The notes beneath the pieces are model-generated. The model was not told the DNA's origin, did no database searches, and saw only the letters and a program-made list of their open reading frames with translations. DNA of 64,000 nt, from positions 310,001-374,000 of the forward strand of contig NZ_JAASQS010000003.1 in assembly GCF_011762045.1 (NCBI RefSeq), written 5' to 3'. A program made the position numbers and the translations under genes. Source of the stretch: Rhizomicrobium electricum. GTDB lineage: Bacteria; Pseudomonadota; Alphaproteobacteria; Micropepsales; Micropepsaceae. Positions 1-64,000 of this stretch are shown piece after piece. Position 1 is the stretch's first letter, and each line of letters starts with the position of its first letter.

Positions 1-2
1 TT

Positions 3-2876
3 GCCGGCATCGCGGTCGGCCTGCCCGCGACCGTCGAACAGCATTATTGGGGAGCATTCGGAAGCCGTCCGTATACGGAACGCGAGTTCACCTATGCCGC
101 CACCGACACGGAGCCCAAAAACGGCATTTACGAAGGCGTTTCATGGTGGTGGCGCGACATCGACATTCCCGCGGCGATGGCGGGCAAGCGCCTGATCCTC
201 ACGGTGCGCGGCGCACGGCAGCGGGCCGAGGTCTATCTCAACCGCAAGCTGGTCGGGTACTCGATCATCGACCAATTGCCGTTCGAGTGCGACCTGACCG
301 ACGCGGCGGCACCGGGCGGTAAAAACACGCTGGCGATCCGCATCACCAATCCGGGCGGACGGCTCGACTGGGTCGACGGCGACACGATCGAGTGGGGCAA
401 GGTCCGCATCCAGAAGAGCCACGGGTTCGGCGGATTGGACCGTGGACTGACGATTTCCGTCCACCCGATGGACGCGCGCATTGCCGATGCCTGGGTGCTC
501 AACACACCGAAAGCGGGAACGGTTCACGCATTTGTGACCGTCGCCGGCACCAAAAACACAGAACGGCAGATCGCGCTCAGGATCGTCGACACGAAGACCG
601 GCAAGAAGCTGCCGGCACAAGTCATATATGTAGGCACCGAAGGCAGCACATTCCGGTTCGAACTGCGCGCCCGAAAGCCTGCCATCTGGGATCTCGATAC
701 ACCGGCGCTCTACCGTCTCGAGGTTTCCCTCAAAACCAAACAAGGCCTGTCGCGCAAAGACGTGCCGTTCGGCTTCCGCTGGTTCACGTCCGACGGCGTT
801 GGCTCGAATGCAATGTTCAAGCTCAACGGCCGGCGCATCAAGCTCTACTCGGCGATCTCCTGGGGCTACTGGGGGCTCAACGGACTGTGGCCGACGCCCG
901 ACCTCGCCGAAAAAGAAGTGCGCGCGGCCAAAGCGCTCGGCCTCAACTGCCTCGCCTTCCACCGCAACCCCGGCAAGCACGACGTCCTCGACGCCCAGGA
1001 CCGCCTCGGCCTGCTCCGCGGCATGGAGCCGGGCGGCGGCAAATTCATGTTCGGCAAATGGCCTGCCGGCACGCCGCTAGACCAGCATAGCGTCGTGATG
1101 CAGAAGCCCGACACCGAAGCCGACAAGTTCTGCCAGCGTTACGCCATTGCCAAGATGAAGCTGATGATGCGCACGTTCCGCAGCCATCCGAGCCTCGTCC
1201 ACTGGACCCTGCAGAACGAAAACAACGCCGACTTTAACGATCCGACCGTGCTCCAGGTGATGGAAGAACTGCGGGCCCTGGACGAAAGCCGCATCATCCT
1301 GATGAACGACGGCATGTCCTCACCCGAATATCGCGCCGCCCAGGCGTGGTACGAACCTTACAATCCAGTGCTGCACCGCTCCGACAAGGAACCGTGGGGC
1401 CAGTGGTGGGGCGATCATCAGGGCGCCGGCGACCAGTGGTACGACCGCTTCTATCAGGACCCGGAACACTTCACGTATCGCAACACGCTGGCGGCCGGCA
1501 TCGTCCAATACGGCGAGATGGAAGGCTGCGCGGTTCCCGACAACCACACCATGATGGTGGCCGAGATCATCGCGCGCGGCGGCAAGGCCTACGACCGCAA
1601 AGACCACGAAGAGATCCTGGCGGCGTATCAGACGTTCCTGAAGCGCTGGAATTTCACCGCCGCGTTCCCGAGCGCCGAAGCGCTGTTCCTCTCCATCGGC
1701 CGCAAAAGCTATGTCAGCTGGCAGAATTATATGGAGAATGCGCGCATCGCCGACGCCGTCGACTACGCCGCGATCTCCGGCTGGGAAACCACGGCCATCG
1801 ACAATCATTCCGGCATTGTCGACAATTTCCGCAACTTCAAATCCGACCCCAAACTGATCGCCGGCAGCCTCAAGCCGGTGCGGCCGGTCGCCAAGCAACG
1901 GCAGACGGTGGTGGCGCGCGGCGAGGTTGCCAAATTTGATCTTTACCTCCTGAACGACACCGGCAAGCCCGTAACGGGACGGCTGAAATTCACACGGATC
2001 GAACCCTCGGGTCTGCGCGTCGGCTTGGTGGATTCGCCGGCGCCAGCATTCGCTCCGGGACAGATGAGTGCGCTGGTGATGGAGAACTACGGCAATGCCC
2101 CGCTCGATGCCGAAGGTCTCCACCGGTTCGAGTTCTCCCTGACCGGCGAACCCGCTGCCACGCAGATGAAGGAAATCTGGGTTGTCGACACCAAGCTTCC
2201 GCCGGTTTCCGGTCGCATCTTGAAAGTCGGCGTTGCCGGCGTCTGGCCGCGTCTCCGAGAGCAGTTGGCACAGATACCCGGAATTGCGGTCGCCGACTAC
2301 GTGCCGGGCGGTTCGTTCGATGTGGTCATCGCCTCCGGCCTCACCGATGCGTCAACGCCGGGGCAAAAACTCGGTGGCGACGAAGGTCTGTCGCTCGACA
2401 AAACGTCCAAGACCTCACCGGTTCCAGGAACCCTGCCCGCCGAGCTTGTTGCCGCGGCGAAAGCGGGTCTGCCGCTGTTGCTCTTGCCGCAGGAAGACGG
2501 TTTGGCCGATGGCGTTGCGCGCCAACTCGCGGCGGAAGGTGCGTTCACCTATCAGGGCCAGGTCGGCCGCTACCGCGCTCCGTGGATGGGAAACTGGTAT
2601 TTCGTGCGCGAGCATCCGGTCTACGCCGGCATGCCGGTCGGGCGCGCGATGGACGGATTTTTCCAGGCCCGCGGCCGGCTCGCCAACGGTTTGATCGTCG
2701 ACGGCCCCGACGTGGATGTATTCGTCGGCTACAGCCGCGATCACGACCGGCGGATCGGCGCAGGGACCTTCACGACGCGCCTCGGACGGGGCAAAGTCCT
2801 GTTCCACCGCGTGCCCGATTTCGTGGCGCCGATGCAACTTCGTTTTCTGCGCAATGCACTGTCCTGGTTAGCCTGA
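3..2876 (+). CDS. Glycoside hydrolase family 2 protein (beta-galactosidase-like), 5' truncated
   Basis: The frame is open from base 3 and has no start in the window, so the 5' end is missing; 957 codons are visible. GH2 enzymes hydrolyse terminal beta-glycosides with retention. The first ~180 visible residues look like the sugar-binding jelly roll (VSWWWRDIDIP, VYLNRKLVGY), followed by an Ig-like sandwich and a barrel. The barrel carries WTLQNENN (about base 1203), the usual place of the acid/base Glu, and QYGEMEG (about base 1507), a candidate nucleophile. The last ~250 residues (from about base 2160) are an extra domain that I cannot name. The stop is 13 bases before uxaA, which suggests one catabolic operon. 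Substrate is not determinable; beta-galactosidase or beta-glucuronidase are both possible. Confidence 0.8.
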   Translation, partial: AGIAVGLPATVEQHYWGAFGSRPYTEREFTYAATDTEPKNGIYEGVSWWWRDIDIPAAMAGKRLILTVRGARQRAEVYLNRKLVGYSIIDQLPFECDLTDAAAPGGKNTLAIRITNPGGRLDWVDGDTIEWGKVRIQKSHGFGGLDRGLTISVHPMDARIADAWVLNTPKAGTVHAFVTVAGTKNTERQIALRIVDTKTGKKLPAQVIYVGTEGSTFRFELRARKPAIWDLDTPALYRLEVSLKTKQGLSRKDVPFGFRWFTSDGVGSNAMFKLNGRRIKLYSAISWGYWGLNGLWPTPDLAEKEVRAAKALGLNCLAFHRNPGKHDVLDAQDRLGLLRGMEPGGGKFMFGKWPAGTPLDQHSVVMQKPDTEADKFCQRYAIAKMKLMMRTFRSHPSLVHWTLQNENNADFNDPTVLQVMEELRALDESRIILMNDGMSSPEYRAAQAWYEPYNPVLHRSDKEPWGQWWGDHQGAGDQWYDRFYQDPEHFTYRNTLAAGIVQYGEMEGCAVPDNHTMMVAEIIARGGKAYDRKDHEEILAAYQTFLKRWNFTAAFPSAEALFLSIGRKSYVSWQNYMENARIADAVDYAAISGWETTAIDNHSGIVDNFRNFKSDPKLIAGSLKPVRPVAKQRQTVVARGEVAKFDLYLLNDTGKPVTGRLKFTRIEPSGLRVGLVDSPAPAFAPGQMSALVMENYGNAPLDAEGLHRFEFSLTGEPAATQMKEIWVVDTKLPPVSGRILKVGVAGVWPRLREQLAQIPGIAVADYVPGGSFDVVIASGLTDASTPGQKLGGDEGLSLDKTSKTSPVPGTLPAELVAAAKAGLPLLLLPQEDGLADGVARQLAAEGAFTYQGQVGRYRAPWMGNWYFVREHPVYAGMPVGRAMDGFFQARGRLANGLIVDGPDVDVFVGYSRDHDRRIGAGTFTTRLGRGKVLFHRVPDFVAPMQLRFLRNALSWLA

Positions 2877-2889
2877 TCTGGAGACCGAA

Positions 2890-4401
2890 ATGCCGAGTAT
2901 CGCCACGATCCGCCTCAATCCCAATGATAACGTCGTCGTTGCGGTGACGGCGCTGGAGCCCGGCACGGAAATCGTTGCGGAGGGCATCACCACGCGCGAC
3001 GCCATCCCGTTCGGACATAAGGTTTCGACCAAACCGATCCCGCGCGGCACACCGGTGCGCAAATACGGTCAGGTGATCGGCGTGGCGAGCGAAGACATCG
3101 CCCCCGGCCAGCATGTCCACGTGCAAAATCTTGCGTTTTCCGATCTGCGCGAAGAAGCCGATGCTGCGCCGGTGTTCGAAGCGCACGAGCGCCCGCGGAC
3201 TTTTCTCGGCTACAAAAGGGCGAACGGCAAAGTCGGCACCCGCAACTACATCGGCGTTCTGACCAGCGTGAACTGCTCCGCCACCGTGGCGCGCCACATC
3301 GCCGAAGCGGCCGAAAAGAGCGGACTCCTGAAGGATTATCCCAACATCGACGGCATTGTGCCGATCACCCACCCGTCCGGCTGCGGCATGGCGGTGAAGG
3401 GCGAAGGTTACGACCTGCTCACGCGTACGCTCTGGGGCACGGGAGCGAACCCGAATTTCGCGGCGGTGCTGCTGGTCGGACTCGGCTGCGAAATGATCCA
3501 GCTTGCGCGCTTCAAGCAGGAGTACGGCATCACCGACAGCGAGCACTTCCAATCTTTCACCATCCAAGACACCGGTGGCACGAAACGGGCGATCGCCGAA
3601 GGTCTGGCGCGGCTGAAGACGATGCTGCCGGCCGCCAATGCCATCACGCGCACCCCTCAGCCGGCGAGCGAACTCGTCATCGGCCTGCAGTGCGGCGGGT
3701 CCGACGGTTGGAGCGGCATCACCGCCAACCCGGCGCTGGGCAACGCCAGTGACCGGCTGGTGTCGCTGGGCGGCACGGTGCTTCTGTCGGAAACGCCGGA
3801 AATCTACGGCGCCGAGCACCTTCTCTATGCCCGCGCCCAATCGCCCGCGCTGGTGGAAAAGCTTCGCGCCCGGATCACGTGGTGGGAGGAGTACACCGCC
3901 ATCCACAAGATGGAGATGAACAACAACCCGTCGCCGGGCAACAAAGCGGGCGGCCTCACCACCATCCTCGAAAAATCGCTCGGCGCGGTCGCCAAGGCGG
4001 GCACCTCGCCGCTGGTCGATGTCATCGAATATGCGGAGCCGGTGAAAAAGCACGGCCTCGTGTTCATGGACAGCCCCGGCTTCGATCCCTGCTCCGCCAC
4101 GGGCCAAGTGGCGTCCGGTGCCACCATGATCGCGTTCACGACCGGACGCGGCTCGGCCTACGGCTGCAAACCCTCGCCGTCGATCAAACTCGCCACCAAC
4201 AGCGAAGTGTACCGGAAGATGCCCGACGACATGGACCTCGATTGCGGCACCATCGCTACCGGCGGCGCAACGGTGGAGGAAAAGGGAGCCGAGATTCTCG
4301 ACTACCTTCTGGCGGTGGCATCCGGGCAGAAATCAAAGAGCGAAGAACTCGGCTACGGCGATATGGAGTTCGTGCCCTGGCATATCGGCGCAGTAATGTA
4401 G
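2890..4401 (+). CDS. uxaA: Altronate dehydratase (UxaA family)
   Basis: Protein of 503 residues. UxaA dehydrates D-altronate to 2-keto-3-deoxygluconate in hexuronate catabolism, in the cytoplasm with a metal cofactor. The N-terminal SAF domain (about 10-90) is followed by the large GD_AH_C domain, with NYIGVLTSVNCSATVARHI, THPSGCGMAV, QCGGSDGWSGITANP and DSPGFDPCSATGQ. Length and the fused SAF domain match full-size UxaA. The galactarate dehydratase GarD is a close relative and cannot be excluded on sequence alone. The start has TCTGGAGACC 5 bases upstream. The adjacent GH2 enzyme could supply uronic acid or galactose units. A GntR or LacI regulator and uxaB/uxaC are not in view. Confidence 0.87.
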   Translation: MPSIATIRLNPNDNVVVAVTALEPGTEIVAEGITTRDAIPFGHKVSTKPIPRGTPVRKYGQVIGVASEDIAPGQHVHVQNLAFSDLREEADAAPVFEAHERPRTFLGYKRANGKVGTRNYIGVLTSVNCSATVARHIAEAAEKSGLLKDYPNIDGIVPITHPSGCGMAVKGEGYDLLTRTLWGTGANPNFAAVLLVGLGCEMIQLARFKQEYGITDSEHFQSFTIQDTGGTKRAIAEGLARLKTMLPAANAITRTPQPASELVIGLQCGGSDGWSGITANPALGNASDRLVSLGGTVLLSETPEIYGAEHLLYARAQSPALVEKLRARITWWEEYTAIHKMEMNNNPSPGNKAGGLTTILEKSLGAVAKAGTSPLVDVIEYAEPVKKHGLVFMDSPGFDPCSATGQVASGATMIAFTTGRGSAYGCKPSPSIKLATNSEVYRKMPDDMDLDCGTIATGGATVEEKGAEILDYLLAVASGQKSKSEELGYGDMEFVPWHIGAVM

Positions 4402-4408
4402 CGCCGAG

Positions 4409-4425
4409 TTCCCAAATTATGGGAA
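4409..4425. other. Small inverted repeat behind uxaA
   Basis: TTCCCA and TGGGAA flank a 5-base spacer, 7 bases after the uxaA stop. No T-run follows, so it is not a convincing intrinsic terminator; it could equally be a protein site in the 173-base leader of the chemotaxis operon. I see no strong sigma-70 promoter in 4402-4574. Confidence 0.25.
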
Positions 4426-4574
4426 ATCTGTGCTGACGATACTTGTTTCCTATAGGTACGAATACTGACTACCCACGATTGCAGTGGTAGCGGCGGCATA
4501 ACTTTACCGCGATTTAAGTGAAGTCACCTGTAATCCCCCGCGGCTTGATCGTCAGTGCAAGGGGACTTACCTAA

Positions 4575-4880
4575 GTGCACTCAGAAACCACCACAGCATT
4601 TCGTTTGTGCGGCGAACAGACAGTCCGCACCATCGCGGACACACATAGCGCTCTGCTGGAGTACTACGCCGCGGCACCGAACGTGGTGTTCGATCCCACT
4701 GCAATCACGGAAGCCGATCTATCCGTCGTGCAACTCGTCGAGTCGGCGCGGCAAACGGCGGCGCGCGACGGCAAGAAGATCTGTATCGCCGGCCCGCTTC
4801 CCGTTTCCCTCCGAGACGTCCTGGTGCGCGGCGGCTTCCTGAATTCGCCGGAAGACGCGCTTTTCTGGGCTACGCCATGA
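4575..4880 (+). CDS. STAS-domain protein heading the chemotaxis operon
   Basis: 101 residues, GTG start with AAGGGGAC about 11 bases upstream. The fold pattern (VVFDPTAITEADLSVVQLVESARQ, then KKICIAGPLPVSLRDVLVRGG) matches a STAS domain, the anti-sigma-factor-antagonist type fold. The conserved phosphorylatable Ser/Thr of SpoIIAA is not evident. The stop overlaps the cheY start by 4 bases (ATGA), so the two are translationally coupled. A STAS gene in front of cheY-cheA occurs in other alphaproteobacterial chemotaxis loci; its role there is unclear, perhaps a scaffold or regulator of the signalling array. The STAS fold assignment is by pattern only. Confidence 0.7.
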   Translation: MHSETTTAFRLCGEQTVRTIADTHSALLEYYAAAPNVVFDPTAITEADLSVVQLVESARQTAARDGKKICIAGPLPVSLRDVLVRGGFLNSPEDALFWATP

Positions 4881-5242
4881 GCGCGATTCTGATCGTCGAC
4901 GATTCCGCCAGCATCCGCCAAGCGGTGAAAATCGCTCTCGGCGGCCTTGGTCACAATGTCAGCGAAGCTGCCAATGGCGCAGAAGGCGCGACCAAGGCCG
5001 ATGTTGCGCGCTTCGACCTGATCATCACCGATCTCAACATGCCGGTGATGGACGGCCTCACCATGATCCGCAAGCTGCGCACCAATGCGGCCTACACCGG
5101 CGTGCCGATCTTGTTTCTCACCACCGAGTCCGATCCCGGCATAAAGAGCCAGGCCAAGGCGGCCGGCGCCACCGGCTGGATCACCAAGCCGTTCGATGCC
5201 GACCAACTCAGCCGCATCGTCATCAAGGTCCTGGCAAAATGA
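4877..5242 (+). CDS. cheY: Chemotaxis response regulator CheY
   Basis: A 121-residue single receiver domain. The acidic pair D8-D9, phospho-acceptor D52 (in DLIITDLNMPVMDG), conserved T (FLTTESD) and K (WITKPFD) are all present. CheY is phosphorylated by CheA and carries the signal to the flagellar switch or, in loci with several CheYs, acts as a phosphate sink. It overlaps both the STAS gene and cheA by 4 bases. No output domain is attached. Confidence 0.93.
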   Translation: MSAILIVDDSASIRQAVKIALGGLGHNVSEAANGAEGATKADVARFDLIITDLNMPVMDGLTMIRKLRTNAAYTGVPILFLTTESDPGIKSQAKAAGATGWITKPFDADQLSRIVIKVLAK

Positions 5243-7170
5243 CCGACAACGATCCCGCACAAGTCTTCCGCGTCGAAGCACAGGAACTTCTCGATCAGAT
5301 CGAGCAAGCCCTGCTCGATCTCGAGAAAAGTCCCGGCGATGCCGATCTCATCGCCCAGGTCTTTCGCGCCATGCATACGCTGAAGGGTTCGGGCGCGATG
5401 TTCGGCTTCGACGCGCTGGCAGGCTTTGCCCACGCCTGCGAAACGGCGTTCGATCGCGTGCGCAAGGGCCTCGTCAAAGCGACACCGAAGCTGATCGCCT
5501 CGGTCCTGGCGGCGGAAGACCATCTGCGCGCCCTGGCGGAAGGAAAGAACGTTCCGGAAGATGAAGGAGCCGCCCTCCTCGCCAGCATCGAAGCCGCCAT
5601 GGCCGCCGGATCGCCCGCACCAACAGCCCCGGAACCAGAACCGGAGAAAAGCTGGCGAATCCGCTTCTCGCTGGCCCGCGATGCCCTCGTCAACGGCACG
5701 CGCCCGCTCGCGCTGCTTGACGAACTCCGCGCCCTGGGGCCCTGCGAGATCGCGCCGCTCACAGGCGACATTCCCAATCTCGAAACTTTGCAGCCAACGG
5801 ATTGCCATCTCGGTTGGGACATCCACCTCAAGACGCGTCATCCGCGCGCAGCGATCGAAGAAGTGTTTATCTTCGTCGGTGACGACGCAGCACTTACCAT
5901 TGAACTCGTCCCGCTAGCTTCCGCCGCCGGCCATGTTGTATCCGAAGCCGCCTCCCCCGTGGCAGCGAACGACAAGCCGGCGGCGGCGCAAGCCATCGGC
6001 TACACCGTACGCGTGCCGGCCGAGCGCCTCGACGAACTGATGAACCGCGTCGGCGAACTCGTCATCGCCCAGTCACGACTCAAGCAGGTCGTCGCCTTCT
6101 CGAACGATGCCAATCTTCATTCCGTCGCCGAGGAAATCGAACGGCTGGCATCGGAACTGCGCGACTCCATGATGAACGTGCGGATGGTGCCGATCAGTCA
6201 GTTGTTCGGCCGCTTCCGCAGGTTGATCCACGATCTGGCGCGCGATACCGGCAAGACGATCGACTTCCGCACCTCCGGCGAAACCACCGAGCTCGACAAA
6301 AACGTCATCGAGCGCCTTGCCGACCCGCTGATCCACCTGATCCGCAATTCCGCCGATCACGGGCTCGAAACGGCCGAAGAACGTCGCGCTGCGGGCAAAC
6401 CCGATGCCGGACGCATCACGCTCTCCGCCCGGCAAGCGGGCACCGAAGTCGTCATTTCCGTCAGCGACGACGGCCGCGGTGTGGACCTCAACCGCGTGCG
6501 TGCCAAAGCCGAGCGTTCCGGACTGCTCGCTCCCGGCGCGCCGACGAGCGACGCAGAAATTCTACAGTTGCTGTTCGCACCGGGATTCTCCACGGCCGAA
6601 AAAGTCACCAATCTCTCCGGCCGCGGGGTCGGCATGGATGTTGTGAAGCGCACCGTGGAATCCCTGCGCGGCACCATCGACATCGCCAATCGCCCCGGCA
6701 GCGGAGCGGAGGTCGCGCTGCGCCTGCCGCTGACGCTCGCGATCATCGATGGCCTTCTCGTGCGCATCGGCCAAGGCCGCTACGTCATCCCGCTTGCCTC
6801 GGTGGAGGAATGCGTCGAACTAACGACCGATCAGGATCAGCGCAGCCGGGGACGCTCGTTCCTCACCTTGCGCGGCCAGTTGGTACCGTTCATCCGGCTG
6901 CGCGAGCTTTTCGCGACCGGAACCGTACCCGACAAGTACCAGAAGATCGTCGTGGTCTCGACGGGCAGCGAACGCGTCGGTCTCGTCGTCGATCAGATCC
7001 TCGGCGACCACCAGACCGTGATCAAGCCGCTGTCCAGCTTCCACGCCGGAATCGGCACATTCTCGGGCGCCACAATTCTCGGCGACGGCGGCGTTGCCCT
7101 CATTCTCGACGTACCGCACTTGGTGGCCGCTGGACAGCAACAGGAGGACCGGCTGCGCGCAGCCGGGTGA
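5239..7170 (+). CDS. cheA: Chemotaxis sensor kinase CheA
   Basis: 643 residues. The HPt domain (1-110) has phospho-accepting H46 in AMHTLKGSGAMFG. A P2-like region follows (about 130-220: WRIRFSLARDAL to FIFVGDDAALTIEL) and then a Pro/Ala linker. The dimerisation helices begin at YTVRVPAERLDELMNRVGE. The HATPase domain shows LIRNSADHGLE, DDGRGVD and GRGVGMDVVKR. A CheW-like domain closes the protein (about 505-640). CheA autophosphorylates in receptor arrays and feeds CheY and CheB. It overlaps cheY by 4 bases; cheW starts 3 bases after its stop. Confidence 0.95.
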   Translation: MTDNDPAQVFRVEAQELLDQIEQALLDLEKSPGDADLIAQVFRAMHTLKGSGAMFGFDALAGFAHACETAFDRVRKGLVKATPKLIASVLAAEDHLRALAEGKNVPEDEGAALLASIEAAMAAGSPAPTAPEPEPEKSWRIRFSLARDALVNGTRPLALLDELRALGPCEIAPLTGDIPNLETLQPTDCHLGWDIHLKTRHPRAAIEEVFIFVGDDAALTIELVPLASAAGHVVSEAASPVAANDKPAAAQAIGYTVRVPAERLDELMNRVGELVIAQSRLKQVVAFSNDANLHSVAEEIERLASELRDSMMNVRMVPISQLFGRFRRLIHDLARDTGKTIDFRTSGETTELDKNVIERLADPLIHLIRNSADHGLETAEERRAAGKPDAGRITLSARQAGTEVVISVSDDGRGVDLNRVRAKAERSGLLAPGAPTSDAEILQLLFAPGFSTAEKVTNLSGRGVGMDVVKRTVESLRGTIDIANRPGSGAEVALRLPLTLAIIDGLLVRIGQGRYVIPLASVEECVELTTDQDQRSRGRSFLTLRGQLVPFIRLRELFATGTVPDKYQKIVVVSTGSERVGLVVDQILGDHQTVIKPLSSFHAGIGTFSGATILGDGGVALILDVPHLVAAGQQQEDRLRAAG

Positions 7171-7173
7171 TCT

Positions 7174-7671
7174 ATGATCGAGAAGGACGAAATCGTCTGG
7201 GACCAAGACGGCCAGATCAAGGTGCTGACCTTCGATCTGAGCGGCGAAACCTTTGCCCTCGAAGCCAACATGGTATGCGAGATTCTCGACATCCAATCCG
7301 AGACGCTCGTGCCGGGAAGCGCCGCCATCGCAGGTAGCGTCATCAATTTTCGCGGCAGCGTCATTCCGGTGGCGGATTTGCATCTGGCCTTCGGATTCGA
7401 CGCGCAATCGGTCACCCAGGACAGCCGCTTCATCGTGATCGAACTGGAACACAACAACGAGGCCTGCGTCATTGGCCTCAAGGCAGACAAAGTCCACGAA
7501 GTCACCACTATCGACCACCGGACAACCGAGGCGGCACCCCGCATCGGCACGCGCTGGCGGCAGGATTTCATCCGATGCCTGGCAAAGCGGAACAATGACT
7601 TGATCGTCGTTCCCAACCTGCCGCGTATTTTCAATATTTGCGGCCACATTCAGGCCGGAACGCAACACTGA
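7174..7671 (+). CDS. cheW: Chemotaxis coupling protein CheW (first copy)
   Basis: 165 residues with one CheW domain: VLTFDLSGETFALEANMVCEIL, NFRGSVIPVADLH and GLKADKVHEV. It couples receptors to CheA in the cytoplasmic array. It lies between cheA and the receptor gene and is co-transcribed with both. A second, divergent CheW gene follows the receptor gene, so the array may contain two adaptor types. Confidence 0.92.
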   Translation: MIEKDEIVWDQDGQIKVLTFDLSGETFALEANMVCEILDIQSETLVPGSAAIAGSVINFRGSVIPVADLHLAFGFDAQSVTQDSRFIVIELEHNNEACVIGLKADKVHEVTTIDHRTTEAAPRIGTRWRQDFIRCLAKRNNDLIVVPNLPRIFNICGHIQAGTQH

Positions 7672-7683
7672 CAGGGGACGGAC

Positions 7684-9477
7684 ATGCGTTTCACGATCAA
7701 ATGGAAACTCGGCCTAGCTTTCGCAACCATTATCATTCTGATGCTGGCGGCAGCGGGCTTCGGTATCAATGGCGTCAGCGCGATGAATCAGAGCTTCACC
7801 GGCCTCATCCAGGGTCCCGTCGAGAAGCTGCAGGTCGGCCGCGATGTGCGGTATTTCCTGCTCGAGATGTTGCGATCGGAAAAGAACATGATCCTGTCGG
7901 ACGATCCGAAGATGATCCAGGATTATGACGAGCAGATCACCGAACTTCGCGAGAAGATGGATGCCACGCTCGCGCATGGCTACGACATCGCAGGCGAACA
8001 GGGCCGCCCCATCTACGCCAGGATGCAAAAAGCCTGGGAGGAGATCAAGCCGCTCGACGTGCAGCTACGCGACTACGCCAAGCAAGGCAAGAAGGCCGAA
8101 GCGAAAGAAATCTCGCTGGTGAAGGAATACAAGCCCGGCATGCAGCTGCTCACCGATTCGAACGAGCGTGTGCAGCGCGCCAGGAACCTGATGGAGGAGG
8201 CGAAGGTCAAAGCCGAGAACAGCTATGCTTCGACCCGGACGTTCCTGATCACCCTCACGGCCGTGGCTTTCCTGCTCGCAGCGATTGCCGGCGGCTGGAT
8301 CATCCTGTCGATCGGATCCGGTCTTCGGAAGGTGACGAAGCTGGTAGATGCGGTCGCCATCGGCGACCTCAGTCAGTCGATCGAGATCCGGACAAACGAC
8401 GAGATCAAGGACGTCGCAACGTCCGTCGAAACCATGACCGCCAATCTGCGCGCCACCGCCGCCATCGCCGACAAGATTGCCGAAGGCGATTTGATGGTCC
8501 AGCCGAAAGCGTTGTCGGAGAAGGACACGCTGGGCCGGGCGCTGGAGCGCATGGTCGAGAAGCTGCGCGATGTGGTGGCCAACGCCACCAATGCCTCGGA
8601 GAACGTGGCGTCGGGCAGCCAGGAACTGTCGTCGGCCGCCGAGCAAGTCAGCCAGGGCGCCACCGAGCAGGCTTCCTCGGCCGAAGAAGCCTCCGCCTCG
8701 ATGGAAGAGATGGCGGCCAACATCAAGCAGAACGCCGACAACGCGGCCCAGACCGAGAAAATCTCCCGCCAGTCGGCCAAGGACGCCGAACTCAGCGGCG
8801 ATGCCGTCAACAAGGCCGTGGTCGCCATGCAGACGATTGCCGAAAAGATCACCATCGTGCAGGAAATCGCACGCCAAACCGATCTGCTCGCCCTCAACGC
8901 CGCCGTCGAAGCGGCGCGCGCAGGCGAACACGGCAAGGGCTTCGCGGTCGTGGCTTCGGAAGTACGCAAGCTCGCCGAGCGCAGCCAGACGGCCGCCTCG
9001 GAGATCGGCGCGGTATCGAGCGAGACGGTGAAGGCGGCCCAGGCTGCCGGCGAGATGCTGACCCGGCTGGTGCCCGATATACGCAAGACCGCCGAACTCG
9101 TCTCGGAAATCAGTGCCGCCTGCCGCGAGCAGGACGTCGGCGCCAGCCAAATCAACGAGGCAATCCAGCAACTCGACAAGGTGACGCGCCAGAACGCAGC
9201 AGCCTCGGAGCAGATGAGCGCGACGTCGGTGGAACTGGCCAGCCAGTCGGAAGAACTGCAGGCATCGATCTCGTACTTCCGCACCGAAGCCAAGAGCGGC
9301 GCGCCGCAACTCAAGAAGCCACAGTCCAAGAAGCGTCTTGAACGCACGATACTGCGCGGTACTCCCAAAGCCGGCGCGACGGTCGCCGAGCAGCAGGCCC
9401 GCGCGAAGGGCTTTGCGCTCGATCTCACCCGCGGCGGTCCGGATGAGGACGACGAACGCTTCAAGGAGTATGCGTGA
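7684..9477 (+). CDS. Methyl-accepting chemotaxis protein
   Basis: 597 residues, start preceded by CAGGGGACGG. TM1 spans about 8-30. A periplasmic four-helix-bundle domain follows (about 35-185; [20 protein letters not shown]), then TM2 (about 187-210, [15 protein letters not shown]), HAMP, and a long cytoplasmic coiled coil. The signalling tip has the signature [20 protein letters not shown]. The C-terminus (DDERFKEYA) has no xWxxF pentapeptide for CheR/CheB tethering. The 4HB sensor suggests a small-molecule or energy-related stimulus that cannot be named. It is the only receptor gene in the window. Confidence 0.93.
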
Positions 9478-9478
9478 T

Positions 9479-9952
9479 ATGGCGGGTCAGTTCGTTACGC
9501 TGGGCCTCGGCCGGGAGGTGTTCGCGGTGCCGGTGTCGATGGTCCGCGAGATCCTCGACTACCGCGAACCCTTCGCCATCCCCGAAGGCCCGCCCTGGAT
9601 GCTGGGGTTGATCGACGTGCGCGGACGCGGCGTGCCGATGATCGACCTTCGCAGCAAACTCGGCCTGCCCCGTATCGAGCCAACGCCGGTGACCCGCATC
9701 CTGGTACTGGACGTGCCGATTGAAGGACGCACGCTGAGCCTCGGGCTCGTCGCCGACCGCGTCCTGGAGGTGGCGAGTTTCGCCGATGAAGAAATCGAGG
9801 GGGCGCCGGACGTCGGTGTCGCCTGGCGCTCCGATTACATTGCTGGTGTCGTGCACCGCGCCGATGGTTTTGTGGTGATTTTCGATGTGGCAAGACTGCT
9901 TGCAAGCAACGACGTCGCCGTGCTCGCCGCGTCGGTCGATCAGGCTGCCTGA
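9479..9952 (+). CDS. cheW: Chemotaxis coupling protein CheW (second copy)
   Basis: Starts as MAGQFVTLGLGREVFAVPVS. The ATG at 9479 is preferred because AAGGAG (9463-9468) sits 10 bases upstream; the in-frame ATG at 9470 would lie on top of it. 157 residues with the CheW pattern FVTLGLGREVFAVPVSMVREIL, IDVRGRGVPMIDLRSKLGL and LVADRVLEVASF. It begins one base after the receptor stop and ends 10 bases before cheR. It is clearly different from the first CheW, so the two are old paralogues rather than a recent duplication. Confidence 0.9.
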   Translation: MAGQFVTLGLGREVFAVPVSMVREILDYREPFAIPEGPPWMLGLIDVRGRGVPMIDLRSKLGLPRIEPTPVTRILVLDVPIEGRTLSLGLVADRVLEVASFADEEIEGAPDVGVAWRSDYIAGVVHRADGFVVIFDVARLLASNDVAVLAASVDQAA

Positions 9953-9962
9953 CGAGTTCGCG

Positions 9963-10817
9963 ATGATACGCCACGTCGCCGGCCCCTTGGACGACAACGA
10001 GCCGCTCAGCCCCTTCAATTTCGAGCGGCTCACCAAGTTCATCAAAAACTACAGCGGCATCGCGCTCAACGTCTCGCGGCGGACCATGCTGGAAGGACGG
10101 CTGCGGCGGCGCTGCCGGGCCGTCGGGATCGACGACGTCAACGAGTACTGCCGCATCCTGTTCGACGAAACCGGCCCCGAGATCGATGCCGAGATCGTCC
10201 ACCTGATGGACGCGGTAACAACCAACAAAACCGATTTCTTTCGCGAGCCGGCGCATTTCGACTATCTGACCCAGACCATACTGCCGGACATCCTCCGCTC
10301 CGGCCCGCGCCGCATAAAGGCCTGGAGCGCGGCGTGTTCGATCGGTGCGGAACCCTACACGCTCGCAATGCTGCTTGACGATTTCTGCCGCAAGCATCCC
10401 GGCATGGACTATTCCATTCTGGCGACCGATCTCTCCTACCAGGCCTTGCAGAAAGCTCTGATCGGCCGCTTCCCAGAGGCCATGGTCGATCCGGTGCCCG
10501 ACGATTTTCGCCATCGCTACGTGATGCGTTCGTCGGATGGCGACGAAGTCCGAATGTCCCCGCAGCTAAGGTCGGCCATTTCGTTTGCCCGGCTCAACCT
10601 GATGGACGAGACCTATCCGGTTCCGGCCGATTTCGACCTGATCTTCCTGCGAAATGTGCTGATCTATTTCGACAAGCCGACCCAGCTTGCGGTGCCGACG
10701 CGGCTGTGTCGCCACTTGCGGCTGGGCGGCCACCTCGTGCTCGGCCATTCCGAATCCGTATCGCGTTCCGGACTGCCGCTTGCGGCCGTCGCCAATACCA
10801 TCTTCCAACGGCAATGA
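9963..10817 (+). CDS. cheR: Chemoreceptor glutamate methyltransferase CheR
   Basis: 284 residues from the ATG at 9963 ([20 protein letters not shown]). The N-terminal CheR helical domain holds [18 protein letters not shown]. The SAM-binding domain has [29 protein letters not shown] and [12 protein letters not shown]. CheR methylates receptor glutamates from SAM for adaptation, opposed by CheB, whose gene follows 4 bases after the stop. The frame remains open further upstream, but those codons overlap the cheW gene and show no family similarity. Confidence 0.94.
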
Positions 10818-10821
10818 TGCC

Positions 10822-11904
10822 ATGGCACACCAGAAACTCCGCGTTCTGATCGTCGACGACTCCGCCACCGTGCGGCAGACTTTGACGACGATCTTGGAGG
10901 AAGATCCCGATATTACCGTGATGGGCACCGCCGGGGACCCGTTTGCGGCGGCCCAGCGCATCAGGAAGGAAGTTCCCGACGTCATTACGCTCGACGTCGA
11001 AATGCCCCGCATGGACGGCATCACCTTTCTCAGGAAGCTGATGGCGCAGCACCCTATTCCGGTGGTGATGTGTTCCTCGCTGGTGGAAGAAGGCACGCAG
11101 ACGCTGCTGCAGGCGCTCGACGCCGGCGCAGTCGACATCATCCAAAAGCCAAAAGTCGACATCGCCGAGCAGCTGCTCGAAACCAAAATTCAGATCTGCG
11201 ACGCCGTCAAGGCTGCCGCCAAAGCCCGCTTGCGCGAGCCGCGCCGCGGCGCGCCCGAGCCGCTCACACCCGAGAAAAAACTCACCGCGGACGCAATGCT
11301 GCCGCCGCCGGTGCGCCACGCCATGGCGCGAACCACCGAAACGATCATCTGCATGGGCGCTTCGACCGGCGGTACTCAGAGTCTCACCGACGTGCTCATT
11401 TCCCTGCCCGCGGCCGCGCCCGGCATCGTCATCGTGCAGCACATGCCGGAGCGCTTCACCACCTCCTTCGCCAAGCGGCTCGACAGCGTTTGCCAAATGG
11501 AGGTGAAGGAAGCCGCCGATGGCGATCCGGTTCTGCGCGGGCGCGTATTAATCGCGCCGGGCAATTTCCACACCATCCTCGAACGCAGCGGCGCCAAGTA
11601 CTACGTCTCGGTCAAGCCGGGTCCGCTGGTATCGCGTCATCGTCCGTCCGTGGACGTATTGTTCCGCTCGGCGGCGAATGTGGCGGGCAGCAATGCCGTG
11701 GGAGTCATCATGACGGGCATGGGCGATGACGGCGCCCGCGGTCTTGCGGAAATGAAGCAAGCCGGCGCCTTCACTATCGCCCAGGACGAAGCCACGTCGA
11801 TCGTCTTCGGCATGCCCAAGGAAGCCATCGCCCGCGGCTGTGTCGACCGCGTCGTGCCGCTGCAGAACATCGCCGTCGAGATGCTGCGGGCGGCCGCGCG
11901 CTAA
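10822..11904 (+). CDS. cheB: Protein-glutamate methylesterase/response regulator CheB
   Basis: 360 residues from the ATG at 10822 ([19 protein letters not shown]). The receiver domain (1-120) has the phospho-acceptor Asp in [13 protein letters not shown]. After a linker, the C-terminal methylesterase carries [10 protein letters not shown] (Ser nucleophile), QHMPERFT (His) and [12 protein letters not shown] (Asp). It removes receptor methyl groups and deamidates glutamines once phosphorylated by CheA. It is the last gene of the chemotaxis operon; no hairpin terminator is visible in the 76 bases before csoR. Confidence 0.95.
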
Positions 11905-11921
11905 GGGAAACCGGCCGGCGC

Positions 11922-11978
11922 TTGCGCCAAGCGCTATCTCGCGGTATACCCCTCCCCGGTATATACCCCCGGAGGGTA
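11922..11978 (+). promoter_or_regulatory. csoR-copA promoter with CsoR-type operator
   Basis: TTGCGC (11922-11927), 17 bases, then TATACC (11945-11950) form a sigma-70-like promoter. Two inverted repeats cover its downstream half: TATACC/GGTATA at 11945-11963 with a 7-base spacer, and TACCC/GGGTA at 11964-11978 around CCGGA. The second contains the Shine-Dalgarno sequence of csoR. G/C-rich dyads with TAC..GTA ends are the typical CsoR/RcnR-family operator. The placement implies repression that is relieved by Cu(I). Confidence 0.65.
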
Positions 11979-11980
11979 CA

Positions 11981-12253
11981 GTGACGAAAGCCGATCCCAA
12001 GCTGCTCAGCCGCCTTGCCCGCATCGAGGGCCAGGTGCGCGGCGTCGTGCGCATGGTGGAAGAGGAACGCTACTGCATCGACGTTCTGAACCAGATCGAA
12101 GCGATCAAGGCGGCTCTGGGCCGGGTAGAAACCGAGGTCCTCAAAGGGCACGCCGCCCATTGCGTCGCGCACGCCATCAAATCGGGCGACGCCCGCGACC
12201 AGAAGCAGAAATTCGACGAACTGGTGGAGCTGTTCAGCCGCTATGGCAAATGA
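11981..12253 (+). CDS. csoR: Copper-sensing transcriptional repressor CsoR
   Basis: 90 residues from GTG at 11981, with GGAGGG 4 bases upstream; longer in-frame starts would sit inside cheB. It is a DUF156 (CsoR/RcnR/FrmR) all-helical repressor. Spacing of the ligands is C32-x24-H57-x3-C61, the Cys-His-Cys set of Cu(I) sensors rather than the RcnR or FrmR sets. It ends 11 bases inside the start of the P-type ATPase gene, so the repressor and its presumed target pump form one operon. Autorepression is likely given the operator over its own promoter. Confidence 0.88.
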   Translation: MTKADPKLLSRLARIEGQVRGVVRMVEEERYCIDVLNQIEAIKAALGRVETEVLKGHAAHCVAHAIKSGDARDQKQKFDELVELFSRYGK

Positions 12254-14759
12254 AACCTTGAACCCGAAAGATCCGGTTTGCGGCATGACGCCGAACCCGG
12301 AAACCGCCATCGCCAAAGGCAACACGAGCGTCCGCAACGGTGTGCGCTACATCTTCTGCTGTGCCGGCTGCAAAACCAAATTTGATGCCGAGCCGGAGAA
12401 GTACGTTACAGCCTCCCCCGTTGAGGCCGCACCCGAGCGCGCCAAAGATCCCGTCTGCGGCATGACCCCGTTCGTCGCGGTCGCCAAAGCCAAGGGAAAC
12501 CACACCAACTATAAGGGCGAGGACTACTATTTCTGCAGCGCCGGCTGCAAAGCGAAGTTCGAAGCCGAGCCGGACCGATATCTTTCCCTCTCGCCCGCTG
12601 TGGGCGGGACCTCCCCCGCTGCCGGCCATTGCACCTGCCATTCTTCCGAGCATCGCGGAGGAGAAAAGACGGGGAGCAAAGACATTCTCTACACCTGCCC
12701 GATGCATCCCGAAGTGAAGCAGATGGGGCCGGGCGATTGTCCAATCTGCGGCATGGCACTGGAGCCGGCGGATCCGACGGCAGCCGAGGATGATTCCGAA
12801 TATCGCGACATGCGCCGCCGCTTCTGGATCTCGCTGGCGCTGACCGCGCCGGTATTTCTGCTTGCGATGGCGGGTGATGTATTACCCATGGCACCGCTGC
12901 TGCGCGCAGTCATCGAGGCGTTGTTGGCGCTTCCGGTGGTGGTTTGGGCAGGCTGGCCGTTCTTCGTGCGCGGCTGGAAGGGCGCGGTAACCGGCCACGC
13001 CAACATGTTCACCCTGATCGGCCTCGGCGTCGCGGTGGCGTACCTCTACAGCCTTGTCGTGCTGCTGGTGCCGTCGTTGGTGCCGGCCGGGTATCATCAC
13101 GGCGCGATGGGACCGCCGGTCTATTTCGAGGCCGCGGCAGTAATCATCACCTTGGTGCTGATGGGACAAGTGCTCGAACTGCGCGCCCGCTCCCGCACCG
13201 GCGCCGCGATCCGCGCCTTGATCGATCTTGCGCCCAAGACTGCGCTCCGGCGTACCGCGCACGGGACCGAAACGGTCGAGCTGGCGCAGGTCGTGCTTGG
13301 CGACGAGTTGATCGTACGCCCCGGCGATGCCGTTCCGACCGATGGCGAAGTGATCGAAGGCGAGAGCGCTGTCGATGAATCCATGCTGACCGGCGAATCC
13401 GTGCCGGTCGCCAAGGCGAAAGGCGATGCGGTCACCGGCGGCACGCTCAACAAGAACGGCGCCCTGGTGATCCGCGCCACCCGCGTCGGCGCCGATACGG
13501 TGTTGTCGAAGATCGTGGCCCTGGTTGCCGAAGCACAGCGGAGCCGCGCTCCGACACAGACACTGGCCGACAAGGTATCCGCATGGTTCGTACCGACAGT
13601 ATCGGCGGTCGCGATCGTCACCTTCATCGCGTGGCTGGCGGCAGGCTTTACGCTCGACTACGCGCTGATGGCCGCCGTATCCGTGCTCATCATCGCCTGC
13701 CCTTGTGCCCTGGGATTGGCGACGCCAATGTCGGTGATGGTTTCGGTGGGACGCGGCGCCCATTCCGGCGTGCTGGTGAAAAACGCAGCGGCTCTGGAGA
13801 AATTCGCGACCGCCGCCGTGCTGGTGATCGACAAGACCGGCACTATCACCGAAGGCAAGCCCGAAGTGGTGGCGATCCACACCGTGGCGGGCACCAGCGA
13901 AACCGAGATGCTGGCTTTGGCGGCAGCGCTGGAATCCAAAAGCGCCCATCCTCTCGCCCACGCGGTGATCGAACGCGCCGGCACACTTGCTTTGCCGTAT
14001 GCGGACGATTTTGCCAATGTCACCGGCAAAGGCCTTCGCGCGCGCGTCGACGGCGCCACAATCCTGGTCGGCAGCGAGGACTTCCTCGCCGAGAACGGCG
14101 CGCCGACCGGCGCACTCATGGGCGATGCGGCGCATTGGCGGACAGTGGGTGCCACCGTGATCTTCGTGGCGCGCGGCAGCGATGCACTCGGCCTCATCGC
14201 GATCAAGGACCCGCTGAAGCCAAGCGCGCGCGAAACCCTTGCGGCACTCGCGGCGGAAGGCCTCGACATCGTGATGGCGACCGGCGATGCACCGGAGACC
14301 GCGCAGGCCATTGCCGTCGAAGCGGGTATCAAAACCGTCGCGGCGCGACTGACGCCGGAAGGCAAGGCCAAGCTAGTTGCGGACAAGCGTGGCAGCGGCA
14401 CGGTTGCGTTCGCGGGCGACGGCGTTAACGACGCTCCGGCGCTGGCAGCGGCGGACGTGGCGATCGCCATGGGTTCGGGCTCCGACGCGGCAATCGAGAC
14501 CGCCGGATTGGTACTCCTGAAAAGCGATCTCGGTGCCTTGTTGCGGGCCCGGCGCCTGGCCAAGGCGACCCTTCGCAACATGAAGCAGAACCTGTTCTGG
14601 GCATTCGCGTATAACGCGCTGGGCGTTCCGCTGGCGGCGGGCGTTCTCTATCCGATCACCGGCTGGCTGCTGTCGCCGATGGTTGCGGCTGCGGCAATGA
14701 GCTTCAGTTCGGTGTCGGTGATCGCCAATGCGTTGCGTCTGAAGGGGGCGAAGCTCTAA
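12243..14759 (+). CDS. copA: Copper-exporting P1B-type ATPase with two YHS domains
   Basis: 838 residues. Instead of the common CxxC metal-binding domains, the N-terminus has two YHS domains (about 9-47 and 68-108, each DPVCGMTP followed by a CxxC pattern, CCAGCK or CSAGCK). A heavy-metal-binding segment follows (about 150-175, YTCPMHPEV and CPICGMALEP). The core shows eight predicted membrane helices, the CPC motif in IACPCALGLATP (about 483-494), DKTGT with phospho-acceptor D530, SAHPLAHAV and GDGVNDAP (725-732). It pumps Cu(I) or Ag(I) out of the cytoplasm. It overlaps csoR by 11 bases. Confidence 0.93.
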   Translation: MANETLNPKDPVCGMTPNPETAIAKGNTSVRNGVRYIFCCAGCKTKFDAEPEKYVTASPVEAAPERAKDPVCGMTPFVAVAKAKGNHTNYKGEDYYFCSAGCKAKFEAEPDRYLSLSPAVGGTSPAAGHCTCHSSEHRGGEKTGSKDILYTCPMHPEVKQMGPGDCPICGMALEPADPTAAEDDSEYRDMRRRFWISLALTAPVFLLAMAGDVLPMAPLLRAVIEALLALPVVVWAGWPFFVRGWKGAVTGHANMFTLIGLGVAVAYLYSLVVLLVPSLVPAGYHHGAMGPPVYFEAAAVIITLVLMGQVLELRARSRTGAAIRALIDLAPKTALRRTAHGTETVELAQVVLGDELIVRPGDAVPTDGEVIEGESAVDESMLTGESVPVAKAKGDAVTGGTLNKNGALVIRATRVGADTVLSKIVALVAEAQRSRAPTQTLADKVSAWFVPTVSAVAIVTFIAWLAAGFTLDYALMAAVSVLIIACPCALGLATPMSVMVSVGRGAHSGVLVKNAAALEKFATAAVLVIDKTGTITEGKPEVVAIHTVAGTSETEMLALAAALESKSAHPLAHAVIERAGTLALPYADDFANVTGKGLRARVDGATILVGSEDFLAENGAPTGALMGDAAHWRTVGATVIFVARGSDALGLIAIKDPLKPSARETLAALAAEGLDIVMATGDAPETAQAIAVEAGIKTVAARLTPEGKAKLVADKRGSGTVAFAGDGVNDAPALAAADVAIAMGSGSDAAIETAGLVLLKSDLGALLRARRLAKATLRNMKQNLFWAFAYNALGVPLAAGVLYPITGWLLSPMVAAAAMSFSSVSVIANALRLKGAKL

Positions 14760-14784
14760 AAATGCCAGCGTAGGGGATACGGCA

Positions 14785-15504
14785 ATGAGCAAGGTGAAGT
14801 CGTTTTTCAACCGCCTCTGGAACGGCAAAGGCAAGCGCAAGCCGTGGATCCGGCGGATCTTCCTGGTGTTGTTCGCGTTTCTGGTGCCGCTGCCGCTCCT
14901 CTATCTCGTGATCTTCCGCTTCGTGCCGGTGCCGGGAACGCCGCAAATGGCGATCTACCTCCTCACCGGCCGCGACGTGCATCATTCCTGGCGCTCGATC
15001 GACGCCATGGCGCCGGGGCTCAAATACTCGGTGATCGGCTCCGAGGACCAGAATTTCTGCAGCCATCACGGTTTCGATTTCGAGGATATCGAACTCGCCA
15101 TCAAAGAGCGCGAGCAAGGCAGGAGCCATCGCGGCGCCTCCACCCTCAGCCAGCAGGTGGCGCGCACACTGTTCCTGCCGCCGTCGCGCACCTGGGTCCG
15201 CAAGGGTGTCGAGGCCTGGCTGACGGTGCTGGTCGAAGCCGTTTGGCCCAAGAAGCGCATCCTCGAGGCCTATCTCAATCTGGTCGACTGGGGGCACGGC
15301 AACTTCGGCGCCGAAGCGGCCGCGGAAGCCTACTTCCATAGCCCGGTGAACCGGCTTTCCGGCGCCCAGGCGGCGCGGATGGCCTCGATCCTGCCCAATC
15401 CCGACAAGTGGAAGGCGACGCGGGCCGGCAAAAAGCGGATGTCCCGCGCCATGGCCCGCACCCGCGAAGCCCGCGAAGGCGATATGGACTGGTGCGTACG
15501 ATAA
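14785..15504 (+). CDS. mtgA: Monofunctional biosynthetic peptidoglycan transglycosylase
   Basis: 239 residues. One N-terminal membrane anchor (about 28-50, FLVLFAFLVPLPLLYLVIF) precedes a GT51 domain. E87 in SEDQNFCSHHGF is the catalytic Glu; RGASTLSQQVARTLFL and KKRILEAYLNLVDWG are the other GT51 signatures. It polymerises lipid II glycan strands in the periplasm and has no transpeptidase domain. Length fits MtgA. It starts 25 bases after the ATPase gene on the same strand but has no functional link to it. Confidence 0.93.
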   Translation: MSKVKSFFNRLWNGKGKRKPWIRRIFLVLFAFLVPLPLLYLVIFRFVPVPGTPQMAIYLLTGRDVHHSWRSIDAMAPGLKYSVIGSEDQNFCSHHGFDFEDIELAIKEREQGRSHRGASTLSQQVARTLFLPPSRTWVRKGVEAWLTVLVEAVWPKKRILEAYLNLVDWGHGNFGAEAAAEAYFHSPVNRLSGAQAARMASILPNPDKWKATRAGKKRMSRAMARTREAREGDMDWCVR

Positions 15505-15544
15505 AGGCTAGGACCGGCACGACACTTTCATTACACTGTTCGCC

Positions 15545-16189
15545 ATGCGTCGCCTGATCCATCTCGTGTTCCAGCCCGCCTCCCGGCTCGTCCGGCTGGC
15601 CCTGGGCGAAAAACGTCTCGTTGTCGATCCGCAAATGGCGGACGACACCCATGCGCACATGCCCCAGTTCATCGATCTCGACGGCACCACCGTCACCGGA
15701 CTGTGGGCGATCCTCGATCACATCGAAGGAACCTATCCCGAAATTCCGCTGGTGCCCGACGACGCCGTCGAACGCGGCGAAGCCTTGCGCTGGCTTGACT
15801 GGACCGCGACCGTGCTGGGCGATCAGGTCACCCGCAAGATCGTCTCCGAGAAGGCGAACCCGCGCTATACCGGCACGCCCACCCGTTCGACGCCCGACGT
15901 CAACGTGATCCGCGCCGGCCGCGATGCCTTGCGCGAGTTGATCCCGTTCCTCGGCAAGACGGTGGACGAACACGGCAATCTCGTCAGCCGCAATCTCACC
16001 ATCGCCGATTTGTCCCTGGCGGCGCATCTGTCGTCGCTCGACTATTTCGGCGAAGTGCCGTGGGATGCCAACCAGGGCTTGCGCGAGTGGTACATGCGGA
16101 TGAAGTCGCGCCCCTCGTTCCGTTCGCTGCTCGCCGACCGCGTGCCGGGCCAGCCACCGATCAAATATTATGCCGATCTCGACTTCTGA
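15545..16189 (+). CDS. Glutathione S-transferase family protein
   Basis: 214 residues with a thioredoxin-like N-terminal half ([18 protein letters not shown], then [21 protein letters not shown]) and an all-helical C-terminal half with the N-capping-type motif [14 protein letters not shown]. The usual Ser or Tyr of the active site is not obvious near the N-terminus; S13 in QPASRLVR is the candidate. Substrate unknown. The 3' end overlaps queG by 20 bases, so the two are likely co-transcribed. Confidence 0.82.
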
Positions 16190-17291
16190 GCTTTCCGATG
16201 AGGTCCGCAAACGGGCCTTGGCGGGAGGCTTCGATGTCGTGCGCATTGCTAGAGCCGCAGCGCCCGCGGGCGCGAGCGAGCATCTCGCCGCGTTCCTGGC
16301 GGAAGGCCGTCACGGCGATATGGCGTGGATGGCGAACAATTCCGACCGCCGCGCCGATCCCGTCCAACTATGGCCGGAAGCGAAAAGCGTGATCATGCTC
16401 GGCGTCAATTACGGCCCCGATCACGATCCGCGCACCGATCTCGATGCACCGGGCACGGGCGCGATTTCCGTCTATGCCCGCGGTGACGATTATCACGACC
16501 TCATCAAGACGCGGCTGAAGGCGCTCGGGCATTGGCTGTGCGATACCCACGGCGGCGACGCCCGCGTGTTCGTCGACACCGCACCGGTGCTGGAAAAAGC
16601 TCTGGCGCAGGAGTCCGGTATCGGCTGGCAAGGCAAACACACCAATCTGGTCAGCCGCAGTTTCGGATCGTGGCTGTTCCTGGGCTCGGTGTTCACGAGC
16701 CTCGACTTGGCGCCCGACACGCGCGAATCCGATCACTGCGGCGCCTGCCACGCCTGCCTCGACATCTGTCCGACGCGCGCCTTCCCGGCGCCGTACCAGC
16801 TCGATGCGCGGCGCTGCATTTCCTATCTGACCATCGAACATAAGGGCCATATTCCGCGCGAATTCCGCGAAGCCATCGGCAACCGCATTTATGGCTGTGA
16901 CGACTGCCTTGCCGTGTGTCCGTGGAACAAGTTCGCGCAGGTCTCGCACGAGGCCAAGTTCGCGGCGCGCGAAGAACTGACCCGGCCGGTACTGCAAGAA
17001 CTGGTTCGACTGGACGATGCCGCGTTTCGCGCGCTGTTCCGGAAATCGCCGATCAAGCGGATCGGCCGCGACCGCTTCGTGCGCAATGTGCTGATCGCCG
17101 CCGGCAATTCCGGCGACCCGGCGCTGGCGGCCGAAGCCGTGCGGCTGGCGGACGATCCCTCGCCGCTGGTGCGGGCGATGGCGGCATGGGCAGTGACGCG
17201 GCTTTTGGCCCTGCCCGCCGTCCGGGCGCTGGCAGCGATTCATGGTACAAGCGAATCCGATGCCGACGTGCGCCGGGAGTGGTTGCCATGA
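16170..17291 (+). CDS. queG: Epoxyqueuosine reductase
   Basis: 373 residues. QueG reduces epoxyqueuosine to queuosine in tRNA (anticodons GUN), using cobalamin and two [4Fe-4S] clusters. The clusters are visible as [16 protein letters not shown] and [14 protein letters not shown]; the N-terminal DUF1730 domain has [23 protein letters not shown]-like C-terminal region ([20 protein letters not shown]) is as expected. Its need for cobalamin links it to the btu genes and B12 riboswitch at 38-41 kb. The start overlaps the GST gene and the stop overlaps the next start (ATGA). Confidence 0.93.
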
Positions 17292-17641
17292 AGCTTGCCG
17301 CCGATACGGGTTACTGGACCGCCCTCGAAAAGCTGGTCGCGGAAAACCGGATCATCATCGAACGGCCGAAAGGCTCGCGCCATCCGCGCTTTCCCGAGAT
17401 GATCTACCCGCTCGATTACGGCTTTCTCGACGGCACCAACAGCAACGACGGCGCCGAAGCCGATATCTGGCGCGGCACGCTTCCTGGCAACGCCATCACC
17501 GGCGCGGTCTGCACCGTCGATCTCGTCAAACGCGATTCCGAGGTAAAAATCCTGATCGGCTGCACGCCCGACGAAATCGCGGTGATCGACGAATTCTACA
17601 ACACCGGACCCTACATGAAGGGCCTGACGATTATCCGGTGA
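17288..17641 (+). CDS. Small inorganic pyrophosphatase-like protein
   Basis: 117 residues from the ATG at 17288, overlapping the queG stop by 4 bases. The pattern [29 protein letters not shown] and the acidic stretch DGAEADIW resembles family I soluble pyrophosphatases, which hydrolyse PPi with Mg2+. At 117 residues it is much shorter than the ~175-residue bacterial Ppa, so it is probably a compact homologue and may not be the main enzyme. Its 3' end overlaps the convergent peptidase gene by 11 bases. Confidence 0.75.
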
Positions 17642-18224
17642 ACGTGGAGCACGGGCTCGTCTTGCCGTGATTGTCGGAGCCCCAGCGACGGTAGGCTTTG
17701 CTGTCGATGTGAAAGCGCACGCCGTCGTAGAAGCCAAGACCGATATTGTAGCCCTTGCCTTTGCGCGCATGCAGCCGGCACACCGTGGCGATCAATTCGC
17801 GCCGGGTGATCATGTCCTGCGGCACCAGATCGAGTGCATAATAGAGCGCGTGTGCGCTCCTCGGCGCTCCGCCTGCGCATGCGTTGAGCTTCGGTTCGCG
17901 CCAGCCGGATTCGACCATCACCGGCCCGATCTCCGGGATTACTTGATCGCGGATGAAACGCAGCGTCGGCACCACATGCGGCCACAGTTCCCGCGGCGGC
18001 ATCGACCAGGGATAGCCGAGCCCGCAGGATCGCCAGCTTGAGGCATTGCGCAACAGGTCTTCGGGCCCGAGCACGTCGCCGACATGCGTCTTATCGAGAT
18101 AGCGCTGCAGCGCCGCCACTTCAGCCCGCCGGCCCGGCGCCGCATCGAGCCAATCGAAAAACGATGGTTCGGCCTGGGCCGCACTCGCAAACAACACAAC
18201 AGCGAGTACGACAGCCCGTATCAT
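17631..18224 (-). CDS. Secreted M15-like peptidase (D-Ala-D-Ala carboxypeptidase-type fold)
   Basis: 197 residues from the ATG at 18224. A signal peptide is clear (MIRAVVLAVVLFASAAQA, cleavage near 18). The C-terminal half has VMVESGWREPKLNACAGGAP followed by SAHALYYALDLVPQ and FHIDSKAYRRWG. The SxH...xD pattern is that of M15-type zinc peptidases acting on peptidoglycan stem peptides. The start overlaps the stop of the TPR gene upstream (ATGA). The longer in-frame start at 18311 lies within that gene and is unlikely. Activity is inferred from the motif only. Confidence 0.7.
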   Translation of the reverse strand: MIRAVVLAVVLFASAAQAEPSFFDWLDAAPGRRAEVAALQRYLDKTHVGDVLGPEDLLRNASSWRSCGLGYPWSMPPRELWPHVVPTLRFIRDQVIPEIGPVMVESGWREPKLNACAGGAPRSAHALYYALDLVPQDMITRRELIATVCRLHARKGKGYNIGLGFYDGVRFHIDSKAYRRWGSDNHGKTSPCSTFTG

Positions 18225-18946
18225 TTCCCGCCTTTGGATTGAAGCTCGTTCAAATAGCGTTTGGCATCGGCGGCCGTGCGGCCTTGGCCGCGGGCAGCGG
18301 CACTCTGCCAATCGCGCTTGGCGCCCGCAAGATCGCCGGCGGAGTACTTCATCTTGCCGCGCTCGACCAGCGCCGGCGGATAATCGGGATAGACTTCGAG
18401 CGACCGCACGATATCGGCAGCGGCTCCGGTTTTGTTGCCTTGCGCCCAGCGCGAACTCGCCCGCAGCACCAACAAATCGGCACGATTGGCATCCTGCGCC
18501 AGCGCCGCCGACAAATCGCTCTCGGCACCCCGCCAGTCGCGGATCAACCCGCGAGCCCTGGCCCGCGAGGACAACAAGCCAAGATCGTTCGGCTTGTCGG
18601 CAAGCGCTGCCGTGAACGAAGTGACCGCCTGCCCCGGCTTATCGGCGGCGAGCCACGCCGATCCGGCCTCGTCGAACAGCGCCGAGCGCCCGGCGGCAGG
18701 CACGTCGCGATTACGGCCGAGCGCGTCGAGCACGCGCGCCGCTTCGTCGTAGCGCTGCAAGGCATAGAGCGCGAGCGCATGACAATGCATGGCCGCCGCG
18801 CCGCCGCCGTGCACCTGCCAGGCGGCCGATTTCTTTTCCGCCGTCGCCGGACTGCGATCGACCATCGCGACGCAATCGTCGTAGGTCATATCTTCGGCCA
18901 TTGCCGGCGCGGCGAAGGCGAGCAGAACGAGCGCATATTTCAGCAT
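18221..18946 (-). CDS. Secreted TPR-repeat protein
   Basis: 241 residues from the ATG at 18946. A signal peptide (MLKYALVLLAFAAPAMA) is followed by tandem tetratricopeptide repeats, e.g. ALYALQRYDEAARVLDALG, AAFTAALADKP-like blocks, and YSAGDLAGAKRDWQSAAARG near the end. TPRs mediate protein contacts; the partner is unknown. It is flanked by overlaps of 7 bases (hydrolase gene) and 4 bases (peptidase gene), so three minus-strand genes form one operon. This suggests an envelope function but no defined pathway. Confidence 0.78.
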   Translation of the reverse strand: MLKYALVLLAFAAPAMAEDMTYDDCVAMVDRSPATAEKKSAAWQVHGGGAAAMHCHALALYALQRYDEAARVLDALGRNRDVPAAGRSALFDEAGSAWLAADKPGQAVTSFTAALADKPNDLGLLSSRARARGLIRDWRGAESDLSAALAQDANRADLLVLRASSRWAQGNKTGAAADIVRSLEVYPDYPPALVERGKMKYSAGDLAGAKRDWQSAAARGQGRTAADAKRYLNELQSKGGK

Positions 18947-19689
18947 GGCGCGACATCCTTCAGCACGGATTCGAGCGTGCGTTGGAGAAGATGCAAATTT
19001 GCTTCGCTCGAGAGGCGATGATTGGCCCCTTTGACCAGGGTGAAGGTGACATCGCCCTGATAAACATCGAGCAGCTTGACGCCGAGTTGCCACGGCACAT
19101 CCTTGTCGTCGGTCCCGTGCAGAATGCGCACCGGAGCGTCGAGAGTCAGCGGCGTGCCGAGCACCAAATTCTCCCGCCCGCTTTCGATCAGGCTCCGGCT
19201 GATGGGATACCCCTCGCCATCGTCCGGCTGATAAAACCAGCTTCCCTTAGTCAGAACTTCGTCGCGAATCTCCGGCGGCATCCGTTTCCACATCAATTCT
19301 TCGGTGAGGTCCGGCGCCGGTGCGATCAGCACGACGGCCGCAATCCGCTCCGGCCGCGCGGCCGCCACCAAGGTCGTGATCCAGCCGCCCATCGAAGAGC
19401 CGATCAGAACCTGTTTGCCCACGGTCAATTGGTCGAGCACCGCCAGGGCGTCATCACGCCATCGTGAAATGGTGCCATCCCGGAAAGCGCCCGAAGAGGT
19501 ACCATGCCCGAAGTAGTCGAAACGCACACTAGCGCGACCTTCGCGCGCAGCGAACGCTTCCACGGCTTGCGCCTTGGTGCCGTTCATGTCGGAGTTGAAG
19601 CCCCCCAGCCACATCAGGCCGGGGCCACGGCCGCCGATTCGGTGATAGGCGATTTGCTCGCCGTCGCGGCGCGTGAGAAATTCGGTCAT
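18940..19689 (-). CDS. Alpha/beta hydrolase
   Basis: 249 residues. Alpha/beta-hydrolase fold with GGFNSDMNGTKAQ as oxyanion loop, FDYFGHGTSSGAF, the nucleophile elbow GSSMGGW, an acid in ILHGTDDKDVPW and His in VKGANHRLSS. The overall arrangement resembles ABHD10-type thio- or carboxylesterases. There is no signal peptide, so it is cytoplasmic, unlike the two genes behind it in the same operon. The substrate cannot be told from sequence. Confidence 0.85.
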   Translation of the reverse strand: MTEFLTRRDGEQIAYHRIGGRGPGLMWLGGFNSDMNGTKAQAVEAFAAREGRASVRFDYFGHGTSSGAFRDGTISRWRDDALAVLDQLTVGKQVLIGSSMGGWITTLVAAARPERIAAVVLIAPAPDLTEELMWKRMPPEIRDEVLTKGSWFYQPDDGEGYPISRSLIESGRENLVLGTPLTLDAPVRILHGTDDKDVPWQLGVKLLDVYQGDVTFTLVKGANHRLSSEANLHLLQRTLESVLKDVAPC

Positions 19690-19773
19690 GGTTCTTTCCG
19701 AAGCGTCGGTCTACCGTACTGTGCCACGCCGTGGGGGCTCTGTTAAACTCGCTTCATGTTTCAGGAGGGTGCG

Positions 19774-21141
19774 ATGAGGATTCGACTGTTGACACTTTTG
19801 GCAGCCCTGGTGCTGGGATTAGGCCTTTCCGGTCCGGCCCTTGCCCAGGATGCGGCGCCTTCCTACTCGATCGTGCCGCACACGGCGCCCACCTCCAAGA
19901 TCGAAGTCGCCCAACTGCCGCCAGCCGGAGTATCGAATTTCGATCCGATCAAGGCCACCGACGCCTACCTCGCCCAGATTCCGGCCAAGGACCGGGCCCG
20001 CACCGACGCCTATTTCGAAGGCGGATACGTGCTCCAGGTCGTGGATCTCGTTTACGTTCTGGTCGTCGCAGGCCTGCTGTTGTGGCTGAAGATCTCGAGT
20101 CGGATGCGCACGATCGCGGAGCGGATCACGCGCTATCGCTGGCTGCAGGTCCCGATCTATACGGTGCAGTACATCGTGATCACGACCGTGGTGGCGCTGC
20201 CGCTGACGATTTACGAAGGCTTCTTCCGCGAACACAAATATGGCCTGTCCAACCAGACTTTCGGCCAATGGTTCGGCGAATTCGGCACGTCGTTCCTGAT
20301 CGAAATCTTCGCCTTCAGCCTGGTTCTGACCCTGATTTACGCCGCCGCCCGGAAGGTTCAGCGCAGCTGGTGGAAATGGGGCGCCGGAATTTCCGTGGTG
20401 TTCGCGGTTTTGATGATCGCGGCCGGCCCCGTATTCATCCAGCCGCTGTTCAACAAGTACACGCCGCTGCCGGAGAGTGCGACCCGCAACGCCATCCTGT
20501 CGCTGGCGCGCAGCCAGGGCATCCCGGCCAAGGACGTCTATCTGGTCGACGCCTCGCGGCAATCCAAGCGCGTCTCGGCGAACGTTTCCGGCCTGTTGGG
20601 CACCACCCGCATCGCTCTCAACGACAACCTGATGAACCGTTGCACGCCGAGCGAAGTCTTGCAGGTCCTGGGTCATGAGATGGGCCATTACGTGATGAAC
20701 CATGTGGGAAACATGATCGTCTGGTTCGGCCTGATCATCTGTTTCGGTTTCTGGTTCGTCGACCGCGTCTTTCACGGTCTGGTCCGCTTTTTCGGCGCCC
20801 GCTGGGATGTGCGCGGGATCGCTGATCCGGCCGGCTTGCCGCTGATCATGGCCGTGTTCAGCGTGTTCATGTTCCTGGTCACGCCAGTGACCAATACGCT
20901 CATCCGGACGCAGGAAATCCAAGCCGACCTGTTCGGGCTCAATCTGGTTCGCCAGCCCGACGCGGAAGCCAAAGTCGATCTCATGCTCGGCGAATATCGC
21001 AAGATGGACCCGTCGCCGCTCGAAGAATTCCTGTTCTTCGATCATCCCTCGGGGCGCTACCGCATCCTGATGGCGATGCGCTGGAAGGCCGAGCACCTCA
21101 ACGATCCCGACATCATGGCGGGACCGATCTCGCCGCAGTAA
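19774..21141 (+). CDS. M48 family metallopeptidase (Ste24/CAAX protease-like)
   Basis: 455 residues from the ATG at 19774, chosen because AGGAGG lies 5 bases upstream and a signal-like helix (MRIRLLTLLAALVLGLGLSG) follows; an ATG at 19756 is in frame but has no ribosome site. Several membrane segments surround the zinc motif in VLGHEMGHYVMNHVGN, with the third ligand in EIQADLFGLN. Family members are Ste24-like integral membrane zinc proteases that work in membrane protein quality control. It is followed by a strong bidirectional terminator. Confidence 0.88.
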   Translation: MRIRLLTLLAALVLGLGLSGPALAQDAAPSYSIVPHTAPTSKIEVAQLPPAGVSNFDPIKATDAYLAQIPAKDRARTDAYFEGGYVLQVVDLVYVLVVAGLLLWLKISSRMRTIAERITRYRWLQVPIYTVQYIVITTVVALPLTIYEGFFREHKYGLSNQTFGQWFGEFGTSFLIEIFAFSLVLTLIYAAARKVQRSWWKWGAGISVVFAVLMIAAGPVFIQPLFNKYTPLPESATRNAILSLARSQGIPAKDVYLVDASRQSKRVSANVSGLLGTTRIALNDNLMNRCTPSEVLQVLGHEMGHYVMNHVGNMIVWFGLIICFGFWFVDRVFHGLVRFFGARWDVRGIADPAGLPLIMAVFSVFMFLVTPVTNTLIRTQEIQADLFGLNLVRQPDAEAKVDLMLGEYRKMDPSPLEEFLFFDHPSGRYRILMAMRWKAEHLNDPDIMAGPISPQ

Positions 21142-21158
21142 CATAGGCGAACAGCAAA

Positions 21159-21195
21159 AAGGGCCTGACGGAAACTCCGCCAGGCCCCATTTTTA
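21159..21195. terminator. Bidirectional intrinsic terminator between M48 protease and hisG
   Basis: GGGCCTG (21161-21167) pairs with CAGGCCC (21181-21187), with an inner CGGA/TCCG stem and a 3-base loop. ATTTTTATT follows on the plus strand and AAAAA precedes, giving a T-run on the minus strand too. It sits exactly between two convergent genes. Confidence 0.9.
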
Positions 21196-21213
21196 TTCGC
21201 CGTTCGCTATTCG

Positions 21214-21918
21214 CTAAATCTCTACGCCCAGCGGCTTCAGGAACGCGGCGGCGATCGCGCGGCGCTCGTCGTTCCAATCGGCGCGATGGCTCATGGCAAG
21301 CTGGGCCTGACTTTTCAGGATCACGCCGTCATCGAGAATCTTGAGACCGTTCGCCTTCAGCGTCGATCCCGTGGTTGTGATGTCGACGATCGCCTCCGCC
21401 GTACCCGCGGTCGGCGCGCCTTCGGTGGCACCAGCGCTCGGCACGATGCGATAATCGGAAATGCCGGCATGCGCGAAGAAGCTGCGCGTGAGTTGGGCGT
21501 ACTTGGTGGCGATCCGGAGACGCTTCTTGTGGCGCGCGGCATAGGCGGCGCAGATGTCGTCGAGGTCGGCCATGGTGGAAACGTCGATCCAGCTTTTCGG
21601 CACCGCCACCACAACATCGGCAAAGCCGAAGCCGAGCCCCTTCAGCAACGTGACGCGATCTTCGAGTTCGGGCACGGCTTCGCGGATCAAGTCCTCGCCG
21701 GTGACACCGAGATGCACATCGCCGCCCGCCAGCGACGCTGCGATTTCCGACGACGACAGCAGCATCACGTCGATGCCGGGATGGCCCTCGACAGTGGCGC
21801 GATAGCCGCGCGCGCCCGCGGTCTGCTTCAACGCGATTCCGGATTTGCCGAGAAAGGCGTCGAACTGTTCCTTGAGGCGGCCTTTCGAAGGCACCGCCAG
21901 CGTAATCATCTCGCTCAT
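21214..21918 (-). CDS. hisG: ATP phosphoribosyltransferase catalytic subunit, short form
   Basis: 234 residues. HisG condenses ATP and PRPP in the first step of histidine synthesis. [31 protein letters not shown] and the PRPP loop [16 protein letters not shown] are present. It lacks the C-terminal ACT-like regulatory domain of long HisG, so it must work as a HisG-HisZ complex; hisZ lies upstream and overlaps it by 4 bases. Histidine feedback is expected to act through HisZ. Confidence 0.95.
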
Positions 21919-23045
21919 GCAGTCCTCGCGGCCAGAAGACGTTCGGTACGAATGGCGCAGCCGATGGCGGTGGTGCCGCGCGGCGCGCCGAAGGATTCCA
22001 GAAGCGTGTCGTAACGGCCGCCGCCCGCGACTTCGCCGGCGCGGGTCCAGAACTCGAACACGAAGCCGGTATAGTATTCGAGATTGCGCCCGAAATGAGC
22101 GACGAACCGCACCTTGTCGAGCGGGATATCCATCCCCTTCAACGCATGCAGGCGTTCGGCCATGGCCGCCAGCGGTTTCACCATCTTGGCGGCGACCGGT
22201 TTCGTCAGGACACGGATTTCTTCCAATGCCGCTTCGCCGTTGCCGCTGACCTTCAGGAACTTGGTGATGAGATCGGCCACTTCCGGATCGAGACGCGGCG
22301 CGCTGTCATCGCACGCCTGCACCATCAGCCGCTCGACAATTTCGTCGCGTGTACGCCCGCCGAGCGGCGCATCGCCTTCCTTGTCGATCAATTCTTCGAT
22401 AGCGGGCTTCAGTTCCATCAGCTTGAGACCGGCCAGCGCATCGACGGTCCGTTCGGTTTCGTTGACTTCGCCGGAGACCATGCGGGCCAGCAGCTTTTCG
22501 AAATAGCCGGTGCGCCAGACATGGCGCTTCAGCCGCCCGCGCCATTGCGCCGGCACTTCCAGCGCATCGACCAGGGTGTTGAACAGGCCGAGATCGCCGA
22601 CCAGCATCGAAAAGTCTTTCACGCCGCCGGCGCGCACCGCCTCGGCGGCAAGACCCATCATTTCGGCATCGCCCGCAGCGCGATCGGCAAGGCCGAGCAG
22701 CTCCGCGCCCGCCTGCCAGAACTGGCCTGCGCCCGGCTGATGGCGGAACGCCAGCCCGTGATAGCAAAGTCGCGCCGGAAACGCGGCGCCGCTGTCGACC
22801 TGGAATTTGCAGGTCGGAATGGTGAGATCGGGGCGCAGGCACAATTCATGCCCGGTCGGATCGGTCAGTTCGTAAGTGCGGCGGCGGATTTCCTCGCCCG
22901 AACGGTCGACGAAGAGATGCGCCGGCTGCAGCACCGCCGGTTCGTGGCGGGTGTAGCCGTGATGCTTGAACACGCCGAGCACCGCATCGGCGACGCCGTT
23001 CAACGCATCAATCTCTTCCGGTCCGTAGGTAGGAAACGAGGCCAT
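21915..23045 (-). CDS. hisZ: ATP phosphoribosyltransferase regulatory subunit HisZ
   Basis: 376 residues. It is a histidyl-tRNA-synthetase-like protein without aminoacylation activity that forms the allosteric half of short-form HisG. Class II synthetase motifs are weakly kept ([40 protein letters not shown]), and the C-terminal anticodon-binding domain of HisRS is missing. It overlaps hisS by one base and hisG by 4, an operon that couples histidine synthesis to tRNA charging. Confidence 0.93.
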
Positions 23046-24523
23046 CAGTTTTGTTCCAGGATTTTCTTCACTTCGCTGACAAGATCGGCGCGCGCGATGG
23101 TGACTTGCGCGTTGCGGGCGCCGAGATATTCGGCCCGGCTTTCGACCTGTTTGGCCAGTTCGGCGCCGAGCTTCAAATCTTTGATCGTAACATTACCGGC
23201 TGCACGCTCGTCGTCGCCTTCCATCACCACGAGGGCGGCGCCGCGCTTGTCGGCATATTTGAGCTGGTCGGGGATTTTCTTGGTGCCGACATAGGCTTCG
23301 GCGCGCACGCCCGCGGCACGCAATTCCTTGGCGATGCGGAACGAGGACACCGTATCGCCCATGCCGAGCACGATCACCAGGGGAGCCACATCGGCGGTCA
23401 GTCCGCGCGCGGTCAAAGCCGCTAAAAGGCGCGACACGCCGATCGAAATGCCGGTCGCCGGAACCTGCTGACCGGTGAAGCGCGCCACCAGATCGTCATA
23501 GCGTCCGCCGCCCGCAACCGATCCGAACACGACAGTCTCGCCCTGCTCGTTGGTGACCGGGAACGTCAGCTGCGCTTCGAAAACGGGACCGGTGTAATAG
23601 TCGAGACCGCGGATGATAGACGTGTCGGGCGCGATCTGTTCGGCCGAATACCCGTTCTCGCGGCAGAGCGTCACAATGGATGCGAGCTGGTCGACTGCCG
23701 CTGCTGCCTTGGCGTTGTCGCCGACGATATCGCGCAGCACGGTCTGAAAATCGTCCCCCACGGCGCCGATCTCCAGGAAACGCAGGATCTTCGCGGCGGC
23801 ATCTTCGGAGAGATTGGCGCCTTTGGTGTAGTCGCCGGATTCGTCCTTGCGGCCTTCGCCGAGCAGCGCTCGCACACCGGAAACGCCGAGCCGATCCAGC
23901 TTGTCGATCGCACGCATGACGATGCCGCGGCGCTCGCGTTCTTCGACCGGCAGACCCACCGCATCCAGAACACCATCGAGAATGCCGCGGGAATTGATCT
24001 TGACGATGTACTCGCCCCGCTTCAGCCCCAGCGCCTCCAAGGCATCGCACACCATCATCAGCAATTCGGCGTCGGCGGCGGGCGAGTTGCTTCCCACCGT
24101 ATCGGCATCGAACTGGGTGAATTCGCGGAAGCGTCCCGGTCCCGGTTTCTCGTTGCGGTAGACGAGCCCCGTCTGATAGCGGCGGAACGGCTTGGGGAGA
24201 TTCTGGAAATTCTCGGCGACATAGCGGGCGAGCGGCGCGGTCAGGTCGTAGCGCAGGCTCATCCACTGCTCGTCGTCGTCCTTGAGCGAGAACACGCCCT
24301 CGTTGGGGCGGTCCACGTCGGGCAGGAACTTGCCGAGGGCGTCAGTGTACTCAAAGGTCGGGGTCTGCAGCGGCTCGAAGCCGTAGCTCTCATAAACCCC
24401 GCGGATGATCTCGATCAGCCGGCGCTCGGCCGCGATTTCCGGTCCGAACCGGTCACGGAACCCGCGCGGTAACCGCGCCTTCGGCCGAACCGGCTTTTGG
24501 GCAATTTTCTTATCCGACGCCAT
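23045..24523 (-). CDS. hisS: Histidyl-tRNA synthetase
   Basis: 492 residues from the ATG at 24523 (MASDKKIAQKPVRPKARLPR), preceded by GAAGG at 8 bases; an in-frame start at 24649 lacks similarity. Class II motifs: TPTFEYTDALGKFLPD, SLRYDLTAPLARYVAEN, FREFTQFDADTVG, the histidine-A motif region RGLDYYTGPVFEAQL and GGGRYDDLV; the anticodon-binding domain follows (VIVLGMGDTVSSF to the end). It charges the tRNA-His found 4.8 kb away, whose acceptor end is atypical. First gene of hisS-hisZ-hisG. Confidence 0.94.
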   Translation of the reverse strand: MASDKKIAQKPVRPKARLPRGFRDRFGPEIAAERRLIEIIRGVYESYGFEPLQTPTFEYTDALGKFLPDVDRPNEGVFSLKDDDEQWMSLRYDLTAPLARYVAENFQNLPKPFRRYQTGLVYRNEKPGPGRFREFTQFDADTVGSNSPAADAELLMMVCDALEALGLKRGEYIVKINSRGILDGVLDAVGLPVEERERRGIVMRAIDKLDRLGVSGVRALLGEGRKDESGDYTKGANLSEDAAAKILRFLEIGAVGDDFQTVLRDIVGDNAKAAAAVDQLASIVTLCRENGYSAEQIAPDTSIIRGLDYYTGPVFEAQLTFPVTNEQGETVVFGSVAGGGRYDDLVARFTGQQVPATGISIGVSRLLAALTARGLTADVAPLVIVLGMGDTVSSFRIAKELRAAGVRAEAYVGTKKIPDQLKYADKRGAALVVMEGDDERAAGNVTIKDLKLGAELAKQVESRAEYLGARNAQVTIARADLVSEVKKILEQN

Positions 24524-24705
24524 GACAAAACCTTCGACAAGGAACCGGCCTTGTAGCGGCAGACCCCTGAAGGGGCAAGGAAAACGCCGCCGGGCGGCCG
24601 AAACGGCCGGTTTTAAAGGGGAAAATAAGTACAAGCCGAAGTCGGACATAGCTTAACCGCTTGTCAGCGCACGGTGCTTACCTTTCGCTGCGAAAGGAGA
24701 CCTCC

Positions 24706-25227
24706 GTGGCAGAAATCGGCGACTGGTTGGAAAGCTTGAATTCGGCCTATACCAAGGACGAAACCCTTGCTTTCGAGTCTCCTATTTTGAAGGAGGCCTG
24801 CGCCGCCTGGTCGCGGGTGGGCGGGATACCGCCGCGCAGCGCGTTCACCCCCCGCTCGTCCAAGGCTTTTCTCGGTAATCTCATCATTTTCGAGCGCAAG
24901 GGCGGCTCGTTCTTAATTCGTCTGATGGGAACCCGCATCTCTACGGTTCTCGGGGAGATGCAGGGTAAGACGGTCGATGACGCCCTGCCGCCCGAAGTCG
25001 CCAAGCGCTGGAAAATCGTCCTGAGCGAAATCCTCGACCGGGCAAAACCCGTGCGTGTAGTGAAGCGGGTCGCCTTCAACGATCTGCATTATCTCGAAGC
25101 CGAATTGTTTCTGGCGCCATTGCTCGACGCCGAAGGACAACCCACAATGCTGTTCGTGGTTGCCGCGTTCCGATCGGGCGTCGCGCCAAGCCGTAAGTTC
25201 GGCGATCTCATCGCCGATGGATGTTGA
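24706..25227 (+). CDS. PAS-domain-only protein (PAS_5 type)
   Basis: 173 residues from GTG at 24706, chosen because AAAGGAG is 6 bases upstream; a TTG at 24661 is in frame without such a site. The sequence (AWSRVGGIPPRSAFTPRS, FLGNLIIFERKGGSFLIRLM, GTRISTVLGEMQGKTVDD) fits the short PAS family common in alphaproteobacteria. No kinase, GGDEF or DNA-binding domain is attached. The stop is 12 bases before the LacI-like gene, so the two are probably co-transcribed. Ligand and partner unknown. Confidence 0.78.
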   Translation: MAEIGDWLESLNSAYTKDETLAFESPILKEACAAWSRVGGIPPRSAFTPRSSKAFLGNLIIFERKGGSFLIRLMGTRISTVLGEMQGKTVDDALPPEVAKRWKIVLSEILDRAKPVRVVKRVAFNDLHYLEAELFLAPLLDAEGQPTMLFVVAAFRSGVAPSRKFGDLIADGC

Positions 25228-25239
25228 ACGGAGCCAGCA

Positions 25240-26103
25240 ATGGCGGGAAACACGACGTCCAATCTGATCGGGTTCTTATGCGACACGCCGATGGTCGGCT
25301 CCGGCTATTTCGGCATGCTGCAGATCGGGCTGATGGCCGGCTGCCACAAATGGGAAACGGCGCTGGTGGTCAAATCGTTCGACCTCACCGATACCGCGCT
25401 CGCCGGCCGGGTGCGTGCCCTTCTCGAGCGCACGCCGCTCAGAGGCATCATCCTGCCCGAACCGATCTGCGAAATCGTTCCGGTCATCGAAGCGGCGATC
25501 GAAACCGGACTTCCGGTGGTGCGTATCGCGCCGCACACCGACCTCGGCACGACGCTCGATATCTGCCTCGACAACCGTGCCGCCGCCTACGACATGACGC
25601 ACTACCTGATCGGCCTCGGACACCAGCGGATTGCGTTCGTCAAAGGCCCGCCCGATCACCGCGATGCGATTGCGCGCCTTGAGGGCTTCCGAGCTGCGAT
25701 GGCCGATGCGGGCTTGGCGGTCGACGAAAGCCAGTTCCTGACCGGCGGCTTCGATTACGCCCAGGGGCTTGGCGCCGCCGAACGGCTCTTGGCGATGCGG
25801 CCGCTGCCGACCGCGATCTTTGCCTCGAACGACGAAGTCGCCGCCGCGATCCTGTCCACAGCGCACCGGCTCGGCCTCGATATTCCGGGCGATTTTTCGC
25901 TGGCCGGGTTCGACGATTCGCCGCTGGCGCGTTCCGTCTGGCCGCAGATCACCACTTGCCGCCAGAAGATGGAGTTGACCGGCTACATGGCCGTCGATTT
26001 TGTCATCGACCCGCCGACCAGCGCCGAAGCGCGCAAGCGGCCGATGCAGCACGAACTGGTGATCCGCCAATCGACCGCGCGAGCGGGCCGGCCGGTCGGC
26101 TAG
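25240..26103 (+). CDS. LacI-family sensor domain without helix-turn-helix head
   Basis: 287 residues. From residue 7 it aligns in pattern with the periplasmic-binding-protein-like core of LacI/GalR regulators: NLIGFLCDTPMVGSGYFGML, LRGIILPEP, YLIGLGHQRIAFVKGPPDH, PTAIFASNDEVAAAIL and GDFSLAGFDDSPLARSVWP. The ~55-residue DNA-binding head and hinge are absent. The upstream sequence is a different gene, and CGGAGCC places the start correctly. No signal peptide is seen, so it is a cytoplasmic sugar-binding sensor, an inactive relic, or a protein acting through another DNA-binding protein. GH5 follows 33 bases downstream. Confidence 0.83.
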   Translation: MAGNTTSNLIGFLCDTPMVGSGYFGMLQIGLMAGCHKWETALVVKSFDLTDTALAGRVRALLERTPLRGIILPEPICEIVPVIEAAIETGLPVVRIAPHTDLGTTLDICLDNRAAAYDMTHYLIGLGHQRIAFVKGPPDHRDAIARLEGFRAAMADAGLAVDESQFLTGGFDYAQGLGAAERLLAMRPLPTAIFASNDEVAAAILSTAHRLGLDIPGDFSLAGFDDSPLARSVWPQITTCRQKMELTGYMAVDFVIDPPTSAEARKRPMQHELVIRQSTARAGRPVG

Positions 26104-26136
26104 GATAATCCAATCAACACAGTGGAGATTGACGCG

Positions 26137-27258
26137 ATGAAGACCTACCTGGCCGCCGTTGCGGCTGCCGTGATGCTGACGTCCGTGGCGTGCGGCGAGA
26201 CGGCCGCCAAGGCGCCCGGCCCCATGCGCGAAATCTCCAGCGTCGAGATGGCCAAGGAGATGTCGCCCGGCTGGAATCTCGGCAACTCGCTGGAGGCACT
26301 GCCCGGCGAGACCTCGTGGGGCAATCCGCCTGCCAATCAGGATTTGTTCAATGCCGTGAAAGCCGCCGGCTTCAAGTCCGTACGCATTCCCGTGTCCTGG
26401 GCGGCCCATGCCGATTCCGACGACATCATCAGCCGCAGCTGGATGGCGCGGATCACCGAAGTCGTCGATGAAGCCCGCAAGGCTGGGCTGTATGTCGTAC
26501 TCAACGAGCATTGGGACGGCGGGTGGCTGCAGCCCACCGCGGCCAAGCAGGCCGATGGCAACGCCCGTCTTGCCAAGCTGTGGAAACAGATCGCCGAGAA
26601 CTTCAAGGATTACGACGATCATCTCTTGTTTGCCGGCACCAACGAAGTGATGGTCGCGGGCAATTATGCGCCGCCATCAGCCGAAAACGTGGCAGCGCAA
26701 AACAGTTTCAACCAGACCTTCGTCAACACCGTGCGCGCCAGCGGCGGCAACAACGCCAAGCGCGTGCTGGTCGTGCAGGGCTACAACACCAACATCGACA
26801 TCACCATCGCCAGTACGACCATTCCACCCGATACCATTGCGAACCGGCTGATGATGGAAGTGCACTGCTACGATCCGTACAATTTCACGCTCAACGACAA
26901 GAGCCGCATCTGGCAGTGGGGCGCGCTGGCGACCGATCCCGCTGCGACCGAAACCTGGGCCAACGAGGCCTATATCGACGGCCAGTTCGAAAAGATGAAA
27001 ACGCATTTCATCGACAAGGGCGTCGGCGTGATCCTGGGCGAATACAGCGCGGTGATGAAAGCCGAATACCAGGGCCACGAGCGCCAGCGTGTCTATTGGG
27101 ACGCCTACCTCACCAAGAGCGCCTTCAAGCACGGTCTTGTACCGATGTACTGGGATGCCGGCTCCACCGCCAATCACGGCTCCGGCCTGTTCAACCGCGC
27201 GACCGGCGCCCAGCCCTATCCCTACTTGGTCGAAGCGATCGTGAAGATGGCGCAGTGA
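26137..27258 (+). CDS. Secreted glycoside hydrolase family 5 (endoglucanase-like)
   Basis: 373 residues from the ATG at 26137 (GTGGAG about 8 bases upstream). The N-terminal signal MKTYLAAVAAAVMLTSVACG could be a Sec signal or a poor lipobox (SVAC). The GH5 features are MSPGWNLGNSLEA, VRIPVSWAAH, GLYVVLNEHWDGGW, acid/base Glu in FAGTNEVMV and nucleophile Glu in VGVILGEYSAVM. GH5 enzymes cleave beta-1,4-glucan, mannan or related chains outside the cytoplasm. The stop directly abuts the stop of the convergent next gene. Confidence 0.88.
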   Translation: MKTYLAAVAAAVMLTSVACGETAAKAPGPMREISSVEMAKEMSPGWNLGNSLEALPGETSWGNPPANQDLFNAVKAAGFKSVRIPVSWAAHADSDDIISRSWMARITEVVDEARKAGLYVVLNEHWDGGWLQPTAAKQADGNARLAKLWKQIAENFKDYDDHLLFAGTNEVMVAGNYAPPSAENVAAQNSFNQTFVNTVRASGGNNAKRVLVVQGYNTNIDITIASTTIPPDTIANRLMMEVHCYDPYNFTLNDKSRIWQWGALATDPAATETWANEAYIDGQFEKMKTHFIDKGVGVILGEYSAVMKAEYQGHERQRVYWDAYLTKSAFKHGLVPMYWDAGSTANHGSGLFNRATGAQPYPYLVEAIVKMAQ

Positions 27259-27729
27259 TCAATCGAGCGCGATGAACAGGTTCTTGCGCCGGGGATGGGA
27301 GACGAACCACGTCATCGCCCCGGCGATGGCGCCCATCAAGGCATAAACTGCAATGCTCGCAACGGTTTCGGAGTTGAGCATCGTTTGCTGCCTAAAGGCC
27401 ACGTACCAAACCACGATCACTATTGCCGTCAGCACGAATCCCAGACCGAACGCGTTGAACAAATAGCGTCGTCGGTTCACCCCCATGCTCCACCAAATCG
27501 CGGTCGCAATGACGGCAATGACAGTTCCCACGCTCAGCGGTGGGCCAACGTACATGATCGCCCAAAACGTGTAGGTCCCCGTCTCAATTGGCTCATTGGC
27601 GATCCGCATCCCGATCAGGCGCCACATCTGCTCCCCACTCGCCAGCACGGTACCGGTGATGATCCCGCACATCAGCGCCAGCAGGTTGCGCCCGAAACGA
27701 CGCAGCATTTTCGGACTGTCCGGCATCAC
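27259..27729 (-). CDS. Four-helix membrane protein of unknown function
   Basis: 156 residues with four hydrophobic segments (about 14-32, 53-78, 94-113, 126-145), joined by short loops; the C-terminus is basic (SHPRRKNLFIALD). No recognisable domain. It is somewhat richer in A+T than its neighbours. It is transcribed away from the PadR gene and towards GH5, and its stop touches the GH5 stop. No function is proposed. Confidence 0.65.
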   Translation of the reverse strand: MMPDSPKMLRRFGRNLLALMCGIITGTVLASGEQMWRLIGMRIANEPIETGTYTFWAIMYVGPPLSVGTVIAVIATAIWWSMGVNRRRYLFNAFGLGFVLTAIVIVVWYVAFRQQTMLNSETVASIAVYALMGAIAGAMTWFVSHPRRKNLFIALD

Positions 27730-27800
27730 TGGCCCCCCTCGAACACGAAGACCGTATCACCCCCTGTGCGGGCGCTAAAAACGCCAGATCGACCCTGTGC

Positions 27801-27829
27801 TTGACATACTGTGTTTCACATAGTATGTG
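27801..27829 (+). promoter_or_regulatory. padR promoter with overlapping palindrome
   Basis: TTGACA (27801-27806), 17 bases, TATGTG (27824-27829) form a good sigma-70 promoter. ACATACT (27804-27810) and AGTATGT (27822-27828) form an inverted repeat, with inner GTG/CAC, that overlaps both -35 and -10. ATGT/ACAT dyads of this size are typical PadR operators, so autorepression is likely. Confidence 0.7.
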
Positions 27830-27859
27830 GCAGACAGGATATTCTCTGGTGCCGCGAGC

Positions 27860-28228
27860 ATGTGGTCGAGCCAAGACCAAGCCGTTTTCGAAAACCTCCG
27901 CCTGGAACTTCGGCGCGGCAGCGTGATTCTGGCGGTATTGGCGGCGCTCCGAACCGAGCAATACGGCTACACCTTGCGCAAGCGGCTCGAAGACGGCGGC
28001 ATGCCGGTCGACGAAGGCACGCTCTATCCGCTGCTGCGGCGGCTGGAATCGCAAGGCCTGCTCGAAAGCCAGTGGCGCGAGGAGGACAAGCGCAAGAAGC
28101 GCTTCTACCGCCTCACCCAATCCGGCACCGAAATCTTCGCCCGCCTGATGACCGAATGGCAGAGCATCGGCGAGGCGGTCGCTCATCTCCACACCGATCC
28201 GGGAGAATCTGGTCATGGCGGGCAATGA
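27860..28228 (+). CDS. PadR family transcriptional regulator
   Basis: 122 residues from the ATG at 27860 (MWSSQDQAVFENLRLELRRG). The GTG at 27827 is in frame but falls in the -10 element, so it is rejected. The winged helix shows SVILAVLAALRTEQYGYTL, GGMPVDEGTLYPLLRRLESQ and KRKKRFYRLTQSG, the PadR hallmarks. The 3' end overlaps the HAAS gene by 14 bases. PadR-HAAS pairs are widespread; the regulator usually controls its own operon and the membrane partner. Inducer unknown. Confidence 0.88.
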   Translation: MWSSQDQAVFENLRLELRRGSVILAVLAALRTEQYGYTLRKRLEDGGMPVDEGTLYPLLRRLESQGLLESQWREEDKRKKRFYRLTQSGTEIFARLMTEWQSIGEAVAHLHTDPGESGHGGQ

Positions 28229-29183
28229 TCTGGTCGAACGCTACATCGCGGCCGTGAAGTTCTGGCTGCCGGAAAAGCTGCGCGAGGACATCGGCGCCGA
28301 GCTGGCAGACGACATCCGCTCCGAAATCGACGATGCGGAAAAGTCGAAAGGCCGGCCGCTGACCGAAGATGAAATCGCCGAGATCCTCAAGGCGCGCGGC
28401 CGCCCCATGACCGTCGCAGCGCGCTACCAGCCGCAGCGCCATCTGATCGGGCCAGAACTGTTTCCGCTCTACATCTTCGTGCTCAAGATCGTCGCGGTAG
28501 TCTGCCTGATCCCGCCGGTGGCGGCTTGGTTTGTCTGGTCGTTCGACCGATATGCCTTGCCGGTTCCGGACACCATCGCGTCGCCGTTCAACAGTTTTCT
28601 GATGGCGTTCGCAGTGGTCACGCTCGTGTTCGCGCTGATCGAGCACAAAGGCATCGACATCACCAAAAAGGCCGAGTTCAATCCCAAGGCGCTGCGGCCG
28701 GTGATCGACAAGAACCGCATCCCGCGCAGCGATTCCATCGGCGAGATCATCGGCGCCATGATCGGGGTAGGCTTCTATCTCGCCGGCTACTTTTCGCAGA
28801 CGACCTATCATTTCCCGACCGGCGGCAGCATCACGGTGGCGCCCGAGTGGATCGCCTTCTGGCAGATCATCATCGGGCTGGCGGTATTCGATATCGCCCT
28901 TGGCGCCATCAACCTGTTCAAGCCCTACTGGAGCGGCCCGCGGGTGGTGGCGCGGCTCCTGCTCAACCTCGCCAAGGCGGCGGCGTTCTGCTGGCTGTTC
29001 CAGAGCCATCTGGTGCGCGCCGTGGACGGCGTCCCCGCCGTGGCTGCATCCCAGTTCCAGATGGTGAACGACAAGTTCGCCGAGTTCGCATTGCCCTTCT
29101 TCGGCTTCGTCGCAGCGATCATCGTCGCCAAGGCGCTGTGGCGGTTGATGCGGACCCTGAAGCCGCGGCCAGCAGTGGCGTGA
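28215..29183 (+). CDS. HAAS-domain integral membrane protein
   Basis: 322 residues. The N-terminal ~70 residues (VERYIAAVKFWLPEKL, EIGAELADDI-like helix, GRPLTEDEIAEILKARGRP) form the HAAS (DUF1700-type) helical domain that pairs with PadR regulators. About five to six membrane helices follow (e.g. YIFVLKIVAVVCLIPPVAAW, MAFAVVTLVFALIEH, FFGFVAAIIVAKALW). The role is unknown. It is the terminal gene of the padR operon and is followed by a hairpin terminator. Confidence 0.82.
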   Translation: MAGNDLVERYIAAVKFWLPEKLREDIGAELADDIRSEIDDAEKSKGRPLTEDEIAEILKARGRPMTVAARYQPQRHLIGPELFPLYIFVLKIVAVVCLIPPVAAWFVWSFDRYALPVPDTIASPFNSFLMAFAVVTLVFALIEHKGIDITKKAEFNPKALRPVIDKNRIPRSDSIGEIIGAMIGVGFYLAGYFSQTTYHFPTGGSITVAPEWIAFWQIIIGLAVFDIALGAINLFKPYWSGPRVVARLLLNLAKAAAFCWLFQSHLVRAVDGVPAVAASQFQMVNDKFAEFALPFFGFVAAIIVAKALWRLMRTLKPRPAVA

Positions 29184-29198
29184 ATAAGAAAATACGCG

Positions 29199-29226
29199 AA
29201 ACGCCCGCAAGCCTGCGGGCGTTTTT
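29199..29226 (+). terminator. Intrinsic terminator of padR operon
   Basis: An 11 bp stem (29199-29209 with 29214-29224, AAACGCCCGCA) and a 4-base loop, followed by TTTTT. It lies 15 bases after the stop of the HAAS gene. Confidence 0.92.
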
Positions 29227-29296
29227 CGTGTAAAAACAAAGGAATAACAACAGCCCCTGACGGTGTCCGCCACCTTGAGCTGCGAAGCGGAAAAGG

Positions 29297-29373
29297 TGGT
29301 ACAGGCGGTTGGAATCGAACCGACGACCTCCGGATCCACAATCCGGCGCTCTAACCAACTGAGCTACGCCTGC
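29297..29373 (-). tRNA. tRNA-His (GTG)
   Basis: 77 bases including encoded CCA. All four stems fold; the anticodon loop TTGTGGA has GTG at 34-36. The acceptor stem is GCAGGCG with CGCCTGT, making a G1.U72 wobble. Position 73 is A and the base before G1 is T, so the G-1:C73 pair that marks nearly all bacterial tRNA-His is absent. This is the form reported for an alphaproteobacterial clade. T-stem has one C-A mismatch. Confidence 0.95.
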
Positions 29374-29387
29374 ACGTCGGGGGGCGG

Positions 29388-29416
29388 AAACTAGGGGCGC
29401 CGGGCCCCAAATGCAA
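29388..29416 (-). promoter_or_regulatory. Promoter of tRNA-His
   Basis: Reading the minus strand, TTGCAT (29416-29411), 17 bases, TAGTTT (29393-29388), then 14 bases to the tRNA. The same TTGCAY -35 with 17-base spacing appears before tRNA-Arg. Confidence 0.5.
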
Positions 29417-29509
29417 GCCGTCCGTCCCCCTGCGACATCCCTTCGAGGGGACGGTAGCGCCCCCGCCCGGCCGGGCTATGATCCACCCAAGTCTTGGGGG
29501 ACGAAAACG

Positions 29510-31405
29510 ATGAATAAGATCCTGCGCAATAGCCTGATCGGAGTTGGCGCCGTGGCGATCCTGGTGGTCGCCGCCCCGTTCATCATTCCGGTCGACACCT
29601 ACCGCGGCCGGATCGAATCCGCCGCCGCCGAGGCCACGGGCCGCGCCTTCAAGATCGACGGGCCGTTGCGGGTGACTCTCTTCCCGCTAGGCGTCCGGGC
29701 GAAGGAAGTGACGCTGGCCAACGTACCCGGCGGACGGGCCTCGGTGATGGTGTCGGTCGGCGATATCGACCTGTCGGTCAAGGTGCTGCCGCTCCTCACC
29801 GGGCGGATCGCGCTCGACAAGATCGTGCTCGACAAGCCGACGATCGCGCTTGAAGTCGACAGGGCCGGCAACCCCAACTGGAAATTCGGCAAGGAGAGCG
29901 CCGGAAGCAAAAAGAAGAAAGGCACGCTCACGCTGCCGTCCGGCACCGAGCTTTCCGGCATCGAGGTCAGCGACGGCCGGGTGACCTACGACAACGCCAA
30001 GACCAACACGCATCGGGCCTTGGAGCACGTCAACGTCACGGTCGGCATCACCACCGCCGACAAACCGGTCACGGCCGACGGCGATATGACCTATGCCGGC
30101 CGGAAACTGACGTTTTCAGCATACCTCGCTACGCTGCAGACATTCCTTGGTTCGGGCACAACGCATTTCGACATCAAGGCCGACGCCGACCTGATGCACG
30201 CGGCCGTCAAAGGCATCATGACCCCCGACGGCACTACCACCGGCGACATCAAGCTCGAAACCTCCAACTTCCGCGATCTGGCAGCATGGTACGGCACCAA
30301 GCTTCCGGTGGGCGGCCTCGGCAAGCTGGCGCTGGCGGCCAGGATCGAGAATAAGGACAAGGTAACGACGTTCGATGGGCTCAAGATCGTTCTCGACGGC
30401 CAGACCATGAGCGGCCGATTGGCGGTCGACTCGCGGGCAACCGTGCCCGTGCTCGACGGTGCACTCACCGTCGATCATCTTGACCTCAATCCCTATCTCT
30501 TTGGCGGCCGCCACGAGCCAAGTGCTCCCAAAGAGAACGGCTGGAGCAAGAAGCCGATCAGCGTCGCCCTGATCAAGGAGTTCAACGGCCGGTTGGCGCT
30601 GACGACGGGCGCGCTCAGGGTGCAAGGCCTGCACCTCGGCCGCACGGTGTTGCGCATCGAAACCCAGGACGGCCTTCTCCAAACCTTCCTCGACCAAATC
30701 GCGCTCTATGGCGGCGGCGGCAAAGCGGAACTGACGATCGACGCGCGCGGGACCGTGCCGCGGTTTGCCAACACGCTGCAATTCTCCGGTGTGCAGTTGA
30801 AGCCGTTCCTCACGGACGCGCTCGGCCTCAGCACCATCGTGGGCACCGGCGCGCTCAATCTCGACATCGCCATGGCCGGCGCGAGTCCCAACGCGATCCT
30901 GCATTCGCTGTCGGGCAAAGGGGCCATCAGGGGCGCCAACGGCCGCTTCAAAGGGGTCGATCTCGGCGCGGTGGCGCGTTCGGTGCAAACCGCGCTCGGC
31001 GGCGCCACGAGCGATGCGGCCTCGACCTCGTTCCACGACATGGGCGCCAGCTTCTCGATTGGTAACGGCGTGATGACGACCCGCGACTTCCACGTCGCCG
31101 GCCCGGTAGTGCAAATGAACGGTCAAGGCGCCATCGATGTCGGCAACCGCACGATTGCCATGCGCGTACGTCCCGAGGCAGGCCTCGGTGGCTACGCCAT
31201 CGGCGTGCCGTTCCTCATCACCGGAAGCTGGGACAAACTGCATTACGGTCCCGATGTCGCCGGCATAGTGGGCGGCATGATGGACAGCCTGAAAAACGGC
31301 GGTTCGGCGTTGGGCGGCCTGCTCGGAGAGGGTCGTGACAAAAACCAGCAAAGCGGTAAGAAGAATGTGGGCGATCAGCTCAAGGACATGTTCGGCATTC
31401 ACTGA
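29510..31405 (+). CDS. AsmA family protein
   Basis: 631 residues from the ATG at 29510 (MNKILRNSLIGVGAVAILVV), behind TTGGGGGAC; an earlier in-frame ATG at 29411 would cover the tRNA promoter. One N-terminal membrane helix (about 8-27) is followed by the AsmA N-domain (IPVDTYRGRIESAAAEATGR, GPLRVTLFPLGVRAKEV) and the AsmA_2 C-domain (LQFSGVQLKPFLTDALGLS, SGKGAIRGANGRFKGVDLGA, MRVRPEAGLGGYAIGVPFLI). AsmA/TamB-like proteins bridge the inner membrane and periplasm and are tied to outer-membrane lipid homeostasis. The next gene starts 8 bases downstream. Confidence 0.9.
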   Translation: MNKILRNSLIGVGAVAILVVAAPFIIPVDTYRGRIESAAAEATGRAFKIDGPLRVTLFPLGVRAKEVTLANVPGGRASVMVSVGDIDLSVKVLPLLTGRIALDKIVLDKPTIALEVDRAGNPNWKFGKESAGSKKKKGTLTLPSGTELSGIEVSDGRVTYDNAKTNTHRALEHVNVTVGITTADKPVTADGDMTYAGRKLTFSAYLATLQTFLGSGTTHFDIKADADLMHAAVKGIMTPDGTTTGDIKLETSNFRDLAAWYGTKLPVGGLGKLALAARIENKDKVTTFDGLKIVLDGQTMSGRLAVDSRATVPVLDGALTVDHLDLNPYLFGGRHEPSAPKENGWSKKPISVALIKEFNGRLALTTGALRVQGLHLGRTVLRIETQDGLLQTFLDQIALYGGGGKAELTIDARGTVPRFANTLQFSGVQLKPFLTDALGLSTIVGTGALNLDIAMAGASPNAILHSLSGKGAIRGANGRFKGVDLGAVARSVQTALGGATSDAASTSFHDMGASFSIGNGVMTTRDFHVAGPVVQMNGQGAIDVGNRTIAMRVRPEAGLGGYAIGVPFLITGSWDKLHYGPDVAGIVGGMMDSLKNGGSALGGLLGEGRDKNQQSGKKNVGDQLKDMFGIH

Positions 31406-31413
31406 GGCATGAC

Positions 31414-32532
31414 ATGAAGACGTGGGGTGTTGTGGCATTGATCGGCGCCGCAGTGGTGCTGGCGGGCGGTTATTATGCGGTTCTCAATCTGACCCGAACC
31501 AAGCCCGTCCTCAGCGTCGCTACATGGGAAGGCGATTACGGCCACGCCCAGCGCTCGGCGCAGATCGTGCCGTTCGGCATGGCGAGCGGCGTCGACGCCC
31601 TGTTCACCTCCTACAATGGCGGCACCAAGGAGCTGACGCAGCAAGTGGCAAGCCGCCATTTCGACTGGGATGTCGTCGATATGGAACTGCCCGATGCGGT
31701 GGCTGCCTGCCAGTCGGGCCTGTTGGAAAAGATCGACGCCTCTGCCCTTCCCGCCGCCCCCAACGGCACGCCGGCCGAGAAAGATTTCGTGCCCGGCGCC
31801 ATCGGCCCGTGCTGGGTCGCAAGCGCGATCTACAGCCAGGTGGTTGCGGTTGCGCCAGTCAAATTCGGCGACAAGGCCCCCGCAACGCTCGCCGATTTCT
31901 TCGATGTCCAGCGCTATCCCGGCAAGCGGGCGCTGCCGCGCGCTAGCGCCAAGCTGACCGTCGAAATGGCCCTGCTCGCCGATGGCGTGGTGCCGAAAGA
32001 CGTTTACGAGGTGCTATCCAGCCCGCAAGGCGTGGCGCGGGCCTTGAAGAAGCTCGACACCCTGCGCGGCAATCTCGTCTGGTACGACAACCCGGCCGAT
32101 GCGACGGCGATGCTCAAGGACGGACGCGCGGTTATGGCGTCGCTGCCCAACTGGGCGATTTTCGACGCCGAAAAAGACACGCCCGCCGCACCCAAGATGA
32201 CGATCATCTGGGACCGCCAGCTATATCAGTCGGAAGTGTTCGGCATTCCGCGCGGCAACCCCAAGGCCAAGCGCGCCATGGACTTCGTGCGTTATGCCAC
32301 CAACGCGCCGGTCCTCGGCAAGATGACGAGCTGGATCGCCTACGGCCCGGCCCGCCGCAGCGCCCTCGCCTATGTCGGCAAACATCCGGAACTCGGCTTT
32401 GACATGAAGCCCTATCTGCCGACGGCCCACTTCGCCACCGCGTTCCAGGTCGACGACAGCTGGTGGCGGCTGCACGGAGCCGACGTCGCCGTATTCTGGA
32501 ATGAGTGGCTGACGAAATCCGACCCACGTTGA
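31414..32532 (+). CDS. Extracellular solute-binding protein (PotD-like)
   Basis: 372 residues. An N-terminal signal/anchor (VVALIGAAVVLAGGYYAVLN) precedes a type 2 periplasmic-binding fold: VATWEGDYGHAQRSAQIVPF, DVVDMELPDAVAACQSG, ATLADFFDVQRYPGKRALP, EVFGIPRGNPKAKRAMDFVR. The layout is that of polyamine-type binding proteins (PotD/PotF). No permease or ATPase gene is next to it, so it is an orphan here. It starts 8 bases after the AsmA gene and is convergent with the next gene. Confidence 0.83.
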   Translation: MKTWGVVALIGAAVVLAGGYYAVLNLTRTKPVLSVATWEGDYGHAQRSAQIVPFGMASGVDALFTSYNGGTKELTQQVASRHFDWDVVDMELPDAVAACQSGLLEKIDASALPAAPNGTPAEKDFVPGAIGPCWVASAIYSQVVAVAPVKFGDKAPATLADFFDVQRYPGKRALPRASAKLTVEMALLADGVVPKDVYEVLSSPQGVARALKKLDTLRGNLVWYDNPADATAMLKDGRAVMASLPNWAIFDAEKDTPAAPKMTIIWDRQLYQSEVFGIPRGNPKAKRAMDFVRYATNAPVLGKMTSWIAYGPARRSALAYVGKHPELGFDMKPYLPTAHFATAFQVDDSWWRLHGADVAVFWNEWLTKSDPR

Positions 32533-32538
32533 GCGGGA

Positions 32539-33174
32539 TCAGCGGACGCGCTGCACCTTGATGAGCTGGTTGCGGCCGTCGACGGTCAGGCTGTAGCTGC
32601 CGAGGAATGCGCGCGCGATCGTGGCTTTATCGCCTTCCTTGCCTTTGAAACGATCGGTGTCGCCTTCGACCTGCCGCCAGACCTGGCCGTTGTCCAAGGT
32701 GATGATCGCCCGCCCGGTGAGCGAGAAGGCGAGCTTCGCGATCGCACCATGGATTTCGTCAAGCGGAGCGGGCTGGCCGGCCACCTCCCGGTTTTCTTTC
32801 TTGATGTATTCGGCGCCGAACTGGGACTCAGGCTGTTGCGGCTGCGTGGCTACCGGCGCGGAGGGCGCAGCGGCGGTCCCAGGCGCGGGAGCCGGTGCGG
32901 CCACTGGGGCGGGTGCCGCCACCGGCGCAGGTGCGGCAGCCACCGGCGGAGCAACCGGTGCGGGCGCAGCAGCCACCGGTGCAGGTGCGGCGGCCGACGC
33001 GGAAACCTCTCCGGCACGGAGGCGCTGGGCGATGGCGTCGTAGCAGGCCAGGCGTTCCTTGGCGTTGGTTTTGGCCGCGCAGATGCCGATCGAGAACTCC
33101 AGATTCGGCGCCGCTCCGGCCACGGCCGTCATGGCGACGGCAGCCATAAGGCCCGTTAACAGGCTTCGCATCAT
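32539..33174 (-). CDS. Periplasmic protein with Pro/Ala-rich linker, paralogue of next gene
   Basis: 211 residues, signal peptide MMRSLLTGLMAAVAMTAVAGA. A short Cys-containing N-domain (IGICAAKTNAKERLACYDAI) is joined by a ~55-residue Pro/Ala/Val linker to a C-domain (LTGRAIITLDNGQVWRQVEG, ARAFLGSYSLTVDGRNQLIK). The same two domains recur in the upstream gene, so the pair arose by tandem duplication. An ATG three bases downstream of 33174 is at better distance from GGAGAG. Function unknown; the CYD-type N-domain is also found in VasI-like and other small periplasmic proteins. Confidence 0.75.
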   Translation of the reverse strand: MMRSLLTGLMAAVAMTAVAGAAPNLEFSIGICAAKTNAKERLACYDAIAQRLRAGEVSASAAAPAPVAAAPAPVAPPVAAAPAPVAAPAPVAAPAPAPGTAAAPSAPVATQPQQPESQFGAEYIKKENREVAGQPAPLDEIHGAIAKLAFSLTGRAIITLDNGQVWRQVEGDTDRFKGKEGDKATIARAFLGSYSLTVDGRNQLIKVQRVR

Positions 33175-33184
33175 CCCTCTCCGT

Positions 33185-33670
33185 TCATTTGATCCGTTTG
33201 ACCTTGAAGGTACCCCAAGCGCCCTCGATCGAGAGGCTATAGCTGCTGAGGAACCCGCGGGTAATCTTGACCGTGGCGGCCGCGGCGAGATCGGCGGTCA
33301 CCGTATCGGAATCGAGCTGACGCCACACCTGGCCATTGTCGAGCGTCACAGTGAAGTGCTTGAAGGCGTTCCAGCGCACCGATGCCACCTTGGCGACCAT
33401 CGATTCGGGCTCTTTCGCCGCCGTCTCGCTTTGCGGCAGGCGGTCTTCGCCGAAGGTCGGCTTGACCGCTGCAGGAGCCTCGGGGCGCGTCGCAACCGGA
33501 GCCGCGGCCGTATCATGCTGGGCCAAAACCCGGTCGAAACAGGCAAGGCGCTCGGCATCGCCGAGCTTGCGGCAGGCCTGCAGATCCGACCACACGTCGG
33601 CATGCCCGGCGGGGGCCAACGCCACAATCGCCGCCACGCCCACGGCCAATCTTGCCCAAAACCGGATCAT
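33185..33670 (-). CDS. Periplasmic protein, paralogue of preceding gene
   Basis: 161 residues from the ATG at 33670 (MIRFWARLAVGVAAIVALAP), with GGGAGAGGGCG upstream. Signal peptide, then DLQACRKLGDAERLACFDRVLAQ (two Cys, as in the paralogue), a short linker, and HFTVTLDNGQVWRQLDSD ... GFLSSYSLSIEGAWGTFKVK. Only 10 bases separate it from the paralogue gene, and both share ribosome-site context. The shared VTLDNGQVWRQ core is the most conserved part and probably the functional surface. Function unknown. Confidence 0.75.
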   Translation of the reverse strand: MIRFWARLAVGVAAIVALAPAGHADVWSDLQACRKLGDAERLACFDRVLAQHDTAAAPVATRPEAPAAVKPTFGEDRLPQSETAAKEPESMVAKVASVRWNAFKHFTVTLDNGQVWRQLDSDTVTADLAAAATVKITRGFLSSYSLSIEGAWGTFKVKRIK

Positions 33671-33762
33671 CGCCCTCTCCCGCACATCCTATGCAGGTTA
33701 TCGCCCCCGCCGCGCCGGCGCAAACCGCGGCTGGTCGCCAAAGGCCTAGCTGCCACAGACTC

Positions 33763-33791
33763 TTGCACTTGGAGGGATGAACGGGCAATTT
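33763..33791 (+). promoter_or_regulatory. Likely promoter of tRNA-Arg
   Basis: TTGCAC (33763-33768), 17 bases, CAATTT (33786-33791), ending 9 bases before the tRNA. The -10 is weak, but spacing and -35 match the tRNA-His promoter. Confidence 0.35.
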
Positions 33792-33800
33792 CCGCCGGAT

Positions 33801-33877
33801 GACCCCGTAGCTCAGCAGGATAGAGCATCAGTTTCCTAAACTGAGGGCCGCGTGTTCGAGTCACGCCGGGGTCACCA
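33801..33877 (+). tRNA. tRNA-Arg (CCT)
   Basis: 77 bases with encoded CCA. Acceptor GACCCCG/CGGGGTC, D-arm GCTC/GAGC, anticodon stem TCAGT/ACTGA with loop TTCCTAA (CCT at 34-36, reading AGG), T-arm GCGTG/CACGC with TTCGAGT. All stems pair fully. A hairpin module follows directly after CCA. Confidence 0.96.
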
Positions 33878-33906
33878 GCCTACGCTCGCGAAGCGAGAGA
33901 AGGCGC
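33878..33906 (+). repeat. Hairpin module behind tRNA-Arg (copy 1)
   Basis: Directly after CCA: AGCCTACG, CTCGC-GAA-GCGAG, AGAAGGC, making an interrupted stem. The same module, with GCCGCGCCG beyond it, recurs at 48383 after the displaced tRNA-Lys 3' end. No T-run follows. Confidence 0.7.
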
Positions 33907-33984
33907 CGCGCCGAAGCCACTTGGCGACGGCGGGCTCGTTGCAGCGAGCTACGGCTCCGCAAGCCATTCCGGAAAGCTTCGCTC

Positions 33985-34656
33985 ATGTGCGGAAAATTTA
34001 CTCAGATGCTGACCTGGAGCGAGATGGTCGAAATCTCGGACCTGCTCCTCTCCGCCAAAACGGGCTCCATGGAAACGGTCACGCCGATGCGATTTGCCTC
34101 GGTGATCGTGCTTGATGACCAAGGCCGCCGCCGGACCGTGCGCATGCGTTGGGGCTTGGTGCCAGCCGGCGCCAGAGGCCCATCGGCCGCCAAACCGATC
34201 ATCCACGCCCGCGCGGAAACCATCGACGTGAAGCCGACCTTCCGGGCCGCCTTCGCCGCGCGCCGGGGCATCGTCGCGGTAACCACGTTCAACGAGGGCC
34301 GCGAAGTAACCCCGACCAAGACCGAGCAGTACGTTTTGACGCCGCAAGATGGCGCTCCGGTTGGCATTGCGGTGGTGTGGGAGCCCCCAAGCAACAGCCA
34401 ACCCGGACCGCTGAGCGGAACGCCCTTCAGCTTCGCCATGGTCACCGTGCCGCCGAACGATCTCATCGCCACGATCACCGACCGGATGCCGGCGCTGATC
34501 GATGCCGCCGACTGGCCGCTATGGCTGGGTGAAACGCAAGCGCCTCTGGAAGAGGTGAAGGCGTTGCTCAAGCCCTCGGACCGCGGCCTCGATATGAGAC
34601 GCGCGGAAAAGCCGCCGTCCCGCAAAAAGGACGACGGCCAACCAAGCTTGTTCTAA
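33985..34656 (+). CDS. yedK: SOS response-associated peptidase family protein (SRAP/YedK/HMCES)
   Basis: 223 residues, starting MCGKFTQM so that Cys2 becomes the catalytic N-terminal Cys after Met removal. It also has ARAETIDVKPTFRAAFAARR and a C-terminal MPALIDAADWPLWLGE. SRAP proteins form a stable thiazolidine crosslink with abasic sites in single-stranded DNA and protect them. The central Asn/Glu/His set was not mapped in full. It is a stand-alone gene between tRNA-Arg and an XRE regulator; no LexA box was found by eye. Confidence 0.9.
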   Translation: MCGKFTQMLTWSEMVEISDLLLSAKTGSMETVTPMRFASVIVLDDQGRRRTVRMRWGLVPAGARGPSAAKPIIHARAETIDVKPTFRAAFAARRGIVAVTTFNEGREVTPTKTEQYVLTPQDGAPVGIAVVWEPPSNSQPGPLSGTPFSFAMVTVPPNDLIATITDRMPALIDAADWPLWLGETQAPLEEVKALLKPSDRGLDMRRAEKPPSRKKDDGQPSLF

Positions 34657-34732
34657 TCCTGGAGCCCTTGGCGGGCCGTCCCTGTGTCGGCGTGATCTGC
34701 ACGCGCGACGCAAGCGGCGGTCCCGTTTCTGA

Positions 34733-35140
34733 TCAGGGCGTGTCAGGTTCCGTTAGCGACTTGACATAAGCGAGCGCGGTCTTGCGCTTCTGCGGATCCT
34801 TGATGCGCGAGAAAGCGACGATCATCTGTCGCTGCATGGCAGCATCGGTGTCGGCATCAGCGTTGGCCTCTTCGAGAGCCCCGTGGGACGTCTCGAAAAA
34901 GCTTGCAACCGGAACGCCGAGGATTTCGGCGATTTCCATCAGCCGGCCCGCGCCGACGCGGTTCACGCCGGTTTCGTATTTCTGCACCTGCTGGTAGGCG
35001 ATACCGAGACGATCAGCCAAGCCTTGCAACGTCATTTTCGCGTTCTTGCGGTGTTGCCGGATGGATTGTCCTACCTCGGCATCCAACACGCGCGAACGCT
35101 TCCGCCTGTCTGCCGATCCTGACCCCTGTGAGGATTTCAT
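34733..35140 (-). CDS. XRE family transcriptional regulator
   Basis: 135 residues if started at the ATG at 35140 (MKSSQGSGSADRRKRSRVLD); an ATG at 35170 in frame is also possible. The HTH is VGQSIRQHRKNAKMTLQGLA, DRLGIAYQQVQKYETGVNRV, GAGRLMEIAEILGVP, a classic Cro/C1 domain. A C-terminal tail, with DPQKRKTALAYVKSL near its end, resembles small alphaproteobacterial XRE regulators. A long non-coding stretch upstream probably holds its promoter. Targets unknown. Confidence 0.85.
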   Translation of the reverse strand: MKSSQGSGSADRRKRSRVLDAEVGQSIRQHRKNAKMTLQGLADRLGIAYQQVQKYETGVNRVGAGRLMEIAEILGVPVASFFETSHGALEEANADADTDAAMQRQMIVAFSRIKDPQKRKTALAYVKSLTEPDTP

Positions 35141-35609
35141 TGTGAGCTCATTCTTCTGTGCGCAGTTCATTCTTTTTCTCAGAAACGAGAACACCTCGTG
35201 GGAGGCGTCCCAAGATAATCCGGCTGCGTCATACGGCAACTCCCGAGGACAAATGAAATCGTCGGATATCCATCGATATCGCCGCGGAGCATGGGATTTC
35301 TTCAGGCACTCTATGACGAGTCGCTCACTAGGAGTCTTCTAAGGAGTCTACGCGAATTTCGGGTAGGAAATGCGCCAGCAGGCGACAACGTTCCGTTGAC
35401 AGCGAAAGCATGGGTCCGTTGAGAATGCCAAGCATCCAAATCTACACCGCAGACGAGAAATGCGCGGATAGAATCGCATCTACATCCAGGCGACACACCA
35501 ATCGCGGGCTTCTAGTCCCCGTATACGGGAACGGAGGGCGACCGACAATTTCCACCAATGGGTGAAATTATCATCTAGACACACGGAAATGTGACGCTGA
35601 GACGCACAG
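35141..35609. other. Non-coding stretch with short palindromes
   Basis: No credible gene on either strand and lower G+C than the surroundings. It holds two GATATC sites 10 bases apart (35265 and 35275), a perfect 12-base palindrome CCCGTATACGGG (35518-35529), and an imperfect dyad AATTTCCACC/GGGTGAAATT (35547-35569). It is the upstream region of the XRE gene and the downstream region of the Gfo/Idh/MocA gene. Confidence 0.5.
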
Positions 35610-36632
35610 TTATCGCAATGGTACCAGCGGCAACTCTCGCGCCGCGCGGGCGCTTTCCTCTCCGGTTTCGAGAAGTTCCATTACTGAATGTGCTTCCGCC
35701 GGCGTGACGGCGAGCGGGGCAACCCCATGCAACGCATCGCGTACATTGGCGTAAAATGCGCCGTAGTCTCCACGTTCTACCGTAACGTCGCGCGCGCACC
35801 CATCAGGCAATACCAATCGCGCCGGAACAACTTCGCGGCCGTACGCGGCATCGCGGGGCGTAAGGCCATTCGAAAGATGGGCCTGTTGCGGATCGAGACC
35901 GCGCTTGATGAAACTCGCTCTTGTGCCGTGCGCGACAAATCGCAGATCGGTCGGCGCCAGATTGTCGCCCGCGAGCACGACGCGGGTCGTCGGGTAGCGC
36001 AGCACGACGTGGAAATAATCCGTAGTCTGAGCACCGGGGCGGCGCGCGGCGAGATCGGCGAAGATGCCGAGGGGACGGCCGAACAATTGCAGCGCCTGAT
36101 CCAGAAGGTGGGCGCCGAGATCGTACCAGATGCCGGTCGCGAGACCGGAGCGTTCGCGCCAACGGTCCTGAACCACCGGCCGGTAAAGATCGAAGCGCGA
36201 CTCCAGATAAGCGATCTCGCCGAGTGTGCCGTTTTCCCTGAGCTTCTTGATCGTCAGGAAATCGCCATCCCAGCGCCGGTTATGGAAGACGGTGAGCAGC
36301 CGGCCGCGCGCCCTTTCGATCAGGTCTTTCGCTTGGGCCGAAGTCAGCGCAAAAGGCTTGTCGATCACGACATGTTTGGCGGCAGCGAGCGCTCGCGCCG
36401 CCAGATCGAAATGAGAGTCGTTCGGGGTCGCCACCACGGCGAGATCGATCGAAGGATCGGCGAACACTTCTTCCGGATCGGCGGCAATGCGAACCGTTGG
36501 CCAAGCGGCGGCAATCTCGTCCTTGCGGCTCGACACGATGGCGGCGAGTTCGAGTCCTTCGGTGGCGGCGACCAGCGGTGCGTGGAACACGCGCCCTGCC
36601 AGTCCGTAGCCGATCACGGCAACGCGGATCAT
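35610..36632 (-). CDS. Gfo/Idh/MocA family oxidoreductase (second of pair)
   Basis: 340 residues from the ATG at 36632. Rossmann N-domain with VAVIGYGLAGRVFHAPLV, VVATPNDSHFDLAARAL and the catalytic-Lys motif VVIDKPFALT; C-terminal alpha/beta domain with LGEIAYLESRFD and YDLGAHLLDQALQLFGRP. Family members are NAD(P)-dependent dehydrogenases of sugars, inositols and related polyols. The start overlaps the stop of the upstream paralogue by 1 base. It shares most motifs with that paralogue, so the pair is a tandem duplication that has diverged. Confidence 0.9.
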   Translation of the reverse strand: MIRVAVIGYGLAGRVFHAPLVAATEGLELAAIVSSRKDEIAAAWPTVRIAADPEEVFADPSIDLAVVATPNDSHFDLAARALAAAKHVVIDKPFALTSAQAKDLIERARGRLLTVFHNRRWDGDFLTIKKLRENGTLGEIAYLESRFDLYRPVVQDRWRERSGLATGIWYDLGAHLLDQALQLFGRPLGIFADLAARRPGAQTTDYFHVVLRYPTTRVVLAGDNLAPTDLRFVAHGTRASFIKRGLDPQQAHLSNGLTPRDAAYGREVVPARLVLPDGCARDVTVERGDYGAFYANVRDALHGVAPLAVTPAEAHSVMELLETGEESARAARELPLVPLR

Positions 36633-37612
36633 CAAAGCCTCACTTCGCGGCGTTCGGCGGCGCTGAGATCGCCGGCTTCAAGCACGTCCATCACCAGGAT
36701 CGCGTCGTCGAGCGTCACCGGTTGCGGCGCCCGCCCCAGGATCGCATCGCGCACAGCCATGTAGAAACCACGCCCGTCGGCGGTTCCCGCGGGCGCCTGC
36801 TGCCCGGAGCCGTCGGGATACACCAACGTGCCGGGCCTTGGATCAACGCCCTCGCGTGTGTTGATGCCGTATTTGACGAAGCTGGCTTTGGAGCCGTGTA
36901 CGACGAACCGCAGTTCCTGTTCGGGCGCGAGAAAACAGCTCGTCAGCACCACACGCAGTTTCTCGTAGCGCAGCGTCGCGTGGAAGAAATCGGCCGCACC
37001 GCCGCCGGGCCGCTGGATCGCCTGATCGCAGGTAATGGCCATCGGCTTACCGAACAGTTGCAGCACCTGATCGAGGAGATGGGGCGCCAGATCCCACCAT
37101 GTGCCCGAACCCGGACCGGGTTTCTCGCGCCAAGCGTCGGGAACGTGCGGTGCCCAGCGGTCAAAATGGGATTCGAAATAGGCGATCTCGCCCAGAACGC
37201 CGCCGGCGATCAGTTGCTTGACCACCAGGTAGTCGGCGTACCAGCGGAAGTTATGGAACACGGTGAGGAGTTTGCCCGATGCCTCTGCGCGCCGCTTCAG
37301 TTCGCGCGCCTCGTCGCCGGTCACCGTGAATGGCTTGTCCACCACCACGTGCTTGCCCGCTTCGAGCGCCCGTGCGCAGAGATCGAAATGGCTGGTGTTG
37401 GGCGTCGAAATCGCGATGAGATCGATCGCGGGATCGGCAAACACGGCTTCGGGATCGTCGACCGCGCGCACGCCGGGATGATCGCGGGCAATCTCTTCGC
37501 TGCGGCGCGAGACGATCGCCTTGAGCGCCATGCCGTCAGTCCGGGCCACCGGTTCGGCATGGAACACGCGTCCGCCGAAACCGTATCCGATCACCGCAAC
37601 ATTGAGGGTCAT
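36632..37612 (-). CDS. Gfo/Idh/MocA family oxidoreductase (first of pair)
   Basis: 326 residues from the ATG at 37612 (MTLNVAVIGYGFGGRVFHAE). NAD-binding GYGFGG, ISTPNTSHFDLCARAL, the Lys motif VVVDKPFTVTGDEA, LGEIAYFESHFDRW and WDLAPHLLDQVLQLFGKP are the family marks. Its start overlaps the stop of the membrane-protein gene by 4 bases. Substrate unknown; no transporter or kinase for a sugar lies nearby. Confidence 0.9.
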   Translation of the reverse strand: MTLNVAVIGYGFGGRVFHAEPVARTDGMALKAIVSRRSEEIARDHPGVRAVDDPEAVFADPAIDLIAISTPNTSHFDLCARALEAGKHVVVDKPFTVTGDEARELKRRAEASGKLLTVFHNFRWYADYLVVKQLIAGGVLGEIAYFESHFDRWAPHVPDAWREKPGPGSGTWWDLAPHLLDQVLQLFGKPMAITCDQAIQRPGGGAADFFHATLRYEKLRVVLTSCFLAPEQELRFVVHGSKASFVKYGINTREGVDPRPGTLVYPDGSGQQAPAGTADGRGFYMAVRDAILGRAPQPVTLDDAILVMDVLEAGDLSAAERREVRL

Positions 37613-38025
37613 CCGAAGAACATCCGTGCTCGTTTGCCGAACAGGAAGATATAGTTCAGCGCCAGCCAGACAAGCGACAAGCCGGCGCGCATCATGGCCG
37701 CATCGACGGACGACGCGCGATACCCGACCTCGTTGGCCCAGGAAATCACCATCGCCGATTGTACGATCAAGAGACCGAGGAACAGGGTCAGCAGGATCAG
37801 GAGCGCCAAGCGGCCCCAACGGTAGCCGTACCACGTCGTATGCGCGGCCAGGCTGATGAGCACGCCGGTAACGCCGACGAACGCCGCTTGCCCGCCCGAA
37901 TAGCCGCGATCTTCGGCCAGGATGCTGGTCGCGATCATGAACACCGCCAGCAATCCGTTGCCGATGCTCAGTATCCAAATCGAAAGCGGCCGCCGGCCGC
38001 GCACCATCACGTTGTCGTTTGCCAT
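37609..38025 (-). CDS. Small integral membrane protein
   Basis: 138 residues from the ATG at 38025 (MANDNVMVRGRRPLSIWILS), with GGGGGGAC upstream. Four hydrophobic stretches (about 14-34, 41-63, 71-94, 113-133), e.g. LALLILLTLFLGLLIVQSAM. No known domain seen. It is the first gene in a line with two oxidoreductases. Confidence 0.7.
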   Translation of the reverse strand: MANDNVMVRGRRPLSIWILSIGNGLLAVFMIATSILAEDRGYSGGQAAFVGVTGVLISLAAHTTWYGYRWGRLALLILLTLFLGLLIVQSAMVISWANEVGYRASSVDAAMMRAGLSLVWLALNYIFLFGKRARMFFG

Positions 38026-38075
38026 GGGTGTCCCCCCGATCCGGTTCGAAAGTCTACCTATCGGAAAGTGGCAGT

Positions 38076-38831
38076 TCAGAGGCGGCGGAACGCTCCCAGC
38101 TGCAGCGAATCGGGCTCTCGCGCGATTTTGAACACACGCGCCAGCGTGGCGTCGGCGAAGGCTTCCGCGGGCGGACCATCGGCGGCGAGCGCACCCTGTT
38201 CGAGCACCAGCACGCGATCGCAATGACGTGCCGCGAGCGACAGGTCGTGCAGCGTGACCGCGACGGCGGTGCCCCGGCGAGCCTCTTCGCGCAAGAGATC
38301 CATCAGCCTGAGCTGGTGGCTGGGATCGAGATACGCCGCGGGCTCGTCGGCAAACAGCACCGCCGCTCCTGTCGCCAGAGCCCGCGCAAATAGAACGCGG
38401 GCGCGCTCGCCGGCCGACAACTCGTCCATGCGGCGGCGGGCGAAATGCGGCGCCTCGCAGCGCGCCAGCGCGTCGGCAGCGGCCAGACGGTCCTTCAGAT
38501 CGGGTGGACCGAAACCGCGATATGGCAGGCGGCCAAGCAGCACAACATCCTCGACCGGCATCGGCCAGCGCGCCTCGCCGCCTTGCGGCAGATACGCCAT
38601 GGCGCGCGCCAATGCCTCGCGCGGCCAGTCGGCCAATGCCTTGCCGAGCACGTCGACATGGCCATGGCTGAGCGGCTGCAAACCCAAGGCGGCGCGTAAC
38701 AGCGTCGTTTTGCCGGCGCCGTTGGGACCGACAATGCCGGTCACGCTGCCAGCCATCAGTGATGCCGAAACGCGATTCAGCGCGGCCCGGCGGCCGAACG
38801 AAACCGAGACCTGATCGAACCGCACGCTCAT
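38076..38831 (-). CDS. btuD: ABC transporter ATPase, probably cobalamin uptake
   Basis: 251 residues from the ATG at 38831. Walker A GPNGAGKTTLLRAALG, Q-loop YLPQGGEARWP, signature LSAGERARVLFARAL, Walker B AVLFADEPAAYLD, switch His in VAVTLHDLSLAARH. It is of the FecE/BtuD class that powers metal-chelate and B12 uptake. The start overlaps the permease stop by 4 bases. The substrate is inferred from the cobalamin riboswitch upstream of the permease; without it, siderophore or heme would be equally possible. Confidence 0.85.
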   Translation of the reverse strand: MSVRFDQVSVSFGRRAALNRVSASLMAGSVTGIVGPNGAGKTTLLRAALGLQPLSHGHVDVLGKALADWPREALARAMAYLPQGGEARWPMPVEDVVLLGRLPYRGFGPPDLKDRLAAADALARCEAPHFARRRMDELSAGERARVLFARALATGAAVLFADEPAAYLDPSHQLRLMDLLREEARRGTAVAVTLHDLSLAARHCDRVLVLEQGALAADGPPAEAFADATLARVFKIAREPDSLQLGAFRRL

Positions 38832-39853
38832 GGCTGCCGCCTCAATTTGAGGATCAGCCAGAGGAAGAACGGCGCACCCAGCATCGCCGTGATGACACCG
38901 AGCAGAAGCTGGCCATCGGGCGTTATCAGGCGCAGTGCAACGTCGGCACCGGCCACCATTGCGGCGCCGCCGATCATGGAGGGTACCAACAGGCGCGAAG
39001 GCTGGTAGCCGAACAACGGCCGCAGCAAATGCGGCACCATCAAACCGACGAAACTCACTGCACCGGCGGCTGCCGTTGCCGCGCCGGTCGCCAGCGCCAC
39101 GCCGAGCACCACACGTCCGCGCAAAGACCCGACCGCGATACCGAGCGAACGCGCCGCTTCTTCGCCGAGCGTCAGGGCGTCGAGACCGCGCCCCGTTGTG
39201 GCAAGCAGCCCCAGCCCGCACGCGACCAGCGGCAACGCATAGCTGAGATCGTTGAGGGTACGATCTTTCAGCGAGCCCATCATCCACAGCACCATTTCGC
39301 TCATGGCGTAGGGATTGCGCGCCAGCGACAGTGCAAGCGCGGTCAGTGCGGTCGCGAAACTGCCGATCGCAACGCCTGCCAGCACCAGGGCCACGGCGCC
39401 TGCGCCGCTTTTCGACAAGGCATAGAGGATCGCGGCGGCGATCAACGCACCGGCGATGGCGAACACCGGCAAGGTCAGCGGATGGAGCGCGACCAAGCCG
39501 AAATACATCGCCACCACGGCGCCGAGTCCGGCGCATGCGGTCACGCCGGTCACGCCCGGCTCGGCCAGCGGGTTGGCGAACAGTCCTTGCAGTGCCGCTC
39601 CGCTGCCGCCCAGTGCCGCCCCGACGATCAGCGCCAGCGCGGCGCGTGGCAGCCGGATTTCCTGAGCGATCACACCGGCCGCGCCTTTGCCGGTGAACAA
39701 ACCCATCAGCAGTTCACGCGGGGCGTAATCGGCCGGACCGATCAGGAACGAGGCCAGCGCGAACACCAGCGCGGCAACGATAAGAGCCAGTGTCCAGCGC
39801 GCACTGCGGCTGAAGCGCTGCTCCTGCAAAATCGAGACGGTCGTCGCGTCCAT
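38828..39853 (-). CDS. btuC: FecCD/BtuC-type permease, probably cobalamin uptake
   Basis: 341 residues from the ATG at 39853 (MDATTVSILQEQRFSRSARW), AAAGG upstream. About ten membrane helices with family motifs RLPRAALALIVGAALGGSGA, LQGLFANPLAEPGVTGVT, MMGSLKDRTLND and VSFVGLMVPHLLR. An in-frame start at 39925 falls within the riboswitch core and is rejected. It pairs with the ATPase behind it and the binding protein ahead. Confidence 0.9.
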   Translation of the reverse strand: MDATTVSILQEQRFSRSARWTLALIVAALVFALASFLIGPADYAPRELLMGLFTGKGAAGVIAQEIRLPRAALALIVGAALGGSGAALQGLFANPLAEPGVTGVTACAGLGAVVAMYFGLVALHPLTLPVFAIAGALIAAAILYALSKSGAGAVALVLAGVAIGSFATALTALALSLARNPYAMSEMVLWMMGSLKDRTLNDLSYALPLVACGLGLLATTGRGLDALTLGEEAARSLGIAVGSLRGRVVLGVALATGAATAAAGAVSFVGLMVPHLLRPLFGYQPSRLLVPSMIGGAAMVAGADVALRLITPDGQLLLGVITAMLGAPFFLWLILKLRRQP

Positions 39854-39917
39854 CACGGCCTTTCTGTCGCCGCCGCCGGTCTTCCGGCTTCCCACGGCGC
39901 ACCCCGGCCATCGGATG

Positions 39918-40064
39918 GACGACACGCGCGGCAGGTTTCCTGGCTCTGCGGCTGAGGTTGCGGCGGCCTTCCCACCCTTTGGGCAGTGACCGTCCGCTTA
40001 GGGCCGCTACAGTTGCGGGGGCAGCCGCGGGATTTCCACCCGCGTTCCCATGTCCGTGCGCTAG
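39918..40064 (-). promoter_or_regulatory. Cobalamin (B12) riboswitch
   Basis: On the minus strand: GGTGGAAATCCCGCGGCTGC (5' core), CCCCGCAACTGTAGCGG, the CACTGCCC and GGGAAGGCCG blocks, and the B12 box GAGCCAGGAAACCTGCC (39946-39930). All conserved elements of the AdoCbl aptamer are in order. It starts only a few bases after the btuF-like stop and ends about 65 bases before btuC. No clear terminator stem follows, so translational control of btuC is the simpler reading. Confidence 0.93.
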
Positions 40065-40068
40065 GCGA

Positions 40069-40944
40069 TTAGTACGGCCGCCCTTTCGGCGGTGCAAGCG
40101 CCCGCGCCTTCCGCCCCAGTTCCGCCAGCGGCGCGCCGCTATCGAGGGACCACGGGCCTGGGCAGAGGAGCGGCGTCAACCCGGCGAATTCCATATGAGT
40201 TTTGCCCTGCAGCGCCTTGAAGGCGGGATGGTGCAGGATGGCGTAAGCGCGGGCCGAACCGCTGCGTTCCTCGCCGCCGAGGATCAGAAGCTCTGGGGCG
40301 GCGGCGATGACAGCTTCTACGGGTAGCTGCCCGCTGCGCGTTAATTGGGCTGGCGGGGCGGCGTTAACCAATCCGGCGATCTGCATCACCTCCTCGGTGA
40401 CGCCTTGCACCGTGGCATAGCCTTGCGGCTCGTAAAGAATGGTACGGACAGGCGGGCGCGGGGCGTCACGGCGGACCGCAGCGAGTTTGCGATCCATGTC
40501 CGCCAGCAGAGCCGCAGCGCGATCGGGTGTCCCCAGCTTTTCGCCCAGCATTTTCGTGACGGCACGCACGTCGGCGAGCGAATTGGCCCACGGCACGTCC
40601 AGCACCGGCACACCCAGCCGGTTGAGACTGAGATGCAGGCGGGGATTGGTCCCGGCATACATCACCACCAGATCGGGTTTCCGGGCCAGCACGGCCTCGG
40701 TCGAGGGCCGGATCACCGGCATTCCGGCAGCGGCATCGACGATGGTGGACACCACGGGATTGCGATCCACCGCCTCATAGGAAAGCGCCGCGATCCGGCC
40801 CCGCGGCACCAGCCGGAAGACGTATTCGTCGGTGCACAAGAAGGTCGACACGATTCTGTGCGCCGGCGGCGCCGCAAAAGCGGGTAGAATCAGGTTTGCC
40901 GCAGCACAGGCGGCGGCCGCAAGCCACTTTGTTTGCCAGCGCAT
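40069..40944 (-). CDS. btuF: BtuF-type periplasmic binding protein, probably for cobalamin
   Basis: 291 residues from the ATG at 40944 (MRWQTKWLAAAACAAANLIL). Signal peptide ending near FAA, then a type 3 (class III) binding fold with a rigid helix: HRIVSTFLCTDEYVFRLVPR, IRPSTEAVLARKPDLVVMYA, GVPVLDVPWANSLADVRAV, VEAVIAAAPELLILGGEE. Such proteins bind B12, heme or siderophores for BtuCD-type transporters. It precedes the riboswitch, so it may be on a longer transcript or have a separate promoter near 40960. Confidence 0.82.
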   Translation of the reverse strand: MRWQTKWLAAAACAAANLILPAFAAPPAHRIVSTFLCTDEYVFRLVPRGRIAALSYEAVDRNPVVSTIVDAAAGMPVIRPSTEAVLARKPDLVVMYAGTNPRLHLSLNRLGVPVLDVPWANSLADVRAVTKMLGEKLGTPDRAAALLADMDRKLAAVRRDAPRPPVRTILYEPQGYATVQGVTEEVMQIAGLVNAAPPAQLTRSGQLPVEAVIAAAPELLILGGEERSGSARAYAILHHPAFKALQGKTHMEFAGLTPLLCPGPWSLDSGAPLAELGRKARALAPPKGRPY

Positions 40945-40999
40945 ATTGTCGTTCCGGGTCACGCTACCTACATCGGTACCACACTGAGGGGAGTACCAC

Positions 41000-42847
41000 A
41001 TGCGCAAGACCATTGCTGCCTTCGCAGCCATCACCGCCACGTCTGTCGCCGCACTGGCCGCCGGCTCCGCCGACGACGTGCTGAAGGCCAACTGGGCCGC
41101 CACGGGCGGTTCGGCCTGGGCTACGAAGACCGCGGTGAGCATCGATTCCGACTATGCCGGCCAAGGCCTTACTGGCATCACCCACTCGGTCAGCGACCTG
41201 AAAACGGGCCGGACGGTCAGCACGTTCAAGGTCGGCCCGGCTGAGGGTGCCAACGGCTTCGACGGCAAAACGCCGTGGGCGCGCGACACCTCCGGCACCA
41301 TCACCGAACAGGAAGGCGGCGACGCGCTGGTCCTCGCCGTCAACGACGCTTACCGGAACGCCAATCTGTGGTGGAAACCCGATCACGGCGGAGCGGCGAT
41401 CGAATCCAAAGGCGAAGTCACCAACGCCGAAGGCCGGTTCGACGTCCTGGTTGTGACCCCGAAAGGCGGCAAGCCGTTCGAAGCCTGGTTCGATACCGGC
41501 ACGCATTACCTTTCCAAGATCGTCGAGAAAGCGGGCGCGCAAACCGTCGCCACCACGCTCGCGGAATACCGCGACGAAGACGGCGTGAAGCTGCCTCACA
41601 AAATACAGGTCGATACCGGCGTCGGCGCAGCGTACCTGCAGACCATGAAGGTGACCAAGGTCACGTTCCTTGGCGCCCAGCCCGACAGCACCTTTGCCAT
41701 GCCGAAGATCGTGGTGACCGATTTCGCGATCGCGGGCGGCGCGGCTTCGACCACGATACCGGTCCAGATCGTCAACAATCACATTTACGGTGCGGCAAAG
41801 GTCAACGGCAAAGGCCCGTTCGTGTTCATCTTCGATACCGGCGGGCGCAACATCATCACGCCGCCGCTGGCCAAGGAACTCGGCCTCAAGATCGAAGGCA
41901 AACTGCCGGGATCGGGCGCCGGCGAAGGCGTGATGGAGGGCGGCTTCGTCCACGGGCTCGACTTCGCGGTCGGCGACGCCACGGTGAAGAACCAGCTCGC
42001 CATCGTCTTCCCGCTCGACAAGCTCGGCGACATCGAAGGCATTCCGATGCCCGGCATGGTCGGCTACGAAACCTTCCGCCGCTTCGTCACCCGCGTTGAC
42101 TACGGCGCCGGGACACTGACGCTGATCGACCCTGCCAAGTTCGATCCCAAGGATGCCGGCACGCCGGTGAAATTCGTCTTCAACGATCATGTTCCCGAAG
42201 TGATGGGCACGATCGAAGGCATTCCCGCCAAGTTCGATATCGACACCGGCGCGCGTTCCGAACTCACCATCACCAAGCCGTTCGCGGAAACCAACAAGTT
42301 GCGCGATAGCCATCCCAAGGGCGTCGTGGCGGTGGACGGCTGGGGCGTCGGCGGGCCGTCGACCGGTTACGTCACGCGCATCAAGGATATGACCATCGGC
42401 GACGTGAAGATCGGTCCGGTGGTGGGCTCGCTCGCCAATCAGGACAAAGGCGCGTTCGCCGGCTCCGATTATTCCGCCAATGTCGGCGGTGGCGTCTTGA
42501 AGCGCTTTGTCGTCACCTTCGATTACAACAATCGCCTCATGTATCTGAAGCCGCGCCCCAGCCCGGTGGACGATACCAACACCTATGACCGCGCCGGCCT
42601 GTGGCTCAATGTCGACGGCACCGCTTTCAAGATCGTAAGCGTCACCAAGACGGCGCCCGCGGCCGAAGCGGGCCTTGTCGAAGGCGATATCGTCACGGCC
42701 GTCGACGGCAAACCGGCCGCCAGCGTGAAGCTGGCCGAGCTGCGTAAGACGCTCCGTACCGCCAAGCCCGGCACGGTCGTCACCTTCACGGTCACGCGCG
42801 GCGGCAAGCCCAAAAACGTCAAGGTCACGTTGCGCGATCTGATCTGA
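41000..42847 (+). CDS. Secreted double retropepsin-like aspartyl protease with PDZ domain
   Basis: 615 residues, GAGGGGAG before the ATG, signal peptide MRKTIAAFAAITATSVAALA. Residues ~25-220 resemble an outer-membrane lipoprotein-sorting fold (NWAATGGSAWATKTAVSIDS, GKPFEAWFDTGTHYLSKIVE). Two retropepsin-like units follow, each with a DTG-type active site: FVFIFDTGGRNIITP and AKFDIDTGARSELTI. A PDZ domain closes the protein (PAAEAGLVEGDIVTAVDGK). One chain with two DTG units could form an intramolecular active site as in pepsins. Periplasmic location expected; substrate unknown. Confidence 0.85.
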   Translation: MRKTIAAFAAITATSVAALAAGSADDVLKANWAATGGSAWATKTAVSIDSDYAGQGLTGITHSVSDLKTGRTVSTFKVGPAEGANGFDGKTPWARDTSGTITEQEGGDALVLAVNDAYRNANLWWKPDHGGAAIESKGEVTNAEGRFDVLVVTPKGGKPFEAWFDTGTHYLSKIVEKAGAQTVATTLAEYRDEDGVKLPHKIQVDTGVGAAYLQTMKVTKVTFLGAQPDSTFAMPKIVVTDFAIAGGAASTTIPVQIVNNHIYGAAKVNGKGPFVFIFDTGGRNIITPPLAKELGLKIEGKLPGSGAGEGVMEGGFVHGLDFAVGDATVKNQLAIVFPLDKLGDIEGIPMPGMVGYETFRRFVTRVDYGAGTLTLIDPAKFDPKDAGTPVKFVFNDHVPEVMGTIEGIPAKFDIDTGARSELTITKPFAETNKLRDSHPKGVVAVDGWGVGGPSTGYVTRIKDMTIGDVKIGPVVGSLANQDKGAFAGSDYSANVGGGVLKRFVVTFDYNNRLMYLKPRPSPVDDTNTYDRAGLWLNVDGTAFKIVSVTKTAPAAEAGLVEGDIVTAVDGKPAASVKLAELRKTLRTAKPGTVVTFTVTRGGKPKNVKVTLRDLI

Positions 42848-42864
42848 ACGCACTTGCACCGACA

Positions 42865-42897
42865 AGGGACCGGGGCATTCGCTCCGGTCTCTTTTTG
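42865..42897 (+). terminator. Intrinsic terminator of aspartyl protease gene
   Basis: GGGACCGG pairs with CCGGTCTC around GGCATTCGCT and is followed by TTTTT; it begins 18 bases after the stop. Confidence 0.85.
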
Positions 42898-44139
42898 TCA
42901 GAGCGCGCTGGCGAGGAGCAACAGAACGGGCGCGGCGGCCAGACCGGTCAGAAGTCCATCGCGATGCTTCGACCAGGCTCGCGCGGCAACGAGCCCGGCG
43001 AGCGGCACAAAGGGCGCAATCGGGAAGTAATAGCGGGGATAGGCGTCCATCATCCAGCCGGTCGACAGATGGCGCTGATAGCTGAACCAGACGTGCACCA
43101 CGAACATGGACACAAATGCAACGGCGCAGGCGACTACCAGAACCTCGTCCGATGAAGCCATGCGAGATGCGAACCGTCGCGCCGCCAGCCACACGCCCGC
43201 CGCGGCCACGCCAATCGCAAATACGGGAAACACCAAAGCCGCGCTCTGGATCGCATCGCGTGGCGGCTGCCAGCCGGCTACAAAATCACCCACAAACCTG
43301 ATCGCATAAACCGGGAAGGAAAGGCGTGTCGCGCCGTCCCATCCGGCGTACCGCGCAATCGCCACCAGTGCGGCGTGCTGGGCGGGGGTGTCCGGCGCCG
43401 GGCTGCCATACGCGAGCATCAACTGCGCGTATGGGATCGCGGCGATGACAAGCGCAACGACCGCCGCAACGCTCCAAAGTGCCGGAAGACGTCGCTCGCG
43501 AAGGAGCCAAACAAAAACCGTTGCGAGCACGCCGGCGCCGAGCAGGAATCCCGTCAGCTTGGCCCACGACGCCAGCACCAAACCGCAGAGTGCAAGCGCC
43601 AGCCACCCTGCCCGGCGCGTCTCGATCAACCGTTTCAGACCGAGCAGCATGACCGCGCCGCCCACGAACGCCGCATTGTCGTTGTTCACGCAGCCCGCGA
43701 GCGGGATCAGCACGGGAATGCACAACAGCGGCACCGCGTAGGCATAGAACGGCAGGCGTTCGGTCTCACGCGGCAGCAGGAGAAAACAAGTCAGCAACCC
43801 AGCAGCCGCCAGAACGATGTTGATGAGGCGGAACCACAACAGCGCTTCCGGATGGCCTTCAAGTTGCGGTCCCATATGCGCCAGCGCGGCGTAATAGATC
43901 GGCGGATGATTGATGTAGTTGGCCACCGGCCGGAAACGGAAGGTGTTCGGATCGAGCAGCTTCAGATTCGCCAAATCGTGTGGCGCGTCGGCCTTTTGCA
44001 GCTGAGCGACATAGGAAACGTGCGCCAACTCGTCGGTCCCTCGCGCCGGCGCGGTACGGATCGCCGCCAACACGGCGCTGAGCACAAAGACCGCCAGCAG
44101 CATCACGATGCGAAGGTTGGCTTCACGCAAGGGAATCAT
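42898..44139 (-). CDS. Multi-spanning membrane glycosyltransferase-like protein
   Basis: 413 residues with about ten membrane helices. The first external loop has [15 protein letters not shown], the acidic-residue site typical of GT-C enzymes, and later [14 protein letters not shown] and [20 protein letters not shown]. This fits the GT39/GT83-like or DUF2142 families, which use polyprenyl-linked sugar donors. The acceptor is not known. It is convergent with the aspartyl protease and divergent from the aldo/keto reductase gene. Confidence 0.75.
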
Positions 44140-44219
44140 TCCGTCATCATCGATGGCCGTCCGGAGGGTGGCAAGCGTACCCGCCGTGCGTTAAGAAATG
44201 GCAGACAGAGGAGACATCC

Positions 44220-45077
44220 ATGGTCCACGCTGCGAAATCGGGAACGTTCAAGATCGGCGGCGAACGGGAAATCGTCCGCCTCGGCTTCGGCGCCATGCGT
44301 ATCACCGGTAAAGGCATCTGGGGCGACCCGGCGGACCCGGAAGAAGCACGCCGTACGCTGCGCCGCGTCCCGGAACTCGGCATCGACTTTATCGACACGG
44401 CCGACTCTTACGGACCGGCGGTGTCGGAGGATTTGATCCGCGAAGCTCTCCGCCCCTATGGCAAGGTTATGGTTGCCACCAAAGGCGGACTGGTGCGGCC
44501 CGGTCCCGACGTGTGGAACGTGCTCGGCCGGCCCGACTTTCTGATTCAGCAGGCGCATCTGAGCCGCCGCCGCCTGGGCGTCGAGCGCATCGACCTGTGG
44601 CAGCTTCACCGTATCGACACCAATGTGCCGCGCGGCGAGCAGTTCGATGCCATCAAATCGCTGATCCACGACGGCGTGATCCGCTTCGCCGGCCTGTCGG
44701 AAGCATCCATCGACGACATCGAAGCCGCACGCAAGGTGTTCCCCGTCGCGACCGTGCAGAACCGCTACAATCTCGCCGATCGGACCTATGAAGACGTGCT
44801 GAATTATTGCGAGAAGAACGGCATCGGCTTCATTCCGTGGTTCCCGCTGGCGGCGGGCGATCTGGCCAAGCCGGGCACGGTGCTCGATATCATCGCCAAG
44901 AAGCACAACGCCTCGCCCAGCCAGATCGCGCTCGCCTGGATTCTGAAGCGCAGCCCGGTGATCCTGCCGATCCCCGGCACCGGCAAAGTGAAACACCTCG
45001 AAGAAAACGTGGCCGGCGTCGATATTGTGTTGTCGGACGAAGATTTCGCAACGCTGGACAAGGCGGCGAAGAAGTAG
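44220..45077 (+). CDS. Aldo/keto reductase
   Basis: 285 residues. The catalytic tetrad of the (beta/alpha)8 barrel is visible: Asp and Tyr in [17 protein letters not shown], Lys in [13 protein letters not shown], His in [19 protein letters not shown] site near [19 protein letters not shown]. These enzymes reduce aldehydes and ketones in the cytoplasm. The MGDRGDIH-type leader has AGAGGAGA before the start. A strong terminator follows. Confidence 0.92.
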
Positions 45078-45102
45078 TCGCCCATCCTTCACCGTAGAAA
45101 AC

Positions 45103-45133
45103 AAAACCCCGGCCCTCACGGACCGGGGTTTTT
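45103..45133. terminator. Bidirectional terminator between aldo/keto reductase and M3 peptidase
   Basis: AAAACCCCGG (45103-45112) and CCGGGGTTTT (45123-45132), 10-base loop; T-run on plus and A-run for the minus strand. It lies between convergent genes. Confidence 0.92.
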
Positions 45134-45149
45134 CGCATTCGCACGTCTC

Positions 45150-47306
45150 TCAGTGCTTCTTGGAAGGAGCCTTGAGCCCGCGATTTTCGAGCAGCGGCCC
45201 GATCTCGGGGTCCTTGCCGTAGAAGGCGCGGAACATCGTGCCGTAATCCATGGTGTGGCCGCGCGACAGGATCAGGTCGCGATAACGCTGGCCGTTCTCC
45301 GCCGTCAGACCGCCATGCTTCTCGAACCAGGCATAGGTGTCGTGATCGAGCATCTCGGCCCACAGATAGGCGTAGTAGCCGGCCGAATAGCCGAGCGTCC
45401 AGACGTGGGTGAAATAACTGGAGCGGTAGCGCGGCGGCACTTCGGCCACCGCCATATGCGTCTTTTCCAGCGCCGCCTTCTCGAACGCATCGACGTCGGC
45501 CTTGGGATCAGTCTTCGCGCGCAGCGCCCACTGCATGTCGAGCTGGGCCGCGGCGACGATCTCGGTCAGCGAATAGCCCTGGTTGAAGGTCGCCGCCTTC
45601 TTGATCTTCTTGACCAGCGAGTCCGGGATCACTTCGTGCGTCTTGTAGTGAATGGCGTAGTTCTTGAGCACGATGGGATCGAGCGCCCAATGCTCGTTGA
45701 ACTGCGACGGATACTCGACGAAATCGCGCGCCGTGGCACTGCCCGACACCGTCGGATATTTCTGGCTGGCGAACAGGCCGTGCAGGGCGTGACCGAATTC
45801 GTGGAACGCCGTCGTCACGTCATCGAACGACAGCAGCGCCGGTTGGCCTTCCGCGGGCTTGGCGAAGTTGCAGACATTGAACACCACCGGCTTCATGCCC
45901 AGCACCGTCGACTGATCGACGAAGGTGTCCATCCAGGCGCCGCCCTGCTTGTTGTCGCGCTTGAACCAGTCGAAATACATCAGGCCGAGGGTCGAGCCGT
46001 CCTTGTCGAACACCTCGAACACGCGCACGTCGGGATGATAGACCGGGATGTCCTTACGTTCCTTGAAGGTCAGCCCGTACAGCTTGTTGGCCGCGAAGAA
46101 CACGCCGTTTTCGAGCACGCTTTTCATCTCGAAATACGGTTTCACCGAATTCTCATCGAGATCGTACTTCGCCTTGCGCACCATCTCGGCGTAGCGGTCC
46201 CAGTCGTACGGCGCCAGCTTGAACTTACCGCCGGTCTTGGCGATCATTTTCTGGATGTCGCGCGCTTCGACTTTGGCCTTCTTCACCGCTGCCGGCCCGA
46301 GCTTGTTGAGGAAGCCCTCGGCCGCTTCCGGCGTCTTGGCCATCTGGTCTTCGAGCACGTACGCAGCCCAGTTGGGATAGCCGAGCAACGCGGCCTTCTC
46401 GGCGCGGAGCTGGGCGATGGTCGCGATGGTGTCGCGGGTGTCGTTGGCGTCGCCCTTTTCGGTGCGGGTCCAGCCGTTCTCGAACAGGGCTTTGCGCGTG
46501 TCGCGGTCGGCCAGATCCTGCAGCGACGGCTGCTGGGTCGTGTTGATCAGCGGGATCACCCACTTGCCGGCAAGACCGCGCTCCTCGGCGCGCTTGGCCG
46601 CCGCGGCGATGCCGCCTTCGTCCAGACCGGCCAGCTTGGCTTTGTCGTCGACCACCAGCGCACCCGCCTTGGTGGCGGCGAGCAGTTTTTCGTCATACGT
46701 GGTCTGCAGCGTGGACATCTGCTTGTTGATGTCGGCCAGACGCGCCTTACCGGCATCGTCCAGCTTGGCGCCCGAGGCGACGAAGTTGTGGTAGTAGACC
46801 TCGAGCAACGTCGACTCTTCGGGGTCGAGCTTGAGGCCGACGCGGGCGTTCCACAGCGCTTCGACGCGCGCGAACAGCTTCGGGTTCATGAAGATCGCGT
46901 CGTGATGCGCGGCCAGTTTGGGCGCCTCTTCGGCCTTGACTTTCTGCAGCGTCTCGTTGGTGTTGGCCGCGGTCAGCGCGAAGAACACCTTCGAGACGCG
47001 GGTCAGCATGGCGCCGGACTTTTCCATCGCCGCGATGGTGTTCTCGAAGGTCGGCGCCGCCGGATTGGTGGCGATGGCGTCCACCTCGGCAAGCTGGCGC
47101 TTCATGCCCTCTTCCATCGCGGGCTGGTAGTCGCTGTCCTTGATGCGGCTGAAATCGGGGGCCTGCAGCGGCAGGGACGACGCCTCGGCAAAGGGATTCG
47201 GCGGCGGGGGCGGTGGAGCGGGCGGAGCCGGCGGCGGGGTGGTCGAGCAGGCGGCGAGCGTCAGAACGGCGGCCGCGCCGAGGAACGCGGAACGGAAACG
47301 GGCCAT
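45150..47306 (-). CDS. M3 family zinc metallopeptidase lipoprotein (Dcp-like)
   Basis: 718 residues from the ATG at 47306 (TGGAGA upstream); a longer frame to 47432 has no support. Lipobox LTLAAC at about 19 gives a lipid-anchored protein, followed by a Pro-rich linker. The M3 zinc site is TAFHEFGHALHGLF with the downstream Glu region in VEYPSQFNEHW. It has Dcp-like dipeptidyl carboxypeptidase length and layout (ALRVSRSARS-type N-domain, C-terminal YRDLILSRGHTMDYGTMFRAF). It likely degrades peptides in the periplasm. Confidence 0.93.
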   Translation of the reverse strand: MARFRSAFLGAAAVLTLAACSTTPPPAPPAPPPPPPNPFAEASSLPLQAPDFSRIKDSDYQPAMEEGMKRQLAEVDAIATNPAAPTFENTIAAMEKSGAMLTRVSKVFFALTAANTNETLQKVKAEEAPKLAAHHDAIFMNPKLFARVEALWNARVGLKLDPEESTLLEVYYHNFVASGAKLDDAGKARLADINKQMSTLQTTYDEKLLAATKAGALVVDDKAKLAGLDEGGIAAAAKRAEERGLAGKWVIPLINTTQQPSLQDLADRDTRKALFENGWTRTEKGDANDTRDTIATIAQLRAEKAALLGYPNWAAYVLEDQMAKTPEAAEGFLNKLGPAAVKKAKVEARDIQKMIAKTGGKFKLAPYDWDRYAEMVRKAKYDLDENSVKPYFEMKSVLENGVFFAANKLYGLTFKERKDIPVYHPDVRVFEVFDKDGSTLGLMYFDWFKRDNKQGGAWMDTFVDQSTVLGMKPVVFNVCNFAKPAEGQPALLSFDDVTTAFHEFGHALHGLFASQKYPTVSGSATARDFVEYPSQFNEHWALDPIVLKNYAIHYKTHEVIPDSLVKKIKKAATFNQGYSLTEIVAAAQLDMQWALRAKTDPKADVDAFEKAALEKTHMAVAEVPPRYRSSYFTHVWTLGYSAGYYAYLWAEMLDHDTYAWFEKHGGLTAENGQRYRDLILSRGHTMDYGTMFRAFYGKDPEIGPLLENRGLKAPSKKH

Positions 47307-47442
47307 GGGAAATTTCTCCAGCAACCGCGCCCGAAGCGCGGGACTCGTGTGGACCCCATTTATAGGGCGTTCGCCCCCTCCGGCTCCACTCCGGCGGCCG
47401 GACCTCACCGAAAAGTGCCTGGGGACAGCCACTTAGCCGCGG

Positions 47443-47471
47443 TTGACCGAAGGAGCGTCACCCCATATGGT
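47443..47471 (+). promoter_or_regulatory. Promoter of tRNA-Lys
   Basis: TTGACC (47443-47448), 17 bases, TATGGT (47466-47471), then 16 bases to the tRNA 5' end. Confidence 0.6.
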
Positions 47472-47487
47472 CCGCCCTCCCTGACGT

Positions 47488-47562
47488 GAGCCCGTAGCTC
47501 AGGGGTAGAGCATCTGACTTTTAATCAGAGGGCCATGGGTTCGAACCCCATCGGGCTCACCA
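47488..47562 (+). tRNA. tRNA-Lys (TTT)
   Basis: 75 bases with encoded CCA. Acceptor GAGCCCG/CGGGCTC, D-arm GCTC/GAGC, anticodon stem TCTGA/TCAGA with loop CTTTTAA (TTT at 34-36), T-arm ATGGG/CCCAT. All stems pair. Its 3' 45 bases are duplicated 820 bp downstream, so the present 3' half was most likely supplied by an inserted element that restored the gene. Confidence 0.96.
47518..47562 (+). repeat. Attachment-type direct repeat, left copy
   Basis: 45 bases, from the anticodon loop to CCA, identical to 48338-48382. The match stops at both ends exactly there (flanks differ), as expected for site-specific insertion in a tRNA 3' half. Confidence 0.88.
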
Positions 47563-47601
47563 ATAACTTCAAAGGCTTAGCCTAAAAATCCGTACACGGA
47601 C

Positions 47602-47651
47602 GAGTGACTTTGGAGTGACTTTTTGCAGAAAGTCACTCGGCAAAGTCACTC
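47602..47651. repeat. Four-copy 10 bp motif array (arm-site-like)
   Basis: GAGTGACTTT at 47602 and 47613 in direct order, AAAGTCACTC at 47629 and 47642 in inverse order. The inner pair makes a perfect 10 bp stem with a 6-base loop. It starts 39 bases inside the element, where tyrosine-integrase arm sites are often found. It could also act as a terminator or regulator site. Confidence 0.7.
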
Positions 47652-47782
47652 GCCGTTTGATTCTGCTGGCGGATTCCACGAGGGAGCACTGATTTTCGGT
47701 CAGTTGATCCGGTGTGACTTGCCGCAGTTCACTTCAACTCTCAATGGTGGGAGTTTCTGTCCTGTAAATCGGGACAATCGCT

Positions 47783-48250
47783 ATGGGAAAGCTGCCGGCA
47801 AACCGAGTTAAGGAGCTTCGGATGGAGCGCAGTGTCTCGCTAGCGCAGCTCGAGAAAGCGTCGGGGATACCAAGCAACAGCATTAATCGGATTGAACGCG
47901 GCGAAGCCGAACTCACGTTATCCAAAATGAGGAGCATTGGTGCGGCCTTGGGCGTCAAACCTTCTGAACTTCTGGTGGATGCAGATGTTGAGGCGAGACC
48001 GAGATGTCATCTCAGCGAATGCTGCAACCTGACTGGCACAGTTGCACCTTCCGACAAAGCGAGCTTGGCTCAGGCTGCAATTGCGATCATCACCGCCGCA
48101 AAACACATCGCAGCCGGTGACGCATCACGCGCAGGATCGGCCTCCGACCCGAGCGAGAGCTCCCTCGCAGCCTTGTGGGCCAAATTGGGAACAGATCAGC
48201 GAAGACGCGCTCTGATGGCTATGCTGATAGCGGACGTGATCACCGAGTGA
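47783..48250 (+). CDS. XRE-type regulator encoded by the tRNA-Lys element
   Basis: 155 residues. HTH at the N-terminus: RVKELRMERSVSLAQLEKAS, GIPSNSINRIERGEAELTLS, MRSIGAALGVKPSELL. A short Cys-containing stretch follows (RPRCHLSECCN), then an Ala-rich tail. The ATG at 47783 keeps the full HTH, but its ribosome site is poor. AAGGAG six bases before an internal ATG at 47822 is strong but would cut off helix 1. It is the only gene of the element and a candidate repressor of the element's own control region upstream. Confidence 0.8.
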   Translation: MGKLPANRVKELRMERSVSLAQLEKASGIPSNSINRIERGEAELTLSKMRSIGAALGVKPSELLVDADVEARPRCHLSECCNLTGTVAPSDKASLAQAAIAIITAAKHIAAGDASRAGSASDPSESSLAALWAKLGTDQRRRALMAMLIADVITE

Positions 48251-48337
48251 ATTTAGCGTGTGACTTTCGGGCCTATTTGCGTATTGTTTTGGTCGAAATC
48301 GCTTCGTAAGCCATTGTTTTTCCTATATTCGCAATAC

Positions 48338-48382
48338 CTTTTAATCAGAGGGCCATGGGTTCGAACCCCATCGGGCTCACCA
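48338..48382 (+). repeat. Attachment-type direct repeat, right copy (tRNA-Lys 3' fragment)
   Basis: Identical 45 bases to 47518-47562. The 5' half of a tRNA is absent before it, so this is not a functional tRNA gene but the stranded original 3' end. Confidence 0.88.
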
Positions 48383-48411
48383 GCCTTCACTCGCGAAGCG
48401 AGAGAAGGCTG
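48383..48411 (+). repeat. Hairpin module behind displaced tRNA-Lys end (copy 2)
   Basis: GCCTTC-A-CTCGC, GAA, GCGAG-A-GAAGGC forms a long stem with one A.A mismatch, beginning right after CCA. It shares sequence and position with the module after tRNA-Arg at 33878, including GCCGCGCCG beyond it. Confidence 0.72.
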
Positions 48412-48429
48412 CCGCGCCGTGGCGCCGAC

Positions 48430-49086
48430 CTATTCGGCCTTCAGCACAAAATCGTACCCCCAGGCGAGCAAGCCCGAAGCCGCGCCGGCCGTCAGCCGGT
48501 TGGCGAGTGTGGCCAGGCGGCCGCCGCAGATCGGTTGCAGGGTCTCGCAGGCAAAACCGGTGGCAGCAAAAAGATCGCGCATGGTCCGGCGGGTGAAGAA
48601 ACGCAAATGCGTGCGATCCATCACGCCTTCCTCGACATAGGTCCAGTCGCCCGTCACGAGCAGCGGCAGCGCCACGCGCCAGTAGCGCACGTTCGGCAGC
48701 GCGCCGATCAGCCTGCCGCCGGGGGCCAGCAACGTCTTGAGGCGCGCCAGCACCGTCCACGGATCGGCGACGTGTTCGAGCACGAAGCTGGCGATGATGA
48801 GATCGAAGGCGCCTTCGAAACGCGACAGATCTTGGTCTTCCACCGAACCGGCTAAAACCTCGGCCCAGCCTTCGGCCCGTAGCGCATCGGCCACGTCGGC
48901 ACGCAGTTCGATCCCGGCAAGGCGCTCCGCTCCGCGTTCGCGGCAGATTTTCAGATGGCCGCCGCGGCCGCAGCCGACATCGAGCACCGCCCGCGGCTTT
49001 TCCGGCAGCAATGCCACCAGCGACGGACGTACTTCGCCGTAGTAACCGGCGTCGGCGGAAAATGTGGTGTGCGCCAGCGACGTCAC
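48430..49086 (-). CDS. SAM-dependent methyltransferase of the EPS locus
   Basis: 218 residues from GTG at 49086 (coding VTSLAHTTFSADAGYYGEVR), overlapping the acyltransferase stop by 4 bases. Class I Rossmann methyltransferase: VLDVGCGRGGHLKICRERGA, AGSVEDQDLSRFEGAFDLI, SFVLEHVADPWTVLARL, LLAPGGRLIGALPNVRYWR, DRTHLRFFTRRTMRDLF. These last motifs are typical of methyltransferases acting on glycan or lipid-linked sugars. It is the last gene of the locus on this side. Target sugar unknown. Confidence 0.85.
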   Translation of the reverse strand: MTSLAHTTFSADAGYYGEVRPSLVALLPEKPRAVLDVGCGRGGHLKICRERGAERLAGIELRADVADALRAEGWAEVLAGSVEDQDLSRFEGAFDLIIASFVLEHVADPWTVLARLKTLLAPGGRLIGALPNVRYWRVALPLLVTGDWTYVEEGVMDRTHLRFFTRRTMRDLFAATGFACETLQPICGGRLATLANRLTAGAASGLLAWGYDFVLKAE

Positions 49087-49640
49087 GCGAGGCCTCGTAT
49101 CACCCGCGCCGGATTGCCGGCAACGACGACGTGGGACGGAAACGATTTCGTCACCACCGCCCCGGCCCCGACCACGACGTGATCGCCAAGAGTGACGCCC
49201 GACAGAATGCTGACGCCAACCCCAATCCAGCACGCCTTGCCCAAGACCACCGGCCCTTTGGACGACAGCGGCTGCGCCATGATCGGCCCGGCGGCGGGCG
49301 CGTAACCGTGCAGATTGTCGCCGATGAAAACGCGCTCGGACAGCACGCAGCCTTCTCCGATCGCGATCCGGTCGATCGCCGTGATGCAGGCGTAATTGCC
49401 GATATAGGTGCCGTCGCCGATGACGATCTCCGGATCGAACCGCTGCTCCCGCCATTCCGAGATCGCCTGGATCCAGGAATGGCCGCGGATGGTGACCCGG
49501 TTTCCGATCGCGATGTTCCGGCGCCCCTCGATGGTATGCGGCCGCAACAGGCGCGCACCGCGTCCGAGATGCTTGAACCCCGTCGGACGCTGCCCTTTGA
49601 GAAAGGCCGCCAGATCGCGCACGGCAAGACCGGCCATCAC
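49083..49640 (-). CDS. Hexapeptide-repeat acyltransferase
   Basis: 185 residues. Left-handed beta-helix repeats run from about 35 to the end: IEGRRNIAIGNRVTIRGHSW, VIGDGTYIGNYACITAIDRI, KACWIGVGVSILSGVTLGDH, VVVGAGAVVTKSFP, and the end block VAGNPARVIRG. Such trimeric enzymes transfer acetyl or other acyl groups from CoA to sugars. It overlaps the SLBB gene by 4 bases upstream and the methyltransferase gene by 4 bases downstream, so the three are translated together. Confidence 0.9.
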   Translation of the reverse strand: MMAGLAVRDLAAFLKGQRPTGFKHLGRGARLLRPHTIEGRRNIAIGNRVTIRGHSWIQAISEWREQRFDPEIVIGDGTYIGNYACITAIDRIAIGEGCVLSERVFIGDNLHGYAPAAGPIMAQPLSSKGPVVLGKACWIGVGVSILSGVTLGDHVVVGAGAVVTKSFPSHVVVAGNPARVIRGLA

Positions 49641-52471
49641 TTCACCTGGGTCGACAACACCGCCAGCGAGGCCGCACTGACCGCCAACTGGCTGAAGATC
49701 TGGGTGGTGTCGACGATGATCTGGTGCAGGTCGATGCCGGAAATGTCGCGTGCCACGAAGATGGTCGAACCGGGCGGAATCCGCTCGCTGCCGAAATTGA
49801 GCCAGGAATTGTCCACCCGCTGCGCCGAGCCGTCGGGCAGCACCAGGATGGTCTCGTTCTCGTCGGCAAAGCGGGTATAGCCGCCGGCGCGCTCGACATA
49901 ATCGCTGGCCGACATGCCCTTTTCGTAGGGAATATTGCCCGGCTGCAGCACTTCACCCAGCACGGCGACCGAATAGGGCTTCTGCGGCACGAACACGAGG
50001 TCGCCGGGTTCGAGCAGCGGATCGCTTGCCGGATTGGCCGCCAGCACGGCGGGATCGGCCGCCACGACGACGCGTCCGAGCGCCTTCTGGCTGCGGATTT
50101 GTCCGATGTAGCTCTGCATCGCGGCGAACGCGTCCGGCGACAGCTTGGCATTGGGATCGCGCCGGCTCATCGCCAGCACGAGTTGGTTCTCGATCTCCTG
50201 CGCCTGTCGGCGGTTGGATTCCTGTTCGCGTATCGCTGCCGACCGCCGCAGAAACACAGTGCCATAAGGATACGCCGTTTCGGTCAGCCCGCCCGCCCGG
50301 TGCAGCAGGTCGGACAGGTGCTCGCCGCGCATGATGCGATAGGTGCCGCCGTTCCGAACCTGCCCCTGCACCGTCACCGAGCCCGAGGTCGCGGCGGTGT
50401 AGACTTCGTTGACGCGTACCTGATCGCGTGGCGACACAATGAACGCGGCGTCGGTCGCATCGGTCAGCGCCAGCGTGCGCCGTTCGGTCGACGATTTGCC
50501 GGTACCGGCATCCACGGTGGTGGAAATCACCTCGACCGTGCTCTTGTCGGCCCGGCGCGACACGCCGCCGGCGGCCGCCAGCAGCGAACGGATATCGGCA
50601 TCGGGACCGACGAGATAGATACCCGGCCCCTGCACCGCACCGTCGACGGTCACCGCGCGATCGTCGAGGAAATTGATCAGCACCAGCGGATCGACCTTGA
50701 GCTGCTTGGCGAGATCGCCGACACGCTTGATGTCCTTGGCGACCGGCTGGTTGTCGCGTTCCTCGCTGCGATCCGCCGCGGACAGGTCATTGTTACTATA
50801 GGTGTTGCCGTAGGGATTGCTGTTGTCGCGCGCGAACGGATAAGTGCCGTTCTGATTGGGCAGACCGAACCTGTCGCGATCGTCCCGATCGCCGCGGATG
50901 TCGTTTTGCCCGTTGTCGGCGAGGAGCGACGCCAGCGAATTGACCCCGGCATTGCTTTGCAGCATCGACGGATCGGCGGCTGGCGCCGGCGCCGTCTTCA
51001 ACTGCTGGCCGGCGGCCGCGCCGGTGGCCGCGTTGAGCGGATTTTCCGCCGGTTCGAGATTGGGGTTTATTTCCGCTTCTTCGGCGGCGTTACGGCGCAG
51101 GCGGATCTGGCGGATGGCGGTGAACAAAGTCCGCGCCTCGCCGGTGGAAACGACGCGCACGACGTCATCGCTCTGTAGCGCCATATCTTCGCTGCCGTTC
51201 AGCACGGCCACCGGCGTAAACGGCACCAGCACGCGCAGAAGCGTGACCGGATCGCGGCGCGAAATCACGCCGAACAACGTATAGGGGTCTTCGCCCAGGG
51301 CCCCCGGCGATTTCAGCACGTCCGACAGCTTGGCGCCGGTCGCGTATTTGCCGGCGAGCGCGGTGCCGCCCGACAAGGTGGCCATGGATTCGGTCTGGCT
51401 TGCCGCCGGCTGCACGAAAAGAATATCGCTGTCGCCGATGGCGCTCGCGTTGCTTTCGAGCGTCGCCAGGCGATTGCGGCCGTCTTCGGCCACACGCAGC
51501 ACCGAAAGGCGATACTTGCCGCGTACTTCGAGCCCGCCTGCCAGCGCCAGAAGATCGCGCGTGCTGATGGTCGAGCGTCCCGCCGCCAATTCGTAGATGC
51601 CCGGACGGCGCACCCATCCGGCTACCGCGACGGTGCGCCCCAAAGGAGGCACCACAACACGGTCGCCGTCGGTCAGCGCCAGCGAACTGGCGCGCGCCTC
51701 TCCCGTCAGCACGCTGTAGAGATCGACGATATAGGTCTTCCCGCCGCGGATCACGCGCACGGACCTGAGCGAGCCCGACTTCTTGATACCGCCGGAAATC
51801 AGCACCGCATCGGCGGGCGTCGACAAGCCGGTAAGCGTGCGCATGCCGGGGCTACCGACTTCGCCCGATACCAGAACGCCGATCTGGCGCAGGCGCCCCA
51901 CGGTGACGAAACCTTCGGTCGAAACGTAGGTACGGCGGATGGCGGCGACGACGTCCTGGCGGAACTCGCCCAGCGTGCGGCCCGCCGCCGGGACCGGATT
52001 GATGCGCGGCAGCACCACTGAGCCGTCGCGGTCGACGACCGCGCGATATTCCGAATTTTCCTGACCGCGCAAGGTTACGATGATTTCATCGCCGGGACCG
52101 AGCACATAACGGTCCTGCACCGCACCGACTTGCGGCAAGCTGACGGAACGGCCGACACCGAGCTGGTCGTAGCCGATCTGCTTGAGCTTCACGCCGGCCC
52201 GGTCGGAGAGAATCTGCTCGAGCCGAGACGTCGGCAGGCGCGGATTGGGCGCTGCCATCGGCTCCAGCACCGTTTCGCGCGGCGGCAGCGATTGGCCCGG
52301 CATTATCGAATTGCCGTTCGTGGAGCCGCGCAGCTGCTGCAATTGCTGCAGCTGTTCGGGAGACAGATTGGGAAGCGTCTGTGCGGCAGCGGCGGCGGCA
52401 AAGACAACGGCGGCGACCATTGCGTTTGCAGCAGCACGCCAACGGCGCCAGGACTCGGCGTCAACTCGCAT
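49637..52471 (-). CDS. Large polysaccharide export protein with five SLBB-type domains
   Basis: 944 residues from the ATG at 52471 (MRVDAESWRRWRAAANAMVA), with a hydrophobic signal to about 32. The Poly_export domain has YVLGPGDEIIVTLRGQENSE and VDRDGSVVLPRINPV. SLBB-like repeats follow: VSGEVGSPGMRTL, VAGWVRRPGIYEL, VDGAVQGPGIYLVG, VQGQVRNGGTYRI, VLGEVLQPGNIPYEK. It ends with a hydrophobic segment (VSAASLAVLSTQ). Wza-family proteins form the outer-membrane channel for capsule or EPS. It is two to three times Wza size (~380). No Wzc kinase gene is nearby. Confidence 0.88.
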   Translation of the reverse strand: MRVDAESWRRWRAAANAMVAAVVFAAAAAAQTLPNLSPEQLQQLQQLRGSTNGNSIMPGQSLPPRETVLEPMAAPNPRLPTSRLEQILSDRAGVKLKQIGYDQLGVGRSVSLPQVGAVQDRYVLGPGDEIIVTLRGQENSEYRAVVDRDGSVVLPRINPVPAAGRTLGEFRQDVVAAIRRTYVSTEGFVTVGRLRQIGVLVSGEVGSPGMRTLTGLSTPADAVLISGGIKKSGSLRSVRVIRGGKTYIVDLYSVLTGEARASSLALTDGDRVVVPPLGRTVAVAGWVRRPGIYELAAGRSTISTRDLLALAGGLEVRGKYRLSVLRVAEDGRNRLATLESNASAIGDSDILFVQPAASQTESMATLSGGTALAGKYATGAKLSDVLKSPGALGEDPYTLFGVISRRDPVTLLRVLVPFTPVAVLNGSEDMALQSDDVVRVVSTGEARTLFTAIRQIRLRRNAAEEAEINPNLEPAENPLNAATGAAAGQQLKTAPAPAADPSMLQSNAGVNSLASLLADNGQNDIRGDRDDRDRFGLPNQNGTYPFARDNSNPYGNTYSNNDLSAADRSEERDNQPVAKDIKRVGDLAKQLKVDPLVLINFLDDRAVTVDGAVQGPGIYLVGPDADIRSLLAAAGGVSRRADKSTVEVISTTVDAGTGKSSTERRTLALTDATDAAFIVSPRDQVRVNEVYTAATSGSVTVQGQVRNGGTYRIMRGEHLSDLLHRAGGLTETAYPYGTVFLRRSAAIREQESNRRQAQEIENQLVLAMSRRDPNAKLSPDAFAAMQSYIGQIRSQKALGRVVVAADPAVLAANPASDPLLEPGDLVFVPQKPYSVAVLGEVLQPGNIPYEKGMSASDYVERAGGYTRFADENETILVLPDGSAQRVDNSWLNFGSERIPPGSTIFVARDISGIDLHQIIVDTTQIFSQLAVSAASLAVLSTQVK

Positions 52472-52590
52472 TCGGTGTGTTCTCGGAATGATCAGCGAAC
52501 CATACGATGTGTCCGGTGTTCCGTCTGTAGCACGGCACATCCGTCATAGGAAGACGAACAGACACGAGGTTACGCTGCGTTATTCCGCAC

Positions 52591-54468
52591 TCACGCCACG
52601 TAACCGTTCTCGCGCAGGTATGCCAGCACGCGCTCGGCTTCCTTGGCGGGATCGCTGGCCACGGTCTTCAGCGTCAGCTCCGGTATTTCCGGGCGTTCGT
52701 ATGGGCTGTCGATGCCGGTGAAGTGCTTGATCTGGCCGGCCAGCGCCTTGGCGTAAAGGCCCTTGACGTCGCGTTCGATGCAGACTTCGAGCGGCGTATC
52801 GACGAACACTTCCACGAACTCGCCCTCGCCGAGCATCTCGCGCGCCATGCGGCGTTCCGATTTGAACGGCGAGATGAAAGACACCAGCACGATCAACCCG
52901 GCATCGACGAACAGCTTGGCGGTTTCCGCGACACGCCGGATGTTCTCGACGCGGTCGGCCTCGGTGAAGCCGAGATCGCGGTTGAGACCGTGGCGGACAT
53001 TGTCGCCGTCGAGCACGTAGGTATGACGGCCCGCGGCATGGAGCTGGCGCTCCACCATATTGGCGATGGTGGACTTGCCGGACCCGGAAAGGCCGGTGAA
53101 CCACAGTACGACGGGCTTCTGGTGCTTCAGGCTCGCCCGCGCTTCCTTGTTCACGTCGAGCGCCTGCCAGTGCACGTTGGTGGCGCGCCACAGGCCGAAA
53201 TCGATCATGCCCGCGGCGACGGTCGCGTTGGTGAAGCGGTCGATCAGGATGAAGCCGCCCATGTCGCGATTGAACGCGTACGGATCGAAGGCGATGGGCG
53301 TCGCCAGCGACACGTTGCAGACGCCGATCTCATTGAGATGGAGCGTCTTCGCCGCCAGATGCTCGAGCGTGTTGACGTCGATCTTGTGCTTGAGATCGGT
53401 CACTTGCGCCGGAACCGTATTGGTGCCGAGCTTGAGCAGATACTGACGGCCGGGAAGCAGCGCCTCCTCGCCCATCCAGATCACATGCGCTGCAAACTGG
53501 TCGGATACTTCGGCGCGATCCTTGACGGCGCTGAGCACGTCGCCGCGCGAAACGTCGACCTCGTCGGCGAGCACCAGCGTCACCGCCGCGCCCGCCTGCG
53601 CTTCGGCAAGATCGCCGTCCATGGTGACGATGCGCTTGACCGTCGAGGTCTGTCCCGATTTCGGCACCGCCACGCCGTCACCGACTTTCACGCGGCCGCC
53701 GACGATGGTACCGGAAAAGCCGCGGAAATCGAGATTGGGACGATTCACCCACTGCACCGGCAAGCGGAACGGCGCATCGGCCAGCGCGGTGTCGACATCG
53801 ACGGTTTCGAGATGAGAGAGCAGCGCCGGCCCGTCGTACCACGGCATGCGCGCGCTATGGGCAATCACGTTATCGCCGAAGCGCGCCGACATCGGGATCG
53901 CCACGATCGACTTGAATCCCAGCGGCTCGGCGAATTTGCGGAACTCGTGGACGATCTCGTCGAACACGTCCCGCCGGTACTCCATCAGGTCGATCTTGTT
54001 CACCGCCAACACGACGTGACGGATGCCCAGAAGCGAGCAGATGGTGGCATGACGGCGCGTCTGGACCAGCACGCCCTTGCGCGCGTCGATCAGGATCACG
54101 GCGAGATCGGAATTGGACGCGCCCGTCGCCATGTTGCGGGTGTACTGCTCGTGGCCGGGCGTGTCGGCGACGATGAACTTGCGCTTGTCGGTGGTGAAGA
54201 AGCGATAGGCGACGTCGATGGTGATGCCCTGCTCGCGCTCGGCTTCGAGTCCGTCGACCAGAAGTGCGAAATCGATGTCGTTGCCCACCGTGCCGTGCTG
54301 CCGCGAATCCTTCTCCAGCGCCGCAAGCTGGTCGTCGAACAACAGTTTGGTATCGTAGAGCAGCCGGCCGATCAGGGTCGACTTGCCGTCGTCCACGGAC
54401 CCGCAGGTGAGAAACCGCAGGAACGACTTGTTTTCCTGGGCGGCGAGATAATCGCGCAGAGAGGCCAT
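52591..54468 (-). CDS. cysN: Bifunctional sulfate adenylyltransferase GTPase subunit / APS kinase
   Basis: 625 residues, a CysN-CysC fusion (cysNC, NodQ-like). The N-terminal GTPase (G1 [15 protein letters not shown]3 [14 protein letters not shown]4 VNKIDLMEY) drives sulfate adenylation by CysD. The C-terminal kinase (from about 455) has the P-loop [31 protein letters not shown] and [15 protein letters not shown], and makes PAPS. Its start overlaps the cysD stop by one base. PAPS may serve sulfation of the polysaccharide; no cysH or sulfotransferase is visible. Confidence 0.95.
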
Positions 54469-55382
54469 CAGAAATACCCCTCTTTCTTCTTCTTCTCCAT
54501 CGAGGCTTTCTCGTCGGAGTCGATCAGCCGGCCCTGGCGTTCGGACGTGCGCGCTGTCAGCATTTCCGCAACGATGGCTTCCAGCGTATCGGCATCGCTG
54601 TCGAACGCGCCGGTGAGCGGATAGCAGCCGAGCGTGCGGAAACGCACCAGCCGATCCTCGATCACCTCGCCGTCGCGCAGTTTCATGCGGTCGTCGTCGA
54701 CCATGATGAGCGTGCCGTCGCGCTGCACCACCGGGCGCTTCTTGGCGAAATAGAGCGGCACGATCGGGATGTCCTCGACCATGATGTATTGCCAGATGTC
54801 GAGTTCGGTCCAGTTCGACAGCGGAAAGACGCGGATGCTTTCGCCCTTGTTGACGCGCGTGTTGTAGACGCGCCAGAGCTCGGGGCGCTGGTTCTTCGGA
54901 TCCCAGGCGTGGGTCGCGGTGCGGAACGAAAAAATCCGTTCCTTGGCGCGCGATTTTTCCTCGTCGCGGCGGGCGCCGCCGAATGCGGCGTCGAAATGAT
55001 ATTTGTCGAGCGCCTGCTTCAGCGCCTCGGTCTTCATCACCTGGGTGTGCAGCGCCGAGCCGGAATCGAACGGATTGATGCCGCGCTTCACGCCGTCCTC
55101 GTTGATATGGACGAGCAGCTTGAGACCGAGCCGCGCCGCGGTCTCATCGCGGAACGAAATCATCTCGCGGAATTTCCACGTCGTATCGACGTGTAGAAGC
55201 GGGAACGGCGGCTTCGAGGGATAGAACGCCTTCATCGCCAGGTGCAGCATCACCGACGAGTCTTTGCCGATCGAATAGAGCATCACGGGATTTTCGAAGG
55301 AGGCGGCAACCTCCCGCATGATGTGAATGCTCTCGGCTTCGAGGCGCTTCAGATGCGAAACTACAGTAGCGTCACTGGGCAA
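54468..55382 (-). CDS. cysD: Sulfate adenylyltransferase subunit 2
   Basis: 304 residues starting at TTG (55382); the alignment [20 protein letters not shown] requires a start this far upstream, and no ATG or GTG is available in frame. Purine-nucleotide PP-loop in [20 protein letters not shown]; also [34 protein letters not shown] and [17 protein letters not shown]. CysD adenylates sulfate to APS with CysN. Rich in charged residues at the C-terminus ([11 protein letters not shown]). First gene of the pair. Confidence 0.94.
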
Positions 55383-55468
55383 ATTCCGGTCCCCCGAAAA
55401 TCTACCGTGAAATAAGCTGATTGAATGCCGGTTTCAAGCTCCCCGCACGCAAGAAGTTACGCGAACGG

Positions 55469-56893
55469 TCAATCCTTCTTCTCCGCACCGTAAAAATTCT
55501 CGTACCGCGCGATGTCGTCGGCACCCAGATAGGGGCCCGACTGGACTTCGATCAGCCGTAGCGGAACCTTTCCGGGGTTCTCCAGACGGTGCTTCTCGCC
55601 CAGGCCGATGAAGGTCGACTGGTTCTCGTGCAGGATCGTCGTCTTTTCCCCGCATGTGACCTGCGCTGTGCCCTCCACCACGATCCAGTGCTCGGCGCGA
55701 TGGTGGTGCATGTGCTGACCGATGCGCCCGCCCGGCTTGATCATGATGTGATTGACGAGAAAGTCCTCGCCGCGATCGACCACTTCGTAGCTGCCCCAGG
55801 GCCGGAACACGACCGTGTGTTCCATCGGTTCGGTGCGGCCCTTGGCCTTCAGCTTGTCGACGATCGCCTTGACGTCCTGGGCATGCCCCTTGTCGGCGAC
55901 CAGCACCGCATCCTTGGTGGCGATGACGACGAGATTGTCGACGCCCACCATCGCCGTCAGCGTCTTCTCGCTGTGGACGAAGGAGTTGCGGGTGTCGTGC
56001 ACCACGACATCGCCCTGCAACACGTTGCCGGCTTCGTCCTGGGGCCGGATTTCCCACAAGGACGACCACGAACCGACATCGTTCCAGCCGATCGAACACG
56101 GCACCACCGCAGCGCGGTCGGTTTTTTCCATCACTGCGTAGTCGATCGAAATGTTCGGCGCCTTGCCGAAGTTCTCTGCGTCGAGGCGGATGAAATCGAG
56201 ATCGCGCACGGCTTTCGCCACCGCTTCGCGCACCGGCGGCAGAATGTCGGGCGCGTGCTTTTCCAACTCTTCCAGCATCACGTCGGCGCGGAACACGAAC
56301 ATGCCGCCGTTCCAGAAATAGCTGCCTTCGGCGATGTAGCGCGCGGCAGTGATGACGTCCGGCTTCTCGCGGAAAGCGCGCACTTTGTAGGCGCCCTCGG
56401 CTTCGGCGAGCGCGTCGCCGCGCTCGATATAGCCGTAGCCGGTTTCGGGCGCGGTCGGCTCGAGACCGAACGTAACGATGTTGCCGGCTTCGGCGGCCTT
56501 TACCGCTTTGGCGAGCGCCGCACGGAAGGCCGGCTCGTCGCCGACCACGTGATCGGACGGAAACAACGCCACGATCGCTTGCGGATCGTTCTCGCCCGCG
56601 ATCAGCGCGGCGACGGCGGCCGCGGGTGCGGTATTGCGGCCCATCGGCTCCAGCACGATGGCGCTCGGCGCCAGGCCGATTTCCTGCATCTGTTCGGCAA
56701 CCAGGAAGCGGTGATCGTCATTGCAGATCAGGATCGGCGACGCCGCACCGGGAACGCCGACGCGCGCCACGGTCTCCTGGATCATGGTGCGTTCGCCGTG
56801 CAGCGGCAGAAGCTGCTTGGGCAGCGAACCCCGCGACAGCGGCCACAGCCGCGTGCCCGAACCGCCGGACAGGATCACCGGATAAATCGTCAT
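55469..56893 (-). CDS. manC: Mannose-1-phosphate guanylyltransferase / mannose-6-phosphate isomerase
   Basis: 474 residues. The N-terminal nucleotidyltransferase begins VILSGGSGTRLWPLSRGSLP and has FPSDHVVGDE and FVFRADVMLEELEKHAPDI. The C-terminal cupin (about 355-470) has VFRPWGSYEVVDRGEDFLVN and HHHRAEHWIVVEGTA. It makes GDP-mannose for polysaccharide synthesis and can isomerise F6P to M6P. Length and two-domain order fit ManC/CpsB/AlgA. It lies in line with cysD and wzi on the minus strand. Confidence 0.95.
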   Translation of the reverse strand: MTIYPVILSGGSGTRLWPLSRGSLPKQLLPLHGERTMIQETVARVGVPGAASPILICNDDHRFLVAEQMQEIGLAPSAIVLEPMGRNTAPAAAVAALIAGENDPQAIVALFPSDHVVGDEPAFRAALAKAVKAAEAGNIVTFGLEPTAPETGYGYIERGDALAEAEGAYKVRAFREKPDVITAARYIAEGSYFWNGGMFVFRADVMLEELEKHAPDILPPVREAVAKAVRDLDFIRLDAENFGKAPNISIDYAVMEKTDRAAVVPCSIGWNDVGSWSSLWEIRPQDEAGNVLQGDVVVHDTRNSFVHSEKTLTAMVGVDNLVVIATKDAVLVADKGHAQDVKAIVDKLKAKGRTEPMEHTVVFRPWGSYEVVDRGEDFLVNHIMIKPGGRIGQHMHHHRAEHWIVVEGTAQVTCGEKTTILHENQSTFIGLGEKHRLENPGKVPLRLIEVQSGPYLGADDIARYENFYGAEKKD

Positions 56894-56958
56894 GCCGAGA
56901 AAACCTTACTTGTTCGCGGGCGCACCATAAGACGTCGGAGCCGGTTTTGGAATTGCCT

Positions 56959-58410
56959 CTACAGGTTAACGGTCAATGCCGCTTCGATGGAGGCGAGGAA
57001 GCCGTGATCGGGGCGCGGGCGGTCGTCCTGCAGGCGGCCTTCGACGTCCATGCGCCAGCGCCATCCGGCAAAGTCGAGCGGCAATGACACCCGCGCCACC
57101 CCCATATTCACGGTCACCGGCGCAGCGGTCACTGCATTGCCCAGAAGATTGGCCGGGGTCGACACCTGTGCGTGGTGATAAGTCAAGGTGAAGCTCCGCG
57201 CCGCATCGTCGGTAAAGGCGCTTTGCACCGAGAACAGGCGGCTATCGCTGTCGAGACTGAAGCCGAGCGTGCGGCCGCGATAGCGCATGCCGTCGACATA
57301 GCTGTAGTTGTTGTAGGCGATGCCGTGCTGCACGGTGTCGCCGAACAGGTTTTGCGTCGCGACGCTATCGGTGTACTCGACGGTCAGGCGCCCCACGCCG
57401 TCGTGAAGCGGCAGGAACAGACTGCCACCGAACTGGTGACTGGTGGAGGAATGCGAGATCGGATTGGTGTCCTCGTTCATCGCCTGGGTGTAGACCTCGA
57501 ATCCCCAATGCGCGAACGAGCGGCTGTAGCGGATGTCGATATTGCCCTGATCGTTGACGATGTTGGTGTGTTTGGGATCGTTCGACAGGTTGAAATAGCC
57601 CGTCAGCGGCTTGCAGGGATGGCCGGTGCCGCACATCTCGTCGATACGCGCCAAACCGATTTCAAGATGCGGAATCGGACTGAATACAAACCGCAGCCCG
57701 TTGTAGATCGTGTTTTTCGCGACGCGTTTGCCGCCGAGCTGGCCGACGAAGAATTCGATCTGGTACGGCCCCAGCCACGACAGCAGCGGCGTTTCGAACG
57801 GCGTTGTCGAAACCCGGGCAAAGCCGACTTGCGGAATCGGCCGCGCATTAGTGGACGCCGACAGCGCCGAAATCCATCCCGGCCCCCACCAGTGATCGAG
57901 ATAGCCGGCATACACCACCGCATCGCCGATGCGCTGGGCGATATAGGAGCCGTCGGGATCGAGAATCTGCCGGTCGCCTTTGGTGGTGCTCCGTGCACCG
58001 CGTGCGAGATGCAGTGCCGTGCCACTCCACAGATAGTCGACGACGAACTTGCCTTCCAGCGTCTGCCGTCCGAGCGCGTCGAACCCGCGTACCATGCTCG
58101 GCGAGCTCGCCGTATCAAAGGTGACGGCCATCTTGAGTTCGCCCGTGCGCGTCTCTTCGGCGCCGCGCGCGCGCAGCCGATGCGCCGCCGCGCGGATGTA
58201 ATCGGGAGCGCCTTCGAGCGAAGCCGTATCCAATCGGTCGAGGAGACCCGCCCACGGCACCGGCCAATGGGTGGTGATGTTGTCGACCACACCGGCACCC
58301 GCGAGCAGTTCGATATCGGTCCGCAAAGCGGCGTCACCCGGCTCGGCCCACGGCCCTGCGGCCGCCGAGGCCGCAAACAGCAGTCCGATTCCGGCAAGCC
58401 GAATCCGCAT
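56959..58410 (-). CDS. wzi: Capsule assembly Wzi family outer-membrane protein
   Basis: 483 residues, signal peptide MRIRLAGIGLLFAASAAAG. It has the Wzi start block (DAALRTDIELLAGAGVVDNI, THWPVPWAGLLDRLD), RIGDAVVYAGYLDHWWGPGW, LSNDPKHTNIVNDQGNID-like loop and alternating beta strands to the end (LDFAGWRWRMDVEGRLQDDR). Wzi proteins anchor capsule polymer at the cell surface as an 18-strand barrel. Together with the SLBB exporter it indicates a surface-attached polymer. Confidence 0.9.
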   Translation of the reverse strand: MRIRLAGIGLLFAASAAAGPWAEPGDAALRTDIELLAGAGVVDNITTHWPVPWAGLLDRLDTASLEGAPDYIRAAAHRLRARGAEETRTGELKMAVTFDTASSPSMVRGFDALGRQTLEGKFVVDYLWSGTALHLARGARSTTKGDRQILDPDGSYIAQRIGDAVVYAGYLDHWWGPGWISALSASTNARPIPQVGFARVSTTPFETPLLSWLGPYQIEFFVGQLGGKRVAKNTIYNGLRFVFSPIPHLEIGLARIDEMCGTGHPCKPLTGYFNLSNDPKHTNIVNDQGNIDIRYSRSFAHWGFEVYTQAMNEDTNPISHSSTSHQFGGSLFLPLHDGVGRLTVEYTDSVATQNLFGDTVQHGIAYNNYSYVDGMRYRGRTLGFSLDSDSRLFSVQSAFTDDAARSFTLTYHHAQVSTPANLLGNAVTAAPVTVNMGVARVSLPLDFAGWRWRMDVEGRLQDDRPRPDHGFLASIEAALTVNL

Positions 58411-58543
58411 GACGTCTCCTGGGGCGCTTTTCGGAAAACCGAAACCGGATTTCGCTGGAAAGCGCAGCTATCGAAGAAGCCGGACGCCTGCGGCACCGAC
58501 CAAGCTAGAACGCGACCAATGTGCGTAATTCACAAGACCGGCG

Positions 58544-59446
58544 TCAACGCCCGACCGGCACACAAACGAGCTGTCGTTGCGTCAGTGCGGAGCACAAAGT
58601 TTGCGCCGCTTTGCGGCTCGGCACGGTGGTCCTGAGACGCCATAGCCGCTCCTTGCCGGATCGGTCCACCGGACTGGCGATCGGCGTCAGTCCGCGCAAA
58701 GCATCCCCAGATGCCGCGGAAATCTTGTCCCAGGCCGCGCGGGCCGAGGCCTCGGTCTGAAACGCACCGAGTTGCACCAGCACCGGCTTGGCACCCGCGG
58801 GGACGGGCATTTCGATCACCGGCTTTGTCGCGGATGGTTCCGCGGAGGTCGGGATGATCCCGCTGTCGTCCTGCGACGGGCGCAGGCCCGATTCGGTTTT
58901 GGCGGGCATCACCGCCGTCAGACTCTCCGCCGCCGGTGTAAAACCGGGATTGGCGGACAATGCCTTTTGGAAGTAATCGCGCGCAGTATTCGCGTCACCT
59001 TGCTGTTGCGCGATCAGACCGAGGCCGTAATAGGCGTTCTCGCGCGCCGCGCCAGGACACTTGAGCGCCGCCGCATAATCGCGCTTAGCGGCGTCCAGGC
59101 GGCCGCTGCGGCGGAAGGTGTTGGCGCGACTGTTCAAGGCCGAAGCCAGCCCCGGATCGAGACGCAACGCGGCGCCGTAGTCGGCCACCGCCGCACGCAT
59201 ATTGCCGAGACCGTCATAGGCGAGGCCGCGATCGTAGAACGCGCGTGCCGCGTCGGCATGGGAAAGCGCCTTTGACGCAAGCGCATGCGACAGTTGTTCG
59301 ACAGCCTCGCCATAGCGTCCAGCCTGCTCCAACGCGACGGCTGATTCGATCTGCGCACGCGCAACGCTTGCCGCCGACGGCGCCGGAGCAGGCGCTGCCA
59401 GCGCTGTCATCATGATGGCAATGCACGCGAGGCGACCAAGGCGCAC
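58544..59446 (-). CDS. TPR and SPOR-domain periplasmic protein
   Basis: 300 residues from GTG at 59446, preceded by GGAGGGG; an in-frame GTG at 59542 has no such site and would run into the divergent galU leader. Signal (LACIAIMMTALAAPAPAPSA), TPRs (AVEQLSHALASKALSHADAA, RAFYDRGLAYDGLGNMRAAV, ALNSRANTFRRSGRLDAA), then a SPOR domain (VLVQLGAFQTEASARAAWDK, LWRLRTTVPSRKAAQTLCSA). SPOR domains bind denuded glycan at septa; here it may link polymer assembly to the wall. Confidence 0.85.
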   Translation of the reverse strand: MRLGRLACIAIMMTALAAPAPAPSAASVARAQIESAVALEQAGRYGEAVEQLSHALASKALSHADAARAFYDRGLAYDGLGNMRAAVADYGAALRLDPGLASALNSRANTFRRSGRLDAAKRDYAAALKCPGAARENAYYGLGLIAQQQGDANTARDYFQKALSANPGFTPAAESLTAVMPAKTESGLRPSQDDSGIIPTSAEPSATKPVIEMPVPAGAKPVLVQLGAFQTEASARAAWDKISAASGDALRGLTPIASPVDRSGKERLWRLRTTVPSRKAAQTLCSALTQRQLVCVPVGR

Positions 59447-59550
59447 GCGGCCCCTCCGAAAAAAACAGGTATTCCTATTGCGAGTAGACGCAAACCGCTC
59501 CGATATGCGAATAGAGAGTGCAGAACACGTCAACTTACGCACAGGTTCCT

Positions 59551-60432
59551 ATGACAACTCCCCGCCCCGTCCGCAAAGCAGTCCTGCCCGTTGCCGGCCT
59601 CGGCACGCGATTCCTGCCGGCGACGAAGGCGGTCCCCAAGGAAATGCTGACGATCGTCGACAAGCCGGTGGTGCAGTATGCGGTCGAGGAAGCCAAGGAA
59701 GCCGGCATCGAGCAGTTCGTGTTCGTCACCGGCCGCGGCAAGCAGGTCATCTCCGACCATTTCGATCACGCTTACGAGCTCGAATCGCAACTTGCAGCGC
59801 GCGAAAAGACCGACCAGCTCAACAGCCTTCTGGAGATGCTGCCAAAGACAGGTTCGGTCGGATTCGTGCGTCAGCAGAATCCGCTCGGCCTCGGTCATGC
59901 GGTATGGTGTGCCCGCCATTTCATCGGCAACGAGCCCTTCGCGGTGCTCTTGCCCGACGACCTGATGGTGGGAACGCCCGGCTCGGTGGCGCAGATGGTG
60001 GAAGCCTATAACCGCGTCGGCGGCGGCTGCATCGTCGCGGCGGAAAACAAGACGCGCGAAGAGACCAAGCGCTACGGCGTGGTCGATCCCGGCGCCAAGA
60101 ACGGCAATGCCACGGAAGTGAAGGCGCTGGTCGAGAAGCCCGATCCCGACAAGGCGCCGTCGACGCTGTGCATCATCGGCCGTTACATCCTGCAGCCGGA
60201 AATCTTCGGCATCCTCGACAGCCAGGAACGTGGTGCCGGCAACGAGATCCAACTCACCGACGCGATGGCCAAGCTGATCGGCAAGATGCCGTTCCACGCG
60301 GTGGAAACCCATTGCGAACGCTACGATTGCGGCGACAAGGTCGGCTTCCTGCACGCCAACATCGCGGTCGGCCTCAAGCGCCCCGACATCGCTCCGGCGC
60401 TGCGCGCGATCCTGAAGCAGTACTCGAAATAG
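59551..60432 (+). CDS. galU: UTP-glucose-1-phosphate uridylyltransferase
   Basis: 293 residues from the ATG at 59551 (MTTPRPVRKAVLPVAGLGTR). Signature LGTRFLPATKAVPKEMLTIV, DKPVVQYAVEEAKEAGIEQF, LGLGHAVWCARHFIGNEPFA, VLLPDDLM and GNEIQLTDAMAKLI. It makes UDP-glucose for EPS, LPS and glucans. It is transcribed away from the TPR-SPOR gene and convergent with hlyD. The only plus-strand gene in the right-hand locus. Confidence 0.96.
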   Translation: MTTPRPVRKAVLPVAGLGTRFLPATKAVPKEMLTIVDKPVVQYAVEEAKEAGIEQFVFVTGRGKQVISDHFDHAYELESQLAAREKTDQLNSLLEMLPKTGSVGFVRQQNPLGLGHAVWCARHFIGNEPFAVLLPDDLMVGTPGSVAQMVEAYNRVGGGCIVAAENKTREETKRYGVVDPGAKNGNATEVKALVEKPDPDKAPSTLCIIGRYILQPEIFGILDSQERGAGNEIQLTDAMAKLIGKMPFHAVETHCERYDCGDKVGFLHANIAVGLKRPDIAPALRAILKQYSK

Positions 60433-60458
60433 CGCCCGGCCAAGCCGCAGACTGAAGC

Positions 60459-61877
60459 TTACGGTTCGCGCATGCCTTCGTCGGCGGTGCGCAGGATCGG
60501 GTTCATTACATACGACGCGATGGTGCGTTTGCCGGTCTTGATTTCGGCGCTCAGCACCATGCCGGGGCGCACGCGCAAACCGCGCTTGGCGAGTTCCGCC
60601 AACGGCGTCAGCAGCCGCACGCGGGCGTGATAGACGAGCTGGGTCTTTTCGTCTTCCTTGAGCGGCACCGAATCCGCGCTCAGAACGTCGAGCCGTCCGT
60701 CGATGGTGCCGTATTTCTGGAATGGATAGGCTTCCAGCTTCACCCGCACCGTATTGCCGACCTTGAGATGCGAAACGTCGCGCGCCGGCACATTGGCTTC
60801 GGCATAGAGATCGGCGCCGTCGGGCACCAGCGTGACCAGCGTCTCGGCCTCTTTCATCACCGACCCGACCGAGCGGTCGGCGATTTCGAGCACCACCGCG
60901 TTCGCAGGCGCGCGCAGGTCGGCGTATTCTTTCATCTGGCGGGCCTTGTTCAGGGTTTCTCTCGCGTCGGCGAGGTCCTGCCGGGCCTTGACCAGTTGCT
61001 GGTTGTGATCGCTGCGCCACTTGTCGAGGAACGACGCCCGCTCGGCTGCCGTCTCGGCACGCTGATCCGTCAGCTTCTTGAGGTCGCCCTGGGTGTTCTG
61101 CAGCCGCATCTGGACGTCGATGGCGTTCGATTGCGCCTTCATCACGTCGAGCGGCGCGCCGGCCTTCTGTGCCACCAAGCCCTGATAGATGCCGACCACC
61201 TTGTTGGCCATGCCGAGCTGATTGTTGAGGCCGTCGACCGCCGACACGTCGGCCTTGATCTGCGCATTGAGCGCGCTGATGCGGCTGTTGCGCTGCGCGA
61301 TTTCGGCGGCGTAGGACGCCTGCTCCTGGGTGTAGATCTGTCCCTGGGTCTTGCGCTCCGGCGGATCGTCCGGCGCCGTCGTGAACGGCAGTCCGCCCAG
61401 CTGCGCTTCCAGCCGTTCGACTTCGGCCGAAGAGGACTTTACCTTGTGCTCGAGCGCGGCGACGTCGGCTTGGGCGAAGGCGGGATCGAACGAGACGAGG
61501 ATCTGGCCCTTTTTGACATGGTCGCCCGGCAGAACCCTGATCTGCTGAATGCGCGACGTCGTATACGGGCTCATCACGATCAGCGGCGTCCTGGTGGCGA
61601 TCTTTCCCTGCGCCACCACGATGCGGTCGAGCGTACCGACGATCGACCAGATGATCGCAAGCCCCAGAAAGGTCAGCACGGCGTAAAGAGCGATATGCGC
61701 GGACAGCGGAACGGGCGCCTCTTCAAGCGCCTCGGCATCGGTCTTGAACGCATGCGCTAGCTGGCTGTCGGGATCGACGCCACCGAACATCTGGTCGATG
61801 GTGCGGTCCGACCAGGCGTGGAACCGCTTGAACCGCTGGGCGGCGGCATAGATGAGGTCTGACAGATACCGGTTCAT
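60459..61877 (-). CDS. HlyD family type I secretion periplasmic adaptor
   Basis: 472 residues from the ATG at 61877, overlapping the stop of the ABC gene by 4 bases. An N-terminal cytoplasmic part, one membrane helix (about 62-84, LSAHIALYAVLTFLGLAIIW), a lipoyl-like half (IVAQGKIATRTPLIVMSPYT, GDHVKKGQILVSFDP), a long coiled coil (about 150-320) and the HlyD C-terminal block (EKTQLVYHARVRLLTPLAEL, RPGMVLSAEIKTGKRTIASY). It bridges the ABC exporter and a TolC-type channel. No substrate gene is in view. Confidence 0.92.
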   Translation of the reverse strand: MNRYLSDLIYAAAQRFKRFHAWSDRTIDQMFGGVDPDSQLAHAFKTDAEALEEAPVPLSAHIALYAVLTFLGLAIIWSIVGTLDRIVVAQGKIATRTPLIVMSPYTTSRIQQIRVLPGDHVKKGQILVSFDPAFAQADVAALEHKVKSSSAEVERLEAQLGGLPFTTAPDDPPERKTQGQIYTQEQASYAAEIAQRNSRISALNAQIKADVSAVDGLNNQLGMANKVVGIYQGLVAQKAGAPLDVMKAQSNAIDVQMRLQNTQGDLKKLTDQRAETAAERASFLDKWRSDHNQQLVKARQDLADARETLNKARQMKEYADLRAPANAVVLEIADRSVGSVMKEAETLVTLVPDGADLYAEANVPARDVSHLKVGNTVRVKLEAYPFQKYGTIDGRLDVLSADSVPLKEDEKTQLVYHARVRLLTPLAELAKRGLRVRPGMVLSAEIKTGKRTIASYVMNPILRTADEGMREP

Positions 61878-64000
61878 TCGGGCCTCTGCATCTGCTGCGA
61901 CCACAACAGCCGGTAGACCGGGTTGCGTTCGAGGAGCTCGCTGTGGCGGCCCATATCGGAAAGCTCGCCGTTTTCGAGCACGAGGATCGCGTCGGCGGCG
62001 CGGATGGTCTGCAGCCGGTGCGAGATCACGATCGTGGTGCGGCCCTTGGCGATCTGGGCGAGATTCCTCACCACGATGGATTCGGAATCGGGATCGAGCG
62101 AGCTGGTCGCCTCGTCGAAGATGATGATGCGCGGCCGGCGCAGCAGCGCGCGGGCAATGGAGAGGCGCTGCTTCTGGCCGCCCGATAGGTTGACGGCACT
62201 TTCTTCGAGCAGCGTGTCGTAGCGCTGCGGCAATTGCTGGATGAACTCGTCGGCGCCGGCGACGCGGGCCGCCTGGACGATCTCCTCGAACCCCGCCGTC
62301 GGCAGGCCCATGCGGATGTTGTCTTTGATGGTGCCCCGGAACAGGAACGGCTCCTGCGGCACCACACCGATCTGGCTGCGCAGATAAGCAAGATCGATAT
62401 CGCGGATGTTATGGCCGTCGATGCGAACCGCGCCTTCGCCGGAATAGTAGAGGCCCTGCAACAGTGCCGACAACGTCGTCTTGCCCGAGCCGGAGCGGCC
62501 GACGATGCCGATCATCTTGCCGGCGCCGATCTCGACCGAAAAGTCGCGCAAGGCCGGGCGGTCGGTATTGGGATAGCGGAAGGTGACCCGGTCGACGACG
62601 ATGTCGCCCTTCAGGTTGGGCGTCAGGCCGCGATGGGTCTGCTCGGTCGGCTGGTTCATCACGTTGCCGAGCATTTCGACGCTCATCAGGACTTCCTGAT
62701 AATGGTTCAGAAGGCCGATCAGTTGCAGCACCGGGCTGACCACGCGCCCCGACAGCATGTTGAACGCCACCAGACCGCCGACCGTCAGCGAGTTGTCGAA
62801 CACCAGGAAGGCGCCGATCGCGACGATGGCGATCGTCATCGACTTTTCGGTGATCTGCGAGAACGTATTGGCGGCGAGGCTGATCTTGCCGACCTGGACG
62901 TAGGTGCGCACCGCTTCGGCGGCGGCGTTGTCCCATTCCTCTTCGCGCCGCGGCTCCAGATTCAGCGACTTGATGGTGCGCATGCCGTGGATGCTTTCCA
63001 CCAGCAGCGACTGGCGCTGGGCTTCCGCCTGATAGAGATGGCGCAGGCGCTTGCGGTACGGCCCGATCATCGCGGCAATGGTAAGCCCCAAGATCGCGGT
63101 GACGCCGAGCACGACCAGCGTCAGCCGCATGCTGTACCACATCAGAAGCGGTAGGAAGACGAACAGCGCCGGCATGTCGAGCAGCACGGTCAACAGCCGC
63201 CCGGTGAGGAACTCGCGGATCTGGGTCGCCTGCTGCATGTGCTTGGTGACGACGCCGGCGAGCTGCTGCTCGAAGAAGGCAATCGGCAAGGCCACGAGAT
63301 GGCGGAATGTTCGTCGCGCCAGGCGAATGTCGATGCGGCTGGCTGTATTCAATATGAAGAAGCCGCGCAGCCACGACAGCATGCCGTCGAATATAACCGC
63401 GACGATCACGCCGGTGGTGATGATGGTCAGCGTCGAGATCGACAGATAGACCAGCACGCGGTCGATCACGATCTGGAAGAAGATCGGCACCGCCAGCGCC
63501 AGGAAATGCATCGCCAGCGCCGCGATCACCACGTTACGCAACAGAACGCGCTGGTTCCACAGTTCCGGCACGAACCAGCCGAGTCCGAAGCGCCGGTTGG
63601 TGTCCGACATCTTGTAGACGCGCTTCAGCAGGATGATCTCGCCGGTCCAATATTCCAGGAACTCGTCCTTGGGAATCGGGAACAGGTTGGCTTCGGGCAC
63701 CCGCGGATTGAACATGACGACATGTTCGCCCTCGGGCGGGGGCTCCAGCCCCGGCTTGGCCTGGAGCGTGATGCCGGTTTGCAGCAGCACGACATAACCG
63801 CCGGTCTTCAGCCGGGCGAGGAACGGCGTGAGTTTGGCGAAGCGCTGCAGACGCTCCCAATCGAGTGTGTGAACCTGAGCCTTCAGGCCCTCCGCACGGG
63901 CGGCGCGCGCCAACTCTTCGGCGGCCGGTTCTACATCCTTGCCATAGACATGCAGCAGGCGCGGGACGCTCCAGTCGAGCTGGAAATGGCGCGCGACCGC
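61874..64000 (-). CDS. Type I secretion ABC transporter, 5' truncated by window edge
   Basis: The frame is open through base 64000, so the start lies outside; 708 codons are visible. The first ~110 visible residues (RHFQLDWSVPRLLHVYGKD, GGYVVLLQTGITLQAKPG) look like a C39-type peptidase-like N-domain; whether its Cys is kept cannot be seen. Six membrane helices follow (ALAMHFLALAVPIFFQIVID), then the ATPase: Walker A GRSGSGKTTLSAL, signature LSGGQKQRLSIARALL, Walker B IIIFDEATSSLD, H-loop VISHRLQTIR. HlyB/RtxB-like exporter paired with the HlyD gene behind it. Confidence 0.92.
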   Translation of the reverse strand, partial: AVARHFQLDWSVPRLLHVYGKDVEPAAEELARAARAEGLKAQVHTLDWERLQRFAKLTPFLARLKTGGYVVLLQTGITLQAKPGLEPPPEGEHVVMFNPRVPEANLFPIPKDEFLEYWTGEIILLKRVYKMSDTNRRFGLGWFVPELWNQRVLLRNVVIAALAMHFLALAVPIFFQIVIDRVLVYLSISTLTIITTGVIVAVIFDGMLSWLRGFFILNTASRIDIRLARRTFRHLVALPIAFFEQQLAGVVTKHMQQATQIREFLTGRLLTVLLDMPALFVFLPLLMWYSMRLTLVVLGVTAILGLTIAAMIGPYRKRLRHLYQAEAQRQSLLVESIHGMRTIKSLNLEPRREEEWDNAAAEAVRTYVQVGKISLAANTFSQITEKSMTIAIVAIGAFLVFDNSLTVGGLVAFNMLSGRVVSPVLQLIGLLNHYQEVLMSVEMLGNVMNQPTEQTHRGLTPNLKGDIVVDRVTFRYPNTDRPALRDFSVEIGAGKMIGIVGRSGSGKTTLSALLQGLYYSGEGAVRIDGHNIRDIDLAYLRSQIGVVPQEPFLFRGTIKDNIRMGLPTAGFEEIVQAARVAGADEFIQQLPQRYDTLLEESAVNLSGGQKQRLSIARALLRRPRIIIFDEATSSLDPDSESIVVRNLAQIAKGRTTIVISHRLQTIRAADAILVLENGELSDMGRHSELLERNPVYRLLWSQQMQRPE

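Follow-up and report, generated by a model that had tools for sequence, protein, structure and literature searches.

Integrase-less remnants flanked by att sites are a kind of element already described in other bacteria. CIMEs, as characterized in PMC5704250, have lost the genes for integration and transfer and have retained attL and attR. For Streptococcus salivarius, PMC7563491 distinguishes classical CIMEs, which range from 1.2 to 13 kb and carry cargo, from microCIMEs of 130–220 bp, which are without genes; it also cites 215 CIMEs at tRNA-Lys CTT in 303 S. agalactiae genomes, and its authors state that their own method misses single CIMEs. In Dehalococcoides, PMC3146451 reports 15 ssrA islands that are without an integration module, with 38 rdhA genes among the 15.

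The locus analysed here is an 820-bp element in a tRNA-Lys(TTT) gene of Rhizomicrobium electricum (the host). As in CIMEs and microCIMEs, both att sites lie in the 3′ end of a gene and genes for integration and transfer are absent (PMC7563491, PMC5704250): cores and putative arm sites are found on both sides, and with the XRE-type gene as the only ORF of at least 75 aa there are no genes for recombination, mobilization or conjugation. The address is also a known one, tRNA-Lys being a site of CIMEs in Streptococcus agalactiae (there with anticodon CTT, here TTT). Unlike the two classes set out in PMC7563491, the element, at 820 bp and with one regulator gene, falls between them, and it has no known tandem ICE or IME as a neighbour. 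The original prediction held it to be far smaller than known islands; the microCIMEs of 130–220 bp published in PMC7563491 contradict this. The Dehalococcoides islands of PMC3146451 share with the element a single integration site used without an integration module, but differ in that their target is ssrA, that they relate to a module with serine recombinases, and that they carry cargo genes. The element would behave as a single CIME does; an ICE or IME ancestor and a phage origin appear equally possible. No paper reporting this 820-bp tRNA-Lys element was recognised in the literature searched, coverage of which was partial. We think it probable that the element, integrase-less and att-flanked, is an internally deleted remnant of a larger mobile element. 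The features of the locus within the window (the whole 64 kb stretch of DNA that was analysed) are as follows.

47488–47562, plus strand: tRNA-Lys (anticodon TTT), the target gene, intact (ARAGORN).
47518–47562, plus strand: core copy 1 (attL), from anticodon loop to CCA, the final 45 tRNA bases (exact repeat).
47563–48337, plus strand: element interior, 775 bp, G+C 0.528 (repeat bounds and G+C scan).
47569–47579, plus strand: TCAANNNNTTA motif (TCAAAGGCTTA) just within the left end (common to 8 of 12 viral contigs with a tRNA-Lys core).
47596–47656, no strand: near-perfect palindrome of the four left arm sites, a hairpin as single-stranded DNA (fold).
47602–47611, plus strand: putative arm-type site 1, GAGTGACTTT exact (pattern scan).
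47613–47622, plus strand: putative arm-type site 2, exact, 11 bp from site 1 (pattern scan).
47629–47638, minus strand: putative arm-type site 3, exact, inverted (pattern scan).
47642–47651, minus strand: putative arm-type site 4, exact, inverted (pattern scan).
47783–48250, plus strand: XRE/Cro-CI type HTH protein, 155 aa, with the HTH at about residues 7–65 (ORF list and profile matches).
48245–48254, plus strand: putative arm-type site 5, 1 mismatch, overlapping the XRE stop codon (pattern scan).
48258–48267, plus strand: putative arm-type site 6, 1 mismatch, 13 bp from site 5 (pattern scan).
48338–48382, plus strand: core copy 2 (attR), the displaced original tRNA-Lys 3′ part (exact repeat; flank as in the empty site of the relative G033).
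48383–48409, plus strand: host hairpin, directly after CCA at the G033 empty site (similar form after other host tRNAs, by eye).

As had been predicted, the last 45 bases of tRNA-Lys(TTT), the sole tRNA-Lys called in the window by ARAGORN, are repeated exactly at 48338–48382 (45/45 identical, 820 bp start to start), the second copy being without the 5′ half of the gene. A direct repeat of a tRNA 3′ part at both ends is expected of an element integrated by a tyrosine recombinase, and is present; an integrase gene of its own, likewise expected, is absent. Also as claimed, the interior is poor in G+C (52.8% against 63.4% for the window), and the only 775-bp windows with G+C as low lie at the place of the element. 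A single ORF of at least 75 aa is found inside the interior on either strand; it is intact, encodes 155 aa and, in keeping with the prediction of an XRE-type gene, matches HTH_3 (E 1.3e-10). That the element holds no recombinase was likewise upheld: a tblastn search of the interior with 12 integrases (seven viral and five of the host's eight, L033, L034 and L038 being left out) revealed no integrase remnant, the best match (E 0.12) being at chance level.

Comparison of the XRE protein to PHROGs returned phage transcriptional regulator and repressor families (best E 1.5e-8). Library matches centre on the HTH, and the C-terminal half has no family of its own; one weak NCBIfam match reaches residue 100, far below its cut-off. 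Because G+C across codon positions is flat in the C-terminal half (0.60/0.58/0.60), that half is less securely coding than the HTH part. In a sigma-70 consensus scan a single promoter-like site turned up, ahead of the tRNA at 47443–47471; the element itself had none, and no terminator was detected. Just upstream of the XRE start codon, at 47758–47776, there is a palindrome (TGTCC-N9-GGACA, noted by eye) that could be the XRE operator.

If the repeat marks an insertion, then relatives might retain the uninterrupted tRNA gene, as the original prediction had proposed. The flank search covered 61 genomes, of which 54 matched; 30 loci were taken and 29 of these (L004–L032) scanned for tRNAs, giving 28 tRNA-Lys loci after removal of L028, a tRNA-Thr. 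Of the 60 relatives searched, the one whose flank matches best, G033, has just such a locus. Its contig C125 shows the same neighbourhood: over 1,764 bp, running through the tRNA, identity to the window is 92%. It carries a single core that leads directly into the hairpin that follows copy 2 in the window; from core through hairpin the two are 100% identical over 81 bp. Removal of 820 bp from the window yields the G033 arrangement, and on this alignment the G033 tRNA-Lys locus is an empty site for the insertion. A second copy of the tRNA-Lys 3′ part longer than 14 bases was present downstream at none of the 28 loci (G033 included), where about 1.5 kb was examined at each locus, 890 bp in one; the longest partial repeat, found in one, was 14 bases. 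This favours, without proving, gain in the window over precise loss in G033. Since a similar hairpin follows several other host tRNAs, the second copy marks the native 3′ flank. Together, the core repeats and the empty site support the predicted rebuilding of the tRNA by the element's own core copy.

Examination by eye showed that a G+C-rich hairpin (GCCTTCRCTCGCGAAGCGAGAGAAGGC or variants) stands directly after the CCA of several tRNAs in the host and in some relatives; one of the same form also directly follows the tRNA-Arg of the window (from 33878). The hairpin after tRNA-Lys has no T run behind it, and so could be either a repeat element or a signal specific to tRNAs, for termination or for processing. 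Methyltransferase-like and acetyltransferase-like genes (names by eye from translations) adjoin the element at 48419–49633; they are missing at the corresponding place in G033, where there is about 133 bp instead, and in a further relative, G007, little separates the tRNA from the gene at 52595. From these differences the region downstream of tRNA-Lys is evidently variable.

The ends of the element contain a repeated 10-mer. Allowing one mismatch, GAGTGACTTT has six matches in the 64 kb window and all six fall within the element, as the original prediction of an arm-site-like array led one to expect; shuffled sequence gave 1.85 matches on average, and none of 100 shuffles reached six. Four exact sites, two direct and two inverted, lie 40–89 bases past the left core, and two sites with one mismatch each lie 71–93 bases before the right core; direct pairs spaced 11–13 bp occur on both core sides. 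Folded as DNA, the palindrome formed by the four left sites (47590–47665) has an energy of −26.2 kcal/mol (z −9.3). The motif AAAGTCACT resembles the lambda arm consensus. Brought together at the core, the two ends would read arm–core–arm, and thus look like a tyrosine-integrase attP, in which the putative arm sites would be bound by integrase. The likeness is to the lambda-type attP of PMC4880445, where a core has arm-type sites for integrase on both sides; unlike that system, the element has no integrase and its four left sites form a palindrome.

A spaced pair of the arm motif, GTGACTTT-N3-GTGACTTT, is present in 54 IMG/VR stretches, 18 of which have at least three GTGACTTT sites within 400 bp. 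Thirteen of these 18 were displayed and inspected. In five (L085, L094, L101, L118 and L124) the sites flank a tRNA 3′-end-like core on both sides, these cores, of two kinds, being recognised by eye and not by ARAGORN; the remaining eight have arrays without a tRNA-like core. Four of the five carry an integrase ORF, confirmed by Pfam PF00589, and none was seen in the stretch of L118. The displayed phage arrays are mostly direct repeats, in contrast to the palindromic left array of the element. A further viral contig, L194, has two exact copies of GAGTGACTTT next to a tRNA-like core; the stretch examined contains no integrase-like ORF.

Across the 54 stretches, an integrase-like ORF is present in 14 and lies no more than 1 kb from the array in 11, against about 5.3 for random positions. 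The integrase profile (12 sequences) was built partly, 7 of 12, on contigs that were then searched with it; six of the 11 near-array integrases are outside the training set, and five of these six lie within 250 bp, although one of the six, L133, is of the same phage group as a training member and close to it. The viral cores, together with the proximity of integrases, show the array to be a recurring feature adjoining tyrosine-integrase att sites, where its role would be that of arm sites.

A search of IMG/VR for the exact tRNA-Lys core gave no match; in relaxed form the core is present in 12 contigs, nine of which have an integrase-like ORF within the stretch examined. In eight of the 12 the motif TCAANNNNTTA stands just past the core, as it does at the left end of the element. 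By eye the 12 contigs comprise about eight distinct flanks, about six with TCAANNNNTTA. The motif, chosen after looking at flanks, is at none of 28 native tRNA-Lys flanks of relatives and has no other match on the plus strand of the window. GTGACTT was found within 300 bp of the core (less at contig ends) in none of the 12. The element, as judged from these contigs, combines a common target with an arm type absent from those twelve. Two other host tRNAs, L177 (C5:24142–24216) and L180 (C1:614771–614843), are by eye followed by the TCAANNNNTTA motif, although no repeat of their 3′ end was found within 8 kb. Larger islands or old att scars may lie at these tRNAs, or the motif may not be specific.

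The host genome was searched for an integrase that might serve as helper. It has eight PF00589 matches, and none has GTGACTTT on either strand in the surrounding 3.4–3.55 kb; in the case of L038 one AAGTCAC occurs, at the very edge of the stretch, and another match, L037, beside tRNA-Asp, has no GTGACTT in its att flank. With up to three mismatches the spaced pair matches six times in the host genome (one exact match, that of the element, and five at three mismatches), the reversed control 14 times. No integrase with these arm sites, able to move the element, was found in the host genome. Rfam located 45 tRNAs in the host. In about 8 kb downstream of each (4.2 and 6.9 kb where two of them sit close to the end of a contig), the 3′ part recurs over more than 13 bases for tRNA-Lys alone; longer islands would escape a span of this length.

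Searches for further copies of the interior, as proposed in the original prediction, covered genome sets with one genome per species, and gave no other copy among the 95 other genomes of the order; in the other 384 genomes of the class the XRE protein had no match beyond the HTH, and none in phages, plasmids or IMG/VR covered it. At the DNA level, a threshold of E 0.01 brought up seven of 96 order genomes, namely the host and six others whose matches span 21–28 bases. Phages gave 11 records that match the tRNA part only, and plasmids 38 bases in one record. With the XRE protein, two of 385 class genomes matched at E 1e-8, these being the host and one HTH-only match; HTH-level matches were found at 15 loci in GTDB contigs and one locus in IMG/VR, and no match covering 80% of the protein was found in phages (6 records) or plasmids (20 records). 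The GTGACTTT pair occurs in one of 96 order genomes and two of 385 class genomes, the host counted each time. The palindromic array is confined to the host among 398 phylum genomes, and a stricter pattern of the array gave no match in IMG/VR. The inner pair of the left palindrome was seen in no other of the 398 sampled phylum genomes and in two IMG/VR stretches; in the two IMG/VR stretches with the palindromic array, neither a tRNA nor an integrase-like ORF was found.

Site-specific integration by way of the tRNA-Lys 3′ part is strongly supported. The course of events that we favour would begin with a larger mobile element (a temperate phage, satellite or ICE/IME) whose tyrosine integrase bound AAAGTCAC-type arm sites and recombined in the tRNA-Lys(TTT) gene. 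Recombination of attP with the tRNA would leave an intact tRNA, with attL and attR at opposite ends of the insert. The integrase and all else but the two att regions and one XRE-type regulator, presumably that of the parent, would have been lost by internal deletion, whether this preceded or followed integration; the small size would thus be a product of deletion. As the att sites are apparently intact, a compatible incoming integrase could excise the element, or capture it by accretion. Several observations speak against this reading: no deletion scar and no integrase remnant were found in the interior; the tidy state of the element, with its ORF and arms intact and its cores identical, is also that of a unit integrated at its present size; no larger parent element with this interior was found in the genomes, viruses and plasmids searched; and no known phage among the 12 combines a tRNA-Lys core with GTGACTT arms.

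The same tidiness – both att regions, all six arm sites, an intact ORF, identical cores and little else – is what would be seen in a dedicated non-autonomous satellite, a sub-kb attP circle with a repressor-like gene that a helper phage or ICE moves in trans with its own integrase; that G033, the best flank match, is without the element also agrees with such a unit. A satellite that spreads, however, should leave more than one trace and be present as copies in several genomes, and among 96 order genomes (one genome per species) the host alone has the interior, six others showing matches of 21–28 bases. In the other 384 class genomes there is no protein match beyond the HTH at E 1e-8; none in phages or plasmids covers 80% of the protein, and those in IMG/VR and GTDB contigs stay at HTH level. 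A helper with these arm sites was not seen in the host, and the phages with the arm motif have other cores. We consider a satellite rather unlikely. Still less likely in our estimation is its more specific form, in which one gene and a complete attP make up the whole unit, moved wholly by the helper's integrase as a tyrosine-recombinase counterpart of a MITE; if true, the regulator would either sense the helper or confer immunity to it, and the helper's integrase would be titrated or recruited by the palindromic array of arm sites. The original prediction had left the choice between a satellite mobilized in trans and a remnant that kept its control region. With no other copy of the interior in the genomes searched and no host integrase that has GTGACTTT nearby, the former is unsupported; the remnant fits better, the lack of a second copy in the order being as expected of a one-off deletion.

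A remnant could also be a fossil, that is, neutral debris of a prophage or island whose att ends no longer function. There is no integrase in cis, none with GTGACTTT nearby was seen in the host, and the sigma-70 consensus scan shows nothing promoter-like for the XRE gene within the element. The interior, moreover, is found only here, which is one of the signs by which the original prediction would have known a fossil; two others, decayed ends and presence in all relatives, do not apply, as the ends are not decayed and a relative is without the element. The cores are identical at 45 of 45 positions even though the tRNA does not need copy 2, four arm sites are exact and two differ at one base, and the ORF is intact, all of which makes a fossil unlikely. 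A tandem tRNA-Lys array, whose second gene is minus its 5′ half and which involves no insertion, would likewise account for a second copy consisting of a tRNA 3′ part. It is contradicted by the empty site: G033 has one complete tRNA and then the hairpin that follows the second copy. No relative among 28 loci has a second copy longer than 14 bases in the 0.9–1.5 kb downstream, and the interior is foreign in G+C and has att-like arms; we regard a tandem array as extremely improbable.

Under the favoured reading, that of an internally deleted remnant, the element is a clean natural example of how far an integrated element can shrink with both attachment sites kept. It would escape island searches that take an integrase gene as their starting point. 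The arm sites give a hint of the kind of integrase able to move it, and were it mobile in trans, the element would define a minimal satellite.
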